Below, piece by piece: positions 1-46,672 of a DNA stretch of 46,672 nucleotides. This stretch comes from an uncultured Verrucomicrobia subdivision 3 bacterium (lineage in GTDB: Bacteria; Verrucomicrobiota; Verrucomicrobiia; Limisphaerales; UBA11358): NCBI GenBank assembly GCA_903858275.1, contig CAIOIC010000007.1:1-46672 (forward strand), in the 5' to 3' direction. Numbering within the stretch: position 1 is the stretch's first letter; each line of letters opens with the position of its first letter. Under the pieces are notes generated by a model. It was given only the letters and a program-made list of their open reading frames with translations. It made no database searches and was not told the DNA's origin. Position numbers and translations under genes: made by a program.

Positions 1-51
1 GGAGCGTGCTACAAATGTCTGAACTGCGGTGAAAGCCTTGGATGTTCGTAA
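1..51 (+). CDS. nrdJ: C-terminal tail of class II (B12-dependent) ribonucleotide reductase, partial
   Basis: Reading from base 1, the first 16 codons before TAA give GACYKCLNCGESLGCS. This matches the Cys-rich zinc-ribbon tail that ends adenosylcobalamin-dependent ribonucleotide reductases (pattern C-x2-C-x2-C, then GCS at the end). In that family the tail carries the cysteines that re-reduce the active site after each turnover. Only the last 16 residues lie in the window, so the call rests on this short motif. No clear terminator follows. The next gene starts about 230 bases downstream on the same strand. Confidence 0.7.
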   Translation, partial: GACYKCLNCGESLGCS

Positions 52-279
52 AAAGCCGGAAAAATCGCTTTCCCTAAAAGCTCAACAAATCATGGCCTAA
101 CTAAAGGAAATTTGTCGCGTTTTGTTTAAATATAACAAACATTGTGTGTCTATTACAAGCACTTGGCAAACAAATGAAATTTAATGCATATGGTGTAGGC
201 AAATTAAAAACGTTTCTATTAGTTGCTTGAATTCGGTAAAAAACCTTTTTCCCGTGCCAAAAAGTTTCTAATCTACTCC

Positions 280-1413
280 GTGTCACTAAAACTTGGCGAT
301 AAAATTTCTTTAACCATCAACGACACCGCATTCGGCGGTGAAGGTGTGGGACGACACGATGACTTTGTGGTATTTGTCCCATTTGTCATTAGCGGTGAAA
401 TCGTCGAGGTGGAAATCACCGAACTGAAAAAAAACTTCGCCCGCGCCAAGCTGCTTCAGGTCCTCACACCGTCACCGGAACGCGTGGAGCCGCAATGTCG
501 CTACTTCGGCGCTTGCGGCGGTTGCCAATACCAGCACATCGCCTATGCGGAGCAGTTGCGCGTGAAGCAAAAGCAAATTGCGGACTTATTGGAACGCGTC
601 GGCAAAATTCCCCGTGACGTAGTTGCGCCGGTTATCCCCTGCCCTTCGCCTTATGGCTACCGCAATCGCATCATGATTCGCAGCCAGTGGAATGGCCCGG
701 CAAAAAAACTGGAGATTGGCTTTATCCGCACGGACAACAAATTTGTTGAAGACATCACTGAATGCAAAATTGCTGAGCCGGCATTGAACAACCAGATCAC
801 AGAGGTTCGCGCTCATCCGCCCCATAAAGGCGGCATCAAGGTAGTTCTGCGCGTGCAGCCGGAAAACTGGGAGGTGCCGAAGGATTCGTTTTTTCAAAAT
901 AATTTTTTCCTGCTGCCAAAACTCGTGGAGACGGTGCGCGCATTTTTGAAAGCCGGCGGTGCGCAATATTTGATTGATCTATATTGCGGCGTTGGTTTTT
1001 TCGGCATCGAATCGGCAGGCGTCGTGAAGTCGTTCATCGGCGTGGAATATGACAAACTGGCCATCGCGGCAGCGCGGAGAAACGCGACTGCACGCAATAT
1101 TTCCAATGGTGATTTTGTGGCGGCGCAGGTGGAAGACGTTTTGCCCGGGCTTTTGCAAAAATTCAGCGCGGAACAGACGTCAGTCATTCTTGACCCGCCG
1201 CGCAAGGGTTGCTGGCCGGAGATGCTGGAGCTGTTGCGGCAAACCAGGCCGGCGCAGGTGATTTATGTTTCCTGCCATCCAGCGACAATGGCGCGGGATT
1301 TGAACATTTTGTGTGCGGATGGTGTCTTTGAACTGGCGCAGGTGCAGCCGCTGGATATGTTTCCCCAGACTCAACATGTGGAGTGCGTGGCTGATTTGCG
1401 CCGCCGAAACTGA
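280..1413 (+). CDS. 23S rRNA/tRNA uracil-C5 methyltransferase (RlmD/TrmA family)
   Basis: SAM-dependent enzyme that makes 5-methyluridine in rRNA or tRNA. The N-terminus (about residues 1-55) is a TRAM RNA-binding domain. Four cysteines expected to hold a [4Fe-4S] cluster are at residues 73, 79, 82 and 162. The SAM site is LIDLYCGVGFFG (about 231-242), followed by ILDPPRKG (303-310) and the catalytic loop VSCHPATMARDL with nucleophile Cys332. I chose the GTG at 280 because TRAM homology starts there; the frame stays open back to a TTG at 223, and those 19 residues look non-homologous. At 377 residues it is shorter than E. coli RlmD (about 430). The motifs do not tell RlmD, RlmC and TrmA apart. 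Confidence 0.88.
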   Translation: MSLKLGDKISLTINDTAFGGEGVGRHDDFVVFVPFVISGEIVEVEITELKKNFARAKLLQVLTPSPERVEPQCRYFGACGGCQYQHIAYAEQLRVKQKQIADLLERVGKIPRDVVAPVIPCPSPYGYRNRIMIRSQWNGPAKKLEIGFIRTDNKFVEDITECKIAEPALNNQITEVRAHPPHKGGIKVVLRVQPENWEVPKDSFFQNNFFLLPKLVETVRAFLKAGGAQYLIDLYCGVGFFGIESAGVVKSFIGVEYDKLAIAAARRNATARNISNGDFVAAQVEDVLPGLLQKFSAEQTSVILDPPRKGCWPEMLELLRQTRPAQVIYVSCHPATMARDLNILCADGVFELAQVQPLDMFPQTQHVECVADLRRRN

Positions 1414-1455
1414 ACTTGCCAAATTGCGATTCTTGCTCTCAACTGAACGTTTCTG

Positions 1456-4398
1456 ATGCCAAAGCAAAGCCAGATTGACCCGCGAAAACATTTTGCACCC
1501 CGAATTTTACCGTGGCTGCTGGGCGGCCTCATGTTCGCATTTTATTATTTTACCCTGAATCGTTGGGTGAACGTGCAGAATATCGGACAGGTGGCGAATG
1601 TTTCCGGCTGGATCTGGCAGCCGCAATTTTTCGGACCGCTGCAATTTCTCGCTACCTACCCTTTCCGCTGGCTGCCGTTGGCACAAATTCCGCTGGCTTT
1701 GAATTTATTTTCGGCTTTGTGTGGCGCGGCAACGCTCGGCTTGCTGGCGCGATCTGTGGCGATATTGCCACGCGATCACACCGAGGCGGAACGGCAGCGC
1801 GAACGGAGCGATTTTGTATTTTTAACCGGATGGCAGGCGTGGGCGCCGCCGGTGGTGGCCGTTCTGTTTTCCGGACTGCAATTGAGTTTCTGGCAGCACG
1901 CCACCTGTTACTCCGGCGAGACGTTTCAACTACTATTGTTCGCCGTCATTATCTGGCTGTTGTTGGAATATCGGCTGGATGAACAAATGTGGAGGCTCAT
2001 CGCAGCGGCGGTGATTTATGGCGCTGGCATGGCGGACAACTGGGCGTTAATTGCCTTTTTCCCGCTATTTATCGCCGCACTAATCTGGTTGCGGAAACTT
2101 GAGTTTTTTAATCTGGAATTCCTGGGGCGAATGGCGCTGGCTGGTTTAGCAGGTATGTTTTTTTTCCTCTTGTTGCCACTATCGGCAAAATTTAACAGCA
2201 ACTTTTCCATTGGCATTTGGGAGGCGCTGCAGCCGAATTTGCGACTAGATTGGAATGTAATCAAATGCCTTGGGCAAAATACGCTGCGATACAATCTGGC
2301 ACTGATGTCTCTTACAACTCTTCTCCCGCTGCTGGTTGCCGCCATCCGGTGGAGTTCCAGCTTTGGCGACAAAAGCTTTATTGGAATCACGCTGGCTGCC
2401 AACATGCTTCACTTGGTTTATGCGGTGATTTTTGGCGCCTGCGTCTGGGTGATGTTTGATCCGCCGTTCAGCCCGCACTGGCTTGGTCTGGGATCCCCTT
2501 CCCTGACTCTGTATTATCTGACCGCATTGGCCATCGGTTCATACTGCGGGTATTTCCTGCTGGTATTTGGAAGAAACACCATGCCCACACGGCGAAATCC
2601 TCGCTCCAAATCTGCTTTCACCGGAAATTTAAGGTGGTTCTGCCCAATCATCGTCACCAGCACCATTTTATTCAGTGCCCTGACTGTGTCGGTCTTGTTT
2701 TACAAAAACGCCCCGATCATTCGCAGCCTGAATGACGATACGATGCTGAAATATGCGCGACTGAACACCCAATGCCTCCCGCGCGAAGGTGGCATTTTGC
2801 TCTGCGATAGTGACAATCCAAGTCAAAACCAGCCACTGCGCGCTTTTTTGATCCAAGCCATGCTGGCACGCGAAGGACGCTGGCAGAAATTCGTCGTGGC
2901 CGACACCCAATCCCTTAACTGGCCGCCCTACCACCGCTATCTGCACAAAAACTTTCCCAAACAATGGCCGCTGCTGGTCGGAAAAAAAGACATGAATGCC
3001 GTCAATCAGGTCGGCTTGTTGTCCATGGTCACCCAGCTCACTAAAAGCAACGTCGTTTACTATGCGAACCCGAGTTTTGGCTATTATTTTGAGCAGTTTT
3101 ATTTGGAGCCGCACGGCCTGATTTACCGGTTGAAAGACTTGCCCACGAACAATCTCGTGCCGCCGTCGCCAGATAAAAAAACGATTTCAGAAAATGAATC
3201 CTTCTGGTCGCAAGCTATTCCCTCCGTATCTCCGAGCATCAAGCAAGCGCTTAATCCGCCGGATTACAGCATCCCGGCCAATTTCTTCGACTGGGTGCTG
3301 ATGCGTTTGCATGCCACCGTCGAGCCCAACCCTAACCCCATAAACGCTGGAGCTTTTTACTCCCGCAGCCTGAATTTTTGGGGCGTCCAACTCCAACGCG
3401 CCGGTCAACTTGATTTGGCCGCCAACGCTTTCAACACCGCCTTCAATTTGAATCCACAAAACGTGAACGCCACCATCAACCTTGCCTTCAATAATAATCT
3501 CCGCGTCGGTTCCGCAGAAGTCGTGACCATTTCTGCCGTCACCGCCGACCAGTTTGGCCGCTACCGCGATTGGAATCAGGTGCTCAATGCCAACGGCCCC
3601 TTTGATGAAACCAGTTTCTGCTTTGAAAACGGCGTCCTGCTCGTGCGCGGCGGATTGATTCGCCAAGCCATCAGCCCTTTCACTCGTGTCCGGCAACTCG
3701 CGCCTGACAGCCTCCCCACACGGCTCTGGCTCGCCCAACTCTATTTGTTCAACCGCCTGCCAGATCAAGCGCTCGAAGCTCTTAATGATCCGCTCACCAA
3801 CTTACGTCGCTTTGGCCTGACCGAAAACAATTCCACCCAGCCCAACATCCTTGCCTCCGCCGCGCACTTCCAAAAAAACGATTTGCCGCGCGGCATCGAA
3901 ATTCTCGAAACCGAAATCAACCGTCATCCCGACGACGACAATCTCCTCACCGCGGCCACGCAGGCCTATTTCTTGCGCGGCCTCTACACCAACGCGCTCC
4001 GCGTCATTGACCGCAAACTCGCCCAAACGCCCGACGCTCCGCAGTGGCTCTTTGGAAAAGGCTACGCCAATATACAGCTCGGCGCGTATCCGCAGGCCAT
4101 CACTGCCTTGACTCGCGTTTTAGATATCTCCACCAACGATCCCACCGCCCGCTTCAACCGTGCCCTTGCCTATCTCCAAAGCGACCGCCTAAAAGAAGCC
4201 CGGGACGACTACGCGAAGCTGCAATCCGCTTATACCAATTCATACCAAGTCGCCTTTGGTCTCGCCGAAGTTGCCTGGCGGCAGCACGCGACAAATGAAG
4301 CCATCCGCAATTACCAGCTATACCTCGCCAACGCCCCGACCAATTCCGTCGAGTCAAAAACCGTCCGCGAACGCCTGACGCAGTTGCGCGGCAAATGA
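1456..4398 (+). CDS. DUF2723 membrane protein with C-terminal TPR repeats
   Basis: 980 residues. The N-terminal half (about 15-420) has roughly ten hydrophobic segments and begins with the DUF2723 pattern (YYFTLNRWVNVQNIGQVANV, then a WQP motif). This places it with the GT-C-like DUF2723 membrane proteins, which are thought to be lipid-linked sugar transferases. A soluble region (about 440-640) follows, then several tetratricopeptide repeats (about 645-975) that fit protein-protein contact in the periplasm. The gene stops 4 bases before a GT4 glycosyltransferase, and a WecA-type transferase follows that, which supports a role in envelope glycan assembly or protein glycosylation. No substrate can be read from the sequence. 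Confidence 0.82.
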   Translation: MPKQSQIDPRKHFAPRILPWLLGGLMFAFYYFTLNRWVNVQNIGQVANVSGWIWQPQFFGPLQFLATYPFRWLPLAQIPLALNLFSALCGAATLGLLARSVAILPRDHTEAERQRERSDFVFLTGWQAWAPPVVAVLFSGLQLSFWQHATCYSGETFQLLLFAVIIWLLLEYRLDEQMWRLIAAAVIYGAGMADNWALIAFFPLFIAALIWLRKLEFFNLEFLGRMALAGLAGMFFFLLLPLSAKFNSNFSIGIWEALQPNLRLDWNVIKCLGQNTLRYNLALMSLTTLLPLLVAAIRWSSSFGDKSFIGITLAANMLHLVYAVIFGACVWVMFDPPFSPHWLGLGSPSLTLYYLTALAIGSYCGYFLLVFGRNTMPTRRNPRSKSAFTGNLRWFCPIIVTSTILFSALTVSVLFYKNAPIIRSLNDDTMLKYARLNTQCLPREGGILLCDSDNPSQNQPLRAFLIQAMLAREGRWQKFVVADTQSLNWPPYHRYLHKNFPKQWPLLVGKKDMNAVNQVGLLSMVTQLTKSNVVYYANPSFGYYFEQFYLEPHGLIYRLKDLPTNNLVPPSPDKKTISENESFWSQAIPSVSPSIKQALNPPDYSIPANFFDWVLMRLHATVEPNPNPINAGAFYSRSLNFWGVQLQRAGQLDLAANAFNTAFNLNPQNVNATINLAFNNNLRVGSAEVVTISAVTADQFGRYRDWNQVLNANGPFDETSFCFENGVLLVRGGLIRQAISPFTRVRQLAPDSLPTRLWLAQLYLFNRLPDQALEALNDPLTNLRRFGLTENNSTQPNILASAAHFQKNDLPRGIEILETEINRHPDDDNLLTAATQAYFLRGLYTNALRVIDRKLAQTPDAPQWLFGKGYANIQLGAYPQAITALTRVLDISTNDPTARFNRALAYLQSDRLKEARDDYAKLQSAYTNSYQVAFGLAEVAWRQHATNEAIRNYQLYLANAPTNSVESKTVRERLTQLRGK

Positions 4399-4402
4399 CG
4401 CC

Positions 4403-5587
4403 ATGCGCGTCACTCACATCATCACCCGGCTGGTTGTCGGCGGCGCGCAGGAAAACACCCTCGCCACCATTCGCGGCCTGCGCCAGAAACCCGACGGCGA
4501 ATTGAAACTCATTTCCGGTCCCAGCGTCGGCCAGGAAGGCTCGCTGGAAAAAACTGCGCGGGAAATGTTTTCCAACACTTCAGCAAATGATTTCACCATC
4601 ATCCCGGAGCTCGTCCGTCCCGTTCATCCGCTGAGGGATTTTATCGCCCTCCGAAAACTGGAAAAACTCCTGCGTGAACAGAAGCCGGACATCGTCCACA
4701 CCCATAGCGGCAAGGCGGGAATTCTGGGTCGCCTCGCCGCAAAACGCGCCGGAGTGCCCGTCATCATCCACCACATCCACGGACCGTCGTTTGGCCCTTT
4801 TCAAGGCGCGATTGCCAACTTCATTTACACCGCCGCCGAAAAATACGCCGCGCGCGTCACCGACCATTTCTTCTGTTCCGCCGAGGCCATGACGAAGCTT
4901 TATCTCACCGTCGGTATCGGCCGGCCGGAAATGTTCACCCGCATCTTCAGCGGTTTTGATTTAAAACCATTTCTAAATGCGACCAATGATCTCGAACTCC
5001 GCCAGCAACTCGGCCTGGAAGAAAACCACTTCGTCATCGGCAAGATTGCCCGCATTTTCAAACTCAAAGGCCACGCCGATTTGGTGAACGCCTTTTCAAA
5101 GATTCTGCCGCAAGTGCCGCACGCCCGGCTACTTTTCGTCGGTGACGGCTCGCTGCGCGGCGAGATTGAAAACCAAATCCACGCACTCAGCCTTGACGGC
5201 AAGGTGATATTCACCGGACTTGTTCCGCCCGGCGAAGTCGCCCGCCACGTTGGCATCATGGATTGCGTCGCGCATCTTTCGTATCGCGAAGCCTTGTCCC
5301 GCGCGCTGCCGCAGGCGCTGGCTGCCGGCAAACCCATTGTCGCCTATGATTTTGATGGCGCGGATGAAATCTGCCGGGAAAATGAAACCGGCTTCCTGAT
5401 CCGCACCGGCGACACGAAAGCCGCTGCAGAAAAATTATTACTGCTAGCCCGCGACCCCGAACTGCGAAGCAAATTTGGCCGGGCTGGCACGGACTTTGTC
5501 AGAGAAAACTTCTCCGTCGAAAAAATGGTGAAGGCCCAATACACTGTCTATCAGCAACTGGCCGCCCAGCGCGGTATCCGCGCGTGA
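4403..5587 (+). CDS. GT4 family glycosyltransferase
   Basis: 394-residue GT-B fold enzyme that transfers a sugar from a nucleotide donor, probably on the cytoplasmic face of the membrane. The N-terminal Rossmann half starts with the glycine loop VVGGAQENTL (11-20) and contains DIVHTHSGKAG (96-106), typical of GT4. The C-terminal donor half has IGKIARIFKLKGHADLV (212-228), LLFVGDGSLRGE (243-254) and REALSRALPQALAAGKPIVA (295-314). The usual EX7E pair is Glu296 and Gln304, so the second Glu is replaced, a variant I believe occurs in this subgroup. The gene overlaps the next one by GTGA, so translation is probably coupled. Most likely it extends a glycan started by the downstream phosphosugar transferase. 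Confidence 0.88.
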   Translation: MRVTHIITRLVVGGAQENTLATIRGLRQKPDGELKLISGPSVGQEGSLEKTAREMFSNTSANDFTIIPELVRPVHPLRDFIALRKLEKLLREQKPDIVHTHSGKAGILGRLAAKRAGVPVIIHHIHGPSFGPFQGAIANFIYTAAEKYAARVTDHFFCSAEAMTKLYLTVGIGRPEMFTRIFSGFDLKPFLNATNDLELRQQLGLEENHFVIGKIARIFKLKGHADLVNAFSKILPQVPHARLLFVGDGSLRGEIENQIHALSLDGKVIFTGLVPPGEVARHVGIMDCVAHLSYREALSRALPQALAAGKPIVAYDFDGADEICRENETGFLIRTGDTKAAAEKLLLLARDPELRSKFGRAGTDFVRENFSVEKMVKAQYTVYQQLAAQRGIRA

Positions 5588-6561
5588 ATTTTCCATTCAA
5601 TATTTTCTTAGCCGCCTTTCTGGGGGCGTTTACTACCTCGCTGCTTGCGCTGCCGCTCTGGCGCAAATGGTGCCTGCGCACAAACCTGGTGGACGCCCCC
5701 GGTCATCGCAAAATTCACAATTCACCCGTTCCACTGGCCGGCGGCTTTGCCGTGCTTTCGGGCATTCTACTGCCGCTCACTGCCGGCGCGATTCTGCTAA
5801 AGCTTGATGTCATCCAATTTTCTTCCGCCGGACTGATTGTCCACGGCATTGACCGCCGCGCCATCGAACTCGCCGTGCTTGCGCTCGGCGCGGTGGCTAT
5901 CACGCTGCTTGGCTGGCTGGATGACCAGCATGAGTTGAAAGCGCTGCCAAAATTCATCGGCCAGGTTTTGATTGCCGTGGCCGTGGCGGCGGCGTGCAAA
6001 CGCATTACGATATTTGTCCCCAGCGAAGTTTTCAGCTACGCCATCACGGTGCTTTGGATTCTCACCGTCATCAACGCATTCAACTTCATGGACAACATGA
6101 ACGGCCTCTGCGCCGGTCTCGGCGCGCTCGGCGCGTTTTTCTTCGCGCTCATCGCCGCGTCCAAGGGCCAATATCTCGTGGCCGTCACGGGCTTTCTCAT
6201 GTGCGGCGCACTGGCGGGATTTCTGCCGTGGAATTTCCCAAATGCCCGCGCCTTCCTCGGCGATGCCGGCAGCCATCTCGTCGGCTATCTGCTCGCCGTG
6301 ATGGCGATTCTGCCGCATTTTTATACCAGACAGGAACCACGTCCCTTTGCCGTGCTCGCGCCACTATTGGTGCTAGCCGTTCCCCTGCTCGACCTCGCGC
6401 AAGTCAGTCTGTTTCGCTCGTTGAATCGGAAACCGTTTTGGATCGGCGACACGAATCACCTCTCCCACCGGCTCAACCGTGTCGGCTTGAGCCGAACCCG
6501 GACGGTGTTGATCCTCTGGCTCACCGCCGCCATTTTGGGTGCGGTAGCTTGCCGGCTTTGA
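5584..6561 (+). CDS. MraY/WecA-type undecaprenyl-phosphate phosphosugar transferase
   Basis: Polytopic membrane enzyme of 325 residues that moves a sugar-1-phosphate from a UDP-sugar to undecaprenyl phosphate, the first step of many surface polysaccharides. Visible family motifs are DAPGHRKIHNSPVPLAGG (37-54), the catalytic Asp pair in LGWLDDQHE (109-117), NAFNFMDNMNGL (164-175), ARAFLGDAGSHLVG (221-234) and the C-terminal DTNHLSHRL (289-297). These resemble WecA/TagO more than MraY, and no other murein gene is nearby, so an initiating GlcNAc-1-P transferase for exopolysaccharide or O-antigen is the best guess. The GTG start overlaps the stop of the upstream glycosyltransferase. Confidence 0.88.
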   Translation: MNFPFNIFLAAFLGAFTTSLLALPLWRKWCLRTNLVDAPGHRKIHNSPVPLAGGFAVLSGILLPLTAGAILLKLDVIQFSSAGLIVHGIDRRAIELAVLALGAVAITLLGWLDDQHELKALPKFIGQVLIAVAVAAACKRITIFVPSEVFSYAITVLWILTVINAFNFMDNMNGLCAGLGALGAFFFALIAASKGQYLVAVTGFLMCGALAGFLPWNFPNARAFLGDAGSHLVGYLLAVMAILPHFYTRQEPRPFAVLAPLLVLAVPLLDLAQVSLFRSLNRKPFWIGDTNHLSHRLNRVGLSRTRTVLILWLTAAILGAVACRL

Positions 6562-6605
6562 TTTCTTTTCGTGTCTTTCCCGCCATTCGTGGTTAAATTT
6601 TCCCG

Positions 6606-7388
6606 GTGAAAATCCTCTTCATCGGCGACATCGTTGGCGAACCCGGACGCACGGCGGTGGAAACCATCCTGCCCCGCCTGCGCGACGAGCACGCGCTGGA
6701 TTTCGTTATCGCCAACGGCGAAAACTCCGCCGGCGGCAACGGCATCACGCCGCAGATTGCCGGCGAACTCTTTTCCGCCGGCGTGGACGCCATCACCAGC
6801 GGCGATCATTTGTGGGATCAGAAAACCGTGCAGGACCTGCTTTACAGCGAACCGCGATTCCTGCGTCCGCTCAATTATCCGGCCTCCGTGCCGGGGCGCG
6901 GCGCCCACGTTTTCCAGGTCCGCAATCTCCCGCCCGTCGGCGTGATGAATGTGCAAGGCCGCGTGTTCATGCAACCGATGGACAACCCGTTCACCACCGC
7001 CGAAGCCGAGGTGAATCGTCTGCGGGAACAGACCAAAATCATTTTCGTGGATTTCCACGGCGAAGCCACGTCGGAGAAGATTGCCTTCGGGCGTTTTCTG
7101 GACGGCCGCATCAGCGCGGTGGTCGGCACGCATACCCACGTGCAGACGGCGGACGAGCAGATCCTGCCCCATGGCACGGCCTATTTGAGCGATGCGGGTT
7201 TCACCGGCCCGCATGACGGCTGCCTGGGCCGCGAAATCGAGCCGGTGCTGAAGAAGTTTTTGACCGGCATGCCGCAGCGGTTTGACGTGGCTAGAAACAA
7301 CATCAAGCTGCACGGCGCTCTTATCCGCATTGACGATGCCAGCGGCAAGGCTGTCAGCATCCAGCGCGTGGCGGAAAAGCTGGACTGA
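6606..7388 (+). CDS. YmdB/TIGR00282-family metallophosphoesterase
   Basis: 260 residues, close to the usual length of this family (Bacillus YmdB, Deinococcus DR1281), whose members hydrolyse phosphodiesters, including 2',3'-cyclic nucleotides, with two metals. Expected ligands are present: Asp8 in FIGDIVGEPGR, Glu39-Asn40 in NGENSAGG, Asp67-His68 in SGDHLWD, His151 in FVDFHGEATSEK, and His176/His178 in VVGTHTHVQTADE. A GTG start is used 44 bases after the WecA-like gene. The protein has no signal peptide and should be cytoplasmic. Only one base separates its stop from the downstream transporter gene, so the two are very likely co-transcribed. Confidence 0.92.
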   Translation: MKILFIGDIVGEPGRTAVETILPRLRDEHALDFVIANGENSAGGNGITPQIAGELFSAGVDAITSGDHLWDQKTVQDLLYSEPRFLRPLNYPASVPGRGAHVFQVRNLPPVGVMNVQGRVFMQPMDNPFTTAEAEVNRLREQTKIIFVDFHGEATSEKIAFGRFLDGRISAVVGTHTHVQTADEQILPHGTAYLSDAGFTGPHDGCLGREIEPVLKKFLTGMPQRFDVARNNIKLHGALIRIDDASGKAVSIQRVAEKLD

Positions 7389-7389
7389 C

Positions 7390-8604
7390 ATGCTGACGAC
7401 GCTCCGCAAAGCCGAATACGCCGAGCTGATGATTTTGTTTTTCATCCAGGCGGCGGCCATGGGCATCTGGTTCGTTCCGCTGGGCACCATCATCGACGCC
7501 CACGGCTTGCAGTCCATAAAGCCGTTTGCCTTTGCTGCCTCCGCCGTCGCCGCTTTTATTTCACCGTTGATTTTTGGCGCGATGGCCGACCGCCATGTGC
7601 CGCCCGCCATCGTGTTGCGGGGACTCGCCGTCGCCTCCGCCACGCTGATGGCCATCATCAGCACCGCGCTGAATTTCAATTGGAACGACTGGCTCGTCCT
7701 GGGCCTGATCCAGGTTTTTTATCTCGCCTACGCGCCGATGTTCAGCATCTCCACCGCGCTGGTACTGGCGCGACTCGATGACGCCAAGAAGGAATTCGGC
7801 CCCATCCGCTCCATGGCCACCCTGGGCTGGGTGTGCGGCGCGGTCTTGATCAGCGCGCTGAATCTCGACCGCTCGGGGCTGGCCGGTTATCTCGGCGCCG
7901 TGGTCTGGCTGCTGGTCGCCGCGTTCACCTATTTTCTGCCGGCCCTGAAGGTTCCCGCCTCCGCCGAACATCTTACCTGGCGCGAACGCCTCGGCCTCGA
8001 TGCGCTCACGCTGCTCAAAGACCGCAACACCCGCGTCGTCTTTTTCACCACCACCCTGTTCAACATTCCGCTCTGCGCATTTTATCCGTATGCGCCGACC
8101 CACCTGCACGATCTCGGCTTCACGCACACCAGCGCCTGGATGACCCTGGGGCAAGTCACGGAAATCATCGCCATGTTCGGCCTGGGCTGGCTGCTGCTGA
8201 ACTGGCGGCTGAAATGGATTTTCGCCTGCGGCCTCGGCTTCGGCGTGGCGCGGTTCGCCTTGAGCGCGTTCAACACGGAAAACTCCCTGCTGCTGGGCGT
8301 CGCCCTGCACGGCGCGTCGTTCGTGCTGGTGTTCATCACCGCGCAGATCTACCTCGACCAGCAGATTAATCCCGCCTGGCGCTCGCGGGCGCAGGCGCTG
8401 CTGACCTTGATGAACGGCGGCGTGGGCAACCTCATCGGCTATCTCGGCAGCGGGTGGTGGTTTGGCGCCTGCACCAAAGACGGCGGAACCAGCTGGCCGG
8501 TTTTCTGGGCCGGGTCGTCAGCCATGGTTGGAGCGGTGCTGGTTTATTTTCTGGTCGCCTATGGCAGGAGCACCGCCCCTGCCCTGCGTAAATTAAAAAC
8601 TTAA
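7390..8604 (+). CDS. MFS transporter (nucleoside/H+ symporter-like)
   Basis: 404 residues with about twelve hydrophobic segments. An MFS-type loop, MADRHVPP, lies between segments 2 and 3. The opening (RKAEYAELMILFFIQAAAMG) and overall layout resemble the NupG/Nuc_H_symport and MFS_1_like families. I start it at the ATG at 7390, directly after the previous stop; a longer open frame from 7282 would overlap the phosphoesterase for no gain in homology. The 3' end overlaps the convergent aldo/keto reductase gene by 4 bases. Pairing with a possible cyclic-nucleotide phosphodiesterase is consistent with a nucleoside substrate, but that is inference. Confidence 0.8.
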   Translation: MLTTLRKAEYAELMILFFIQAAAMGIWFVPLGTIIDAHGLQSIKPFAFAASAVAAFISPLIFGAMADRHVPPAIVLRGLAVASATLMAIISTALNFNWNDWLVLGLIQVFYLAYAPMFSISTALVLARLDDAKKEFGPIRSMATLGWVCGAVLISALNLDRSGLAGYLGAVVWLLVAAFTYFLPALKVPASAEHLTWRERLGLDALTLLKDRNTRVVFFTTTLFNIPLCAFYPYAPTHLHDLGFTHTSAWMTLGQVTEIIAMFGLGWLLLNWRLKWIFACGLGFGVARFALSAFNTENSLLLGVALHGASFVLVFITAQIYLDQQINPAWRSRAQALLTLMNGGVGNLIGYLGSGWWFGACTKDGGTSWPVFWAGSSAMVGAVLVYFLVAYGRSTAPALRKLKT

Positions 8605-9593
8605 TCCGCCAGTATCTTTTCGATCAGCGCCAGTTCCTCGCGGGTGAAATTGAGGTTTTTCACCGCGCCCGCGCAATCATCCACCTGCGACACCTTGCTG
8701 GCGCCGATGAGCGCGCTTGTCACCACCGGATGCCGCAGCACCCACGCCAGCGCCATCTGCGCCAGCGTCTGATGGCGCGAGGACGCAAGCTCGTTCAGCT
8801 TTTTCGTCTTGGCGAGCACAGCGTCGGTGATGTCCGCGGGACGGAGAAACCTTTGATCATGACCCGCGCGCGAATCGGCGGGGATGCCTTTGAAATAGCG
8901 GTCGGTCAAAACTCCTTTGGCCAGCGGCGAGAACACTGTGGCGCCGATGCCTTCGGCCTCAAGCGTTGCCAGCAGCTGCGGTTCCACCCAGCGATCCAGC
9001 ATGGAATAACGCGCCTGATGAATGAGGCACGGCGTGCCCAGCTCGCGCAAGATTTTCGCCGCGCGCGCCGTCTCGGCGGCGGGATAATTGGAGATGCCCG
9101 CATACAGTGCCTTGCCGCTTTTCACCGCGTGGGCCACGGCGCCCAGGGTTTCTTCGAGCGGGGTCTCGGGGTCGAGGCGATGCGAATAAAAAATATCCAC
9201 ATACTCCAGCCCCATCCGCTTGAGCGACTGGTCGAGCGAAGCCAGAAGGTATTTGCGCGAGCCCCATTCACCGTAAGGACCCGGCCACATATAATAACCC
9301 GCCTTCGTCGTGATAATCATCTCATCGCGCCACCGCCGCAAATCGTGGCGCAAAATATTTCCAAACGTCTCCTCCGCCGCGCCATCCGGTGGCCCGTAAT
9401 TATTCGCCAGGTCAAAACAGGTGATGCCAAGGTCGAAGGCCCGCAGGGCGATGGCGCGGGCATTGTCATAGGAATCCTTCGCCCCGAAATTGTGCCACAT
9501 CCCGAGCGAGATTAGCGGCAACTTTAGCCCGGAACGACCACAGCGGCGGTAAAAGCCGGGCGCGGCATAGCGGGTGGTGGCGGGTGAATACAT
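8601..9593 (-). CDS. Aldo/keto reductase (YghZ / glyceraldehyde-3-P reductase type)
   Basis: NADPH-dependent (beta/alpha)8 barrel reductase of 330 residues. The full catalytic tetrad is visible: Asp61 and Tyr66 in FDLANNYGPPDG, Lys97 in TTKAGY and His138 in FYSHRLDPETP. The sequences NNYGPPDGAAEE and GYYMWPGPYGEWGSRKY are characteristic of the YghZ/Kv-beta subgroup, which reduces short aldehydes such as L-glyceraldehyde 3-phosphate or methylglyoxal. It starts 6 bases after the purB stop, so both are probably on one transcript. A purine-pathway role is not implied; the pairing may be accidental. Confidence 0.92.
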   Translation of the reverse strand: MYSPATTRYAAPGFYRRCGRSGLKLPLISLGMWHNFGAKDSYDNARAIALRAFDLGITCFDLANNYGPPDGAAEETFGNILRHDLRRWRDEMIITTKAGYYMWPGPYGEWGSRKYLLASLDQSLKRMGLEYVDIFYSHRLDPETPLEETLGAVAHAVKSGKALYAGISNYPAAETARAAKILRELGTPCLIHQARYSMLDRWVEPQLLATLEAEGIGATVFSPLAKGVLTDRYFKGIPADSRAGHDQRFLRPADITDAVLAKTKKLNELASSRHQTLAQMALAWVLRHPVVTSALIGASKVSQVDDCAGAVKNLNFTREELALIEKILAD

Positions 9594-9599
9594 AAAGAT

Positions 9600-10937
9600 T
9601 TAATTAAGCCCGAGCTTCTTGAACCGGTTGTTCACTTCTTTGAAGTGGAAGTCGAGCGAGCAGAGCGCTTCGAGTTCGCCTTTCTTGAACAGCTTTTGCA
9701 TTTGTGCATCCAGTTTGAGTTGCTCGACAAAGTCCGCGTCATCGCGGCCGGCGTGCTTCACTTCCCACGTCTTCATCGCGGCGTCCTGACAGATTTTGTA
9801 GGCAGCTTCGCGGGTGAGACCTTTCTTGATGAGCGCGAGGAGAATAGTCTGGCTGTTCCACATGCCGAGCGAGAGTCCGATGTTCTTCTTCATGTTCGCG
9901 GGATAGACGACGATGCCGTCCATCAGGCGCGTGAGCAAGCCGAACATGTAATCCAGCAGCGTGCAGCTATCGGGGAAGATGATCCGCTCGACGCTGCTGT
10001 GGCTGATGTCGCGCTCGTGCCAGAGGGCGACATTTTCCAGCGAGGCCATCGCGTTGCCGCGCAACACGCGTGCGAGGCCGGTGAGTCGTTCCCAGGTGAT
10101 GGGATTGCGCTTGTGCGGCATGGCACTGCTGCCTTTCTGGCCTTTCGTGAACGGCTCTTCGGCTTCGAGCACTTCGGTGCGTTGCAAATGGCGGAACTCA
10201 ACCGCCCAGCGCTCGATGCTCGCGCCGACGAGCGCCATCGCGAGTTGGAATTCGGCGTGGATGTCGCGCTGCACGACTTGCGTGGCGATGGGCGCGGGTT
10301 GAATGCCGAGCTTCTTGCAGACGTAAGCCTCGACGCGCGGCGACAGATGCGCGCTCGTACCGACGGCGCCGGAGATTTTACCAACGGCCACGACATCGCG
10401 CACGGCTTCAAGCCGACGCAGAGCGCGTTTGAATTCGTCATACATCAACGCGAGCTTGAGGCCGAAGGTCGTGGGTTCGCCGTGGATGCCGTGACTGCGA
10501 CCCATGCAAGGCGTGAACTTGTGTTCCCTCGCGCGCCGGGCAATGACGGGCAGCACCGCTTTCACGTCGGCGATGAGAATGTCCGCGCTCTGCATCATCT
10601 GTACAGCGTAGCAGGTGTCACCCACGTCGCTGCTGGTGAGGCCGAAGTGAAACCAGCGGCTCGCGTTGTCGTTGATGGCTTCCGCCACGGCCGTGGTGAA
10701 GCCAATGACATCGTGGTTCAAGACCTTTTCCAGTTCGCGCTGGCGGGCGACGAGACCGGGGAGGTCGGCAAACCATTTATCGCAGCCGGCTTTGATCTTC
10801 TTGAAATCCTTGGCGGGGACGACGCCTTCCTTCACCAGCGCTTCGCTGGCGAGGAGTTCGATCTGGAGCCAGATCTTGAGTTTGTTTTCGTCGGTCCAGA
10901 TAGCCCGCATCTCGGGGCGGGAATAGCGAGTAATCAT
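9600..10937 (-). CDS. purB: Adenylosuccinate lyase
   Basis: Splits adenylosuccinate to AMP and SAICAR to AICAR, each with release of fumarate, in purine synthesis. 445 residues of the fumarase/aspartase superfamily. Seen: TSSDVGDT (101-108), GRSHGIHGEPTTFG with catalytic-region His149 (146-159) and the signature GSSAMPHKRNPI (269-280). The N-terminus MITRYSRPEM is the canonical start of bacterial PurB. The frame stays open to 11096, but the extra 53 residues look non-coding. An extended -10 element lies about 100 bases upstream at 11041-11049. The downstream neighbour on the same strand is an aldo/keto reductase. Confidence 0.96.
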   Translation of the reverse strand: MITRYSRPEMRAIWTDENKLKIWLQIELLASEALVKEGVVPAKDFKKIKAGCDKWFADLPGLVARQRELEKVLNHDVIGFTTAVAEAINDNASRWFHFGLTSSDVGDTCYAVQMMQSADILIADVKAVLPVIARRAREHKFTPCMGRSHGIHGEPTTFGLKLALMYDEFKRALRRLEAVRDVVAVGKISGAVGTSAHLSPRVEAYVCKKLGIQPAPIATQVVQRDIHAEFQLAMALVGASIERWAVEFRHLQRTEVLEAEEPFTKGQKGSSAMPHKRNPITWERLTGLARVLRGNAMASLENVALWHERDISHSSVERIIFPDSCTLLDYMFGLLTRLMDGIVVYPANMKKNIGLSLGMWNSQTILLALIKKGLTREAAYKICQDAAMKTWEVKHAGRDDADFVEQLKLDAQMQKLFKKGELEALCSLDFHFKEVNNRFKKLGLN

Positions 10938-11040
10938 GCGTTCAAGATACTGGAATCGCAGAATCCATGAAATAATAAATAAATCGTGGTGGCGAAGCCG
11001 TGCGGCATCAGCAACCGGACGTTGCGCGAGTTTGAAAATG

Positions 11041-11049
11041 ATTATAGCA
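11041..11049 (-). promoter_or_regulatory. Extended -10 promoter element for purB
   Basis: Read on the minus strand the sequence is TGCTATAAT, a perfect TATAAT with the TGn extension. No convincing -35 hexamer lies 16-18 bases upstream, as is common for extended -10 promoters. It would give a leader of about 95 bases before the purB start at 10937. This is motif evidence only. Confidence 0.45.
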
Positions 11050-11105
11050 TCAAGCAAACAACCAAAAGTTTTCAGAGGCCTAAATAAACTTATCAAAATC
11101 CATAC

Positions 11106-13493
11106 ATGAACAGAATCTGGCGAACCATCATTTCACTAGCCGTGGTTTTCGGTTTTGGCGTCACCTGTTTCGGCGGCTGGCAGGAAGGCGTCGGGCGGCA
11201 AACCATTTCATTGGATGGAAGCTGGCGATTGAGCTACGGGCCGCAACGGTCTGATGGACCGCGCTCGCCGGGAGAGTTAGCCCTGGCTGGCTGGCCAGCC
11301 ATTGCGGCGACAGTGCCGGGAAATGTCGAATTAGACCTGATGAAGGCCGGGCTGTTGCCGGAGTTGTCGGTAGGAACTAACATCTATCGGCTGCGTGAGT
11401 TGGAAGGCAACCAGTGGTGGTATCAGCGGAAATTTTCAACGCCCAAACGGACGGGTAACACGCGTATCGAACTGGTTTTTGAGGGAATTGACTGTTTGGG
11501 CACGATCTTCCTTAACGGGCGAGAGGTAGGCCAGACCCGTAATATGTTCATCGCCCACCGTATTGATGTAACCGACCAGTTGCGCGAAGCTGGCGGGGAG
11601 AACGAATTGACTGTCCGGCTCGATTCCGCCGTGCTTGCGGGACGCCAGCACGAGCCATCAGCACTGGAAGGCGCCTTCGCTGCAAATTGGGAATCACTTT
11701 CTATTCGCAAGGCCCCGCATATGTATGGATGGGATATATCACCGCGAATCGTGTCGGCTGGCCTGTGGCGGAGCGTGCGTTTGGAATCGATGCCTTCCAC
11801 CCGGCTGACCGATGTTTATTTCACAACTCTGCGCTTGGATTCCAACCGCCAAAAAGCGCAAGTCCTGGTGGATTGGAATTTTGCGACGGACGGTTTCACG
11901 ATAGACCGGTGGAAGATTCGCCTATCCTTTGAACGCGACGGCAAACAAATCCTACAAAAGATATTCCCGGTGTTCGGTTCCCATGATCGCCATAAATTGG
12001 ATGTGACACGGCCTGATTTATGGTGGCCACGGGGTTATGGCACACAACCGCTTTACGAACTGACTCTCGAACTTTTGAACGGAGATGGCAAGGTTCTGGA
12101 TACCTGGCATCAACGGGTCGGCATCCGCACCATCAAGCTGGTGCGCTCGGATATCACCACCCCGGAAAAGTCCGGCGAATTTGTTTTTGTGGTCAATGGT
12201 GAAAAGATTTTTGTGAAAGGGAGCAACTGGGTGCCGCTCGACAGTCTCCATAGCCGGGACAAGCAGCACCTGTCATCTGCTTTTGACATGCTTGCGGATT
12301 TGAATTGCAACATGCTCCGCTGCTGGGGCGGAAACGTCTATGAAGATCACGACTTCTTCGAATTATGCGATCAACACGGCTTGATGGTCTGGCAGGATTT
12401 TGCGCTGGCCTGCGCCATCTATCCGCAGACCGAGGCTTTTGCCGCCGAGATGCGGGATGAAGCCACGGCGGTGGTGCGGAAATTACGCAATCATCCCAGT
12501 CTCGCCCTGTGGGCCGGCAATAACGAGATTGATCAGGCTTATACCGGCTGGTTTGGCTACCCGCTCGATCCCAACACTGACCGGTTAAGCCGTCAGGTCT
12601 TGCCCGAAGTAGTCCGCCAGTGTGATCCCATTCGTGATTATCTACCCAGTTCGCCTTATTACAGCCCGGAATTAATCAAGGCGGGCAACCGAAGTGAGAA
12701 CAGACCGGAAGATCATTTGTGGGGTCCTCGGGATGACTTCAAAGGTAAATTTTATACTTCCTCACCCGCACATTTCGTCAGCGAAACAGGTTATCATGGC
12801 TGCCCCGACCGACGCAGTTTGGAACAGATGATGGAACCGGGCTTTGTGTGGCCCTGGCAGAACAACGAGCAATGGCTCACCCATGCCGTTCGGCCGCTGC
12901 CGGGCGAAACCGGATATAATTACCGGATTCCGCTCATGGCCAATCAGACCGCGGTCTTGTTTGGTGCGGTGCCGGATAATCTCGATGATTTCATCCTCGC
13001 TTCGCAAATCAGTCAGGCCGAAGCGGACAAGTTTTTTATCGAATTGTCCCGGATGCGCAAATGGCAGCGCACCGGCATTCTGTGGTGGAATTTGCGCGAT
13101 GGCTGGCCGATTATTTCCGACGCGATTGTGGATTACTACAACCGCAAGAAACTGGCCTATCAATACATCAAACGGGTGCAAACTGATGTTTGTGCGATGT
13201 GCGGTGAACCGGAAGACGGTCGTCAGCCATTGGTGATCGTGAATGACACCCTGACCGAAGCGAGCGGCCATGTTGTCATCCGGGATGCGGACAGTCGCCT
13301 AACCATTTTTGAATCAAATTATCATGTCGACCGCAATGGTCGTGCGGAGGTCGGTTTTATTCCTCAAGCCAGCAAACCGGCGATGTGGCTGATTGAATGG
13401 ACGTTTGGAAAACAGAAGTTTTACAATCATTATCTAGCCGGTCCCCGTCCTTTCAAACTGTTTGATTACAAACGCTGGTTAAAATCCTTGTGA
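11106..13493 (+). CDS. Secreted GH2 beta-mannosidase-like glycoside hydrolase
   Basis: 795 residues. An N-terminal signal peptide (about 1-23, hydrophobic core ISLAVVFGFGV) targets it to the periplasm or outside. A jelly-roll sugar-binding domain (about 35-225) and an immunoglobulin-like domain (about 230-345) precede the (beta/alpha)8 catalytic domain (about 355-690). The GH2 acid/base is Glu474 in LWAGNNEIDQAY and the nucleophile is Glu560 in HFVSETGYHG. The sequence NMLRCWGGNVYEDHDFFELCD (402-422, paraphrased by key residues RCWGG and EDHDFF) is typical of beta-mannosidases rather than beta-galactosidases. It would cleave terminal beta-mannose. It stands alone, divergent from purB, without a transporter or SusCD-like partner. 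Confidence 0.88.
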   Translation: MNRIWRTIISLAVVFGFGVTCFGGWQEGVGRQTISLDGSWRLSYGPQRSDGPRSPGELALAGWPAIAATVPGNVELDLMKAGLLPELSVGTNIYRLRELEGNQWWYQRKFSTPKRTGNTRIELVFEGIDCLGTIFLNGREVGQTRNMFIAHRIDVTDQLREAGGENELTVRLDSAVLAGRQHEPSALEGAFAANWESLSIRKAPHMYGWDISPRIVSAGLWRSVRLESMPSTRLTDVYFTTLRLDSNRQKAQVLVDWNFATDGFTIDRWKIRLSFERDGKQILQKIFPVFGSHDRHKLDVTRPDLWWPRGYGTQPLYELTLELLNGDGKVLDTWHQRVGIRTIKLVRSDITTPEKSGEFVFVVNGEKIFVKGSNWVPLDSLHSRDKQHLSSAFDMLADLNCNMLRCWGGNVYEDHDFFELCDQHGLMVWQDFALACAIYPQTEAFAAEMRDEATAVVRKLRNHPSLALWAGNNEIDQAYTGWFGYPLDPNTDRLSRQVLPEVVRQCDPIRDYLPSSPYYSPELIKAGNRSENRPEDHLWGPRDDFKGKFYTSSPAHFVSETGYHGCPDRRSLEQMMEPGFVWPWQNNEQWLTHAVRPLPGETGYNYRIPLMANQTAVLFGAVPDNLDDFILASQISQAEADKFFIELSRMRKWQRTGILWWNLRDGWPIISDAIVDYYNRKKLAYQYIKRVQTDVCAMCGEPEDGRQPLVIVNDTLTEASGHVVIRDADSRLTIFESNYHVDRNGRAEVGFIPQASKPAMWLIEWTFGKQKFYNHYLAGPRPFKLFDYKRWLKSL

Positions 13494-13518
13494 AATAAAG
13501 CCAGCTTCCACTGACCAT

Positions 13519-14397
13519 TCACCGCCCGGCCATTTTGCGCCGCGCCGACTCGAGGACTTCCCGCTCGCGCGCCGTCAGGCTTTGGATGCCGTGCGCGGAA
13601 ATCTTGTCGAGAATGGGGTCCACCTCTTCCACCACGATTTCTGCCGGGGATTTTTCAATCCGCTTTTGCACCGGGGGTTCCGGCTGCTCGCGGTATGGAA
13701 ATAGCTGAAAGGTTCCTTCCAGTCGCGCGCCCCTGCCCCGCATGATTCTTCGCACAAAAAACCAGCCCATCGCCATGCCGCCGAGATGCGCGGCGTTCGC
13801 GACGTTGTCCCAGGGAAAAATAACTCCCGTCACCGCCAGCACCGCCGAGATGAGAAACAGGGTTTTGGCCGGCAGATGCACGGGGATAACGAAGAAAACC
13901 AGCATCGTCAGCTCGCGCTCGGGAAAAATCAGCGCAAACGCCGCGACCAACCCGAACGCGCAAGCCGAAGCGCCGACCACCGCGCCGCCGAAAAGTTGCG
14001 GCCACAGCAGCGAGACCAGCACTTGAAAAACGCCACCCACGATGCCGCTGGAACATATCAGCGCGAGGAATTTTTTTTTGCCCAGCAAGGTTTCAAGTTC
14101 CCGCCCAAAAGTAAAAATCGCCCAGCAGTTCAGCAGCAGGTGCAGCCAGCCGGCGTGCATGAATTGATAGGTCACCAGTTGCCAGACATAACCCCGCTCC
14201 AAGCCTTCCTTGCTCAAGGCCAGATAGGAGAAAAAATGGCTTTGCGGGGCAAATTTGACGGCGGCGATTTCCGCGACAAACACAACCACATACACCGCCA
14301 GCAGCAGCACGGTCCACGACCAGCGCAACTGAAAGCGTGGCGTCCAGCGCGAACCGCCATACTCCGGCGCTCTCATGTAGTCGCGATCTTCAAGCAT
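13519..14397 (-). CDS. Rhomboid-family intramembrane serine protease with C-terminal DUF6576-like tail
   Basis: 292 residues, about six membrane segments. Rhomboid active-site features are present: HAGWLHLLLN with His81, His86 and Asn90; the nucleophile Ser144 in VVGASACAFG; and His204 in NAAHLGGMAMGW, forming the Ser-His dyad. The enzyme cleaves membrane proteins within or near their transmembrane helix. A soluble tail (about 222-292) ends in DPILDKISAHGIQSLT and AREREVLESARRKM, a small C-terminal module I associate with DUF6576 in Bacteroidota and Verrucomicrobiota rhomboids. It is convergent with the beta-mannosidase gene (25-base gap). Confidence 0.9.
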   Translation of the reverse strand: MLEDRDYMRAPEYGGSRWTPRFQLRWSWTVLLLAVYVVVFVAEIAAVKFAPQSHFFSYLALSKEGLERGYVWQLVTYQFMHAGWLHLLLNCWAIFTFGRELETLLGKKKFLALICSSGIVGGVFQVLVSLLWPQLFGGAVVGASACAFGLVAAFALIFPERELTMLVFFVIPVHLPAKTLFLISAVLAVTGVIFPWDNVANAAHLGGMAMGWFFVRRIMRGRGARLEGTFQLFPYREQPEPPVQKRIEKSPAEIVVEEVDPILDKISAHGIQSLTAREREVLESARRKMAGR

Positions 14398-14427
14398 GGC
14401 AAGATACTACGCGGTAAACCGGCAATT

Positions 14428-15012
14428 TCAAACGGCTTTGCGCCGCCACCAGAACATCCACTCTTTTCCCTCGCGGTTGGGATATGAACGCGGCACCCAG
14501 TCTGACACCAAGTCAAAGTGCGGCGAGAAGCGTTCCAATAATTCCTGATGCGTCGTCGGCCACGGTGGACCGTCCGGCTCGCACAGGAAATAATTCACTG
14601 CCAGATAATTTCCACCCGGCTTAAGCCAGCGCAACACGGCGCGGACATAAGCATCGCGCTCTTCGGGTTGGATGGCGCAGAACAAGGTGTGTTCAAACAG
14701 CCAGTCAAATGGCTGTGGTGGCTCGTCATGCAAAAAATCGGCCAGTTGAAATTTCGCCACGAGGCCGGCATTCTTGGTCTTTTCTTCGCACAATCGAATC
14801 GCACTCGGCGCGAGGTCAAAACCAAAGGACTCGATGCCAGCGGCGGCAAAGGCGCGAACATCGTGGCCGGTGCCGCAACCGGGAACGCCGATGGTCCCCT
14901 TTATTAATTCAGGATGAGCCGCCAGAAAATCCACGAGGCCGGGCGACGGCGCGCCTTTTTCCCATTGCATGTCACCGGTCTGATAACGATTTTCCCAATA
15001 GTCACGGTTCAC
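14428..15012 (-). CDS. SAM-dependent methyltransferase, thiopurine S-methyltransferase family
   Basis: 194 residues. The TPMT-family layout is clear: an N-terminal DYWENRYQTGDMQWEKGAPS, SAM motif I GVPGCGTGHDVRAFA (42-56), FGFDLAPSAIRLCEE (63-77), FDWLFEHTLFCAI, and a C-terminal NREGKEWMFWWRRK. The family methylates sulfur, selenium or halide acceptors; the natural bacterial substrate is unknown here. The GTG start overlaps the lolD stop as GTGA, so the two are translationally coupled. No functional link to lipoprotein sorting is known. Confidence 0.85.
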   Translation of the reverse strand: MNRDYWENRYQTGDMQWEKGAPSPGLVDFLAAHPELIKGTIGVPGCGTGHDVRAFAAAGIESFGFDLAPSAIRLCEEKTKNAGLVAKFQLADFLHDEPPQPFDWLFEHTLFCAIQPEERDAYVRAVLRWLKPGGNYLAVNYFLCEPDGPPWPTTHQELLERFSPHFDLVSDWVPRSYPNREGKEWMFWWRRKAV

Positions 15013-15686
15013 GGCTGAATAGTTCCGTCCACCAATTGAATCACGCGCGGCGCGGCGGCGGCAACTTTCGCGTCGTGGGTGGCAATGACCAGCGTCATCT
15101 GCTTTTCCGTGCGAAGTGATTGGAGCAATTCCATGATTTCGCCGCCGGTGTGGGAGTCCAGGTTGCCGGTCGGCTCGTCGGCCAGAAGCAATTCCGGTTC
15201 GTTGATAAGGGCGCGGGCGATGGCGACACGCTGCTGTTCGCCGCCGGAAAGCTCGGATGGCTTGTGGTCCAGCCGGTCGCGCAAGCCGACGCGGGCGAGC
15301 AGTTCCCCTGCCCGCTGCGCGGCGTTGCCGGTGGAAATCCGGGCGATGCGGGCGGGTAGACAGACATTTTCCAGCGCCGTCAGTTCGGGCAACAGATGAT
15401 ATGCCTGAAACACAAAGCCGACGCGCCGGTTGCGAAAGCGCGTCAATTCGCCTTCTGAAAACCGCGAGATGTTTTGTCCGGCAAAAATGATTTCTCCCGC
15501 ATTCGGAGTATCAAGTCCGCCGATGAGATGCAGCAAAGTGCTTTTGCCGGTGCCGGAAGCGCCGCGCAAGGCCACGAAATCACCGCGCGCAATCTCCACA
15601 TCCACACCGCGCAACACTTCCAGCGAGCGCTTGCCCATGACGTAAGTTTTTTTGAGTCCGCGCGCGGACATCAGCGATTCATTCAT
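15009..15686 (-). CDS. lolD: Lipoprotein-releasing ABC transporter ATPase LolD
   Basis: ATPase subunit (225 residues) of the MacB/LolD class, working with the adjacent inner-membrane permease to release outer-membrane lipoproteins. Walker [10 protein letters not shown] is at 42-50, the Q-loop is in [18 protein letters not shown] (91-108), the signature LSGGEQQR at 146-153 and Walker [13 protein letters not shown] at 166-177. The gene overlaps the upstream permease by 8 bases and the downstream methyltransferase by 4. Closely related MacB-type exporters share these motifs, so the assignment leans on the neighbouring LolC/E-type permease. Confidence 0.88.
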
Positions 15687-16953
15687 AACGCAGCGCCTCC
15701 ACGGGTTTCAGTCCGCCGGCCCGAATGGCGGGCAGCAGTCCGCCCAGAATGCAGATAATAAAAGATCCCACGCAAATCACCACGACGTCGCTTGGCGTAA
15801 TGAGCGCGGGCAGTTCGCCGAAGCCATAGACGGAGGCGGGAAACAATTCCCAGCCGGTCACGGCGCGCATGAAGTGAAGAAATTCATTCCGGTAAGTGAC
15901 CGCGAGCATTCCCAATCCGTAACCTGACGCCACGCCGATGACGCCGATGATGGCGCTCTGGCTGAGAAAGATGCCGGAGATTTGGAGTTTCGACGCGCCG
16001 AGCGCCTTGAGCATGCCAATTTCGCGCGTCTTCTGGATGACAAAGGTGATCTGCGCGCTCAAGATGCAGAGCGCCGCGACGAGCACGATGAAAAAGAGGA
16101 GGTAGAACATGACGTTTTTCTCGACTATCAAAGCATTGAGTATTCCTGAGCTTTGCTCCATCCACGTCGTCACGAAATAACTGTCGCCGAGTTTGGCTGC
16201 CAACTCCCTTTTCGCCACCCCGGCTTGATACGGATCTTTTAACACCACGAACAAGCCATGCACTGCATCGTTCAGGTCATATAAATCTTGCGCGTTGTCG
16301 AGCGAGGTGACGACGACGCGGGCGTTGTATTCGTAATAGCCGGCGTCAAAAATGCCGCGAACTTCGTATTCGTCTGGCAGAATGGCCTCATCCTGCTTTT
16401 TGTCGTGCGCGACCTTCATCTTTTTGATCTGGCGCGCGGAATAAATAGAAAGACGATCACCGACCTGCATCCGTAGATTATTCGCGAAGTCCACGCCGAC
16501 GATCAGCCCGCGCCCGCTCAAGTCAAATTTTCCCGCGATAATCTCCTTCGGCAAATTGCTGACCCTGCCTTCCGTGGCCGGGTCAATGCCGCGCAACATT
16601 GGCGCGTCTTGCAACGCCGGCCGGTTCGTGTCGCCCGCAGTCTCAATGAGCACCGGGCCGAAGACAAAAGGCGACACGCCTTTCACTTTCGCGTTTTTAG
16701 CAACAACGCCAGCCACGGCGGAATAATTTTTCATCGTGCTGCCCGCTTGCGAAACCGTGAGGTGCGCGTTGAAGCCCAGAATCTTTTCCCGCAAATCATG
16801 GTCAAAACCGCTCATCACGCTGATGACAATGATGAGCACCGCCACGCCCAGCGCGACGCCGAGGATGGAAATCAACGTGATGATGGAAACAAATGTCCGT
16901 TTGGGCCGCAGATAACGCAGCGCCAGGAAAAGTTCAAACGGCAGTCGTGACAT
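15679..16953 (-). CDS. LolC/LolE family lipoprotein-releasing permease
   Basis: 424 residues with the FtsX/MacB topology: one N-terminal membrane segment (about 20-48), a large periplasmic domain (about 50-270) and three C-terminal segments (about 278-300, 320-350, 390-412). LolC/E hallmarks are the start FELFLALRYLRPKRTFVSII and the cytoplasmic loop KTREIGMLKALGAS. Only one permease gene is present, unlike the LolCDE trio of Enterobacteria, so the complex is probably a homodimer (the LolF-like arrangement). It is first in a group with lolD and a methyltransferase, and divergent from sppA across 115 bases. Confidence 0.88.
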   Translation of the reverse strand: MSRLPFELFLALRYLRPKRTFVSIITLISILGVALGVAVLIIVISVMSGFDHDLREKILGFNAHLTVSQAGSTMKNYSAVAGVVAKNAKVKGVSPFVFGPVLIETAGDTNRPALQDAPMLRGIDPATEGRVSNLPKEIIAGKFDLSGRGLIVGVDFANNLRMQVGDRLSIYSARQIKKMKVAHDKKQDEAILPDEYEVRGIFDAGYYEYNARVVVTSLDNAQDLYDLNDAVHGLFVVLKDPYQAGVAKRELAAKLGDSYFVTTWMEQSSGILNALIVEKNVMFYLLFFIVLVAALCILSAQITFVIQKTREIGMLKALGASKLQISGIFLSQSAIIGVIGVASGYGLGMLAVTYRNEFLHFMRAVTGWELFPASVYGFGELPALITPSDVVVICVGSFIICILGGLLPAIRAGGLKPVEALRYE

Positions 16954-17068
16954 TGGCCAAGCCTAAAGAGGCAGGACGACGGTGTCAATTTTCCGAACAA
17001 GTTAATCACCTTGAACCAAATCCTACACGCTTGCCGCCCTGCCCGCTTTGCGCTAGGTTGCGCCCACT

Positions 17069-18220
17069 ATGGATATACCGCCCATCTCCCCGTCCTTCAT
17101 GCCGCCGCCGGTCATCACCCCGCCCACGCCGCCCCGCAAAAGCCGCGGCTGGATGATTGCCTCGATTATTTTGCTGGTGGTGCTGGCGTTCAGCTTGTTT
17201 GGCAACCTCGCGCAATTCATCGGCAGCGCGTTGTCGTTCCGCAACGGCTTGCACAGCGAGTCGTTTGGTTCCGCGCGTGATGCCGGGCCGAAGCTGGAGG
17301 AATTCGTCCTGGAGAACAACAAATCGCCAAACAAAATCGCCGTCATCTCCGTGGATGGCATCATCAGCAGCCACGAGTTCAACGGCAGCGGCAACAACCT
17401 AGTAGAACTGATCAAGGCTCAGCTCGACCGCGCCGAGAGCGACAAGCGCGTGAAAGCCGTCGTTTTGAAAGTGGATTCCCCCGGCGGCGAAGTGCTGGCG
17501 TCCGATGAAATCTACAACGCCATCCGCGCGTTTGAGACCGACGACCAGGACGAACACGGCAAGCCGGCCACCAAAGGGAAACCGGTGATCTGCTCCATGG
17601 GCAGCCTCGCGGCGTCCGGCGGTTATTATATTTCCTCCGGCTGCCGCTGGATTGTGGCCAACGAACTGACCATCACCGGCAGCATCGGCGTCATCATGCA
17701 CGGCTACAATTATCGCGGACTCATGGACAAGGTCGGCGTCGCGCCGATGACCTACAAGAGCGGAAAGTTCAAAGACATGTTGAGCGGTGACCGTGCGCCC
17801 GGCGACATTCCCGCCGAGGAACGGGCGATGGTGCAGGGCTTGATTGATGAAACTTATGGCAAATTCAAAGAGGTCGTCGCCGATGGCCGCAGCGCCGCGC
17901 ATGAAGCCAACAAAAAATCCGGCAAGGCGCTGGCCGACAAGTGGGAAGATTTTGCCGATGGCCGCGTGCTCTCCGGCAAACAGGCGCTCGAACTCGGCCT
18001 GGTGGACGAACTTGGCAATTTCGACGACGCGGTGGATCGCGCGATGAAGATTGCCAAGATTGATTCCGCCAACCTCGTGGAGTATCGGGAGCGCTATGAT
18101 CTTGCGAATTTCCTTTCCCTGTTCGGCCAAAGCGGCCAGGCGCATGACATCAAGCTCAACCTCGGCGTCGAGGTGCCCAAGCTCCGCGCCGGCCTGATGT
18201 ATTTCCTCTACCAGCCTTGA
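17069..18220 (+). CDS. sppA: Signal peptide peptidase SppA (short, single-domain type)
   Basis: 383-residue membrane-anchored serine protease that clears cleaved signal peptides. A proline-rich cytoplasmic N-terminus (1-26) precedes one membrane segment (about 28-53). The peptidase S49 domain follows, with VVLKVDSPGGEVLASDEIY (131-149), the nucleophile Ser183 in MGSLAASGGYYIS and the general-base lysine region YKSGKFKD (229-236). It is a single-domain protein like Bacillus SppA, not the duplicated E. coli form. No Shine-Dalgarno sequence is visible just before the ATG. The run of repeats that starts about 110 bases downstream separates it from the accessory region. Confidence 0.93.
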   Translation: MDIPPISPSFMPPPVITPPTPPRKSRGWMIASIILLVVLAFSLFGNLAQFIGSALSFRNGLHSESFGSARDAGPKLEEFVLENNKSPNKIAVISVDGIISSHEFNGSGNNLVELIKAQLDRAESDKRVKAVVLKVDSPGGEVLASDEIYNAIRAFETDDQDEHGKPATKGKPVICSMGSLAASGGYYISSGCRWIVANELTITGSIGVIMHGYNYRGLMDKVGVAPMTYKSGKFKDMLSGDRAPGDIPAEERAMVQGLIDETYGKFKEVVADGRSAAHEANKKSGKALADKWEDFADGRVLSGKQALELGLVDELGNFDDAVDRAMKIAKIDSANLVEYRERYDLANFLSLFGQSGQAHDIKLNLGVEVPKLRAGLMYFLYQP

Positions 18221-18333
18221 AAAACGTTACGGTTGAAGCGCGACAAAGCCACCTTGGCGGCGCTAAAGTCGGCTACATTCTGCCCGGCCTCGGCGACGCG
18301 GGCGACCGGTCGCTTGAGACTTAATATTTTTTC

Positions 18334-18373
18334 TTTCGCAGCGCGCGGTGCAGGTTGCCGAATTGAAATTCCA
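18334..18373. repeat. Direct repeat copy A (40 bp, detached copy of the PAP2 gene 3' end)
   Basis: Forty bases identical to 20395-20434. On the minus strand this copy still encodes EFQFGNLHRALRKK, the C-terminus of the PAP2 phosphatase, then KY and a stop, but no gene leads into it. With copy B it encloses the two secreted-protein genes. A perfect 40-base match 2,061 bases apart cannot be chance. Confidence 0.92.
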
Positions 18374-18413
18374 GCGCTGGCAGAATGGACGCTAATCGGA
18401 TATACAGAATGCC

Positions 18414-18851
18414 TTATTGTTCGACGAGCCGATAAAACCGTTGCATCACACTGGGGGCAGAATTGGTCACAATCTTCACCGTGCCGTCGCCGGAAATGAC
18501 TGGAAGGCTTTGCCAATTCAAGGCTGAAATGGAATCCACATATTGCACCAAGTAGGTCTTGCCCGGTTCGGTTTGAATCGAAAGCATGAAGTTATTTCCA
18601 ACCTTCTTTGGTGCAAACATAACAGGTGAAGGCCAAATCCAAAAGCCGCCTTGGATGGAAAATCGGGCACTGCTCGGCACAGCGGCAAGCGGCTGGGCGA
18701 TAGTGCTGCCCAATTGAAATCGGGCGCTGGTGCTGAGAGTTGTGCCGCCGCCAGCAATCACGCTGCGCGTGATCACAAACCGGCTGCTGCTTTGGGCAAA
18801 AGCCGCCACTGATAGGACAGTGAGCAAGCCAAATAGAATTATTTTTTTCAT
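18414..18851 (-). CDS. Small secreted protein, function unknown
   Basis: 145 residues with a clear signal peptide (MKKIILFGLLTVLSVAAFAQ). Start taken at the ATG encoding MKKII, since the nine residues before it do not continue a signal sequence. The mature part has two short matching stretches (TSARFQLGSTIAQPL and SSARFSIQGGFW) and a C-terminal module running from KTYLVQYVDS to QRFYRLVEQ. Similar modules close many secreted proteins of Verrucomicrobiota and Planctomycetota and may serve as a beta-sandwich or surface-sorting tail. It follows the glycine-rich protein gene by 17 bases on the same strand and is probably co-expressed. I cannot assign a function. Confidence 0.75.
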   Translation of the reverse strand: MKKIILFGLLTVLSVAAFAQSSSRFVITRSVIAGGGTTLSTSARFQLGSTIAQPLAAVPSSARFSIQGGFWIWPSPVMFAPKKVGNNFMLSIQTEPGKTYLVQYVDSISALNWQSLPVISGDGTVKIVTNSAPSVMQRFYRLVEQ

Positions 18852-18868
18852 GGCGTTACGCCTTGTAA

Positions 18869-20206
18869 TTACCACCAAATGATAACCCGACCAGAAGCGC
18901 CAGGTTGCCCCACAGTGGCACTAAACGAACTTATTCCTCCTCCACCTCCGGTGCCTCCTCCACCTGGACTTTGCCCCGAAGCATACGAGCCTGCATTCGG
19001 ACCGGCAGCACCTCCCGCCCCGCCATTGGCACCCGCCCCGCCGGGACCATAACCAGCTATTGCTGGCCAGCCGTGGAAACCACTGATTGCAATGTCGGCT
19101 GTGCTGGTTCCCGGATTTCCCCCATCACCATAGCTGGGAGTGCCGCCGGCACCACCACCGCCGCCCGTGCCGCCTGCTCCTCCGGTGGCGGTAATAGTTC
19201 CGGCGCTACAAACAACACTGCTGGTTCCTCCAGTTCCGCCGGTAGCTCCGGTGGCACCATTTGTGCCGCTACCGTAACTGTAACCACCACTCCCACCAGC
19301 TCCACCGGTTCCCACAGTGACAGTAATGGAATCGCCGGGATTGAGAGTTAGGATCTGTTTTCCATAGGCACCACCTCCACCACCGCCGCCCGATCCACCA
19401 TACCAAGCTCCATAATTACCAGACCCACCGCCACCGCCGCCGCCACCACCAGCACCCCACACTTCAAACATAAATCGCCAACCACCGGCTGGAAGATTGG
19501 TCGGAACGATAATCGTGGTGCTGTAATCGATGACACCGTAAGAAGGCTGCATTGCACCGACAATCAGGGAATTTCCGTTGGTAATAATCACCACATTTGT
19601 TCCAGCTAACAGCAAGGCAAAATCCCTCAGGCCGTTGAGCGATTTGACGACTTGACCTGCGGCGATGTTGGTGGCGTTCACGGCGTTCGCCGACAGGTTA
19701 CGGTTGGTGATGGCATTGTTGGAAATCAGCGTCGTGGTAATGGCGTTGATTTGTATGTTGGTCGTTGCCACTGCGCTGGCGGCCAGTTGTTGATTCATAA
19801 TCGCACCATTCGTCACGGTCGCTGCCACCGCCGCAAACTGGGCATACGGAGTTGGCAGAACTTGCACTCGCGGGGCAAGGGTTTCCGCAGAACTGGATCC
19901 GCTTTGCACGGTGATGTCCAGCCAACGGGCAGTGCCGTTGAACGCGCCCGCGCCAAAATCCAGATTCACGGTAAAAAGTCCGTTGACCAGCGTGGGGTTG
20001 GCATTAATCGTGTCGCCAATCTGGCTGCCGCCGCTGGCGGAGTCGTAGAGCTTGAACGCCATGGAGTAGGCTCCGTTGGCATTGGTGCCGCCGTCACGGA
20101 GCTGGCCTTGATAGGTAAAGGCTGTGGATTGTTGTGCAAACACCGGGCAAGAAGTCAACCAGACACAGACGGCGAATAACGAGTGTAATGAGATTTGATT
20201 TTTCAT
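18869..20206 (-). CDS. Secreted glycine-rich protein with phage tail-fibre-like C-terminal domain
   Basis: 445 residues. A signal peptide (1-25, ending PVFAQ) is followed by a beta-rich domain (about 28-130) beginning FTYQGQLRDGGTNANGAYS, a type common in secreted proteins of Verrucomicrobiota and Planctomycetota. Residues about 132-190 repeat short Asn/Ala/Ile-rich units (NAITTT, NNAITNRN, NAVNATN), which suggests a trimeric stalk. Residues about 250-445 are a glycine-rich domain of the kind found at phage tail-fibre tips, entered through FEVWGAGGGGG and closed by GRVIIWW. A surface fibre or adhesin is the best guess. The start at 20206 (ATG) fits the signal peptide; a good promoter lies just upstream. 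Confidence 0.8.
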   Translation of the reverse strand: MKNQISLHSLFAVCVWLTSCPVFAQQSTAFTYQGQLRDGGTNANGAYSMAFKLYDSASGGSQIGDTINANPTLVNGLFTVNLDFGAGAFNGTARWLDITVQSGSSSAETLAPRVQVLPTPYAQFAAVAATVTNGAIMNQQLAASAVATTNIQINAITTTLISNNAITNRNLSANAVNATNIAAGQVVKSLNGLRDFALLLAGTNVVIITNGNSLIVGAMQPSYGVIDYSTTIIVPTNLPAGGWRFMFEVWGAGGGGGGGGGSGNYGAWYGGSGGGGGGGAYGKQILTLNPGDSITVTVGTGGAGGSGGYSYGSGTNGATGATGGTGGTSSVVCSAGTITATGGAGGTGGGGGAGGTPSYGDGGNPGTSTADIAISGFHGWPAIAGYGPGGAGANGGAGGAAGPNAGSYASGQSPGGGGTGGGGGISSFSATVGQPGASGRVIIWW

Positions 20207-20254
20207 AGTTTTGCCTTGGAATTTAGATTTAATAAGCTTTGCTGTGTTAAAGCG

Positions 20255-20284
20255 ATTAGAATTCAAACAAAGCTGATTTGTCAA
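20255..20284 (-). promoter_or_regulatory. Sigma70-like promoter of the secreted glycine-rich gene pair
   Basis: On the minus strand a perfect TTGACA (20279-20284) and TCTAAT (20255-20260, five of six consensus bases) are separated by 18 bases. Transcription would begin near 20248, giving a leader of about 40 bases before the ATG at 20206. The promoter lies inside the segment bounded by the 40-bp direct repeats, so the gene pair carries its own expression signal. Confidence 0.55.
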
Positions 20285-20387
20285 TCGCAAAAAGTGAAAT
20301 ATCAAACCTGTGATTTTCGCTCCAGAAGTTCGAGTGGAATTGGTCCGAGCGTGTATCTGCAGCCCAAGGTTACCAGACGGAATTCGT

Positions 20388-21053
20388 TTATTTTTTTCGC
20401 AGCGCGCGGTGCAGGTTGCCGAATTGAAATTCCACCGACGTCAACAGCAGCCGTTTAAGCAAGATGGCCAGCGGGATGGAAAGCAGCGTGGACGCCACCA
20501 CATCGGAAAGATGATGGCATTGCAGGGCGATGCGCGACCACATCACGGCCACCGCATAGAGCATCGCCACCAAACCCCAGCCGCGATGCACCAGCCACAC
20601 CGCCGCCGCCAGACCCGCCGCCGTGGCCGCGTGGCCGGAGGGAAACGAGCTGAACGCAAACTTGCCGATGATCCAGTGGCCATCGTGCCAGACGCCGTAA
20701 AACCCCGGCGGCACGTCGTGGTTCAGCGGGCGGGCGCGACCGAACAACACGCGCAGAATAGTTGCGGCCAAGCCGGTGAGCTCGCAGGTCAGCATCACAA
20801 AAAAGATTTTGGCCGCGACAACCGGCCGTTTGGCGACGAGAAAAACGGCCGCAAAGAAAAATCCCGCCGCCGCCGGCACCCAGCCATCGCCGATTTTGGA
20901 ACACCACCATGCGAAGTTTTTCAGGGCCGGATCGCGCGTAGCATCAAGCGCGGCACCCACGCGGTTGTCCAGCAACCACGACAGACCCAGAACCGCGCCT
21001 GCGGCCAGCAGCCAGAGCCAGCGGCGGCGCTGGGAGGTGGATGAAGTTTTCAC
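20388..21053 (-). CDS. PAP2-family membrane phosphatase
   Basis: 221 residues, about five or six membrane segments. The PAP2 (type 2 phosphatidic acid phosphatase) motifs are complete: RVLFGRARP (101-109), FPSGHAATA (137-145) with catalytic His141, and SRIALQCHHLSD (173-184) with His180. Such enzymes remove phosphate from lipid phosphates, for example undecaprenyl pyrophosphate or phosphatidic acid; lpxE/bacA-like roles are possible. The GTG start at 21053 is the only good one. Its last 13 codons form repeat copy B. The stop is directly followed, in the direction of transcription, by the promoter region of the glycine-rich gene. Confidence 0.9.
   Translation of the reverse strand: MKTSSTSQRRRWLWLLAAGAVLGLSWLLDNRVGAALDATRDPALKNFAWWCSKIGDGWVPAAAGFFFAAVFLVAKRPVVAAKIFFVMLTCELTGLAATILRVLFGRARPLNHDVPPGFYGVWHDGHWIIGKFAFSSFPSGHAATAAGLAAAVWLVHRGWGLVAMLYAVAVMWSRIALQCHHLSDVVASTLLSIPLAILLKRLLLTSVEFQFGNLHRALRKK
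20395..20434. repeat. Direct repeat copy B (40 bp, within the 3' end of the PAP2 gene)
   Basis: Identical to 18334-18373. It encodes the last residues of the PAP2 phosphatase (EFQFGNLHRALRKK). Just beyond each copy is a T-rich run with small length differences (copy B ends the protein RKK-stop, copy A RKKKY-stop), so homology may extend about ten bases more with gaps. This copy is taken as the original because it belongs to an intact gene. Confidence 0.92.
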
Positions 21054-21431
21054 GCAGGGACTTTACCGCGTCGCGCCGGAAAATAGAATCCAAAACCGCA
21101 ATTTCAAGTCTGGCCGGAGCCGGCAACTGCCCAAGCAACTACAAAAACTGATGCTGGTCCGCCATCCTACGCATCTCACCAGATGAACCCTACACGCCAA
21201 CCAGGGCACCCTTGGTGCCATAGAAAAATAAACGCTGGAATGGGTGAAACTTCCCAAGCCCGCCACCAGATGGTTGCCCGGAATGATGTTGTTCGCTGCG
21301 CGAATCGTGGTCTCGGCTGCGAACGATGAAAAAGCTCGCCGACATCAAACTGAACCGCCAAACACCTTGCCCGCCTTGGAGCGCTTCCCGGTTTCCCAAG
21401 AATGTGGTGGGAGATTGTTTCACTCGGCACA
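21054..21431. other. Gene-free stretch upstream of the PAP2 gene
   Basis: No convincing gene was found on either strand. Several open frames exist here but they overlap each other, lack motifs and have low-complexity composition. A small hairpin (GGCACC, loop CTT, GGTGCC) is at 21205-21219. The stretch must contain the promoter of the PAP2 gene near its left end, but no good sigma70 pair was recognised. Confidence 0.4.
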
Positions 21432-21584
21432 TATAGCAGTTCTTGGCAACCATGAGACATGTAGGGCGCGCCACTCCGTGCGCGCCGTCGTGGTGAACCA
21501 GAACATGTTGGTTAGCAAGAAGCGGCGGGCAGAGGACTGCCCGCCCTACCAGCCAATGTGCCAATGTTGAGGTTAACTGCTATA
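21432..21584. repeat. MITE-like element with nested inverted repeats
   Basis: The element is bounded by perfect 10-bp terminal inverted repeats, TATAGCAGTT at 21432-21441 and AACTGCTATA at 21575-21584. Inside it is a second pair, GTAGGGCG (21461-21468) and CGCCCTAC (21542-21549). Within those lie two GC-rich hairpins, 21465-21486 (stem GGCGCGC) and 21524-21545 (stem GGCGGGCAG). The layout suits a non-autonomous mobile repeat. No target-site duplication was recognised. Confidence 0.7.
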
Positions 21585-21956
21585 GAGGGGGCAATAGCAT
21601 TGCAGCCTTTGAGGCGGGTTAGGGATTACGCCGAGAACGCGTGGCGGATATTTTCGGAGATATGAAATTGGGAAAGCGGAAGTCAGCGACAGGAAGCATT
21701 CTTAAAAGGAAAACGGCTAGGTGAGGCAACCTTTGCCGGTGGGCTGGATTTTATGCCCAGTTTGAATGGGAGTGTGCATAGTCAAGAACTAACCCCTTTA
21801 CCTTTATGATTTCGGGCGAACAAGGTTGAAGGCGCATTCAAATGGTAGAGGAAAACGACTACAGCTGGTGGCGAGACCGAGAGGCGATGAAAAATGACTT
21901 GAAAATAACCATGACTTGGTAAGACTGGCTAATATAAACCAAGCATTGGAAAAGAT
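21585..21956. other. Gene-free stretch before the LamG gene
   Basis: About 370 bases with no supported gene on either strand and no clear hairpin terminator. The last 80 bases become AT-rich and should hold the promoter for the gene at 21957, but no -35/-10 pair with normal spacing was found. Confidence 0.35.
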
Positions 21957-22874
21957 ATGTATTTTACAAAATCAGGTTTATTGCTCGGCGCACTATTGCT
22001 GCTTACGCTAAATTCCAGTGCCCAAAACTGGTTAACGAATGGTCTCGTGGCGTATTACCCTTTTGATGGAAATGCCAATGATGCGAGCGGAAATGGAAAC
22101 GGCGCGGTTGTTTACGGAGCGTCTCTAGGCACAAACCGGTTTAACCAGACGGGAAACGGGTATCGATTTAACGCTAAATTCCAGTGGGTCGGCACGACGA
22201 ATTATAATGGATTTCCCGAATCCACCAATGACTTCACGGTCTCCGCGTGGATCAAGCTGGAAAAGTTAAACCCTTCCGATCATGCAATTATCTTTGCGAA
22301 TCATTTAGTCGACAACTTTCAACTGGGCATGATTCCCTTTAACGCCTCCGGCACGGCCCTTCAGTTTTATACGGGCAATGGCATGGTTTGTCAGTCTACC
22401 CAGCTGCTACTGCAATCCAACACATGGTATAATGTGGCAATCGTGCGGCGGCAAAATGTTGTCACGCTTTTTGTGGATGGAACCAATGTGGGCCAGAGCG
22501 TGGTGAACACGGGCAATAACGCCACAGACAGCTATCGAAACCTGGATTTTGGATTTCGCGGTTCCTCCAGCCAGCATCAGTTATACGGGCAGATTGATGA
22601 CATTCGCATCTACAACCGTGCAATTTCCACCAACGAGGTCGGGCAAATATACCGCTTGGATGATTCCACTAGCATCAGTGTCAAGACAGCGATTTATTTG
22701 GAATCCACCACGATGAGAGTCGGCGGCAATTATCAGATCCAGACTTCAACCAACTTGCTGGACTGGGATAATTACGGCGCAGTCTTCACGGCCACCAATA
22801 CGGCATGGGAATCGCCTGACGTTTGGAAGGTGGACCGGAATGAGCATCTTTTCTTTCGTCTGCAAAGGCAGTGA
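21957..22874 (+). CDS. Secreted LamG/concanavalin-like domain protein
   Basis: 305 residues. Signal peptide at about 1-22 (GLLLGALLLLTLNSSAQ). Residues about 28-230 form a LamG-like jelly roll, with the typical opening GLVAYYPFDGNANDASGNGN, the central FTVSAWIKLE and the closing GQIDDIRIYNRAISTNEV. Such domains bind carbohydrate or protein outside the cell. The tail (about 240-305) contains YQIQTSTNLLDWDNYG and ends FFRLQRQ, again the aromatic-rich C-terminal module seen in the other secreted proteins of this window. No catalytic residues are visible. It is isolated between mobile-element remnants, and its substrate is unknown. Confidence 0.85.
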   Translation: MYFTKSGLLLGALLLLTLNSSAQNWLTNGLVAYYPFDGNANDASGNGNGAVVYGASLGTNRFNQTGNGYRFNAKFQWVGTTNYNGFPESTNDFTVSAWIKLEKLNPSDHAIIFANHLVDNFQLGMIPFNASGTALQFYTGNGMVCQSTQLLLQSNTWYNVAIVRRQNVVTLFVDGTNVGQSVVNTGNNATDSYRNLDFGFRGSSSQHQLYGQIDDIRIYNRAISTNEVGQIYRLDDSTSISVKTAIYLESTTMRVGGNYQIQTSTNLLDWDNYGAVFTATNTAWESPDVWKVDRNEHLFFRLQRQ

Positions 22875-22912
22875 CGCCATAATGTTTAATCTTATAAAGG
22901 GATCATTTCGGT

Positions 22913-23099
22913 ATGGCGCGGAAGTTACGAGTTGAATATGAGGGGGGCGATTTATCATGTGATGAATCGCGGTGATCGCCGCGAGGCCATCTTTCTGGAC
23001 GAGGATGACCGCCGGCGTTTCATCGGCACCCTTGCGGAGCGGCTGCGGCTGGGAACGCGGGCTTATGCCGTGCGGCTCCTGTGGCAGGCGGGCCGATGA
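22913..23099 (+). pseudogene. Remnant of a REP-associated tyrosine transposase (RAYT, IS200-like)
   Basis: The ATG at 22913 begins MARKLRVEYEG, the usual RAYT N-terminus. A run of six G at 22942-22947 has one base too many and shifts the frame. In the next frame, GAIYHVMNRGDRREAIFLDE continues the family signature for about 30 residues. Then the sequence jumps to AERLRLGTRAYAVRLLWQ, which looks like the C-terminal helix of RAYTs, and stops at 23099. The catalytic HxH (NHFHL-like) and Tyr region is missing. So this is a frameshifted copy with a probable internal deletion. RAYTs act on REP hairpins, and one such repeat lies 140 bases downstream. Confidence 0.8.
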
Positions 23100-23238
23100 G
23101 CGAACATTGCCCGCAACTGGCAAACATTATCACACGCCCCAGCCCAAGCCGCTCACCCGAAAATTCTCCCCTGCGGATTTTCGTCCGATCCGGGCACTTG
23201 GCAGGAAGAGGCTGTCAGTGAAACTGCCAGTTACGGCA

Positions 23239-23400
23239 GGGTGCATCTTGACCCCGTTCTTAATTGCCAATGGGCACGGAGCGCGGCGTTTACGCCGCTT
23301 CACCATTCGCAGGCCCGCAGGTCAAGCGATCCGTCTTCGCCGGCTTGGACGCTGAAGCGGCCTGAAGGCCGCGCTCCAAGAACGGTGTCAAGATGCACCC
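23239..23400. repeat. REP/MITE-like element with 23-bp imperfect terminal inverted repeats
   Basis: The terminal inverted repeats are at 23239-23261 and 23378-23400 and match at 22 of 23 positions (outer part GGGTGCATCTTGAC). Nested inside are two hairpins: 23283-23298 (stem GCGGCGT) and 23357-23372 (stem GCGGCCT). These are themselves part of an inverted pair, starting GGAGCGCGGC on the left and ending GCCGCGCTCC on the right. Paired GC hairpins of this kind are typical REP/BIME units, and a RAYT remnant is immediately upstream. Confidence 0.78.
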
Positions 23401-23486
23401 AGCTTGGCCGGATCCGGGGTGGTGGGGTGCAATTGCAAAAAAAGTAAGAGACTCCTCACGTCGTCTCCTACATCATTATTACGCCT

Positions 23487-24932
23487 ATGCAATCCTGGCT
23501 GGAAAAACAAACCGCGAAACCGCAGCGCTCCATTTTGGTGTTAAGTCTCATCCTGCTGCTGGCCGGCAACTGGATTCTGCCGCTCACCGACCGTGACGAG
23601 ACGCGCTTCGCCGAAGCCTCGCGCGAAATGCTCCAACGCGGCGATTATGTCGTGCCGTGGTTCAACGGCGCGTGGCGCTTCGACAAACCGGTGCTGATCT
23701 ACTGGTGCCAGATGGCGAGCTACAAGGTTTTGGGCGAAAACGATTTTGCCGCACGGCTGCCGTCCGTGCTGTTCACCGCCGCCACCGCCCTGCTCTTGGT
23801 GCGCTGGAGCAGGAAATATTCGGATGCCAAAACGGCTTTCATCGCGGGCGCCATGTTCGTGGCGGGGCTGCATATCGCCGTCATCGGCCGCGTGGCGACG
23901 GCGGACATGGCGATGGTTTTCTTTTCCACGCTCGCGGTCTGGAGCGGCTGGGAATTGACCCGACCGGAACAGACCCGCCGCAAAATGTGGTGGTGGATTT
24001 TTTACGTGACGCTGGCGCTGGGTTTTCTGGCAAAAGGCCCGGTGGCATGGCTGCCGCTCGGCGGCCTGATTTTGGGGCGCGCGCTGCGAAAGCAGTCTTT
24101 CCGCCTGCCGGCACTTGAAACACTGGTCGGAATGCTCGTCACCATATCACTCGCGGCGTGCTGGGGGGTTCCCGCGCTTGTGCAAACGAACGGTGAATTT
24201 CTCAAGGTGGGGATGGGCGAACACGTCATCCATCGCTCGACCGGCGTGAACGACGGCCATGGTCTGGCGGGAACGCTGGGCTTTATCGCGCTGCTGCCAC
24301 TATATTTCCTGACCTTCTTCGCGAGCTTTTTTCCGTGGTCCACGCGCGTGCCGTCGGCCTTGCGCCGCTGGTGGCCGGAACGGAAAAGCGACGACCTCGG
24401 CTGGTATCTGTTGGTGCAGGCGGCGCTGGTGTTCGTGGCGTTCTCGTTGGTGCGGACGAAGTTGCCGCATTACACGCTGCCGGCGTTTCCGTGCATCGCG
24501 CTGTGGCTGGCGCTGCAACTTGGCCGCGAAGGCAATGCTTTCACCTGGTTCAGCAAACGGCTGGCGGCAATGGCGGTTCTGGTGCTGGTGCTGACGCTGG
24601 TGGGAACTTCCATCTTCAAAAGCTTTCTGCTCACGGAAAAGCTCTGGCGCGAGGCGAAGCCGCACGTCCGCCCGGAGACCAAGATCGGCTGTTTCGGTTA
24701 TACCGAGCCAAGCCTCGTCTGGAAATTCCGTAGTGTAACCACCAATCTGGTCACGCTCGGCGACCCGAAACAGGCGCGGGATTTTCTGACCAACCCGCCG
24801 CCGCTCATCCTCGTCCTGCCAACCAGCGAGTTGGCGAAATTGCCGGACACGAATGGACTCCAATTCCGCGTCCACGGACTGGACATGGTGCGGTTCAAGA
24901 ACCGGGATTTGACGGCGATTGTGCGGCCGTAA
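23487..24932 (+). CDS. PMT/ArnT-type membrane glycosyltransferase (GT39/GT83-like)
   Basis: 481 residues, about ten to twelve membrane segments. The first periplasmic loop has the GT-C acidic motif DRDETRFAEASREML (35-49), where Asp/Glu are catalytic in ArnT and PMT enzymes, followed by WRFDKPVLIYWCQ (63-75), as in ArnT. Such proteins use undecaprenyl-phosphate sugars to modify lipid A or proteins on the periplasmic side. A soluble C-terminal domain (about 385-481) is short. The target is unknown; no arn genes are nearby. The ATG at 23487 lies 86 bases after the REP-like element, so that repeat may influence its expression. Confidence 0.88.
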   Translation: MQSWLEKQTAKPQRSILVLSLILLLAGNWILPLTDRDETRFAEASREMLQRGDYVVPWFNGAWRFDKPVLIYWCQMASYKVLGENDFAARLPSVLFTAATALLLVRWSRKYSDAKTAFIAGAMFVAGLHIAVIGRVATADMAMVFFSTLAVWSGWELTRPEQTRRKMWWWIFYVTLALGFLAKGPVAWLPLGGLILGRALRKQSFRLPALETLVGMLVTISLAACWGVPALVQTNGEFLKVGMGEHVIHRSTGVNDGHGLAGTLGFIALLPLYFLTFFASFFPWSTRVPSALRRWWPERKSDDLGWYLLVQAALVFVAFSLVRTKLPHYTLPAFPCIALWLALQLGREGNAFTWFSKRLAAMAVLVLVLTLVGTSIFKSFLLTEKLWREAKPHVRPETKIGCFGYTEPSLVWKFRSVTTNLVTLGDPKQARDFLTNPPPLILVLPTSELAKLPDTNGLQFRVHGLDMVRFKNRDLTAIVRP

Positions 24933-24965
24933 GTTGCATAACCAGCCAAGTTGAAAGTTCCGGTG

Positions 24966-26381
24966 CTACTGCAATTTATAGAAGGCGGCCGACCCCTGAT
25001 TCGTGAAGATGATGGCTGCCGTCGGCACGCCATTGGTCGCCGGCACCCACGGGCCGGTGGAAAGATTGGTCGTGGTCAGCACGGTGAAATTGGTTCCGGC
25101 GGAAAACGGCCAGCAGATCAAAACCTGTCCCCCGATGGTGGTTACCGCGAGCGGCGGCAAATTTGTGCTGACAACATTCAGCGACAGGCCTTGACTGGAA
25201 TACCCACCCAAAATATCCGTCACTTGCACCGTGAAGCTGAAGTTACCAGTGGCCGCGAGCGTTCCCGAAAGCAAACCATTGGTCGCGAGGATCAGGTTGG
25301 CCGGGAGACTGCCGGAAGCGAGCGACCAATTGTAGGGCGGTTGCCCGCCGGTCGCCTGCAATTGCTGGCTGTAACTGCGGCCATTCGTGCCGTTGACCAG
25401 CGAACCGGTGGTTATTTGCAGGGCATTGCTGATCGTCACCGAGAATGGCCGGTTGGTGGTATGGGTGCCGCCATTGTTCACTTGAACCGTGAAATTAAAA
25501 CTCCCGCTGTTGGTCGGCGTGCCTGAAAGAACATAATCTTGTCCGTTCGTAGTGAGGGTTAAGCCGCCCGGCAATGTGCCGCCAGTCTTCGACCAATTAT
25601 TTGTGCCGCTACAATCCGCAGCCTGGATGGATTGATAGTAGTCCACACCGACCTCACCCACGGGCAATGGCGAAGTCGTAATGATGGAAATGCCGTCGCA
25701 CAACTGAACAATGACATTATTGGTAGCGTTGTTGCCGGCGATGTTGACATTCTGATTATTGGGGCAGGCATAATTGCCGACGCCGAGAATATTGTCCAAA
25801 CTGTCGTTGCCGCCATTGCAATTTATATTGATGCTCCAACTGCCATTGGCCACGTTCAACGAATAATTGCCATTTGTGTCGGCAGTCACATAAGTCTGAT
25901 AATTGGTGCCGTTGATGGTGGCATTGGCGCTCACGCCGACGGCGACAATGTTGGTGCCTTTGCTGTCCTTCACGTTGCCAGTGATACGATTCGTCGCAAG
26001 CAAAGCGGTGAAGTTAATTTGCACTGCGGTGCTGGCGCTGATGTTTGTGCCGTTGTTAAAGCCAAAATCTGGTTGCGAAAAAATGAAATTTGTGGGACTG
26101 GAATCGCTGCTGACTTGAATCCACCAAAGATCACTTGCCCCGAGACCACCCAGCACGCCGACCACATAGTTGCCATTCGTGTCCGTATAACCGTCCGTTT
26201 GATAGAGGTAATTATTATTATCTTGGGCATAAACATCCAACCCCACCATGGGATTGCCGAGATTGTCTTTCACTCTCCCATAAATCAGCGCTGTGGCCTT
26301 GGAAACCGGCAGTTTTACTCCCGTGGTTCCAGCGGCGACATTAGTTCCGTCCTGCGACCCCAGATAGCCATGAACCACCAA
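24966..26381 (-). CDS. 3' part of a frameshifted secreted Ig-like repeat protein
   Basis: 471 codons, from a TTG that is probably not a true start. It lacks a signal peptide and begins mid-domain (VVHGYLGSQDGTNV). Contents in order are carboxypeptidase-regulatory-like beta-sandwich repeats (about 20-200), two putative-Ig (He_PIG-like) domains with LPGGLTL/FNFTVQVNN and LPANLIL/FSFTVQVTD (about 225-410), and a C-terminal module ending SAAFYKLQ. The upstream open frame at 26315-27298 supplies the signal peptide and the first half. The two join near 26400-26412 if one base is restored, when WRINADDTT follows FSAPVAG. It was probably one protein of about 777 residues, attached to or released from the cell surface. 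Confidence 0.7.
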   Translation of the reverse strand: MVVHGYLGSQDGTNVAAGTTGVKLPVSKATALIYGRVKDNLGNPMVGLDVYAQDNNNYLYQTDGYTDTNGNYVVGVLGGLGASDLWWIQVSSDSSPTNFIFSQPDFGFNNGTNISASTAVQINFTALLATNRITGNVKDSKGTNIVAVGVSANATINGTNYQTYVTADTNGNYSLNVANGSWSININCNGGNDSLDNILGVGNYACPNNQNVNIAGNNATNNVIVQLCDGISIITTSPLPVGEVGVDYYQSIQAADCSGTNNWSKTGGTLPGGLTLTTNGQDYVLSGTPTNSGSFNFTVQVNNGGTHTTNRPFSVTISNALQITTGSLVNGTNGRSYSQQLQATGGQPPYNWSLASGSLPANLILATNGLLSGTLAATGNFSFTVQVTDILGGYSSQGLSLNVVSTNLPPLAVTTIGGQVLICWPFSAGTNFTVLTTTNLSTGPWVPATNGVPTAAIIFTNQGSAAFYKLQ

Positions 26382-27298
26382 CGTTGTGTCGTCCGCATTG
26401 ATTCTCCAGCCACCGGTGCCGAGAAAAGGCCATTGGTATCGGTGGTCGTCACGCCAAGCAACCCATTGGTGGACATCGCCGTAATTAAAGTGCCGGGCAA
26501 GCGAAGGCTGGAATTACTGGCATCATAATTCGTGCCGGAAATGCTTTGGGTCGCGTTGGTGAGCGTCAGATTGGCAATGCTGGTCAGGCCGGCAGCCAGC
26601 GTGAGCACCGGGGCAGTGTTCATGTTTGCGAGAAAATTACTCCTAAACGAAAACAACTGATACGTCCCCGGTGGAGCCTGGACGGTATAGCTACCGGCAT
26701 TATTCGCCACCACGCCGGCTAGTGGACTGCCTCCCGGCCCGCCACCACCCGGACGCGGAGGAGGAAAGAGTAGAACCACGGCATTGGATAAAGTGGTGCT
26801 CGTTCCGTTGCTGACCACGTTGCCAGTGAAATTCTGTCCAAACGGAAAATTGGTGACAGTGAAAAGATTGGTGACTGGCGTAAACTGACCTGATGGACTA
26901 GACAGCTTAAATAAATATTTACCGACGATATTCTGCAAAAAATCGCCGTTCATGAAATTCCAGGAAACCGTTACGGCTCCGGTGGTGGTGTTTAAATCTC
27001 CCGGCACGTTGAAATTCGTCACGCCCGCAATCGCCATGCCCGCCTGACCATCCGTCAAATTAAACTGCTGCACCAGCCAGTCAGTTCCGTCAATGACCCC
27101 GTTCGTGTTGAGGTCCAGATATTTTTGCACCACCATCGCAGCGCCGGTCGGCACATTGCTGATCAAAAGCGTTAGGTAACCAGAATAGGTATTGCTTACG
27201 ACAGCTGGCGTGACCGTAAAAGTGGCGGCAACCGCAGGGGTTTGGGCGAGGCTGCCGGCCATAAGTAGACCAATGAGCACCGCAATGATCTTTTTCAT
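26315..27298 (-). CDS. 5' part of a frameshifted secreted Ig-like repeat protein
   Basis: 327 codons from the ATG at 27298 (MKKIIAVLIGLLMAGSLAQT, a signal peptide); a longer frame from 27337 adds 13 unsupported residues. The N-terminal half contains DLNTNGVIDGTDW, a dockerin-like or calcium-binding-like Asp/Asn loop. The second half has carboxypeptidase-regulatory-like repeats, including the proline/glycine-rich LLFPPPRPGGGGPGG. After TDTNGLFSAPVAG the frame runs on through non-homologous residues (ESMRTTQRWW) to a stop at 26315, while the true continuation lies in the other frame. A sequencing error, a phase-variation event or real decay could explain this. Confidence 0.72.
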   Translation of the reverse strand: MKKIIAVLIGLLMAGSLAQTPAVAATFTVTPAVVSNTYSGYLTLLISNVPTGAAMVVQKYLDLNTNGVIDGTDWLVQQFNLTDGQAGMAIAGVTNFNVPGDLNTTTGAVTVSWNFMNGDFLQNIVGKYLFKLSSPSGQFTPVTNLFTVTNFPFGQNFTGNVVSNGTSTTLSNAVVLLFPPPRPGGGGPGGSPLAGVVANNAGSYTVQAPPGTYQLFSFRSNFLANMNTAPVLTLAAGLTSIANLTLTNATQSISGTNYDASNSSLRLPGTLITAMSTNGLLGVTTTDTNGLFSAPVAGESMRTTQRWWFMAIWGRRTELMSPLEPRE

Positions 27299-27516
27299 AG
27301 GGTAGCCAATTTCAACCCTCTTACCGTAAATAATCAACGTTTATTATTTATTGCCCGCCAAAAAGAATAACCAAACATAGCAACCGTGCCCCTGCCACCC
27401 AAATTGTCCAAACGCAATCCCCATTGCGCCACAACGGCTTTCCTGATTTAATTTTCAAACGACGAAGCATTCCTTTGAATGCATTCGCGAATACGCTGTC
27501 CATAGTTTGAACGGTT

Positions 27517-28203
27517 ATGTGGAATATGAATTATCTTTTGTTTGTGATGCTGCCCGGCCTGGTGATTGGCATCTGGGCGCAGGCGAAACTGCATTTTGCG
27601 TTCAGCAAATACAGCAAGGTGCCGGTGGATTCCGGACTCACCGGCGCGCAAGCGGCGCGGCGCATCCTGGACAACGCCGGCCTGACCGATATGCCGGTCG
27701 AGGAGGTCGAGGGCAAACTCTCCGACCATTACGACCCGACTAAGCGCGCGCTGTTTTTATCCACCGACAATTTTCACGGCAGCTCCATCGCCGCCGTCGG
27801 CGTGGCGGCGCACGAGGCGGGCCACGCGCTCCAGCACCAGTCCGCCTACGCGATGCTGAACCTGCGCATGGCGCTGGTGCCCATCACGCAGTTTTCCAGC
27901 ACGGCTTACGGAATCATTTTGCTGCTCGGTTTTTTTCTGGGAATGATGAAAGTCATGCTGCCCATCGTCATCGTCCTGTTCTCCATCATCACCCTGTTCC
28001 AACTCATCACGCTACCGGTGGAATACGACGCCAGCGCACGCGCGAAGGAACAGCTTTTCCGCCTCGGCCTCGTCCGCGAAACCGAGCGCGCCGGGGTGAG
28101 CAAGGTGCTGCACGCCGCCGCCCTCACCTACGTCGCCGCGCTGGTCAGTTCGGTGCTAACGCTGCTCTACTACATCTCGGCGGCGCGGAATGACCGGAGC
28201 TGA
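27517..28203 (+). CDS. Membrane zinc metallopeptidase, YugP-like (Zn_peptidase_2)
   Basis: 228 residues. An N-terminal membrane segment (about 4-20) is followed by the zinc motif HEAGH (99-103) in GVAAHEAGHALQHQ, then two or three further membrane segments (about 125-165 and 200-220). EYDASARAKEQL provides the likely third ligand region. The length and order match the YugP/DUF2227-like family PF04298, whose physiological substrates are poorly known. Two bases separate its stop from the phoH start, which suggests one transcript with phoH, ybeY and the following genes. Confidence 0.9.
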   Translation: MWNMNYLLFVMLPGLVIGIWAQAKLHFAFSKYSKVPVDSGLTGAQAARRILDNAGLTDMPVEEVEGKLSDHYDPTKRALFLSTDNFHGSSIAAVGVAAHEAGHALQHQSAYAMLNLRMALVPITQFSSTAYGIILLLGFFLGMMKVMLPIVIVLFSIITLFQLITLPVEYDASARAKEQLFRLGLVRETERAGVSKVLHAAALTYVAALVSSVLTLLYYISAARNDRS

Positions 28204-28205
28204 TC

Positions 28206-29177
28206 GTGGCGGCCGAGACTCTTCATTTCGAAAACGCGCGGTTTGCTCAACAACTGTTCAACCACGAACCGCGCAATCTGCAGGCGCTGGAAACCGAGCT
28301 GGGCGTAAAAGCCACAGCGCGCGAAGGCTGGATCAAGCTCGAAGGCACCGCCGATAACATCGAGCGCGCCAAACATCTTTTCGGGTCGCTCGAAAGCCTG
28401 CTAAAAGCCGGTTCGCCGGTGAAAAACCGCGAGTTCAACCACGCCCTCACTGTGGTGAAACACGATGGCGGAGCGACGCTCAAACAAATGGTCAGCGACC
28501 GCGTGCAAACCCACGAGCGCAAGCCCGGCGTGACCGCCAAAACGGTTGGCCAGAAAAAATATCTCGAGGCCATCCGCAAGCATGATATCACTTTCGGCAT
28601 CGGTCCGGCGGGCACGGGCAAGACTTATCTGGCCGTGGCGATGGCGCTGTCGGCAATGCTCGAAGGCAGCGTTTCCAGGATCATTCTGACGCGGCCAGCG
28701 GTGGAAGCTGGCGAGGCCTTGGGGTTTTTACCGGGCGACCTTTTGGAAAAAATAACGCCGTATCTGCGCCCGCTACATGACGCGCTGCACGATATGCTAC
28801 CCGCCGAAGAAATCGCCAAGCACATGGAGCGCGCGACGATCGAGATAGCTCCCCTCGCCTACATGCGCGGGCGAACCTTAAACGGCGCGTTCATCATTCT
28901 GGACGAGGCACAGAATTCCACGACGGAGCAGATGTTGATGTTTCTCACACGGCTGGGCCACGGCTCCAAGGCGGTCATCACAGGCGACGAGACGCAGATT
29001 GATTTGCCGTCGCACAAACATTCCGGATTAGCTGAGGCGCATCGCGCGCTCAAAAACACGGAAGGCATCGGCATCATCGAATTTTCAAAGCGGGATGTGG
29101 TGCGGCATCCGCTGGTCCAGCGCATCATTTCGGCCTACGAGATTCATCGCGGCACGGCCAAGGCGGAAACGGAATGA
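28206..29177 (+). CDS. phoH: PhoH-family ATPase
   Basis: 323 residues. The N-terminal KH-like region (about 15-65) precedes a PhoH NTPase domain with Walker A GPAGTGKT (133-140), TRPAVEAGEALGFLPGDL (162-179) and Walker B ILDEAQNST (231-239), plus the sensor ITGDETQID. PhoH/YbeZ proteins bind RNA, associate with YbeY and are linked to rRNA processing. The GTG start is 2 bases after the metallopeptidase stop, and the 3' end overlaps ybeY by ATGA, matching the usual ybeZ-ybeY pairing. Confidence 0.95.
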   Translation: MAAETLHFENARFAQQLFNHEPRNLQALETELGVKATAREGWIKLEGTADNIERAKHLFGSLESLLKAGSPVKNREFNHALTVVKHDGGATLKQMVSDRVQTHERKPGVTAKTVGQKKYLEAIRKHDITFGIGPAGTGKTYLAVAMALSAMLEGSVSRIILTRPAVEAGEALGFLPGDLLEKITPYLRPLHDALHDMLPAEEIAKHMERATIEIAPLAYMRGRTLNGAFIILDEAQNSTTEQMLMFLTRLGHGSKAVITGDETQIDLPSHKHSGLAEAHRALKNTEGIGIIEFSKRDVVRHPLVQRIISAYEIHRGTAKAETE

Positions 29178-29659
29178 ACCTCGTCATCGCCAACCGTCAG
29201 CGGACGAAGAAAATCATCAAGCGTTTTCTGAAGGAAGTCACAGCAGAATTGCTCACCAAACTGCAAGTCACGGAGGCAGAACTGGGCATCATTCTCGTTG
29301 GCGCAAAGGAAATGGCGCGAGTGAACTGGTGTTTTCTACAGCACGAAGGCTCGACGGATGTCATCACGTTTGACCACACTGAAAAGCGGAAAGCAAAACG
29401 CAAAACGCAGAAATGTCTTCACGGCGAATTGTATATTTGTGTGGACGAGGCAATCAAGCAGGCGGAAGAATTTGGCACCAACTGGCAGGCGGAAGTGGTG
29501 CGCTATGTTGTTCACGGGGTTTTACATTTGCTCGGTTACGACGATTTGAAGCCGCAGCTACGGCGCAGGATGAAACGCGAGGAGAACCGGCTCCTGCGGC
29601 ATCTTGAAAAACGGTTTGCGCTCGCACATCTATCCCGCGCGGCTAAAATAGGCGCATGA
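29174..29659 (+). CDS. ybeY: Endoribonuclease YbeY
   Basis: Metal-dependent RNase for 16S rRNA 3'-end maturation and ribosome quality control. 161 residues. The zinc motif is VVHGVLHLLGYDDL: His114 and His118 are present, but the third ligand, His in the E. coli HGTLHLxGYDH pattern, is Asp124 here. STDVITFD (60-67) and GELYICVDEA (84-93) are other family blocks. A basic insertion (KRKAKRKTQK) lies between them. ATGA overlap with phoH and with the next gene indicates coupled translation. Confidence 0.93.
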   Translation: MNLVIANRQRTKKIIKRFLKEVTAELLTKLQVTEAELGIILVGAKEMARVNWCFLQHEGSTDVITFDHTEKRKAKRKTQKCLHGELYICVDEAIKQAEEFGTNWQAEVVRYVVHGVLHLLGYDDLKPQLRRRMKREENRLLRHLEKRFALAHLSRAAKIGA

Positions 29660-30327
29660 GAAAATCAATTTTCGCGCGATGGCGGGCGAGTTTCTTCACC
29701 GGGCTGGCGGTCGTTCTGCCCGCACTGCTGACGCTGGCGGTGGTGAAATGGCTGTTCGGCACCATCTCCAGCTTCACCGACACCCTGCTTTTCTTCCTCC
29801 CCCATGTGCTGGATCCGAAGGCTGTTTATGAAAACGGCCTGACCGGCGCGATGTTCTGGCATTGGAGCCTGCTAGCCCTGCTGCTGGCGGTCGTCCTGAT
29901 TTCCACCGTCGGTGTGCTGGCGCGTTATTATATCGGCAAACGCATGATTGAATGGCTGGACGTGGCCATGATGAACGTGCCGATCATGAACAAGTTTTAC
30001 GGCGCCATCAAACAGGTCAACGAGGCGTTTTCCGGCAACAAGAATTCCTTCAAAACGGTTGTGCTCGTGGAATTTCCACGCGAAGGCATGTATTCCGTCG
30101 GCTTTATCACAAGCGAGCAGCACGCCGAGGTGCAGCAAAAGACCAGGGAGAAAGTCGTTGCCGTATTCATTCCCACCACGCCAAACCCGACCTCCGGTTT
30201 TCTGGTGCTAGTGCCGGAGGGAAAAGTGACCAAGCTCGACATGAGCGTGTCGGACGGCATCAAATACATCGTCAGCCTCGGCTCGATTTCGCCGGAGCTT
30301 CCGCCATTGGCGGAAAATCGAGGATAA
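29656..30327 (+). CDS. DUF502 membrane protein
   Basis: 223 residues, two membrane segments (about 10-32 and 68-92), then a soluble domain (about 105-215). The DUF502 blocks are present: FFTGLAVVLPALLTL, the GVLARYYIGKRMI hinge, the MMNVPIMNKFYGAIKQVNEA motif and the VFIPTTPNPTSGFLVLVP loop. The function of the family is unresolved. The ATG overlaps ybeY, and recO starts directly after the stop, so it sits inside an RNA/DNA-maintenance operon. Confidence 0.93.
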   Translation: MRKSIFARWRASFFTGLAVVLPALLTLAVVKWLFGTISSFTDTLLFFLPHVLDPKAVYENGLTGAMFWHWSLLALLLAVVLISTVGVLARYYIGKRMIEWLDVAMMNVPIMNKFYGAIKQVNEAFSGNKNSFKTVVLVEFPREGMYSVGFITSEQHAEVQQKTREKVVAVFIPTTPNPTSGFLVLVPEGKVTKLDMSVSDGIKYIVSLGSISPELPPLAENRG

Positions 30328-30978
30328 GTGAAAACCGAGTCCAGCCACGGCATCATTCTGCGGACGCGGCCACTCACCGAAACCAGCCTCATTATCCACT
30401 GGCTCACGCCGGATCTGGGCCGGGTGGCGACCGTAGCCAAAGGGGCGCGGCGCCCCAAGTCGCCGTTCGCCGGCAAATTGGATTTGTTTTACGAAGCGGA
30501 TTTTTCCTTCAGCCGGAGCCGTCGTTCGGAATTGCACAGTCTGCGCGAGGTGAAACTGCTCGAAACCCATGGGGCCATCCGAGAGGATATCCGCAAATTG
30601 CAACAGGCCGCTTACGCCGCCACGTTTCTGGAACAGGCGACCGAAACCGAAACCCCGCTGCCGGAAATCTTCAACCTGCTGACTGGATGGATCCAACTGC
30701 TTTGCAGACAGGCGCTGCCGCCACACGGGATTTTAGCGCTGGAACTCAAGCTGCTCGACGAACTGGGACTGCGGCCTGATCCAGCGTCGGCGCGGCTGAC
30801 ACCGGGCGCCAAAAAAATCTCGCACCTGCTGGCGACAGAAAACTGGCCGCGCATCCTGCAAGTAAGGCCGACCGCCGACCAGACGGCAGAATTGCGCCAG
30901 TGGCTGCATGGTTTTTTAATATTACACCTCGGCAAACTGCCTCGCTGCCGCACCACGGTCACCACCGGCGGCAAATGA
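30328..30978 (+). CDS. recO: DNA repair protein RecO
   Basis: 216 residues. RecO helps load RecA on SSB-coated DNA together with RecR (RecFOR pathway). The N-terminal OB-fold is clear from SSHGIILRTRPLTETSLIIH (5-24), then GRVATVAKGARRPKSPFAG (31-49) and FYEADFSFSRSRRSELHSLRE (54-74, key residues only). The helical C-terminal part is short and lacks the four zinc cysteines found in some RecOs. The GTG start directly follows the DUF502 stop without a gap. Confidence 0.88.
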   Translation: MKTESSHGIILRTRPLTETSLIIHWLTPDLGRVATVAKGARRPKSPFAGKLDLFYEADFSFSRSRRSELHSLREVKLLETHGAIREDIRKLQQAAYAATFLEQATETETPLPEIFNLLTGWIQLLCRQALPPHGILALELKLLDELGLRPDPASARLTPGAKKISHLLATENWPRILQVRPTADQTAELRQWLHGFLILHLGKLPRCRTTVTTGGK

Positions 30979-31063
30979 AATTGCTTCCGTCGTAATCGCA
31001 GTTGTTTATATTTAGCTCATCAAAATAGCACGCAAAGTCATCAATAAGTTTTCCAGCCTGCGC

Positions 31064-33415
31064 ATGCAACTGGTGGCCAGCGTGTTTTTGTGGATTTCCC
31101 CGGCGCTGGTTCTCACCTTCATCGTCAACCAAGAATGGTTCTGGCAATATGCGCCGGAATGGCTGCGGCAATATTCCTTGAGGATGCCCTGGGAAAGTTT
31201 CATTGTCGGCCTGCTGGCATTGTTCGCAGCGTGGTATGGCGGCGAACACTTCATCCTTCGTCAGGTAAGAACTCTCACCAAAACCGCACAGCAACTGGCC
31301 AAGGGCAATCTGGAGGCGCGCACCGGTCTTAAAACAGCCGAAGGCGAACTCGGCGTGCTTGCGGCGACGTTTGACGGGCTGGCCGAATCCATCCAGCAAC
31401 GCGAAAAGGAACGAAACCGGGCGGAACAAAAATTACTGGATCAGGCGCATCAGCAAACCATCGTGGCCGCGTTAGGCCAGTGCGCGCTGACGAACAATGA
31501 TTTGAGCGTGTTGTTCAATCAGGGAGCATTGCTGACCAGCCAGATGCTTTTAATTGAATACGCCGCCGTGTTTCAACGATTGCCGGACGGGCGCTTGCTG
31601 ATGCTTGCGGGAAGCGGTTGGAAATCCGACAAGGCCGGCCAGGCGATTCCTTTTGATGAAACCACTTCTCAAGCTGGATTCAGCGCCAGCACCGGCGAAG
31701 TCGCCGTGGTGGCCGATTACCCGAAACAATCCCAATTCGAGCTGCATCCATTGCTGGCAGAACACGGCGTGATCAGCGGCGTGACGACCGCCATCCCGAC
31801 CCGCGGCCGGCCCTTCGGCGTGCTGGCAGTTTTTTCGACGCATCGCCGCGAATTTAGCTCCGAAGAAATCCAATTTCTGCTGGCCGCCGCCAACACCATC
31901 GGCATGTCAGCCGAACGCAAACGCGCCGAATCGGCGATGCAACAACTGGCGGCGTTCGTGAAGGAAAATCCCAATCCAGCGTTGGAACTCGACGCCGGCG
32001 GCGAGGTGAATTATTTCAACGGCGCCGCGCAACAACTGGCGATGTCTGTCGGAAAATCACATCCGCGCGAAATTCTGCCGGAAAATTACAGCGAGATTGC
32101 CGCCGAATGCCTAGAAACCGGCCGGAGCCGGTCCGATTTGGAAACGCACATCGAGAAACGCACTCTGGCATGGTCGCTGCATCCCGTGCCCGCCAGCCAG
32201 GTTGTCCACTGCTACGGCGAAGAGATCACCGGCCGGCTGAATCTCGAGGAACAGCTCCGCCAATCGCAAAAAATGGATTCCATCGGCCAGCTCGCGGCGG
32301 GTGTGGCGCATGATTTCAACAACATGCTCACCATCATCCAGGGGCAATCCAGCAAGCTGTTGACCAAAACCACGCTCGCACCGGATGATCTCGACGCCAT
32401 GCTCACCATCTATGGAGCGGCGGAACGCGCCGCCGGCCTGACCCGGCAACTCCTGATGTTCACCCGCAAAAACGTGATGCAGCCGCGCCCGATTGATCTG
32501 CGACAGCTCGTTGACAACCTGAACAAAATGCTTTGCCGGATGCTGGGCGAAACCATTGCCCTGCACTTTGAACCACCCGCGAAAATCGCCAACATCCACG
32601 GTGATCACGGCATGATTGAGCAGGTTTTGATGAACCTCGCCGTCAATGCCCACGACGCCATGCCCCAGGGCGGCACGCTCACCATCGCGCTGGATAATTT
32701 TGCGGCGAGTGAAGAATTCGCCAGCCAGCATCCCGATGCGCGGGCCGGAAAATATGTGCGGCTGCAAGTGTCGGATACCGGCTGCGGCATGAGCGCGGCG
32801 GTGCGCGCCCGGATTTTTGAGCCATTTTTCACCACCAAGGAGGTGGGCAAAGGCACCGGGCTTGGTCTCGCCACGGTTTTTGGCATCGTCAAACAACATT
32901 CCGGCTGGGTCGAAGTCGCCAGCGAAACCGGACAAGGCAGCAAGTTCACTATTTATTTCCCCGCCAGCGAAGCGGCCCTGCCCGAAGAAGCCAAAACCAC
33001 TTTGCCCGCCAAACCCGTTTCCGGCGGTTCCGAAACCGTGCTCGTCGTGGAGGACGAAATGATTTTGCGCGAGATGGCCCGCGATTTTCTTGTCGACTGC
33101 GGCTACCGCATTTTGGAAGCCGGCTCCGGCCGGGAAGCCCTGCGTGTCTGGCAGCAGCATCGCCATGAAATACATCTACTCCTCACCGACATGAAAATGC
33201 CCGAGGGCATCTCCGGTTTGACGATTGCCGAACAAATGCTGCAGGAAAAACCTGGCCTGCGGGTCATCTTCACCAGCGGCTATTCCGACGATGTGGTCAG
33301 CGCGGAATTTCTGGCCCGAACCAACTCGCGCTTTCTCGCCAAGCCTTATTCCTATTCCGACCTGACCCGGATGGTTCGCGAATGTCTCGACAGCAAAGCG
33401 GCGACCAATCAATAA
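31064..33415 (+). CDS. Hybrid sensor histidine kinase with GAF, PAS-like and receiver domains
   Basis: 783 residues. Two membrane segments (about 3-20 and 44-58) frame a short outer loop. Then come a HAMP linker (about 65-118), a GAF-like domain (about 135-285), a PAS-like domain (about 292-390) and the kinase core: His416 in [16 protein letters not shown]-box [10 protein letters not shown] (524-533), G1 DTGCGMS (571-577), G2 [13 protein letters not shown]. The C-terminal receiver has phospho-acceptor Asp709 in LLLTDMKMP. No partner regulator gene is adjacent. The open frame reaches back to 31016 (IKIARKVINKFSSLR) without an ATG, GTG or TTG, so the true start could be a rare ATC or ATA codon. 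Confidence 0.9.
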
Positions 33416-33501
33416 CCCTGCGGACGGAGAATTAAACGGAAGGGACGACGAAGAACTGACGGCGGATGGATTTTCAGTCTATCAAAGTTTGTAACTCCCA
33501 A

Positions 33502-33804
33502 TCACGAAAAACCAGGCATTACGTTTGCAATCAGAGTAGCCCAGAATGCACCCCATGCGACTAAACACAATCTCCGGTGTCGTTTTGTAAAGAAACACAA
33601 AATGAGCAAGATTAGCAAAGAGCTAAACTGCAATAATGTCCACCATCTAGGAATAAAAACTCCGCCGCCGACCACCAACATTTCATAAAGTGGTTGCAAC
33701 CATCCCGACACCAAAGCGCAGCCGATGGCAATGGATACCACAATACGAACCGGTAACGGGGCAGTTTCAGGTTCAGGAATAATTGTTTTTTTATTCCAAA
33801 TCAC
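33502..33804 (-). CDS. Small membrane protein coupled to proS
   Basis: 100 residues, not recognised. Three hydrophobic segments (about 20-38, 42-52, 58-72) and a final one (about 82-98), with a basic loop FFTKRHRRL between the last two. The GTG start overlaps the proS stop as GTGA, which is the strongest reason to accept it. Codon choice is plainer and more AT-rich than in proS. It is convergent with the sensor kinase. No function is proposed. Confidence 0.55.
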   Translation of the reverse strand: MIWNKKTIIPEPETAPLPVRIVVSIAIGCALVSGWLQPLYEMLVVGGGVFIPRWWTLLQFSSLLILLILCFFTKRHRRLCLVAWGAFWATLIANVMPGFS

Positions 33805-35513
33805 CCCTTCACCAACCTCATCACCGCTTCAACCGCCTCCTCAGTTTTGATGGATTGGAGCGCGCCGTTGCGGGGCTTCAATTCCACTTCGCCCTTGGCC
33901 AGCGATTTCTCGCCGATGCCGATGCGGATGGGAAAGCCGACGAGTTCAGAATCCTTGAACTTCACGCCCGGCCGCTCGTCGCGATCGTCGAGAATCACGT
34001 CCACCCCGCGCGCGGTGAGTTCCGCGTAAAGTTTCTCCGCCAGTTTCATCGCCTCGCTCTCCGGCGCGACCGCCAGCGGCGTGATACAAACCTGATATGG
34101 CGCCACACTCAGCGGCCAGATAACGCCGTCTTTGTCGTTCCCCTGCTCAATGATCGCCTGCAATGTGCGCGTCACGCCAATGCCGTAACATCCCATCACC
34201 GATGGTTTGCGCGAACCGTCCGCATCCAGGAACGTCGCATTCAGCTTCTCGCTGTATTTCGTCCCGAGCTTGAAAACGTGGCCCACTTCAATCGCCCGCC
34301 GAATCTTCAGCGGCTTGGCACACTTGGCGCAGGGTTCGCCCGCATTGACCGTGCGCAAGTCGAACCACGCCGTCACCTTGATGTCGCGCTCGATGGAGAC
34401 GTTCTTCAAGTGGAAACCGTCTTCGTTGGCGCCGGTGGTCATGTCGTTCGCGCCTTGCAGGCGTTCATCAGCATAAACATTCACACTGGCCGGAACATTG
34501 ACAACCGCGCCAAGTGAACCCGGCCTGGCCCCGAGCAACGGCACAATCTCTTCAACCGTCGCCGGACGCGCGGCGACCGCGCCGGTCTTGGCCAGCAGCT
34601 TGGTTTCGTTCAACTGGTCATCGCCACGAATCAAAATGATGATCGGCTTCGAGTCGGCAATGTAGACAAGTGTCTTAATCTGCCGATTGGCCGGAACTTT
34701 GTAAGGCTCCTTGCTCAGCGCGTCGATGGTCACGACGCCGGGCGTGGCAAACTTCTCGATAACCGCGCCGATTTCGCGCGCCGCCGTCTTGGGAATGCCG
34801 CTGGTGGCTTTCTCGATGTTTGCCGCGTAGCCGCAGGCCTCGCAGAACGCCACTTCGTTCTCGCCCGTTTCAGCAGGCACCATGAATTCGTGGGAGTAAT
34901 TGCCGCCGATGACACCGGTGTCCGCCTCGACCGGAAACGCCTTCAAGCCGCAGCGCGCAAAGATGCGGGTGTAGGCATCATACATTTTTTTGTAAGCCGC
35001 CATCGCGCCTTCGTCCGTGGTGTCGAAGGAATACGCGTCCTTCATGATGAATTCCTTCGCGCGCATCAGGCCGAAGCGCGGGCGGATTTCGTCGCGGAAT
35101 TTCAAGCTGATCTGATAAAAATTCTTCGGCAACTGGCGGTAGGAATTGATCTCGTTCGCCGCGAGCGTGGTGATGACCTCCTCGGCGGTCGGGCTCAAAA
35201 ACCATTGGCGACCGGAACTGTCCTTGACTTTGAAGAGCACGTTGCTGGCGGTCTGGGCGCGGCCGCTCGCCTCCCAAATCTCCGGCGGCTGGAGCGCAGG
35301 CATCAGCACCTCGTTCGCACCCGCGCGATCCATTTCTTCGCGGATGATCTGCTCCACCTTGCGCAAGGCGCGCAGACCGAGCGGAAGAAATGTGTAAACG
35401 CCGCCCGCAAGTTTGCGGATGAGGCCGGCGCGCAGCAGCAGTTTATGGGAGACGATTTCCGCGTCAGACGGAGCTTCGCGGAGCGTAGGTATCAAGGTTT
35501 GGGTCCACTTCAT
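33801..35513 (-). CDS. proS: Prolyl-tRNA synthetase (bacterial type)
   Basis: Class II synthetase of 570 residues that charges tRNA-Pro. Motif 1 lies in AGANEVLMPALQPPEIWE (64-81), motif 2 in LKFRDEIRPRFGLMRAKEF (136-154), and motif 3 in the GCYGIGVTRTLQAIIEQ region. An editing-type insertion (about 225-395) between motifs 2 and 3 identifies the bacterial form. The anticodon-binding domain follows (about 460-570, GVDVILDDRDERPGVKFKDSE). It lies between an FAH-family enzyme gene and the small membrane protein on the same strand. Confidence 0.96.
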   Translation of the reverse strand: MKWTQTLIPTLREAPSDAEIVSHKLLLRAGLIRKLAGGVYTFLPLGLRALRKVEQIIREEMDRAGANEVLMPALQPPEIWEASGRAQTASNVLFKVKDSSGRQWFLSPTAEEVITTLAANEINSYRQLPKNFYQISLKFRDEIRPRFGLMRAKEFIMKDAYSFDTTDEGAMAAYKKMYDAYTRIFARCGLKAFPVEADTGVIGGNYSHEFMVPAETGENEVAFCEACGYAANIEKATSGIPKTAAREIGAVIEKFATPGVVTIDALSKEPYKVPANRQIKTLVYIADSKPIIILIRGDDQLNETKLLAKTGAVAARPATVEEIVPLLGARPGSLGAVVNVPASVNVYADERLQGANDMTTGANEDGFHLKNVSIERDIKVTAWFDLRTVNAGEPCAKCAKPLKIRRAIEVGHVFKLGTKYSEKLNATFLDADGSRKPSVMGCYGIGVTRTLQAIIEQGNDKDGVIWPLSVAPYQVCITPLAVAPESEAMKLAEKLYAELTARGVDVILDDRDERPGVKFKDSELVGFPIRIGIGEKSLAKGEVELKPRNGALQSIKTEEAVEAVMRLVKG

Positions 35514-35560
35514 GTGGCGGAAAGTTTAACCACAAAGCCACCAAGACACGAAGGATTTTT

Positions 35561-36316
35561 CTACTTCACCGTGTTGCACAGCGGCGTGATCCCTTGAATC
35601 CGCACTTCCAGCTTGTCCCCGCTTTGGATCGGCCCGACGCCGCCGGGCGTGCCGGTGAGAATCACATCCCCCGGCAGCAGCGTCATGTTCGTGGAGATGA
35701 AACTGACGAGCGCCGCCGGTTTGAAGATGAGCTGGCTGATGTTTGAATTCTGCCGGAGCAGGCCGTTCTGAAACTGCTGGATGCTGGATTCATTCGGGTC
35801 AAACACCGTTTCCACATACGGCCCCAGCGGCGTGAAGGTGTCGAACGATTTGCAGCGCGCCCATTGCGACTCCGCTTTCTGGATCGTGCGGTCGCTGATG
35901 TCCTGCGCCGCCGTGTAGCCGAAGATGTGGCGCCCCGCCTGCGTGGGCGAGACATTCCGGACTTTCCGCCCGATGACGATAGCCAGCTCCGCCTCGAAAT
36001 CCGTGCGATGTTCGCGGTAAGGAATTTCAATCTTGCCGCCATCGGCCAGCAGCGAGGTGGTGGCCTTGAACCAGAACAAAGGTTCCTTCGGCAATTCGCG
36101 CTTCATCTCGCGGACGTGATCCGCGTAATTCAAACCGACCGCGATGATCTTGCTCGGCACGACCGGCACCAGCGTCTTCACCCCTTTGCGCGGCGTCGGC
36201 TTCCGATCAAAGGACGGCGCGCCGAAAACCTCGCCGTGCAGGCGAAACAGTTCGCCGTCCACGACCTTGGCGTGAAAGATTTCGTCTCCTTTCTGGAATC
36301 GTCCGATGGTAGCCAT
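35561..36316 (-). CDS. Fumarylacetoacetate hydrolase family protein
   Basis: 251 residues, the short FAH/MhpD-type barrel. Metal ligands are Glu108 and Glu110 in TDFEAELAIVIG and Asp139 in GYTAAQDISDRTIQ. AVGLNYADHVREM (59-71) and LTGTPGGVGPIQSGD mark substrate-side loops. Members act as acylpyruvate hydrolases, oxaloacetate tautomerases/decarboxylases or hydratases in aromatic breakdown; the motifs do not say which. The ATG at 36316 is preceded by 101 bases shared with the divergent small gene at 36418. Confidence 0.93.
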   Translation of the reverse strand: MATIGRFQKGDEIFHAKVVDGELFRLHGEVFGAPSFDRKPTPRKGVKTLVPVVPSKIIAVGLNYADHVREMKRELPKEPLFWFKATTSLLADGGKIEIPYREHRTDFEAELAIVIGRKVRNVSPTQAGRHIFGYTAAQDISDRTIQKAESQWARCKSFDTFTPLGPYVETVFDPNESSIQQFQNGLLRQNSNISQLIFKPAALVSFISTNMTLLPGDVILTGTPGGVGPIQSGDKLEVRIQGITPLCNTVK

Positions 36317-36417
36317 GACCTGAGGACACTACAAATGCCTCGCCAACACGGCAAGGTTAAAGCCTGAAACCATTGTCATTACTTGCCGAAAGCGGGTTCT
36401 CCGGCTAGATTCCCCCC

Positions 36418-36549
36418 ATGAACTGGCTGACAAAGCAGGAACAATTGGTGCTCATCACCATCTTGGGCTTGTTGTTGAGCGGTTGGGCGGTCAAGGCGTA
36501 TCGCGCCGCACATCCGCCGGCGTTAGCCGTTCAGCCAGCCAAAATATAA
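36418..36549 (+). CDS. 43-residue single-pass membrane peptide
   Basis: ATG to TAA gives 43 residues: a polar start (MNWLTKQEQ), one hydrophobic helix (LVLITILGLLLSGWAV, 10-25), then a basic and proline-rich tail (KAYRAAHPPALAVQPAKI). Only one base separates its stop from the next gene, which supports expression as a pair. Its opening resembles the N-terminal anchor of ComEA-like proteins, without the helix-hairpin-helix part. Short length makes the call moderate. Confidence 0.6.
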   Translation: MNWLTKQEQLVLITILGLLLSGWAVKAYRAAHPPALAVQPAKI

Positions 36550-36550
36550 C

Positions 36551-36970
36551 ATGCAAGAAGTTAATTTCGATGAAGCGTTGGATGTGATTTGCGCGCAAGA
36601 CCCGCGTTTTGCGCGCGATGTCTATCATTTCATCCGGGAATCGCTCGACTTCACCCAGAAGCTCATCAGCAAGGAAAACCGCGGCCCCATCCGCCATGTG
36701 ACCGGCCAGGAACTCCTCGACGGCCTCCGCCAATACGCCCTCCAGCAATACGGTCCGATGGCTGTGACGGTGCTGGAGGACTGGGGCGTGAACAATTGCC
36801 GCGACTTCGGCGAAATCGTTTTCAACATGGTGGAGCACAGCCTGCTGGCCAAGACGGAAAAGGATTCGCGCGATGATTTCCAGAACGGCTACGACTTCAC
36901 CGAAGCTTTCCGCAAGCCGTTCTGGCCGCAGAGCCGGCTGAACGCCGAAGCGAAACCGGTGGCCGGTTAA
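36551..36970 (+). CDS. Minf_1886 family protein (Verrucomicrobia/Planctomycetes-restricted)
   Basis: 139 residues, no signal or membrane segment. The family pattern is clear: NFDEALDVICAQDPRFARDVYHFIRE at the start (key DPRF..AYxF), FTQKL, then RHVTGQELLDGLRQYALQQYG (47-67) and VLEDWGVNNCRDFGEIVFNMVE (74-95, key WGV..C.D.GEIVF). NCBI carries this as a Verrucomicrobia/Planctomycetes-specific family of unknown function. It follows a tiny membrane peptide by one base. Confidence 0.88.
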   Translation: MQEVNFDEALDVICAQDPRFARDVYHFIRESLDFTQKLISKENRGPIRHVTGQELLDGLRQYALQQYGPMAVTVLEDWGVNNCRDFGEIVFNMVEHSLLAKTEKDSRDDFQNGYDFTEAFRKPFWPQSRLNAEAKPVAG

Positions 36971-37036
36971 GCGGGGCGGCTCGCTGGAATTCATTCGTGC
37001 CAATTCGTGCAAATCGTGTCATCTTTACCCTCGGCC

Positions 37037-37624
37037 ATGACAACGGCGAATAAAATCACCATCCTGCGGATTCTCCTGATTCCGTTCTTTGTGGTGGAAA
37101 TTTTATATTACGTCGAGACGGGCAACGAAGTGCACCGGTTGCTGGCAATTCTTTCCTTTGCTGTCGCATCCATTCTGGATGGCGTGGATGGCTACGTCGC
37201 GCGGCGCTACAACCAGTGGAGCGAACTGGGCACGGTGCTCGATCCGCTGGCGGATAAGCTGTTATTGGTGTCCGGCATCGTCGTCTTGAGTTTTAATCAC
37301 GCGCCGCATCTGGCGACCATTCCGCTCTGGCTCACCGGCACCATCATCGGCCGTGATTTTCTACTGGGCGTCGGCGTCGTTGTCGTTCGCCTGGTCGTCG
37401 GCAAAGTCACCGTTCGTCCGCGTTACACTGGAAAAATCGCGACCGTGCTGCAAATGGTTTTGGTGCTGTGGATCCTCCTCAAGTGGACGGAGCATCATGC
37501 CGCGTGGTTGCAGATCATCAGTCTTGGCGCAGGCTTGTTCACCGGCGCATCCGGGCTGCTTTACGTTTGGGATTTCATGAAACAGATCGGCACGCACCCA
37601 TCGAGTTCGCCGGTTAAAAAGTGA
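37037..37624 (+). CDS. pgsA: CDP-alcohol phosphatidyltransferase (PgsA-like)
   Basis: 195-residue membrane enzyme, probably CDP-diacylglycerol-glycerol-3-phosphate 3-phosphatidyltransferase of phosphatidylglycerol synthesis. The complete family motif DG-x2-AR-x8-G-x3-D-x3-D is in DGVDGYVARRYNQWSELG plus TVLDPLADK (Asp48, Asp51, Asp69, Asp73). About five membrane segments. The start at 37037 (MTTANKITILRILLIP) matches the normal PgsA N-terminus; an upstream frame from 37007 adds ten unsupported residues. Cardiolipin-synthase-type relatives share the motif. Confidence 0.9.
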   Translation: MTTANKITILRILLIPFFVVEILYYVETGNEVHRLLAILSFAVASILDGVDGYVARRYNQWSELGTVLDPLADKLLLVSGIVVLSFNHAPHLATIPLWLTGTIIGRDFLLGVGVVVVRLVVGKVTVRPRYTGKIATVLQMVLVLWILLKWTEHHAAWLQIISLGAGLFTGASGLLYVWDFMKQIGTHPSSSPVKK

Positions 37625-37673
37625 AACTCGCGGTTAAATTTTTCCAAACCTGATGTTTATTCAGGTACTTTTT

Positions 37674-38147
37674 ATGGCCAAAGCAATCGAACTCAAACTC
37701 AAGGAAGGCGATATCGCCCCAAAATTCACCGTAGCAACCAGCGGCGGTGGAAAAATCTCCCTCGCCGATTACAAAGGACAGAACGTCATTCTCTATTTCT
37801 ACCCCAAAGACAACACGCTGGGCTGCACGAAGGAAGCCTGCGCCTTCCGCGACGAGTTCGCACAGTTCAGGAAAAAGGGCGCGGTCATCTTCGGCGTCAG
37901 CCCGGACTCGGTGAAATCGCATGACAAGTTTGTGGAGAAATTTAAACTACCTTTCACACTGCTGGCCGACGAGGACAAGAAAATTGTCACGGCCTACGGG
38001 GTCTGGGGCGAGAAAAGTTTCATGGGCCAGAAATATCTCGGCGTCTATCGCGTGACCTTCCTCATCGGACCGGATGGCCGGATCAAAAAGATCTGGCCGC
38101 AGGTGAAGCCGGAAGAACACGCGGCGGAAGTGCTGGCAGCGCTATGA
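37674..38147 (+). CDS. bcp: Thioredoxin-dependent peroxiredoxin (BCP/PrxQ)
   Basis: 157 residues. Reduces peroxides with electrons from thioredoxin. The thioredoxin fold is seen in VILYFYPKDNTLGCTKEAC (38-56): peroxidatic Cys51 and a second Cys56 five residues later, the BCP/PrxQ atypical 2-Cys arrangement. GVYRVTFLIGPDGRIKKIW is the typical C-terminal strand pair. The ATG at 37674 is used; the seven extra upstream residues lack homology. A second peroxiredoxin follows about 100 bases later, with its own promoter. Confidence 0.93.
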   Translation: MAKAIELKLKEGDIAPKFTVATSGGGKISLADYKGQNVILYFYPKDNTLGCTKEACAFRDEFAQFRKKGAVIFGVSPDSVKSHDKFVEKFKLPFTLLADEDKKIVTAYGVWGEKSFMGQKYLGVYRVTFLIGPDGRIKKIWPQVKPEEHAAEVLAAL

Positions 38148-38153
38148 TTTGAT

Positions 38154-38168
38154 TTAGATTAATTCTAA
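38154..38168. promoter_or_regulatory. PerR/Fur-like 7-1-7 dyad upstream of a peroxiredoxin gene
   Basis: TTAGATTAATTCTAA is a 7-1-7 inverted repeat with one mismatched pair. It agrees with the Bacillus PerR box TTATAATNATTATAA at 11 of 14 defined positions. It sits 5 bases upstream of the -35 hexamer of the promoter at 38174-38202. A peroxide-responsive regulator (PerR, Fur or OxyR type) acting here would fit the gene. No such regulator gene is in the window. Confidence 0.4.
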
Positions 38169-38173
38169 ACAAG

Positions 38174-38202
38174 TTGACACCGGTGGTTTGAATTTCCAAA
38201 AT
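38174..38202 (+). promoter_or_regulatory. Sigma70-like promoter of the peroxiredoxin gene at 38251
   Basis: Perfect TTGACA at 38174-38179, a 17-base spacer and CAAAAT at 38197-38202 (four of six consensus bases). Transcription would begin near 38209, giving a leader of about 40 bases. It lets this gene be expressed apart from bcp just upstream. Confidence 0.5.
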
Positions 38203-38250
38203 CAAGCCAGTTCGTTTTAACAACCAAACCAAAACCAAAGAGAAATATAT

Positions 38251-38727
38251 ATGGCAATCCCCGTCGGCTCCAAAGCTCCTGACTTCACGCTCAAATCCAG
38301 GTCCCCCATGGATGTGGAAGTCAAGTTGAGCAACAACTTCGGCAAGAAGAACACTGTCGTGTTGTTCTTCCCGCTCGCGTTCACCGGTGTTTGCACCGCT
38401 GAAATGTGCAGCCTCTCTGCCGGTCTCGATGCTTATGCAGGCCTCGGCGCGGAAGTCATCGCCGTCAGCGTGGACAGCCCGTTCGCGCAGGCCGCGTGGG
38501 CCGCGAAGGAAAAAATCACCATCACGCTCGCCAGCGACTTGAACAAAACCGTCACCAAGGCCTACGACGTGGTGTTCCCGATGCTCGCCGGCGTGGGCGA
38601 CACCTCCGCGCGTGCAGCGTTCGTCATTGATAAGGCTGGCGTGATTCAATACAGCGAGCAGACCTCAACGCCGAAAGATTTGCCGAACTTTGAGGCGGTC
38701 AAGGCGACGCTGGCCAAGTTGAAGTAA
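38251..38727 (+). CDS. Peroxiredoxin (AhpE/redoxin type)
   Basis: 158 residues. Peroxidatic Cys48 is in PLAFTGVCTAEMCSL, with another Cys at 53. FTGVC is the pattern of the AhpE and Prx5 side of the family rather than the BCP pattern of the preceding gene. VIAVSVDSPFAQAAWA (69-84) and the late ARAAFVIDKAGVIQYSE strand pair complete the thioredoxin fold. It probably reduces hydrogen or alkyl peroxides. It has a recognisable promoter and dyad upstream and a strong terminator directly downstream, so it is likely monocistronic. Confidence 0.92.
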   Translation: MAIPVGSKAPDFTLKSRSPMDVEVKLSNNFGKKNTVVLFFPLAFTGVCTAEMCSLSAGLDAYAGLGAEVIAVSVDSPFAQAAWAAKEKITITLASDLNKTVTKAYDVVFPMLAGVGDTSARAAFVIDKAGVIQYSEQTSTPKDLPNFEAVKATLAKLK

Positions 38728-38744
38728 GAGTTTAACCCCAATTC

Positions 38745-38780
38745 AAGGGCGCGCTGATTTCAGCGCGCCCTTTTTATTTT
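38745..38780 (+). terminator. Rho-independent terminator after the peroxiredoxin gene
   Basis: Perfect 10-bp stem GGGCGCGCTG (38747-38756) with loop ATTT and partner CAGCGCGCCC (38761-38770), then TTTTTATTTT. It is the clearest intrinsic terminator in the window. Confidence 0.9.
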
Positions 38781-38952
38781 CCACCACCTTCAGCGAACAC
38801 ACTGACCAGTGCCGTGACCGTGAGTATCCTTGACGCACATCCCCACAAGAATTGCCGCGAACTAACCCAAAGCAGATTACTCCGCGCTTCGCTTGACAGC
38901 GGGGCGCGTAATCTTCATTTTCTCGTGATTATTTTTTAATTATAGGAATTAA

Positions 38953-41661
38953 ATGAGCACATCACACAATCTCTTCGGGACGTTGCAGAATTTTGAACTC
39001 GGCAGCGGCAAACCAGGAAAGTTTTATTCGCTGCCCGCGCTGGAAAAAGCCGGCGTCGGCCCGATCAGCAAGCTGCCGGTCTCCATCCGGCTCGTGCTGG
39101 AATCCGTCCTGCGCAACTGTGACGGCAAGAAAGTCCACGAAGCGAACATCAAAGAACTCGCCAACTGGAAGGCGACCGAAACCCGCACGGCGGAAATTCC
39201 GTTCGTGGTCGCGCGCATCGTGCTGCAGGATTTTACCGGCGTGCCGCTGCTGGTGGATTTGGCAGCGATGCGCACCGCCGTCGCGAAGCTAAACAAGAAT
39301 CCCAAGATCATCGAGCCGCTCGTGCCGGTGGATTTGGTTGTAGATCACTCGGTGCAAGTGGACTTCGCCGGTGGCATGGATTCGATGGCGAAGAATTTGG
39401 ATTTGGAATTCACGCGCAACCGCGAACGCTATCAATTTCTCAAGTGGGGCATGCAGGCGTTCGACACGTTCAAGGTCGTGCCGCCGGGCATCGGCATCGT
39501 GCATCAGGTGAATCTGGAATATCTCGCGAAGGGCGTTTTGAACGCGGGTGATGTTTATTATCCCGACACGCTGGTCGGCACGGACTCGCACACGACGATG
39601 ATCAACGGTCTCGGCATCGTCGGCTGGGGCGTCGGCGGCATCGAAGCGGAAGCCGGCATGCTCGGCCAGCCGGTTTATTTCCTCACGCCGGATGTAGTGG
39701 GGGTTCATCTCACGGGCTCGATTCGCGAAGGCGTCACCGCGACGGACGTCGCGCTCACCGTCACGCAGATTCTTCGCAAAGCGAAAGTCGTTGGTAAGTT
39801 CGTCGAGTTCTTCGGCCCCGGCGCGGCGGCGTTGCCGTTGGTTGATCGCGCGACCATCGCAAACATGGCGCCGGAATACGGCGCGACGATGGGCTTCTTC
39901 CCGATTGACGCCGAGTGCGTGAATTATTTGAAGGCAACTGGCCGCACGGATGAAGCCGTGAAGACCTACGAAAATTATTACAAGGCGCAAGGTCTCTGGG
40001 GCATTCCGAAGAAGGGCGAAGTCGTCTATTCGCAGGAAATCGAACTCGACCTCGGCACCGTGCTGCCCAGCGTCGCCGGTCCGAAACGCCCACAAGACCG
40101 CATCGAATTGCCGAAGCTGAAAAACGAATTCATCTCGGCGTTCTCCAAGCCCGTCACTGAAAGTGGTTTTGGCATGAAAGCCGAAGACCTTGGCAAGACC
40201 AAGGCTGATGTCGCTCTCACCGGCGGCAAATCCACCATCGGTCACGGATCCGTTTTGATCGCGGCCATCACGAGCTGCACGAACACCAGCAATCCCAGCG
40301 TCATGCTCGCCGCGGGTTTGCTCGCGAAGAAGGCGGTTGAAAAAGGTCTGACCGTGAACGCTTCTGTGAAGGCCTCGCTCGCTCCTGGTTCCCGCGTGGT
40401 CACCGATTATCTCAACGCCACCGGCCTCACACCGTATCTCGACAAGCTTGGTTTCAATCTTGTCGGTTACGGCTGCACAACGTGCATCGGCAATTCCGGC
40501 CCGTTGCATCCGGCCATTGAAGAAGCCGTTGTGAAAAATAATCTGGTCGCCGCGGCGGTGCTGTCCGGCAACCGGAATTTCGAGGCGCGCGTGCATCAGA
40601 ACATCAAGGCGAACTTCCTCATGTCGCCGCCGCTCGTCGTCGCGTTTGCGCTCGCAGGCCATGTGGACATTGATCTCGCCAACGACCCCATCGGCACCGG
40701 CAAGGACGGCAAGCCCGTTCACTTGCGCGACATCTGGCCAAGCTTGAAAGAAGTCCGTGACCTCATGCAGGCCGCGTTGCAACCGGAAGTGTTTCGCAAA
40801 CTCTACAAGGATTTCGCCGCGCAGAATCCGAAGTGGAACGAAATTTCCTCGTCCAACGGCAATGTGTATGAGTGGGATCGCAAGTCCACTTACATCCAGG
40901 AGCCGCCGTTCTTCGAAAATTTCTCGATGACGCCCGGCAGCATCAAGCCCATCACCGGCGCCCGCGCGCTCGGCATTTTCGGCGACAGCGTGACCACCGA
41001 CCATATTTCGCCCGCCGGCTCGTTCAAGAAGACCACGCCCGCCGGAAAATATCTCGTCGAAAACGGCGTCGCGGTGGAAGATTTCAACAGCTACGGCTCG
41101 CGGCGCGGCAACGACCGCGTGATGACACGCGGCACGTTCGCGAATGTCCGCATCAAGAATCTCATAGTGCCCGGCGTGGAAGGCGGCGTGACCAAACTCC
41201 ATCCGTCCGGCGAACAGGTCAGCATCTACGACGCTTCAATGAAATATCAGGCGGAGAAAACGCCGCTCATCATTTTGGCCGGTCAGGAATACGGCACCGG
41301 TTCCTCGCGCGACTGGGCGGCGAAAGGCACGAACCTCCTCGGCGTAAAAGCCGTCGTGGCGCAGAGCTTCGAGCGCATCCACCGCAGCAACCTCGTCGGC
41401 ATGGGCGTGCTGCCGCTGCAATTCAAGGAAGGTGTTTCCGCACTGGCACTGAAGCTGGATGGGACGGAGACCTACGACATCGTCGGGCTCGACGCGAACA
41501 TCAAGCCACAGCAGGACCTCACGCTGAAGATCAGGCGCCAGGACGGGACCGTGGAAAACGTTGCCGTTTGCTGCCGCATTGATACACCCATCGAAATTGA
41601 CTACTACCAGCACGGCGGCATTTTGCCGTATGTGTTGCGGCAGCTGGTCGCGAAGGCGTGA
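38953..41661 (+). CDS. acnA: Aconitate hydratase A
   Basis: 902 residues; interconverts citrate and isocitrate in the TCA cycle with a [4Fe-4S] cluster. Cluster cysteines are Cys442 in [10 protein letters not shown] and Cys508/Cys511 in [33 protein letters not shown] near residue 215 and [16 protein letters not shown] near 775 are standard AcnA/IRP1 blocks. Length and order match AcnA, not AcnB. A good ribosome site (AGGA) lies 7 bases before the ATG. A TTGACA at 38893-38898 may be its -35, but the -10 region is weak. A hairpin terminator follows the gene. Confidence 0.96.
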
Positions 41662-41679
41662 AGGAAAACCAATTTAATC

Positions 41680-41716
41680 AAAGCGGTCTCTGGAAACGGA
41701 GGCCGCTTTTTGTTTT
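41680..41716 (+). terminator. Rho-independent terminator after acnA
   Basis: Stem AAAGCGGTCTC (41680-41690) pairs with GAGGCCGCTTT (41699-41709) with one G-U pair and an 8-base loop, followed by TTGTTTT. It ends the aconitase transcript 19 bases after the stop. Confidence 0.85.
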
Positions 41717-41847
41717 AACCGCGAAATACAGGTATGTGTTTCGAGTCAAAGTTATTCCATTAAACCCGTTCGCGCATTTGGTATCGTTCGCAGTTCACCT
41801 CATGTCCGCGTTGTATTGTCACCATCCAATCGCGTATACTGCGGAAC

Positions 41848-42978
41848 ATGATTCATGATGTTCAAGCCATCGCGGCGGAAGTGATCCGCAAAACCGGCAA
41901 GGATAAGCCGGCGGACGCGGCGTTGCGCGAGGTGCTCAAGCAGATCAAAGACCTCGCGCCCTTCGACGCGACGGAGATCGCCAAGACCGTTTTCCTGTAT
42001 TACCGCTGGCATGTCTGGCTGCGCGAGGAACGCGGCGTGGAAAACAAAATGCGGCTCGCCATCCGCATGAACCAGCGTTTTCAGGCGAACAACGCCAGCG
42101 TTACGCTGGCGGAGCTCCGCGAGAAGGCCGTGCCCGCGTGGACGGCAGCGGAAATGGATGTCACCGATGAATGGCTGCTGTCCTTGCAGCGCGAGCCGAA
42201 ATTGTGGCTGCGCGCCAAACGCGGAACGGGGGGTGCGCTGGCGCGGACGCTATTCGCGGCGGATGCGAGTCCGTTGCTGCCGGAGGCCATCTTATATCGC
42301 GGCGAGGAAGATTTGTTCAAGACGCCGGAATTTCACGCGGGTGAGTTCGAGATCCAAGACATCGCCTCACAACTGGTCGGCCAACTTTGCGCACCGCAGC
42401 CAGGCGAGACGTGGTGGGACACGTGCGCCGGCGAGGGTGGCAAGACGTTGCACTTGTCCGATTTGATGCAGAACAAAGGAATGCTCTGGGCCAGCGATCG
42501 CGCGGAGTGGCGATTGACCAAGCTTAAGCGCCGCGCCGGGCGGGCGAAGGTGTTCAATTATCGCTCGGCGCACTGGGACGGCGGCTCGAAGCTGCCGACG
42601 AAAACGAAGTTTGACGGCGTGCTGGTGGACGCTCCGTGCAGCGGCATCGGCACCTGGCAGCGCAATCCCCAGGCGCGCTGGACCACCGTTCCGAATGATG
42701 TGCGCGAGTTGGCGGCAATTCAGAAGAAGCTGCTTACGCATGTCGCGCCGAGCGTGAAACCAGGCGGCAAATTGCTTTTCTCCGTGTGCACTTTGACCCG
42801 CGCAGAGACGACGGAAGTGGCGGCTGATTTTAACGCTAAATTCGCGGCAGAGTTTGAGCCGATGGATTTGCCGGCAACTGTTTCCGGCGGTCCACCGACC
42901 GCCGCTACAAAAACCATTTGGCCGCAGGATTTGGACGGCAACGGCATGTTCATCGCCGGCTGGCGGCGAAAGAAGTAA
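41848..42978 (+). CDS. RsmB/NOP-family RNA (cytosine-C5) methyltransferase
   Basis: 376 residues. An N-terminal NusB-like helical region (about 1-80) precedes the SAM domain. Motif I is WWDTCAGEGGKTLHLSDLM (189-207), motif IV VDAPCSGIGTWQRNP (260-274) with Cys264 and motif VI SVCTLTRAE (312-320) with catalytic Cys314. The two-cysteine arrangement is characteristic of m5C methyltransferases acting on rRNA or tRNA. It is shorter than E. coli RsmB (429 residues), and the target cannot be fixed. It runs toward the convergent M16 peptidase gene. Confidence 0.88.
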   Translation: MIHDVQAIAAEVIRKTGKDKPADAALREVLKQIKDLAPFDATEIAKTVFLYYRWHVWLREERGVENKMRLAIRMNQRFQANNASVTLAELREKAVPAWTAAEMDVTDEWLLSLQREPKLWLRAKRGTGGALARTLFAADASPLLPEAILYRGEEDLFKTPEFHAGEFEIQDIASQLVGQLCAPQPGETWWDTCAGEGGKTLHLSDLMQNKGMLWASDRAEWRLTKLKRRAGRAKVFNYRSAHWDGGSKLPTKTKFDGVLVDAPCSGIGTWQRNPQARWTTVPNDVRELAAIQKKLLTHVAPSVKPGGKLLFSVCTLTRAETTEVAADFNAKFAAEFEPMDLPATVSGGPPTAATKTIWPQDLDGNGMFIAGWRRKK

Positions 42979-43073
42979 TTCAGGCGGGACAAGGCGAGCC
43001 CGCACACGGCGGGACATCCAACATCCAACGTCCAAGCGACGGGGCGCTATTCATTTTACCGGCAATCAGAGTT

Positions 43074-45620
43074 TTATTTCTCCGGCCTGACGATGGAAAC
43101 CACGAAGGCATCCGGCTTCAGATATTCATTCGCGGCGGCTTTGACCTGTTCCAGCGTGACAGCTTCGTATTTCGCGTCGTCCAGTTCCGCACGATTCCAG
43201 CCCAGACCGTAAAGCTCGTCGAGCGCACTCGTGGAAGCAAGATGCCCCAGGTCGGCGCGGGCAATTTTTTTGCCGCCAATGATCTTGGCCTTCGCACGTC
43301 GCAATTCATCGGCGGTCAAACCTTCCGTGCGCAGCAACTCGGCTTCTTTGAGCAACTCGGTTTCAACCTGCGCGGCCTTGGCCGGCTCGGTGCCGGTGTA
43401 AAACGCGAAATAACCGGGCGCGCGGCCCGCGAAATTCTGCGCGCCGACATAGTAGGCGAGGCCGAGCTGTTCGCGGATGCGCAGGAACAGGCGCGAGCCG
43501 AGGTCGCTGCAACATTCCTGCAACAGGTCGAGCGCGTATTTGTCTTCGCTTTGAATCGTCGTGCCGGGAAAGCCGATGACGAGGACGGCCTGCTTCTTGT
43601 CGCGGAATTCTTCAGCACGCTTGAGCGAGTTGATGGTTATGGGTTGAGCGTTAAGGAGAAACTCCGCGGATTTCTTCCATCCGGCAAAGGCCTGTTCCAC
43701 CGCCGCTCTGACCGCGCCAATTTTCACGTCGCCGAAAATTGCCAGCACGCAATTATTCGGCACGGCGAATTTCTGGTGGAACGACTTCAGGTCGGCGGGC
43801 TGGAGCCGGGAGATGGATTCTTCCGTGCCGAGCGGATCGAGGCCATAGCCGATGTTGCCGAACAGCGCGCGGCGCATGGCGAGGCTCGCGCTCTTGAGCA
43901 GTTCGTCCCTGCGCGCCTGAATGCTGGCGAACTGGACTTCCACCTCGCGTTCCAATTCATCGGCGGGGAAAACTGGATTCAGGATGACGTCGGCGAGCAA
44001 GCCGAGGCCGGTGGCGAAATCGTCACTCAACACTTCCGCGTTCACGCCAAAGCTGTTGTTGCCGCCGTAGCTGTCAAGGTGGCCGCCGACGGATTCGATC
44101 TCGGTCGCGATTTTTTCCGCGGTGCGCGTCGTCGTGCCTTTGACCAGCAGCTTGGCGAGCAGCGCCGTCGCGCCGTTGTTCGCCGCCGTTTCCGCGAGGA
44201 CGCCGCCTTGAAACACGGCGCGAAATTCCACGAAGGGCAAACGATGATCTTCCTTCACCAGCAACCTCAAGCCGTTCGGCAGCTCAATCTGCTGGATGGG
44301 ATGGTCGGTGTTCGCCTCGACGTTCGCCTTGAGTTTGGGCGACGCGCCTTCCGGCAATAGCGCGTAGAGCGTGCGGTTTTCCGGCGCAAGATAAAGGCGG
44401 GCGACACGCTGAACGTCATCGGTGGTGACGCGTTTCACCGCGGCGAGATAGCGCTCGGAGAAATTGAGGTCGTTCGCGGCAAGCCAGTTGCCGCCAAGAT
44501 TTTGCGCCTGGCCTTCCATTGTCTTGCGCGAGGAGAGCGTGGCGGAGATGAACTGCTTGATGGCTTTTTGCAACTCATCGGCAGAGACGGACAGGGATTT
44601 AACTTTTTCAATCTCAGCAAGAATGGCGGCGTTCGCGGCTTCAAACTGGTCAGCGTCCACAATCGCACTGATGCCGAAAAGTCCGGGCAGGCCGGGGCTG
44701 TAAGTCCACGCATCCACATGATGCACGACGCCCTGGCGTTCGCGGACCTGCTGGAAGAGGCGCGAGCTGCGTCCGCTCCCGAGCAGCACGGCGAGCACGT
44801 CCAGCGCGGCCACATCGGCATGACGCAGTTCGGGAATGTGCCACGCGAAATGGACGTGGCCGAGTTCGATGGCGGATTCCTCGATGAGGGTGCGTTCGCC
44901 GGTTTGCTTTGGCTCTAGCGGCAGCACGACGGGCGGCATCGCCTGTGATTTGGCTTGGGCGTAGGCCGTTTTGATCTGCGCGACGACCCCGTCATTCTTC
45001 ACGTCGCCGGCGACGACGAAGAATACATTGTTCGGCGCGTATTTCTCCGTGTAGTAATTGCGGATGTCGTCCGGCTTCACTTCATTGAAGATGTCCGGGT
45101 AGCCGATGATGGTGAAGCGATACGGACTTTTGGTGTAAGCCGTTTCAAAAAGTCTGCGGCTGGCGCGGCGGCCCGGATCGTCGTGGCACATGTCCATCTC
45201 GCGACGAATGACATCCATCTCTTTCGCCAACTCGTCGGGCGGCAGCGTCGCGTGCTGCATGATGTCGCACAAAATATCAACGGCCTTCACCGCGCCGGTG
45301 TTCGGCACGTCAATGTGATAGACCGTGCGGTCGAAGCTCGTGTAGGCGTTCATGTAGCCGCCGGCCTCCTGAACTTCCTGGTCAATGCGGCTGCCGGGAC
45401 GCGTCGTCGTGCCTTTGAACAGCATATGTTCCAACACGTGCGAGAGGCCCGCGCCGAGCCAGCGGCCTTCGTGGATGCTACCGGCCATCGCCCACGCCTG
45501 GACAGAAACGACCGGCGCGTTGTGGTCTTCGCGCACGATGATGACGAGGCCGTTGTCAAGCGTGGTGAGTTTCACACCCGGCGGAACCGAAGGAATGTCG
45601 CTATTGATATTTTCAGGCAT
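43074..45620 (-). CDS. M16 family zinc peptidase with tandem domains
   Basis: 848 residues. The N-terminal M16 domain pair has the inverted zinc motif HVLEH (61-65) in LSHVLEHMLFKGTTTR, with Glu64 catalytic and Glu141 the likely third ligand 76 residues after His65. A second pair (about 430-848) lacks the motif and is probably the structural half that closes the chamber, as in pitrilysin and PqqL-like enzymes. No signal peptide is visible (MPENINSDIPSVPPGVKLTT), so it is probably cytoplasmic unless the start is upstream. It degrades peptides. The upstream 490 bases are non-coding. Confidence 0.9.
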   Translation of the reverse strand: MPENINSDIPSVPPGVKLTTLDNGLVIIVREDHNAPVVSVQAWAMAGSIHEGRWLGAGLSHVLEHMLFKGTTTRPGSRIDQEVQEAGGYMNAYTSFDRTVYHIDVPNTGAVKAVDILCDIMQHATLPPDELAKEMDVIRREMDMCHDDPGRRASRRLFETAYTKSPYRFTIIGYPDIFNEVKPDDIRNYYTEKYAPNNVFFVVAGDVKNDGVVAQIKTAYAQAKSQAMPPVVLPLEPKQTGERTLIEESAIELGHVHFAWHIPELRHADVAALDVLAVLLGSGRSSRLFQQVRERQGVVHHVDAWTYSPGLPGLFGISAIVDADQFEAANAAILAEIEKVKSLSVSADELQKAIKQFISATLSSRKTMEGQAQNLGGNWLAANDLNFSERYLAAVKRVTTDDVQRVARLYLAPENRTLYALLPEGASPKLKANVEANTDHPIQQIELPNGLRLLVKEDHRLPFVEFRAVFQGGVLAETAANNGATALLAKLLVKGTTTRTAEKIATEIESVGGHLDSYGGNNSFGVNAEVLSDDFATGLGLLADVILNPVFPADELEREVEVQFASIQARRDELLKSASLAMRRALFGNIGYGLDPLGTEESISRLQPADLKSFHQKFAVPNNCVLAIFGDVKIGAVRAAVEQAFAGWKKSAEFLLNAQPITINSLKRAEEFRDKKQAVLVIGFPGTTIQSEDKYALDLLQECCSDLGSRLFLRIREQLGLAYYVGAQNFAGRAPGYFAFYTGTEPAKAAQVETELLKEAELLRTEGLTADELRRAKAKIIGGKKIARADLGHLASTSALDELYGLGWNRAELDDAKYEAVTLEQVKAAANEYLKPDAFVVSIVRPEK

Positions 45621-45877
45621 TTGTCAGGCGGGAAAAATAAACCGGAATTGGAATCGGGCAATGCAATTCCGAGGACAACCGCCGGGAGACATGGCGGAAA
45701 TCGACATCCGGCGACTTCAAGTTTCGCATTAAATATCCTAGGGTTCAGAGGACGAACTTAAGACTACCGGACAGGAAGGCTTTGCTGCGGCGTCAGCAAT
45801 ATCACCAAAAAACGTAACGTTACGATTTTCTTTACCACCCGATGGGTGATTGGTTGTAAGTGGTTGATAGAGCACCT
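45621..45877. other. Gene-free stretch with short palindromes
   Basis: No gene was supported on either strand. A perfect 12-bp palindrome CGTAACGTTACG lies at 45813-45824. A small hairpin CACCC-GAT-GGGTG lies at 45836-45848. The left end should hold the promoter of the M16 peptidase, but no convincing hexamers were found. Confidence 0.45.
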
Positions 45878-45929
45878 AAAACTTTACCATTTGTTTACCT
45901 TTTTTTTTAATTTTGGGCGGTAAAGTTTT
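45878..45929. repeat. 11-bp inverted repeat with 30-base A/T-rich centre
   Basis: AAAACTTTACC at 45878-45888 and GGTAAAGTTTT at 45919-45929 are perfect inverted copies around a T-rich centre of 30 bases. A third partial copy, GTTTACC, is in the centre. The symmetry and position in a gene-free stretch next to an HTH gene suggest a protein-binding or recombination site. No T-tract follows either side, so it is not a standard terminator. Confidence 0.5.
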
Positions 45930-45943
45930 GGCGGGGTTGCCCC

Positions 45944-46112
45944 CTCATCCCGGCCTAATGAGTCACTCGCGCCCGCTCGCTCGGCCCGCAGCGGGCCTTC
46001 GCCTCCGGCGAATTCCTTTCGTCGCTTCCCAAGCGTCTCAAGTACCCCGAGGGGGAGAAGGTGGCCGTCATACGAGCCGTGACGGCTCGCGGGGACGCTC
46101 GCCCCACCCACC
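45944..46112. repeat. REP-like block of GC-rich palindromes
   Basis: The block begins CCCCCTCATCCCGGCC and has a matching GAGGGGGAGAAGG further on, a common style of dispersed intergenic repeat. It holds two near-perfect palindromes: GGCCCGCAGCGGGCC at 45983-45997 and GAGCCGTGACGGCTC at 46074-46088. It ends at the stop codon of the HTH gene and may serve as its 3' structure. Confidence 0.55.
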
Positions 46113-46523
46113 CTACCCTTGCCAGTCCTGAACCTGTTCATGGTATTCCTCCGACGGAATTTCATTAATGGGAACGGTGAAGCCGGGCGAACCAGTGGCC
46201 AACTCAATCTGCCGGCGCAGGCTCCGGGTCAGAGCGTAGAGCTGTGGCGTGGTGAGGTCGCCCACACTCCGCTGCCTGAGCTCGGACTCGACCGCCCGCA
46301 ACTGTTCGCCCAGCGCGTTGACGCGGTCGGTGACGGAGGCCAGCCATTTCTCGCCCAGGGCCTCCAATTCGATGGCCTTGAGGTTTTGAATCTGGAACTG
46401 GTGTTTCCGGCTCCAGGCGATCAGCGTGGGTTTGCTGACGTTCAGTTCGGTCATGAGGCGGGCATAGGTCTTGCCCTGCGCGCGCAGTTCAATGAAGCGC
46501 TGGACGGTTTGATCGTCGTGCAT
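46113..46523 (-). CDS. HTH and coiled-coil DNA-binding protein (small terminase-like)
   Basis: 136 residues from the ATG at 46523, which has a ribosome site (AAAGGA) 4 bases before it. A longer frame to 46592 adds 23 residues with no homology. Residues about 6-40 form a resolvase/terminase-type HTH (QRFIELRAQGKTYARLMTEL then NVSKPTLIAWSRKH). Residues about 45-115 are a heptad-rich coiled coil, and the tail is PINEIPSEEYHEQVQDWQ. This family recurs in Verrucomicrobiota, often near prophage-like or mobile genes, but its function is not established. Whether it opens a mobile element depends on sequence beyond the right edge. Confidence 0.7.
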   Translation of the reverse strand: MHDDQTVQRFIELRAQGKTYARLMTELNVSKPTLIAWSRKHQFQIQNLKAIELEALGEKWLASVTDRVNALGEQLRAVESELRQRSVGDLTTPQLYALTRSLRRQIELATGSPGFTVPINEIPSEEYHEQVQDWQG

Positions 46524-46641
46524 ACGGTCCTTTCCGGCCGTGAGGCAGAAACGGGATGCCGCCAACAGGCGGAACGCCCAACTTCTGCACACCGGCCCAG
46601 CCCGCTTTTGACGGCGGACATGAATGGTCAGTGATGTTCGC

Positions 46642-46668
46642 CCGGCGCGTTTTCACGCGCCGGTTTTA
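46642..46668 (+). terminator. Hairpin with T-tract at the right edge
   Basis: A 9-bp perfect stem CCGGCGCGT (46642-46650), loop TTTC, partner ACGCGCCGG (46655-46663), then TTTTA. It has terminator form for forward transcription, yet no forward gene ends here. It may instead be a repeat unit or act in a gene beyond the window. Confidence 0.4.
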
Positions 46669-46672
46669 CACC

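Follow-up and report, generated by a model that had tools for sequence, protein, structure and literature searches.

How could two genes for secreted-type proteins have come to lie between two identical 40-bp copies of the end of a PAP2 phosphatase gene? The question is raised by a locus of an uncultured Verrucomicrobia subdivision 3 bacterium (GCA_903858275.1, a draft assembly of 3.66 Mb in 136 contigs). The stretch analysed, here called the window, comprises positions 1-46,672 (46,672 nucleotides) of contig CAIOIC010000007.1 (C7); it gave zero matches to Rfam families, and the features of interest are collected in Table 1.

Table 1. Features at the sppA-PAP2 locus (positions in the window)
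Feature	Position	Strand	Basis
sppA (S49-family signal peptide peptidase), anchoring the syntenic block on the left	17069..18220	+	Pfam PF01343, E 1.9e-43
upp, first 18 bp; TTG start overlapping the sppA stop	18217..18234	+	Matches start of full-length upp in G016
33-nt scar in place of most of upp; internal deletion, frame open	18235..18267	+	Comparison with G016
upp, last 57 bp, adjoining the native PAP2 3' end	18268..18324	+	91% identity to G034 over 56 bp; 14/14 aligned residues equal G016 upp
Native PAP2 end past copy A: final codons and stop codon, sharing bases with the upp stop	18321..18333	-	RKKKY-stop ending likewise in G016 PAP2
Copy A of the 40-bp repeat; displaced native PAP2 3' end, attR-like	18334..18373	-	Repeat search, comparison with G016
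Insert, 2,021 bp; GC 54.1% (PAP2 62.6%, sppA segment 58.9%)	18374..20394	-	Pair missing from the gap in 17/17 syntenic relatives
Small protein of secreted type (145 aa), paired with the fibre-like one	18414..18851	-	Signal peptide judged by eye
Fibre-like protein of secreted type, 445 aa; N-terminal head conserved, distal part rich in glycine	18869..20206	-	Pfam Gly_rich_2, E 9.4e-8
Leader of the gene pair, 188 bp, containing the insert-borne PAP2 end	20207..20394	-	Sequence, promoter scan
PAP2 phosphatase gene, 221 aa, target, ORF kept open	20388..21053	-	Pfam PF01569, E 1.2e-15; 87% identity to G016
Copy B of the 40-bp repeat, within intact PAP2, attL-like	20395..20434	-	Repeat search

The repeats and the segment between them

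A repeat search revealed a 50-nt pair with 94% identity (18327-18376 and 20388-20437, 2,061 nt from start to start), within which the exact shared core is 40 nt long, starting at 18334 (copy A) and 20395 (copy B). Pfam and NCBIfam searches found no recombinase or transfer gene among the two genes of the insert, which bears out an earlier sequence-only reading of two identical 40-bp repeats around a two-gene segment without a recombinase. That reading had also proposed a search for further copies in the same genome. A 35-nt pattern of the core, with up to three mismatches allowed, has exactly two sites in the 3.66-Mb assembly, namely copies A and B, which rules out a dispersed repeat. A chance repeat is ruled out by the same count together with a scan of 716,290 bases (19.6% of the genome) for exact direct repeats of at least 24 nt spaced by 300-20,000 bp, which were found on six contigs: among these, by the analyst's reading, copies of a gene's 3' end bound a segment only at the PAP2 locus and in a tRNA-Gly set (see below). 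A 25-nt repeat is carried by L055.

The insert does not have the defining features of a transposon or insertion sequence: neither gene matches a transposase family, and there is no terminal inverted repeat, only one shared 7-mer. The small protein has no Pfam family and a single NCBIfam match far below cut-off (21 of 240 bits). Matches resembling it occur in at least 48 of 49 genomes of the genus, and fibre-like matches in 46 of them, so both gene families are common; in viral contigs the small protein has no relatives, and the fibre protein has one weak plasmid match. Among the matches listed, small-protein orthologues in four relatives (G012, G011, G023, and G018) are 54-67% identical, and the head of the fibre-like protein is 58-62% identical across three orthologues, its distal part terminating in Peptidase_S74 in G012 and G023 and, by sequence likeness, in G011. 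The cargo may serve surface attachment, with an exchangeable distal part that would vary like a fibre tip. Because the predicted structures have a low pLDDT (55 for the small protein, 68 for the fibre head) and neither retrieved a PDB structure within an E threshold of 0.001, the predicted folds say nothing firm. The promoter of its own with which the pair had been credited was not recovered: a scan limited to the sigma-70 type gave no site in 18180-20460, against 0.9 expected in shuffles.

The native PAP2 end and the empty site

Of the 29 relatives with a PAP2 match in a first search, the best 20 were read at length and the 9 weaker ones left out; with all seven of a second set this makes 27 relatives. 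Counts for the gap refer to the 17 in which sppA and PAP2 lie together, the 10 without sppA in the stretch being left out. Comparison shows that the ancestral order is sppA-upp-PAP2, with upp and PAP2 tail-to-tail and their stops overlapping. The closest relative, G016, has this native junction, with a single copy of the 40-mer, no insert, and a PAP2 ending RKKKY-stop that overlaps the upp stop. G016 therefore represents the empty site, of the very form that the sequence-only reading had suggested looking for in a related genome.

That reading took copy B for the original end and copy A for a detached copy ending in RKK. The comparison with G016 reverses these roles. Copy A reads on as RALRKKKY-stop, the same ending as in G016, and keeps the G016-type right flank, including the upp tail; copy B keeps the PAP2 gene body. 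Copy B does lie inside the gene, as had been said, but the 40-mer stops short of its end, the present ORF running 7 nt further (stop codon included). These 7 nt encode K-K-stop, with the stop at 20388-20390, and relatives end in RALRKK-stop; K followed by K, R, N, or Q and a stop at that place is matched at 740 of 201,346 positions of this genome (0.37%). The native PAP2 3' end is thus copy A, and the gene body has come to carry an insert-borne tail (copy B with RKK-stop). Since it is copy A that retains the native right-hand end, it was displaced rather than copied; by comparison, this end has been pushed 2 kb off and survives beside the upp tail. The gene body ends in the insert-borne tail, and PAP2 consequently remains whole.

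The insert-side flank of copy A also resembles a PAP2 tail, with ILPAL ahead of EFQF (LLPSL or LLPTL in other species). This likeness was sought post hoc and depends on length: positions as good make up 0.11% of this genome at 12 nt and 0.33% at 15 nt, 2.0% at 9 nt, 2.4% at 18 nt, and 4.6% at 30 nt, and 1.0% (5 residues) or 9.9% (10 residues) with a residue profile. The tail comparisons used 21 genomes for the nucleotide lengths and 19 for the residue profile and the K-K-stop, all with an EFQ/EFH tail. A genus-wide constraint on the PAP2 tail at the DNA level (as for a conserved attB) found no support: the same-codon rate in the tail window is 0.567, the mean being 0.546, which places this window 100th of 209. 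G026 and G062 were excluded from this test; an in-frame stop interrupts their PAP2 shortly before the end, and their listed tails continue beyond it.

The sequence-only reading had allowed that relatives might always carry the two repeats with the gene pair. Neither repeat nor pair is present in the sppA-PAP2 gap in any of the 17 syntenic relatives, which rules out an ancient shared duplication, and the event is unique to this genome among the genomes read. No second PAP2-end repeat was accepted in the 27 relatives: alignments in G014 (33 columns at 82%, E 0.005, inside an ORF) and G002 (55 columns at 67%, E 0.009) were taken as chance, and matches in G013 are that genome's own minisatellite.

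Among the matches listed, orthologues of the pair in G012, G011, G018, and G023 occupy four other sites (for the small protein, the five strongest locations and a small number of weak ones were followed). No flanking repeats were found at the three of these four sites where both flanks are comparable, that in G023 being at a contig break; at those three, the view that the pair moves between repeats as a unit in other species finds no support, and the pair does not itself appear to be a defined mobile unit. The idea of an insertion at a gene end, with a rebuilt target and att-like repeats, thus gains from G016 and the 17 relatives, but they lend no support to the gene pair as the mobile unit.

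A feature overlooked in the sequence-only reading is what is left of upp, at 18217-18324. The gene is wrecked, and no upp above the family cut-off was found elsewhere in the genome. Its loss may be a separate deletion, as in four relatives.

Possible routes of insertion

In its sequence, the arrangement of the repeats has the geometry of putative attL and attR sites. The proposed explanation is that the native PAP2 3' end recombined with a PAP2-tail-like sequence on incoming DNA, which brought the 2.0-kb segment with the fibre-like protein and its small companion into the junction where upp and PAP2 meet tail to tail. The crossover may have been site-specific, performed by a tyrosine integrase that either worked in trans or has been lost since, in which case copies A and B would be attR- and attL-like and the islet would be akin to a cis-mobilizable element (CIME), that is, integrase-less and att-bounded. 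We give this explanation a probability of roughly one half. The repeat length counts for it, since 40 bp falls within the 12-54 bp that the available text of PMC4701971 gives for streptococcal tyrosine-integrase elements; so do the single copy in G016, the flanks kept by copies A and B, the PAP2-tail-like edges of the insert, the restriction of the repeat to two copies in the genome, and the tRNA-Gly-bounded elements described below. Against it stand the failure to find an attP-like copy, the dependence of the tail likeness beside copy A on the length taken, the lack of repeats at the three comparable sites of orthologous pairs and of an accepted PAP2-end repeat in the 27 relatives, and the absence of any tyrosine-recombinase match from contig C7.

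Another possibility, somewhat unlikely in our view, is the integration by a single crossover (Campbell-type, via RecA or short homology) of a circularised fragment bearing the PAP2 tail of a related species; there would be no dedicated integrase, and the 40 bp would be the shared homology. The same geometry would result, down to the mosaic flanks of the two copies. Moreover, the insert has no integrase, and no attP-like copy of the core was seen: apart from copies A and B, the PAP2 ends of G016 (no mismatches) and G059 (two) are the sole places where 49 genomes of the genus contain the core, and a 26-nt form has no occurrence in viral contigs. For a RecA-mediated crossover, however, 40 bp is very short, and a crossover at the gene end that left PAP2 whole is what gene-end integrases produce; att-bounded elements at tRNA-Gly in the same genome also speak against it. 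In its favour, the upp deletion within 70 bp of copy A fits a deletion-coupled insertion, of the kind described, along with single-crossover duplication, in the part of PMC3240628 available.

Alternatively, the PAP2 end may have suffered a staggered or processed break whose fill-in enclosed an unrelated fragment and left 40 bp in duplicate, as a long target duplication; selection would have kept the event because the overlapping upp and PAP2 ends stayed intact. Such a repair would need only one native 40-mer as the source of both copies. The lack of terminal inverted repeats is in keeping with it, and in 6 of the 17 relatives the upp/PAP2 junction is occupied by other DNA that lacks gene-end repeats, so other routes of insertion do work there. 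Repair predicts arbitrary insert edges, though, and both edges look PAP2-tail-like (0.37% and 0.33%; post hoc, and weaker at other lengths); besides, no bacterial transposon is known to make a 40-bp duplication. We consider this capture unlikely. An assembly chimera joined through the repeat is conceivable in a draft of 136 contigs, but it would require two independent wrong joins, and the gene pair, upp tail, and PAP2 body are in proper frames with flanks matching G016 on both sides; it is very improbable.

Integrases of the same genome and known elements

If the site-specific explanation is right, an integrase could have acted from elsewhere in the genome, where seven tyrosine-recombinase matches (six over the cut-off) were found, none of them on contig C7. 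The longer ones lie on contigs C84, C80 (two), C18, and, below the cut-off, C55. The islet is not a tyrosine-integrase genomic island, which would have its integrase inside, beside one att site; an integron cassette would have attC sites and an integron integrase in cis, and C7 gave no tyrosine-recombinase match. At five of the seven loci, searches for att sites over 10-20 kb each gave no spanning repeat of at least 16 nt, except for one 18-nt pair at C55 and the tRNA-Gly repeats. The latter, copies of the tRNA-Gly 3' end, bound an integrase element of 4,043 bp and, in tandem, an integrase-less AbiEi/AbiEii-like islet of 1,748 bp (L171, 11092-12840). Like the PAP2 islet, this one has two genes, about 2 kb, no integrase, and gene-end repeats (30 bp); unlike it, it shares its repeat with a neighbouring integrase element, and its cargo is of a defence type.

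Genomic islands that use the 3' ends of protein genes, SGI1 among them, have their own integrase and are much larger than the PAP2 islet. What SGI1 has in common with it is the kind of insertion site, the 3' end of a protein-coding gene (trmE; PMC8409611, text available in part). By the definition in the accessible text of PMC5704250, the islet is like a CIME in having direct repeats resembling attL and attR, one of them in the end of the target gene, and neither an integrase nor a transfer gene inside; an empty site with a single att-like copy exists in G016. It differs from a CIME in its size of only 2 kb, its two secreted-type genes, the putative role of the att sites, and the lack of an integrase element at the site; no relic of an ICE or IME was found in the 2 kb, and the core outside PAP2 ends is absent from the 49 genus genomes. 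The ssrA islands of Dehalococcoides, according to the available part of PMC3146451, likewise have a copy of a gene's 3' end on each side, and 15 of them are without an integration module and, according to the authors, might be cis-mobilizable. They target tmRNA, their repeat is 20 bp long, and sister islands bear a putative serine integrase; for the PAP2 islet the target gene encodes a protein, and a sister element was not found.

The PAP2 islet is clear-cut, yet it belongs to a known kind of element. Its value lies in being polarised, since the native end, the empty site, and the insert can each be recognised, for a two-gene surface-protein islet at a protein-gene end without its own integrase; in titles and abstract openings of the (mostly non-subscription) literature, no description of a comparable islet in this bacterial group was found. 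It is tempting, if doubtful, to generalise that in these Verrucomicrobia resident tyrosine integrases move tiny two-gene integrase-less islets in trans from one gene end to another, so that surface-fibre and defence genes are exchanged as satellite cargo (the fibre pair at PAP2, the AbiE pair at tRNA-Gly). If the in-trans explanation is wrong, the locus teaches that gene-end repeats alone are no proof of site-specific integration. If it is true, integrase-less islets of 2 kb would be a route for the spread of fibre and defence genes that island finders keyed to integrases overlook.

Native and insert-borne ends of the PAP2 gene

In the 3.66-Mb draft genome (136 contigs, 94% complete) of which the window is contig C7 (46,672 bp), two direct repeats, copies A and B, match exactly over 40 bp and enclose two genes with no recombinase between them, as the sequence-only reading had described. 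The search for further copies that it had proposed, run over the whole genome with a 35-nt core and up to 3 mismatches, found two places, namely copies A and B. That reading also took copy B to be the 3' end of the intact PAP2 gene and copy A to be a detached copy of it. Comparison with G016, the nearest relative, shows the reverse. The sequence to the right of copy A runs as it does in G016, with the PAP2 codons ...RKKKY* followed by the stop codon and the final 57 bp of upp (18268-18324). At copy B, the PAP2 body is retained (TSVEFQF, the same in G016), ending in RKK*, after which comes sequence absent from G016. Because copy A keeps the G016-like flank while copy B ends differently, the present PAP2 tail is insert-borne, and copy A, which is indeed detached, is the displaced native end rather than a copy. 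Recombination into the end of a gene yields such an arrangement. Of 156 PAP2 body codons that specify the same residue in both genomes, 53 are different, whereas copies A and B show no difference in their 40 bp; the insertion is therefore probably younger than the split from G016.

The insert may also have brought PAP2-tail sequence with it. Beside copy B, 7 bases from the insert give back K-K-stop; in the own genome, K-[KRNQ]-stop occurs at 740 of 201,346 positions (0.37%), while 5.2% have a stop as one or other of the next two full codons. On the insert side of copy A, ILPAL stands in frame ahead of EFQF, like LLPSL or LLPTL of other species and unlike the own LLTSV. When 12 or 15 nt are compared, 0.11% or 0.33% of positions in the own genome do as well as the best match there, but for 9, 18, 21 and 30 nt the share is 2.0, 2.4, 1.0 and 4.6%; for the residue profile, the values are 1.0% (5 residues) and 9.9% (10 residues). 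This likeness on the copy A side, which was chosen post hoc, is no more than suggestive of such an origin.

The locus demonstrates that DNA went into the end of PAP2 and that the native end was displaced. The best single reading, to which we give a probability of about one half, is site-specific integration by an integrase acting in trans or since lost. Single-crossover integration of a circularised fragment is a possible alternative, although an unlikely one, and repair capture with a 40-bp duplication is somewhat less probable still.

Features of the PAP2 islet, the tRNA-Gly locus and the occupied upp/PAP2 junctions of relatives
Feature	Position	Strand	Remark
Repeat copy A	18334-18373
145-aa secreted-type protein	18414-18851	minus	between the copies
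445-aa fibre-like protein	18869-20206	minus	distal part rich in glycine; Pfam Gly_rich_2
Repeat copy B	20395-20434
tRNA-Gly gene	contig C84, locus L171, 7005-7078
905-aa secreted-type protein and more	G012 junction	opposite	function by eye
217 aa	G006 junction		function by eye
Repeats	G013 junction
377-aa peptidase-like ORF	G009 junction		function by eye
689-aa secreted-type protein	G014 junction		function by eye
701-aa secreted-type protein	G066 junction		function by eye

The upp/PAP2 junction in relatives

PAP2 was searched for in 59 genomes, 30 of which matched (own counted), and then in 24 handles, 7 of which matched, 11 of the 24 having already been matchless in the first search; 27 relatives were read at length. 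In 17 of these, PAP2 has sppA on its downstream side, with the convergent layout of the window. Of the 17, 13 have a upp that is complete or nearly so between the two genes, on the sppA strand, and in G016 its stop codon overlaps that of PAP2. The other four have lost upp: G014 retains about 17 final codons, and no upp match was found in G018, G004 or G059. In the window, upp (18217-18324) consists of its first 18 bp, a 33-nt scar and its last 57 bp, still a single open frame of about 35 codons; no other upp in the own genome exceeds the family cut-off (one sub-threshold match, 23.6 bits). G016 offers the empty site for which the sequence-only reading had proposed to look. The gene pair is in the PAP2/sppA gap in 0 of the 17, and no second PAP2 tail was accepted in the 27, the best candidates being rejected.

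Other DNA occupies the junction in 6 of the 17 (see the table), and no gene-end repeats were accepted at these six. Insertion at the junction is thus common, and it is the 40-bp repeat that distinguishes the window.

Other repeats and a presumed helper element in the same genome

In a control sample of 716,290 bases of the own genome (19.6%), exact direct repeats of at least 24 nt, spaced 300-20,000 bp apart, occurred on six contigs: the window, C84 with its tRNA-Gly repeats, C65 with paralogous fibre and partner genes, and C100, C33 and C80, which carry a dispersed leader repeat. In relatives, 418,302 bases contained four, two in one G012 junction gene, one in locus L121 and a 25-nt one in L055. 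The leader repeat has 6 occurrences in the 19.6% sample (C80, about 16,600 and 19,240; C100, about 56,830 and 60,180; C33, about 39,320 and 41,890), ending in the common start ATGAAAAnnAA; it may represent a promoter copied together with a leader and the start of a signal peptide, and one C80 copy precedes an 823-aa ORF. On C65, further fibre-like and partner-like genes stand in tandem (9170-16421 of L123, which covers C65 57001-76000), two of the partner-like genes, 3,865 bp apart, having an exact 86-bp stretch in common.

On C84, two tandem elements bounded by the tRNA-Gly 3' end extend over 7005-12869 of L171, which covers C84 1001-21000. The last 30 bp of the tRNA gene are repeated at 7049, 11092 and 12840, and the agreement between the first two copies extends over 49 bp. 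SRAP, an ankyrin protein and a tyrosine integrase are encoded in the first segment, of 4,043 bp; the second, of 1,748 bp, has two genes, AbiEi-like and AbiEii-like, and no integrase. The genome thus contains a two-gene islet that has gene-end repeats, lacks an integrase and lies beside its presumed helper. The element sides of copies 1 and 2 have a common stretch followed by tandem GTGCAGTAAA / GTGCAAGTAAA motifs, which look like arm-type sites, and a similar motif lies near the integrase. In the PAP2 islet, the stretch 20201-20394 contains no repeated 8-mer, so no such motif was seen there.

It is plausible that the PAP2 islet works like a cis-mobilizable element (CIME), and it may be one. 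Going by the published descriptions, the closest kinds are CIMEs (PMC5704250) and module-less ssrA islands (PMC3146451); a streptococcal study describes tyrosine-integrase elements with 12-54 bp repeats and protein-gene 3' ends among their sites (PMC4701971).

The cargo pair elsewhere in the genus

The small-protein family has matches in at least 48 of 49 genus genomes and the fibre family in 46 of 49. Among the matches listed, G012, G011, G023 and G018 have close orthologues of the small protein, 54-67% identical, each adjoining a fibre-like gene with the gene order kept (the G023 pair, split across two contig ends, is taken as belonging together). These pairs occupy four sites, all other than the PAP2 end, and the 3 of the 4 that could be compared showed no flanking repeats. 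In G012, the pair separates the methyltransferase gene from the rhomboid gene in the same neighbourhood as that of the window (contig C21, L117 9005-10899). This junction is variable too: it measures 30 bp in the window (14397-14428), and in G016 other DNA fills about 1.3 kb there (L036 2394-3702).

The fibre head is 58-62% identical in three orthologues. The distal part is glycine-rich in the own genome and G018, whereas in G012 and G023 a Peptidase_S74 chaperone domain forms its end, as it does in G011, where this was judged from end-sequence likeness. Structure models of the cargo proteins were too weak to inform their role. A conserved head with a varying distal part is the modular layout of a fibre whose tip can be exchanged, and the cargo may have a role in surface attachment.
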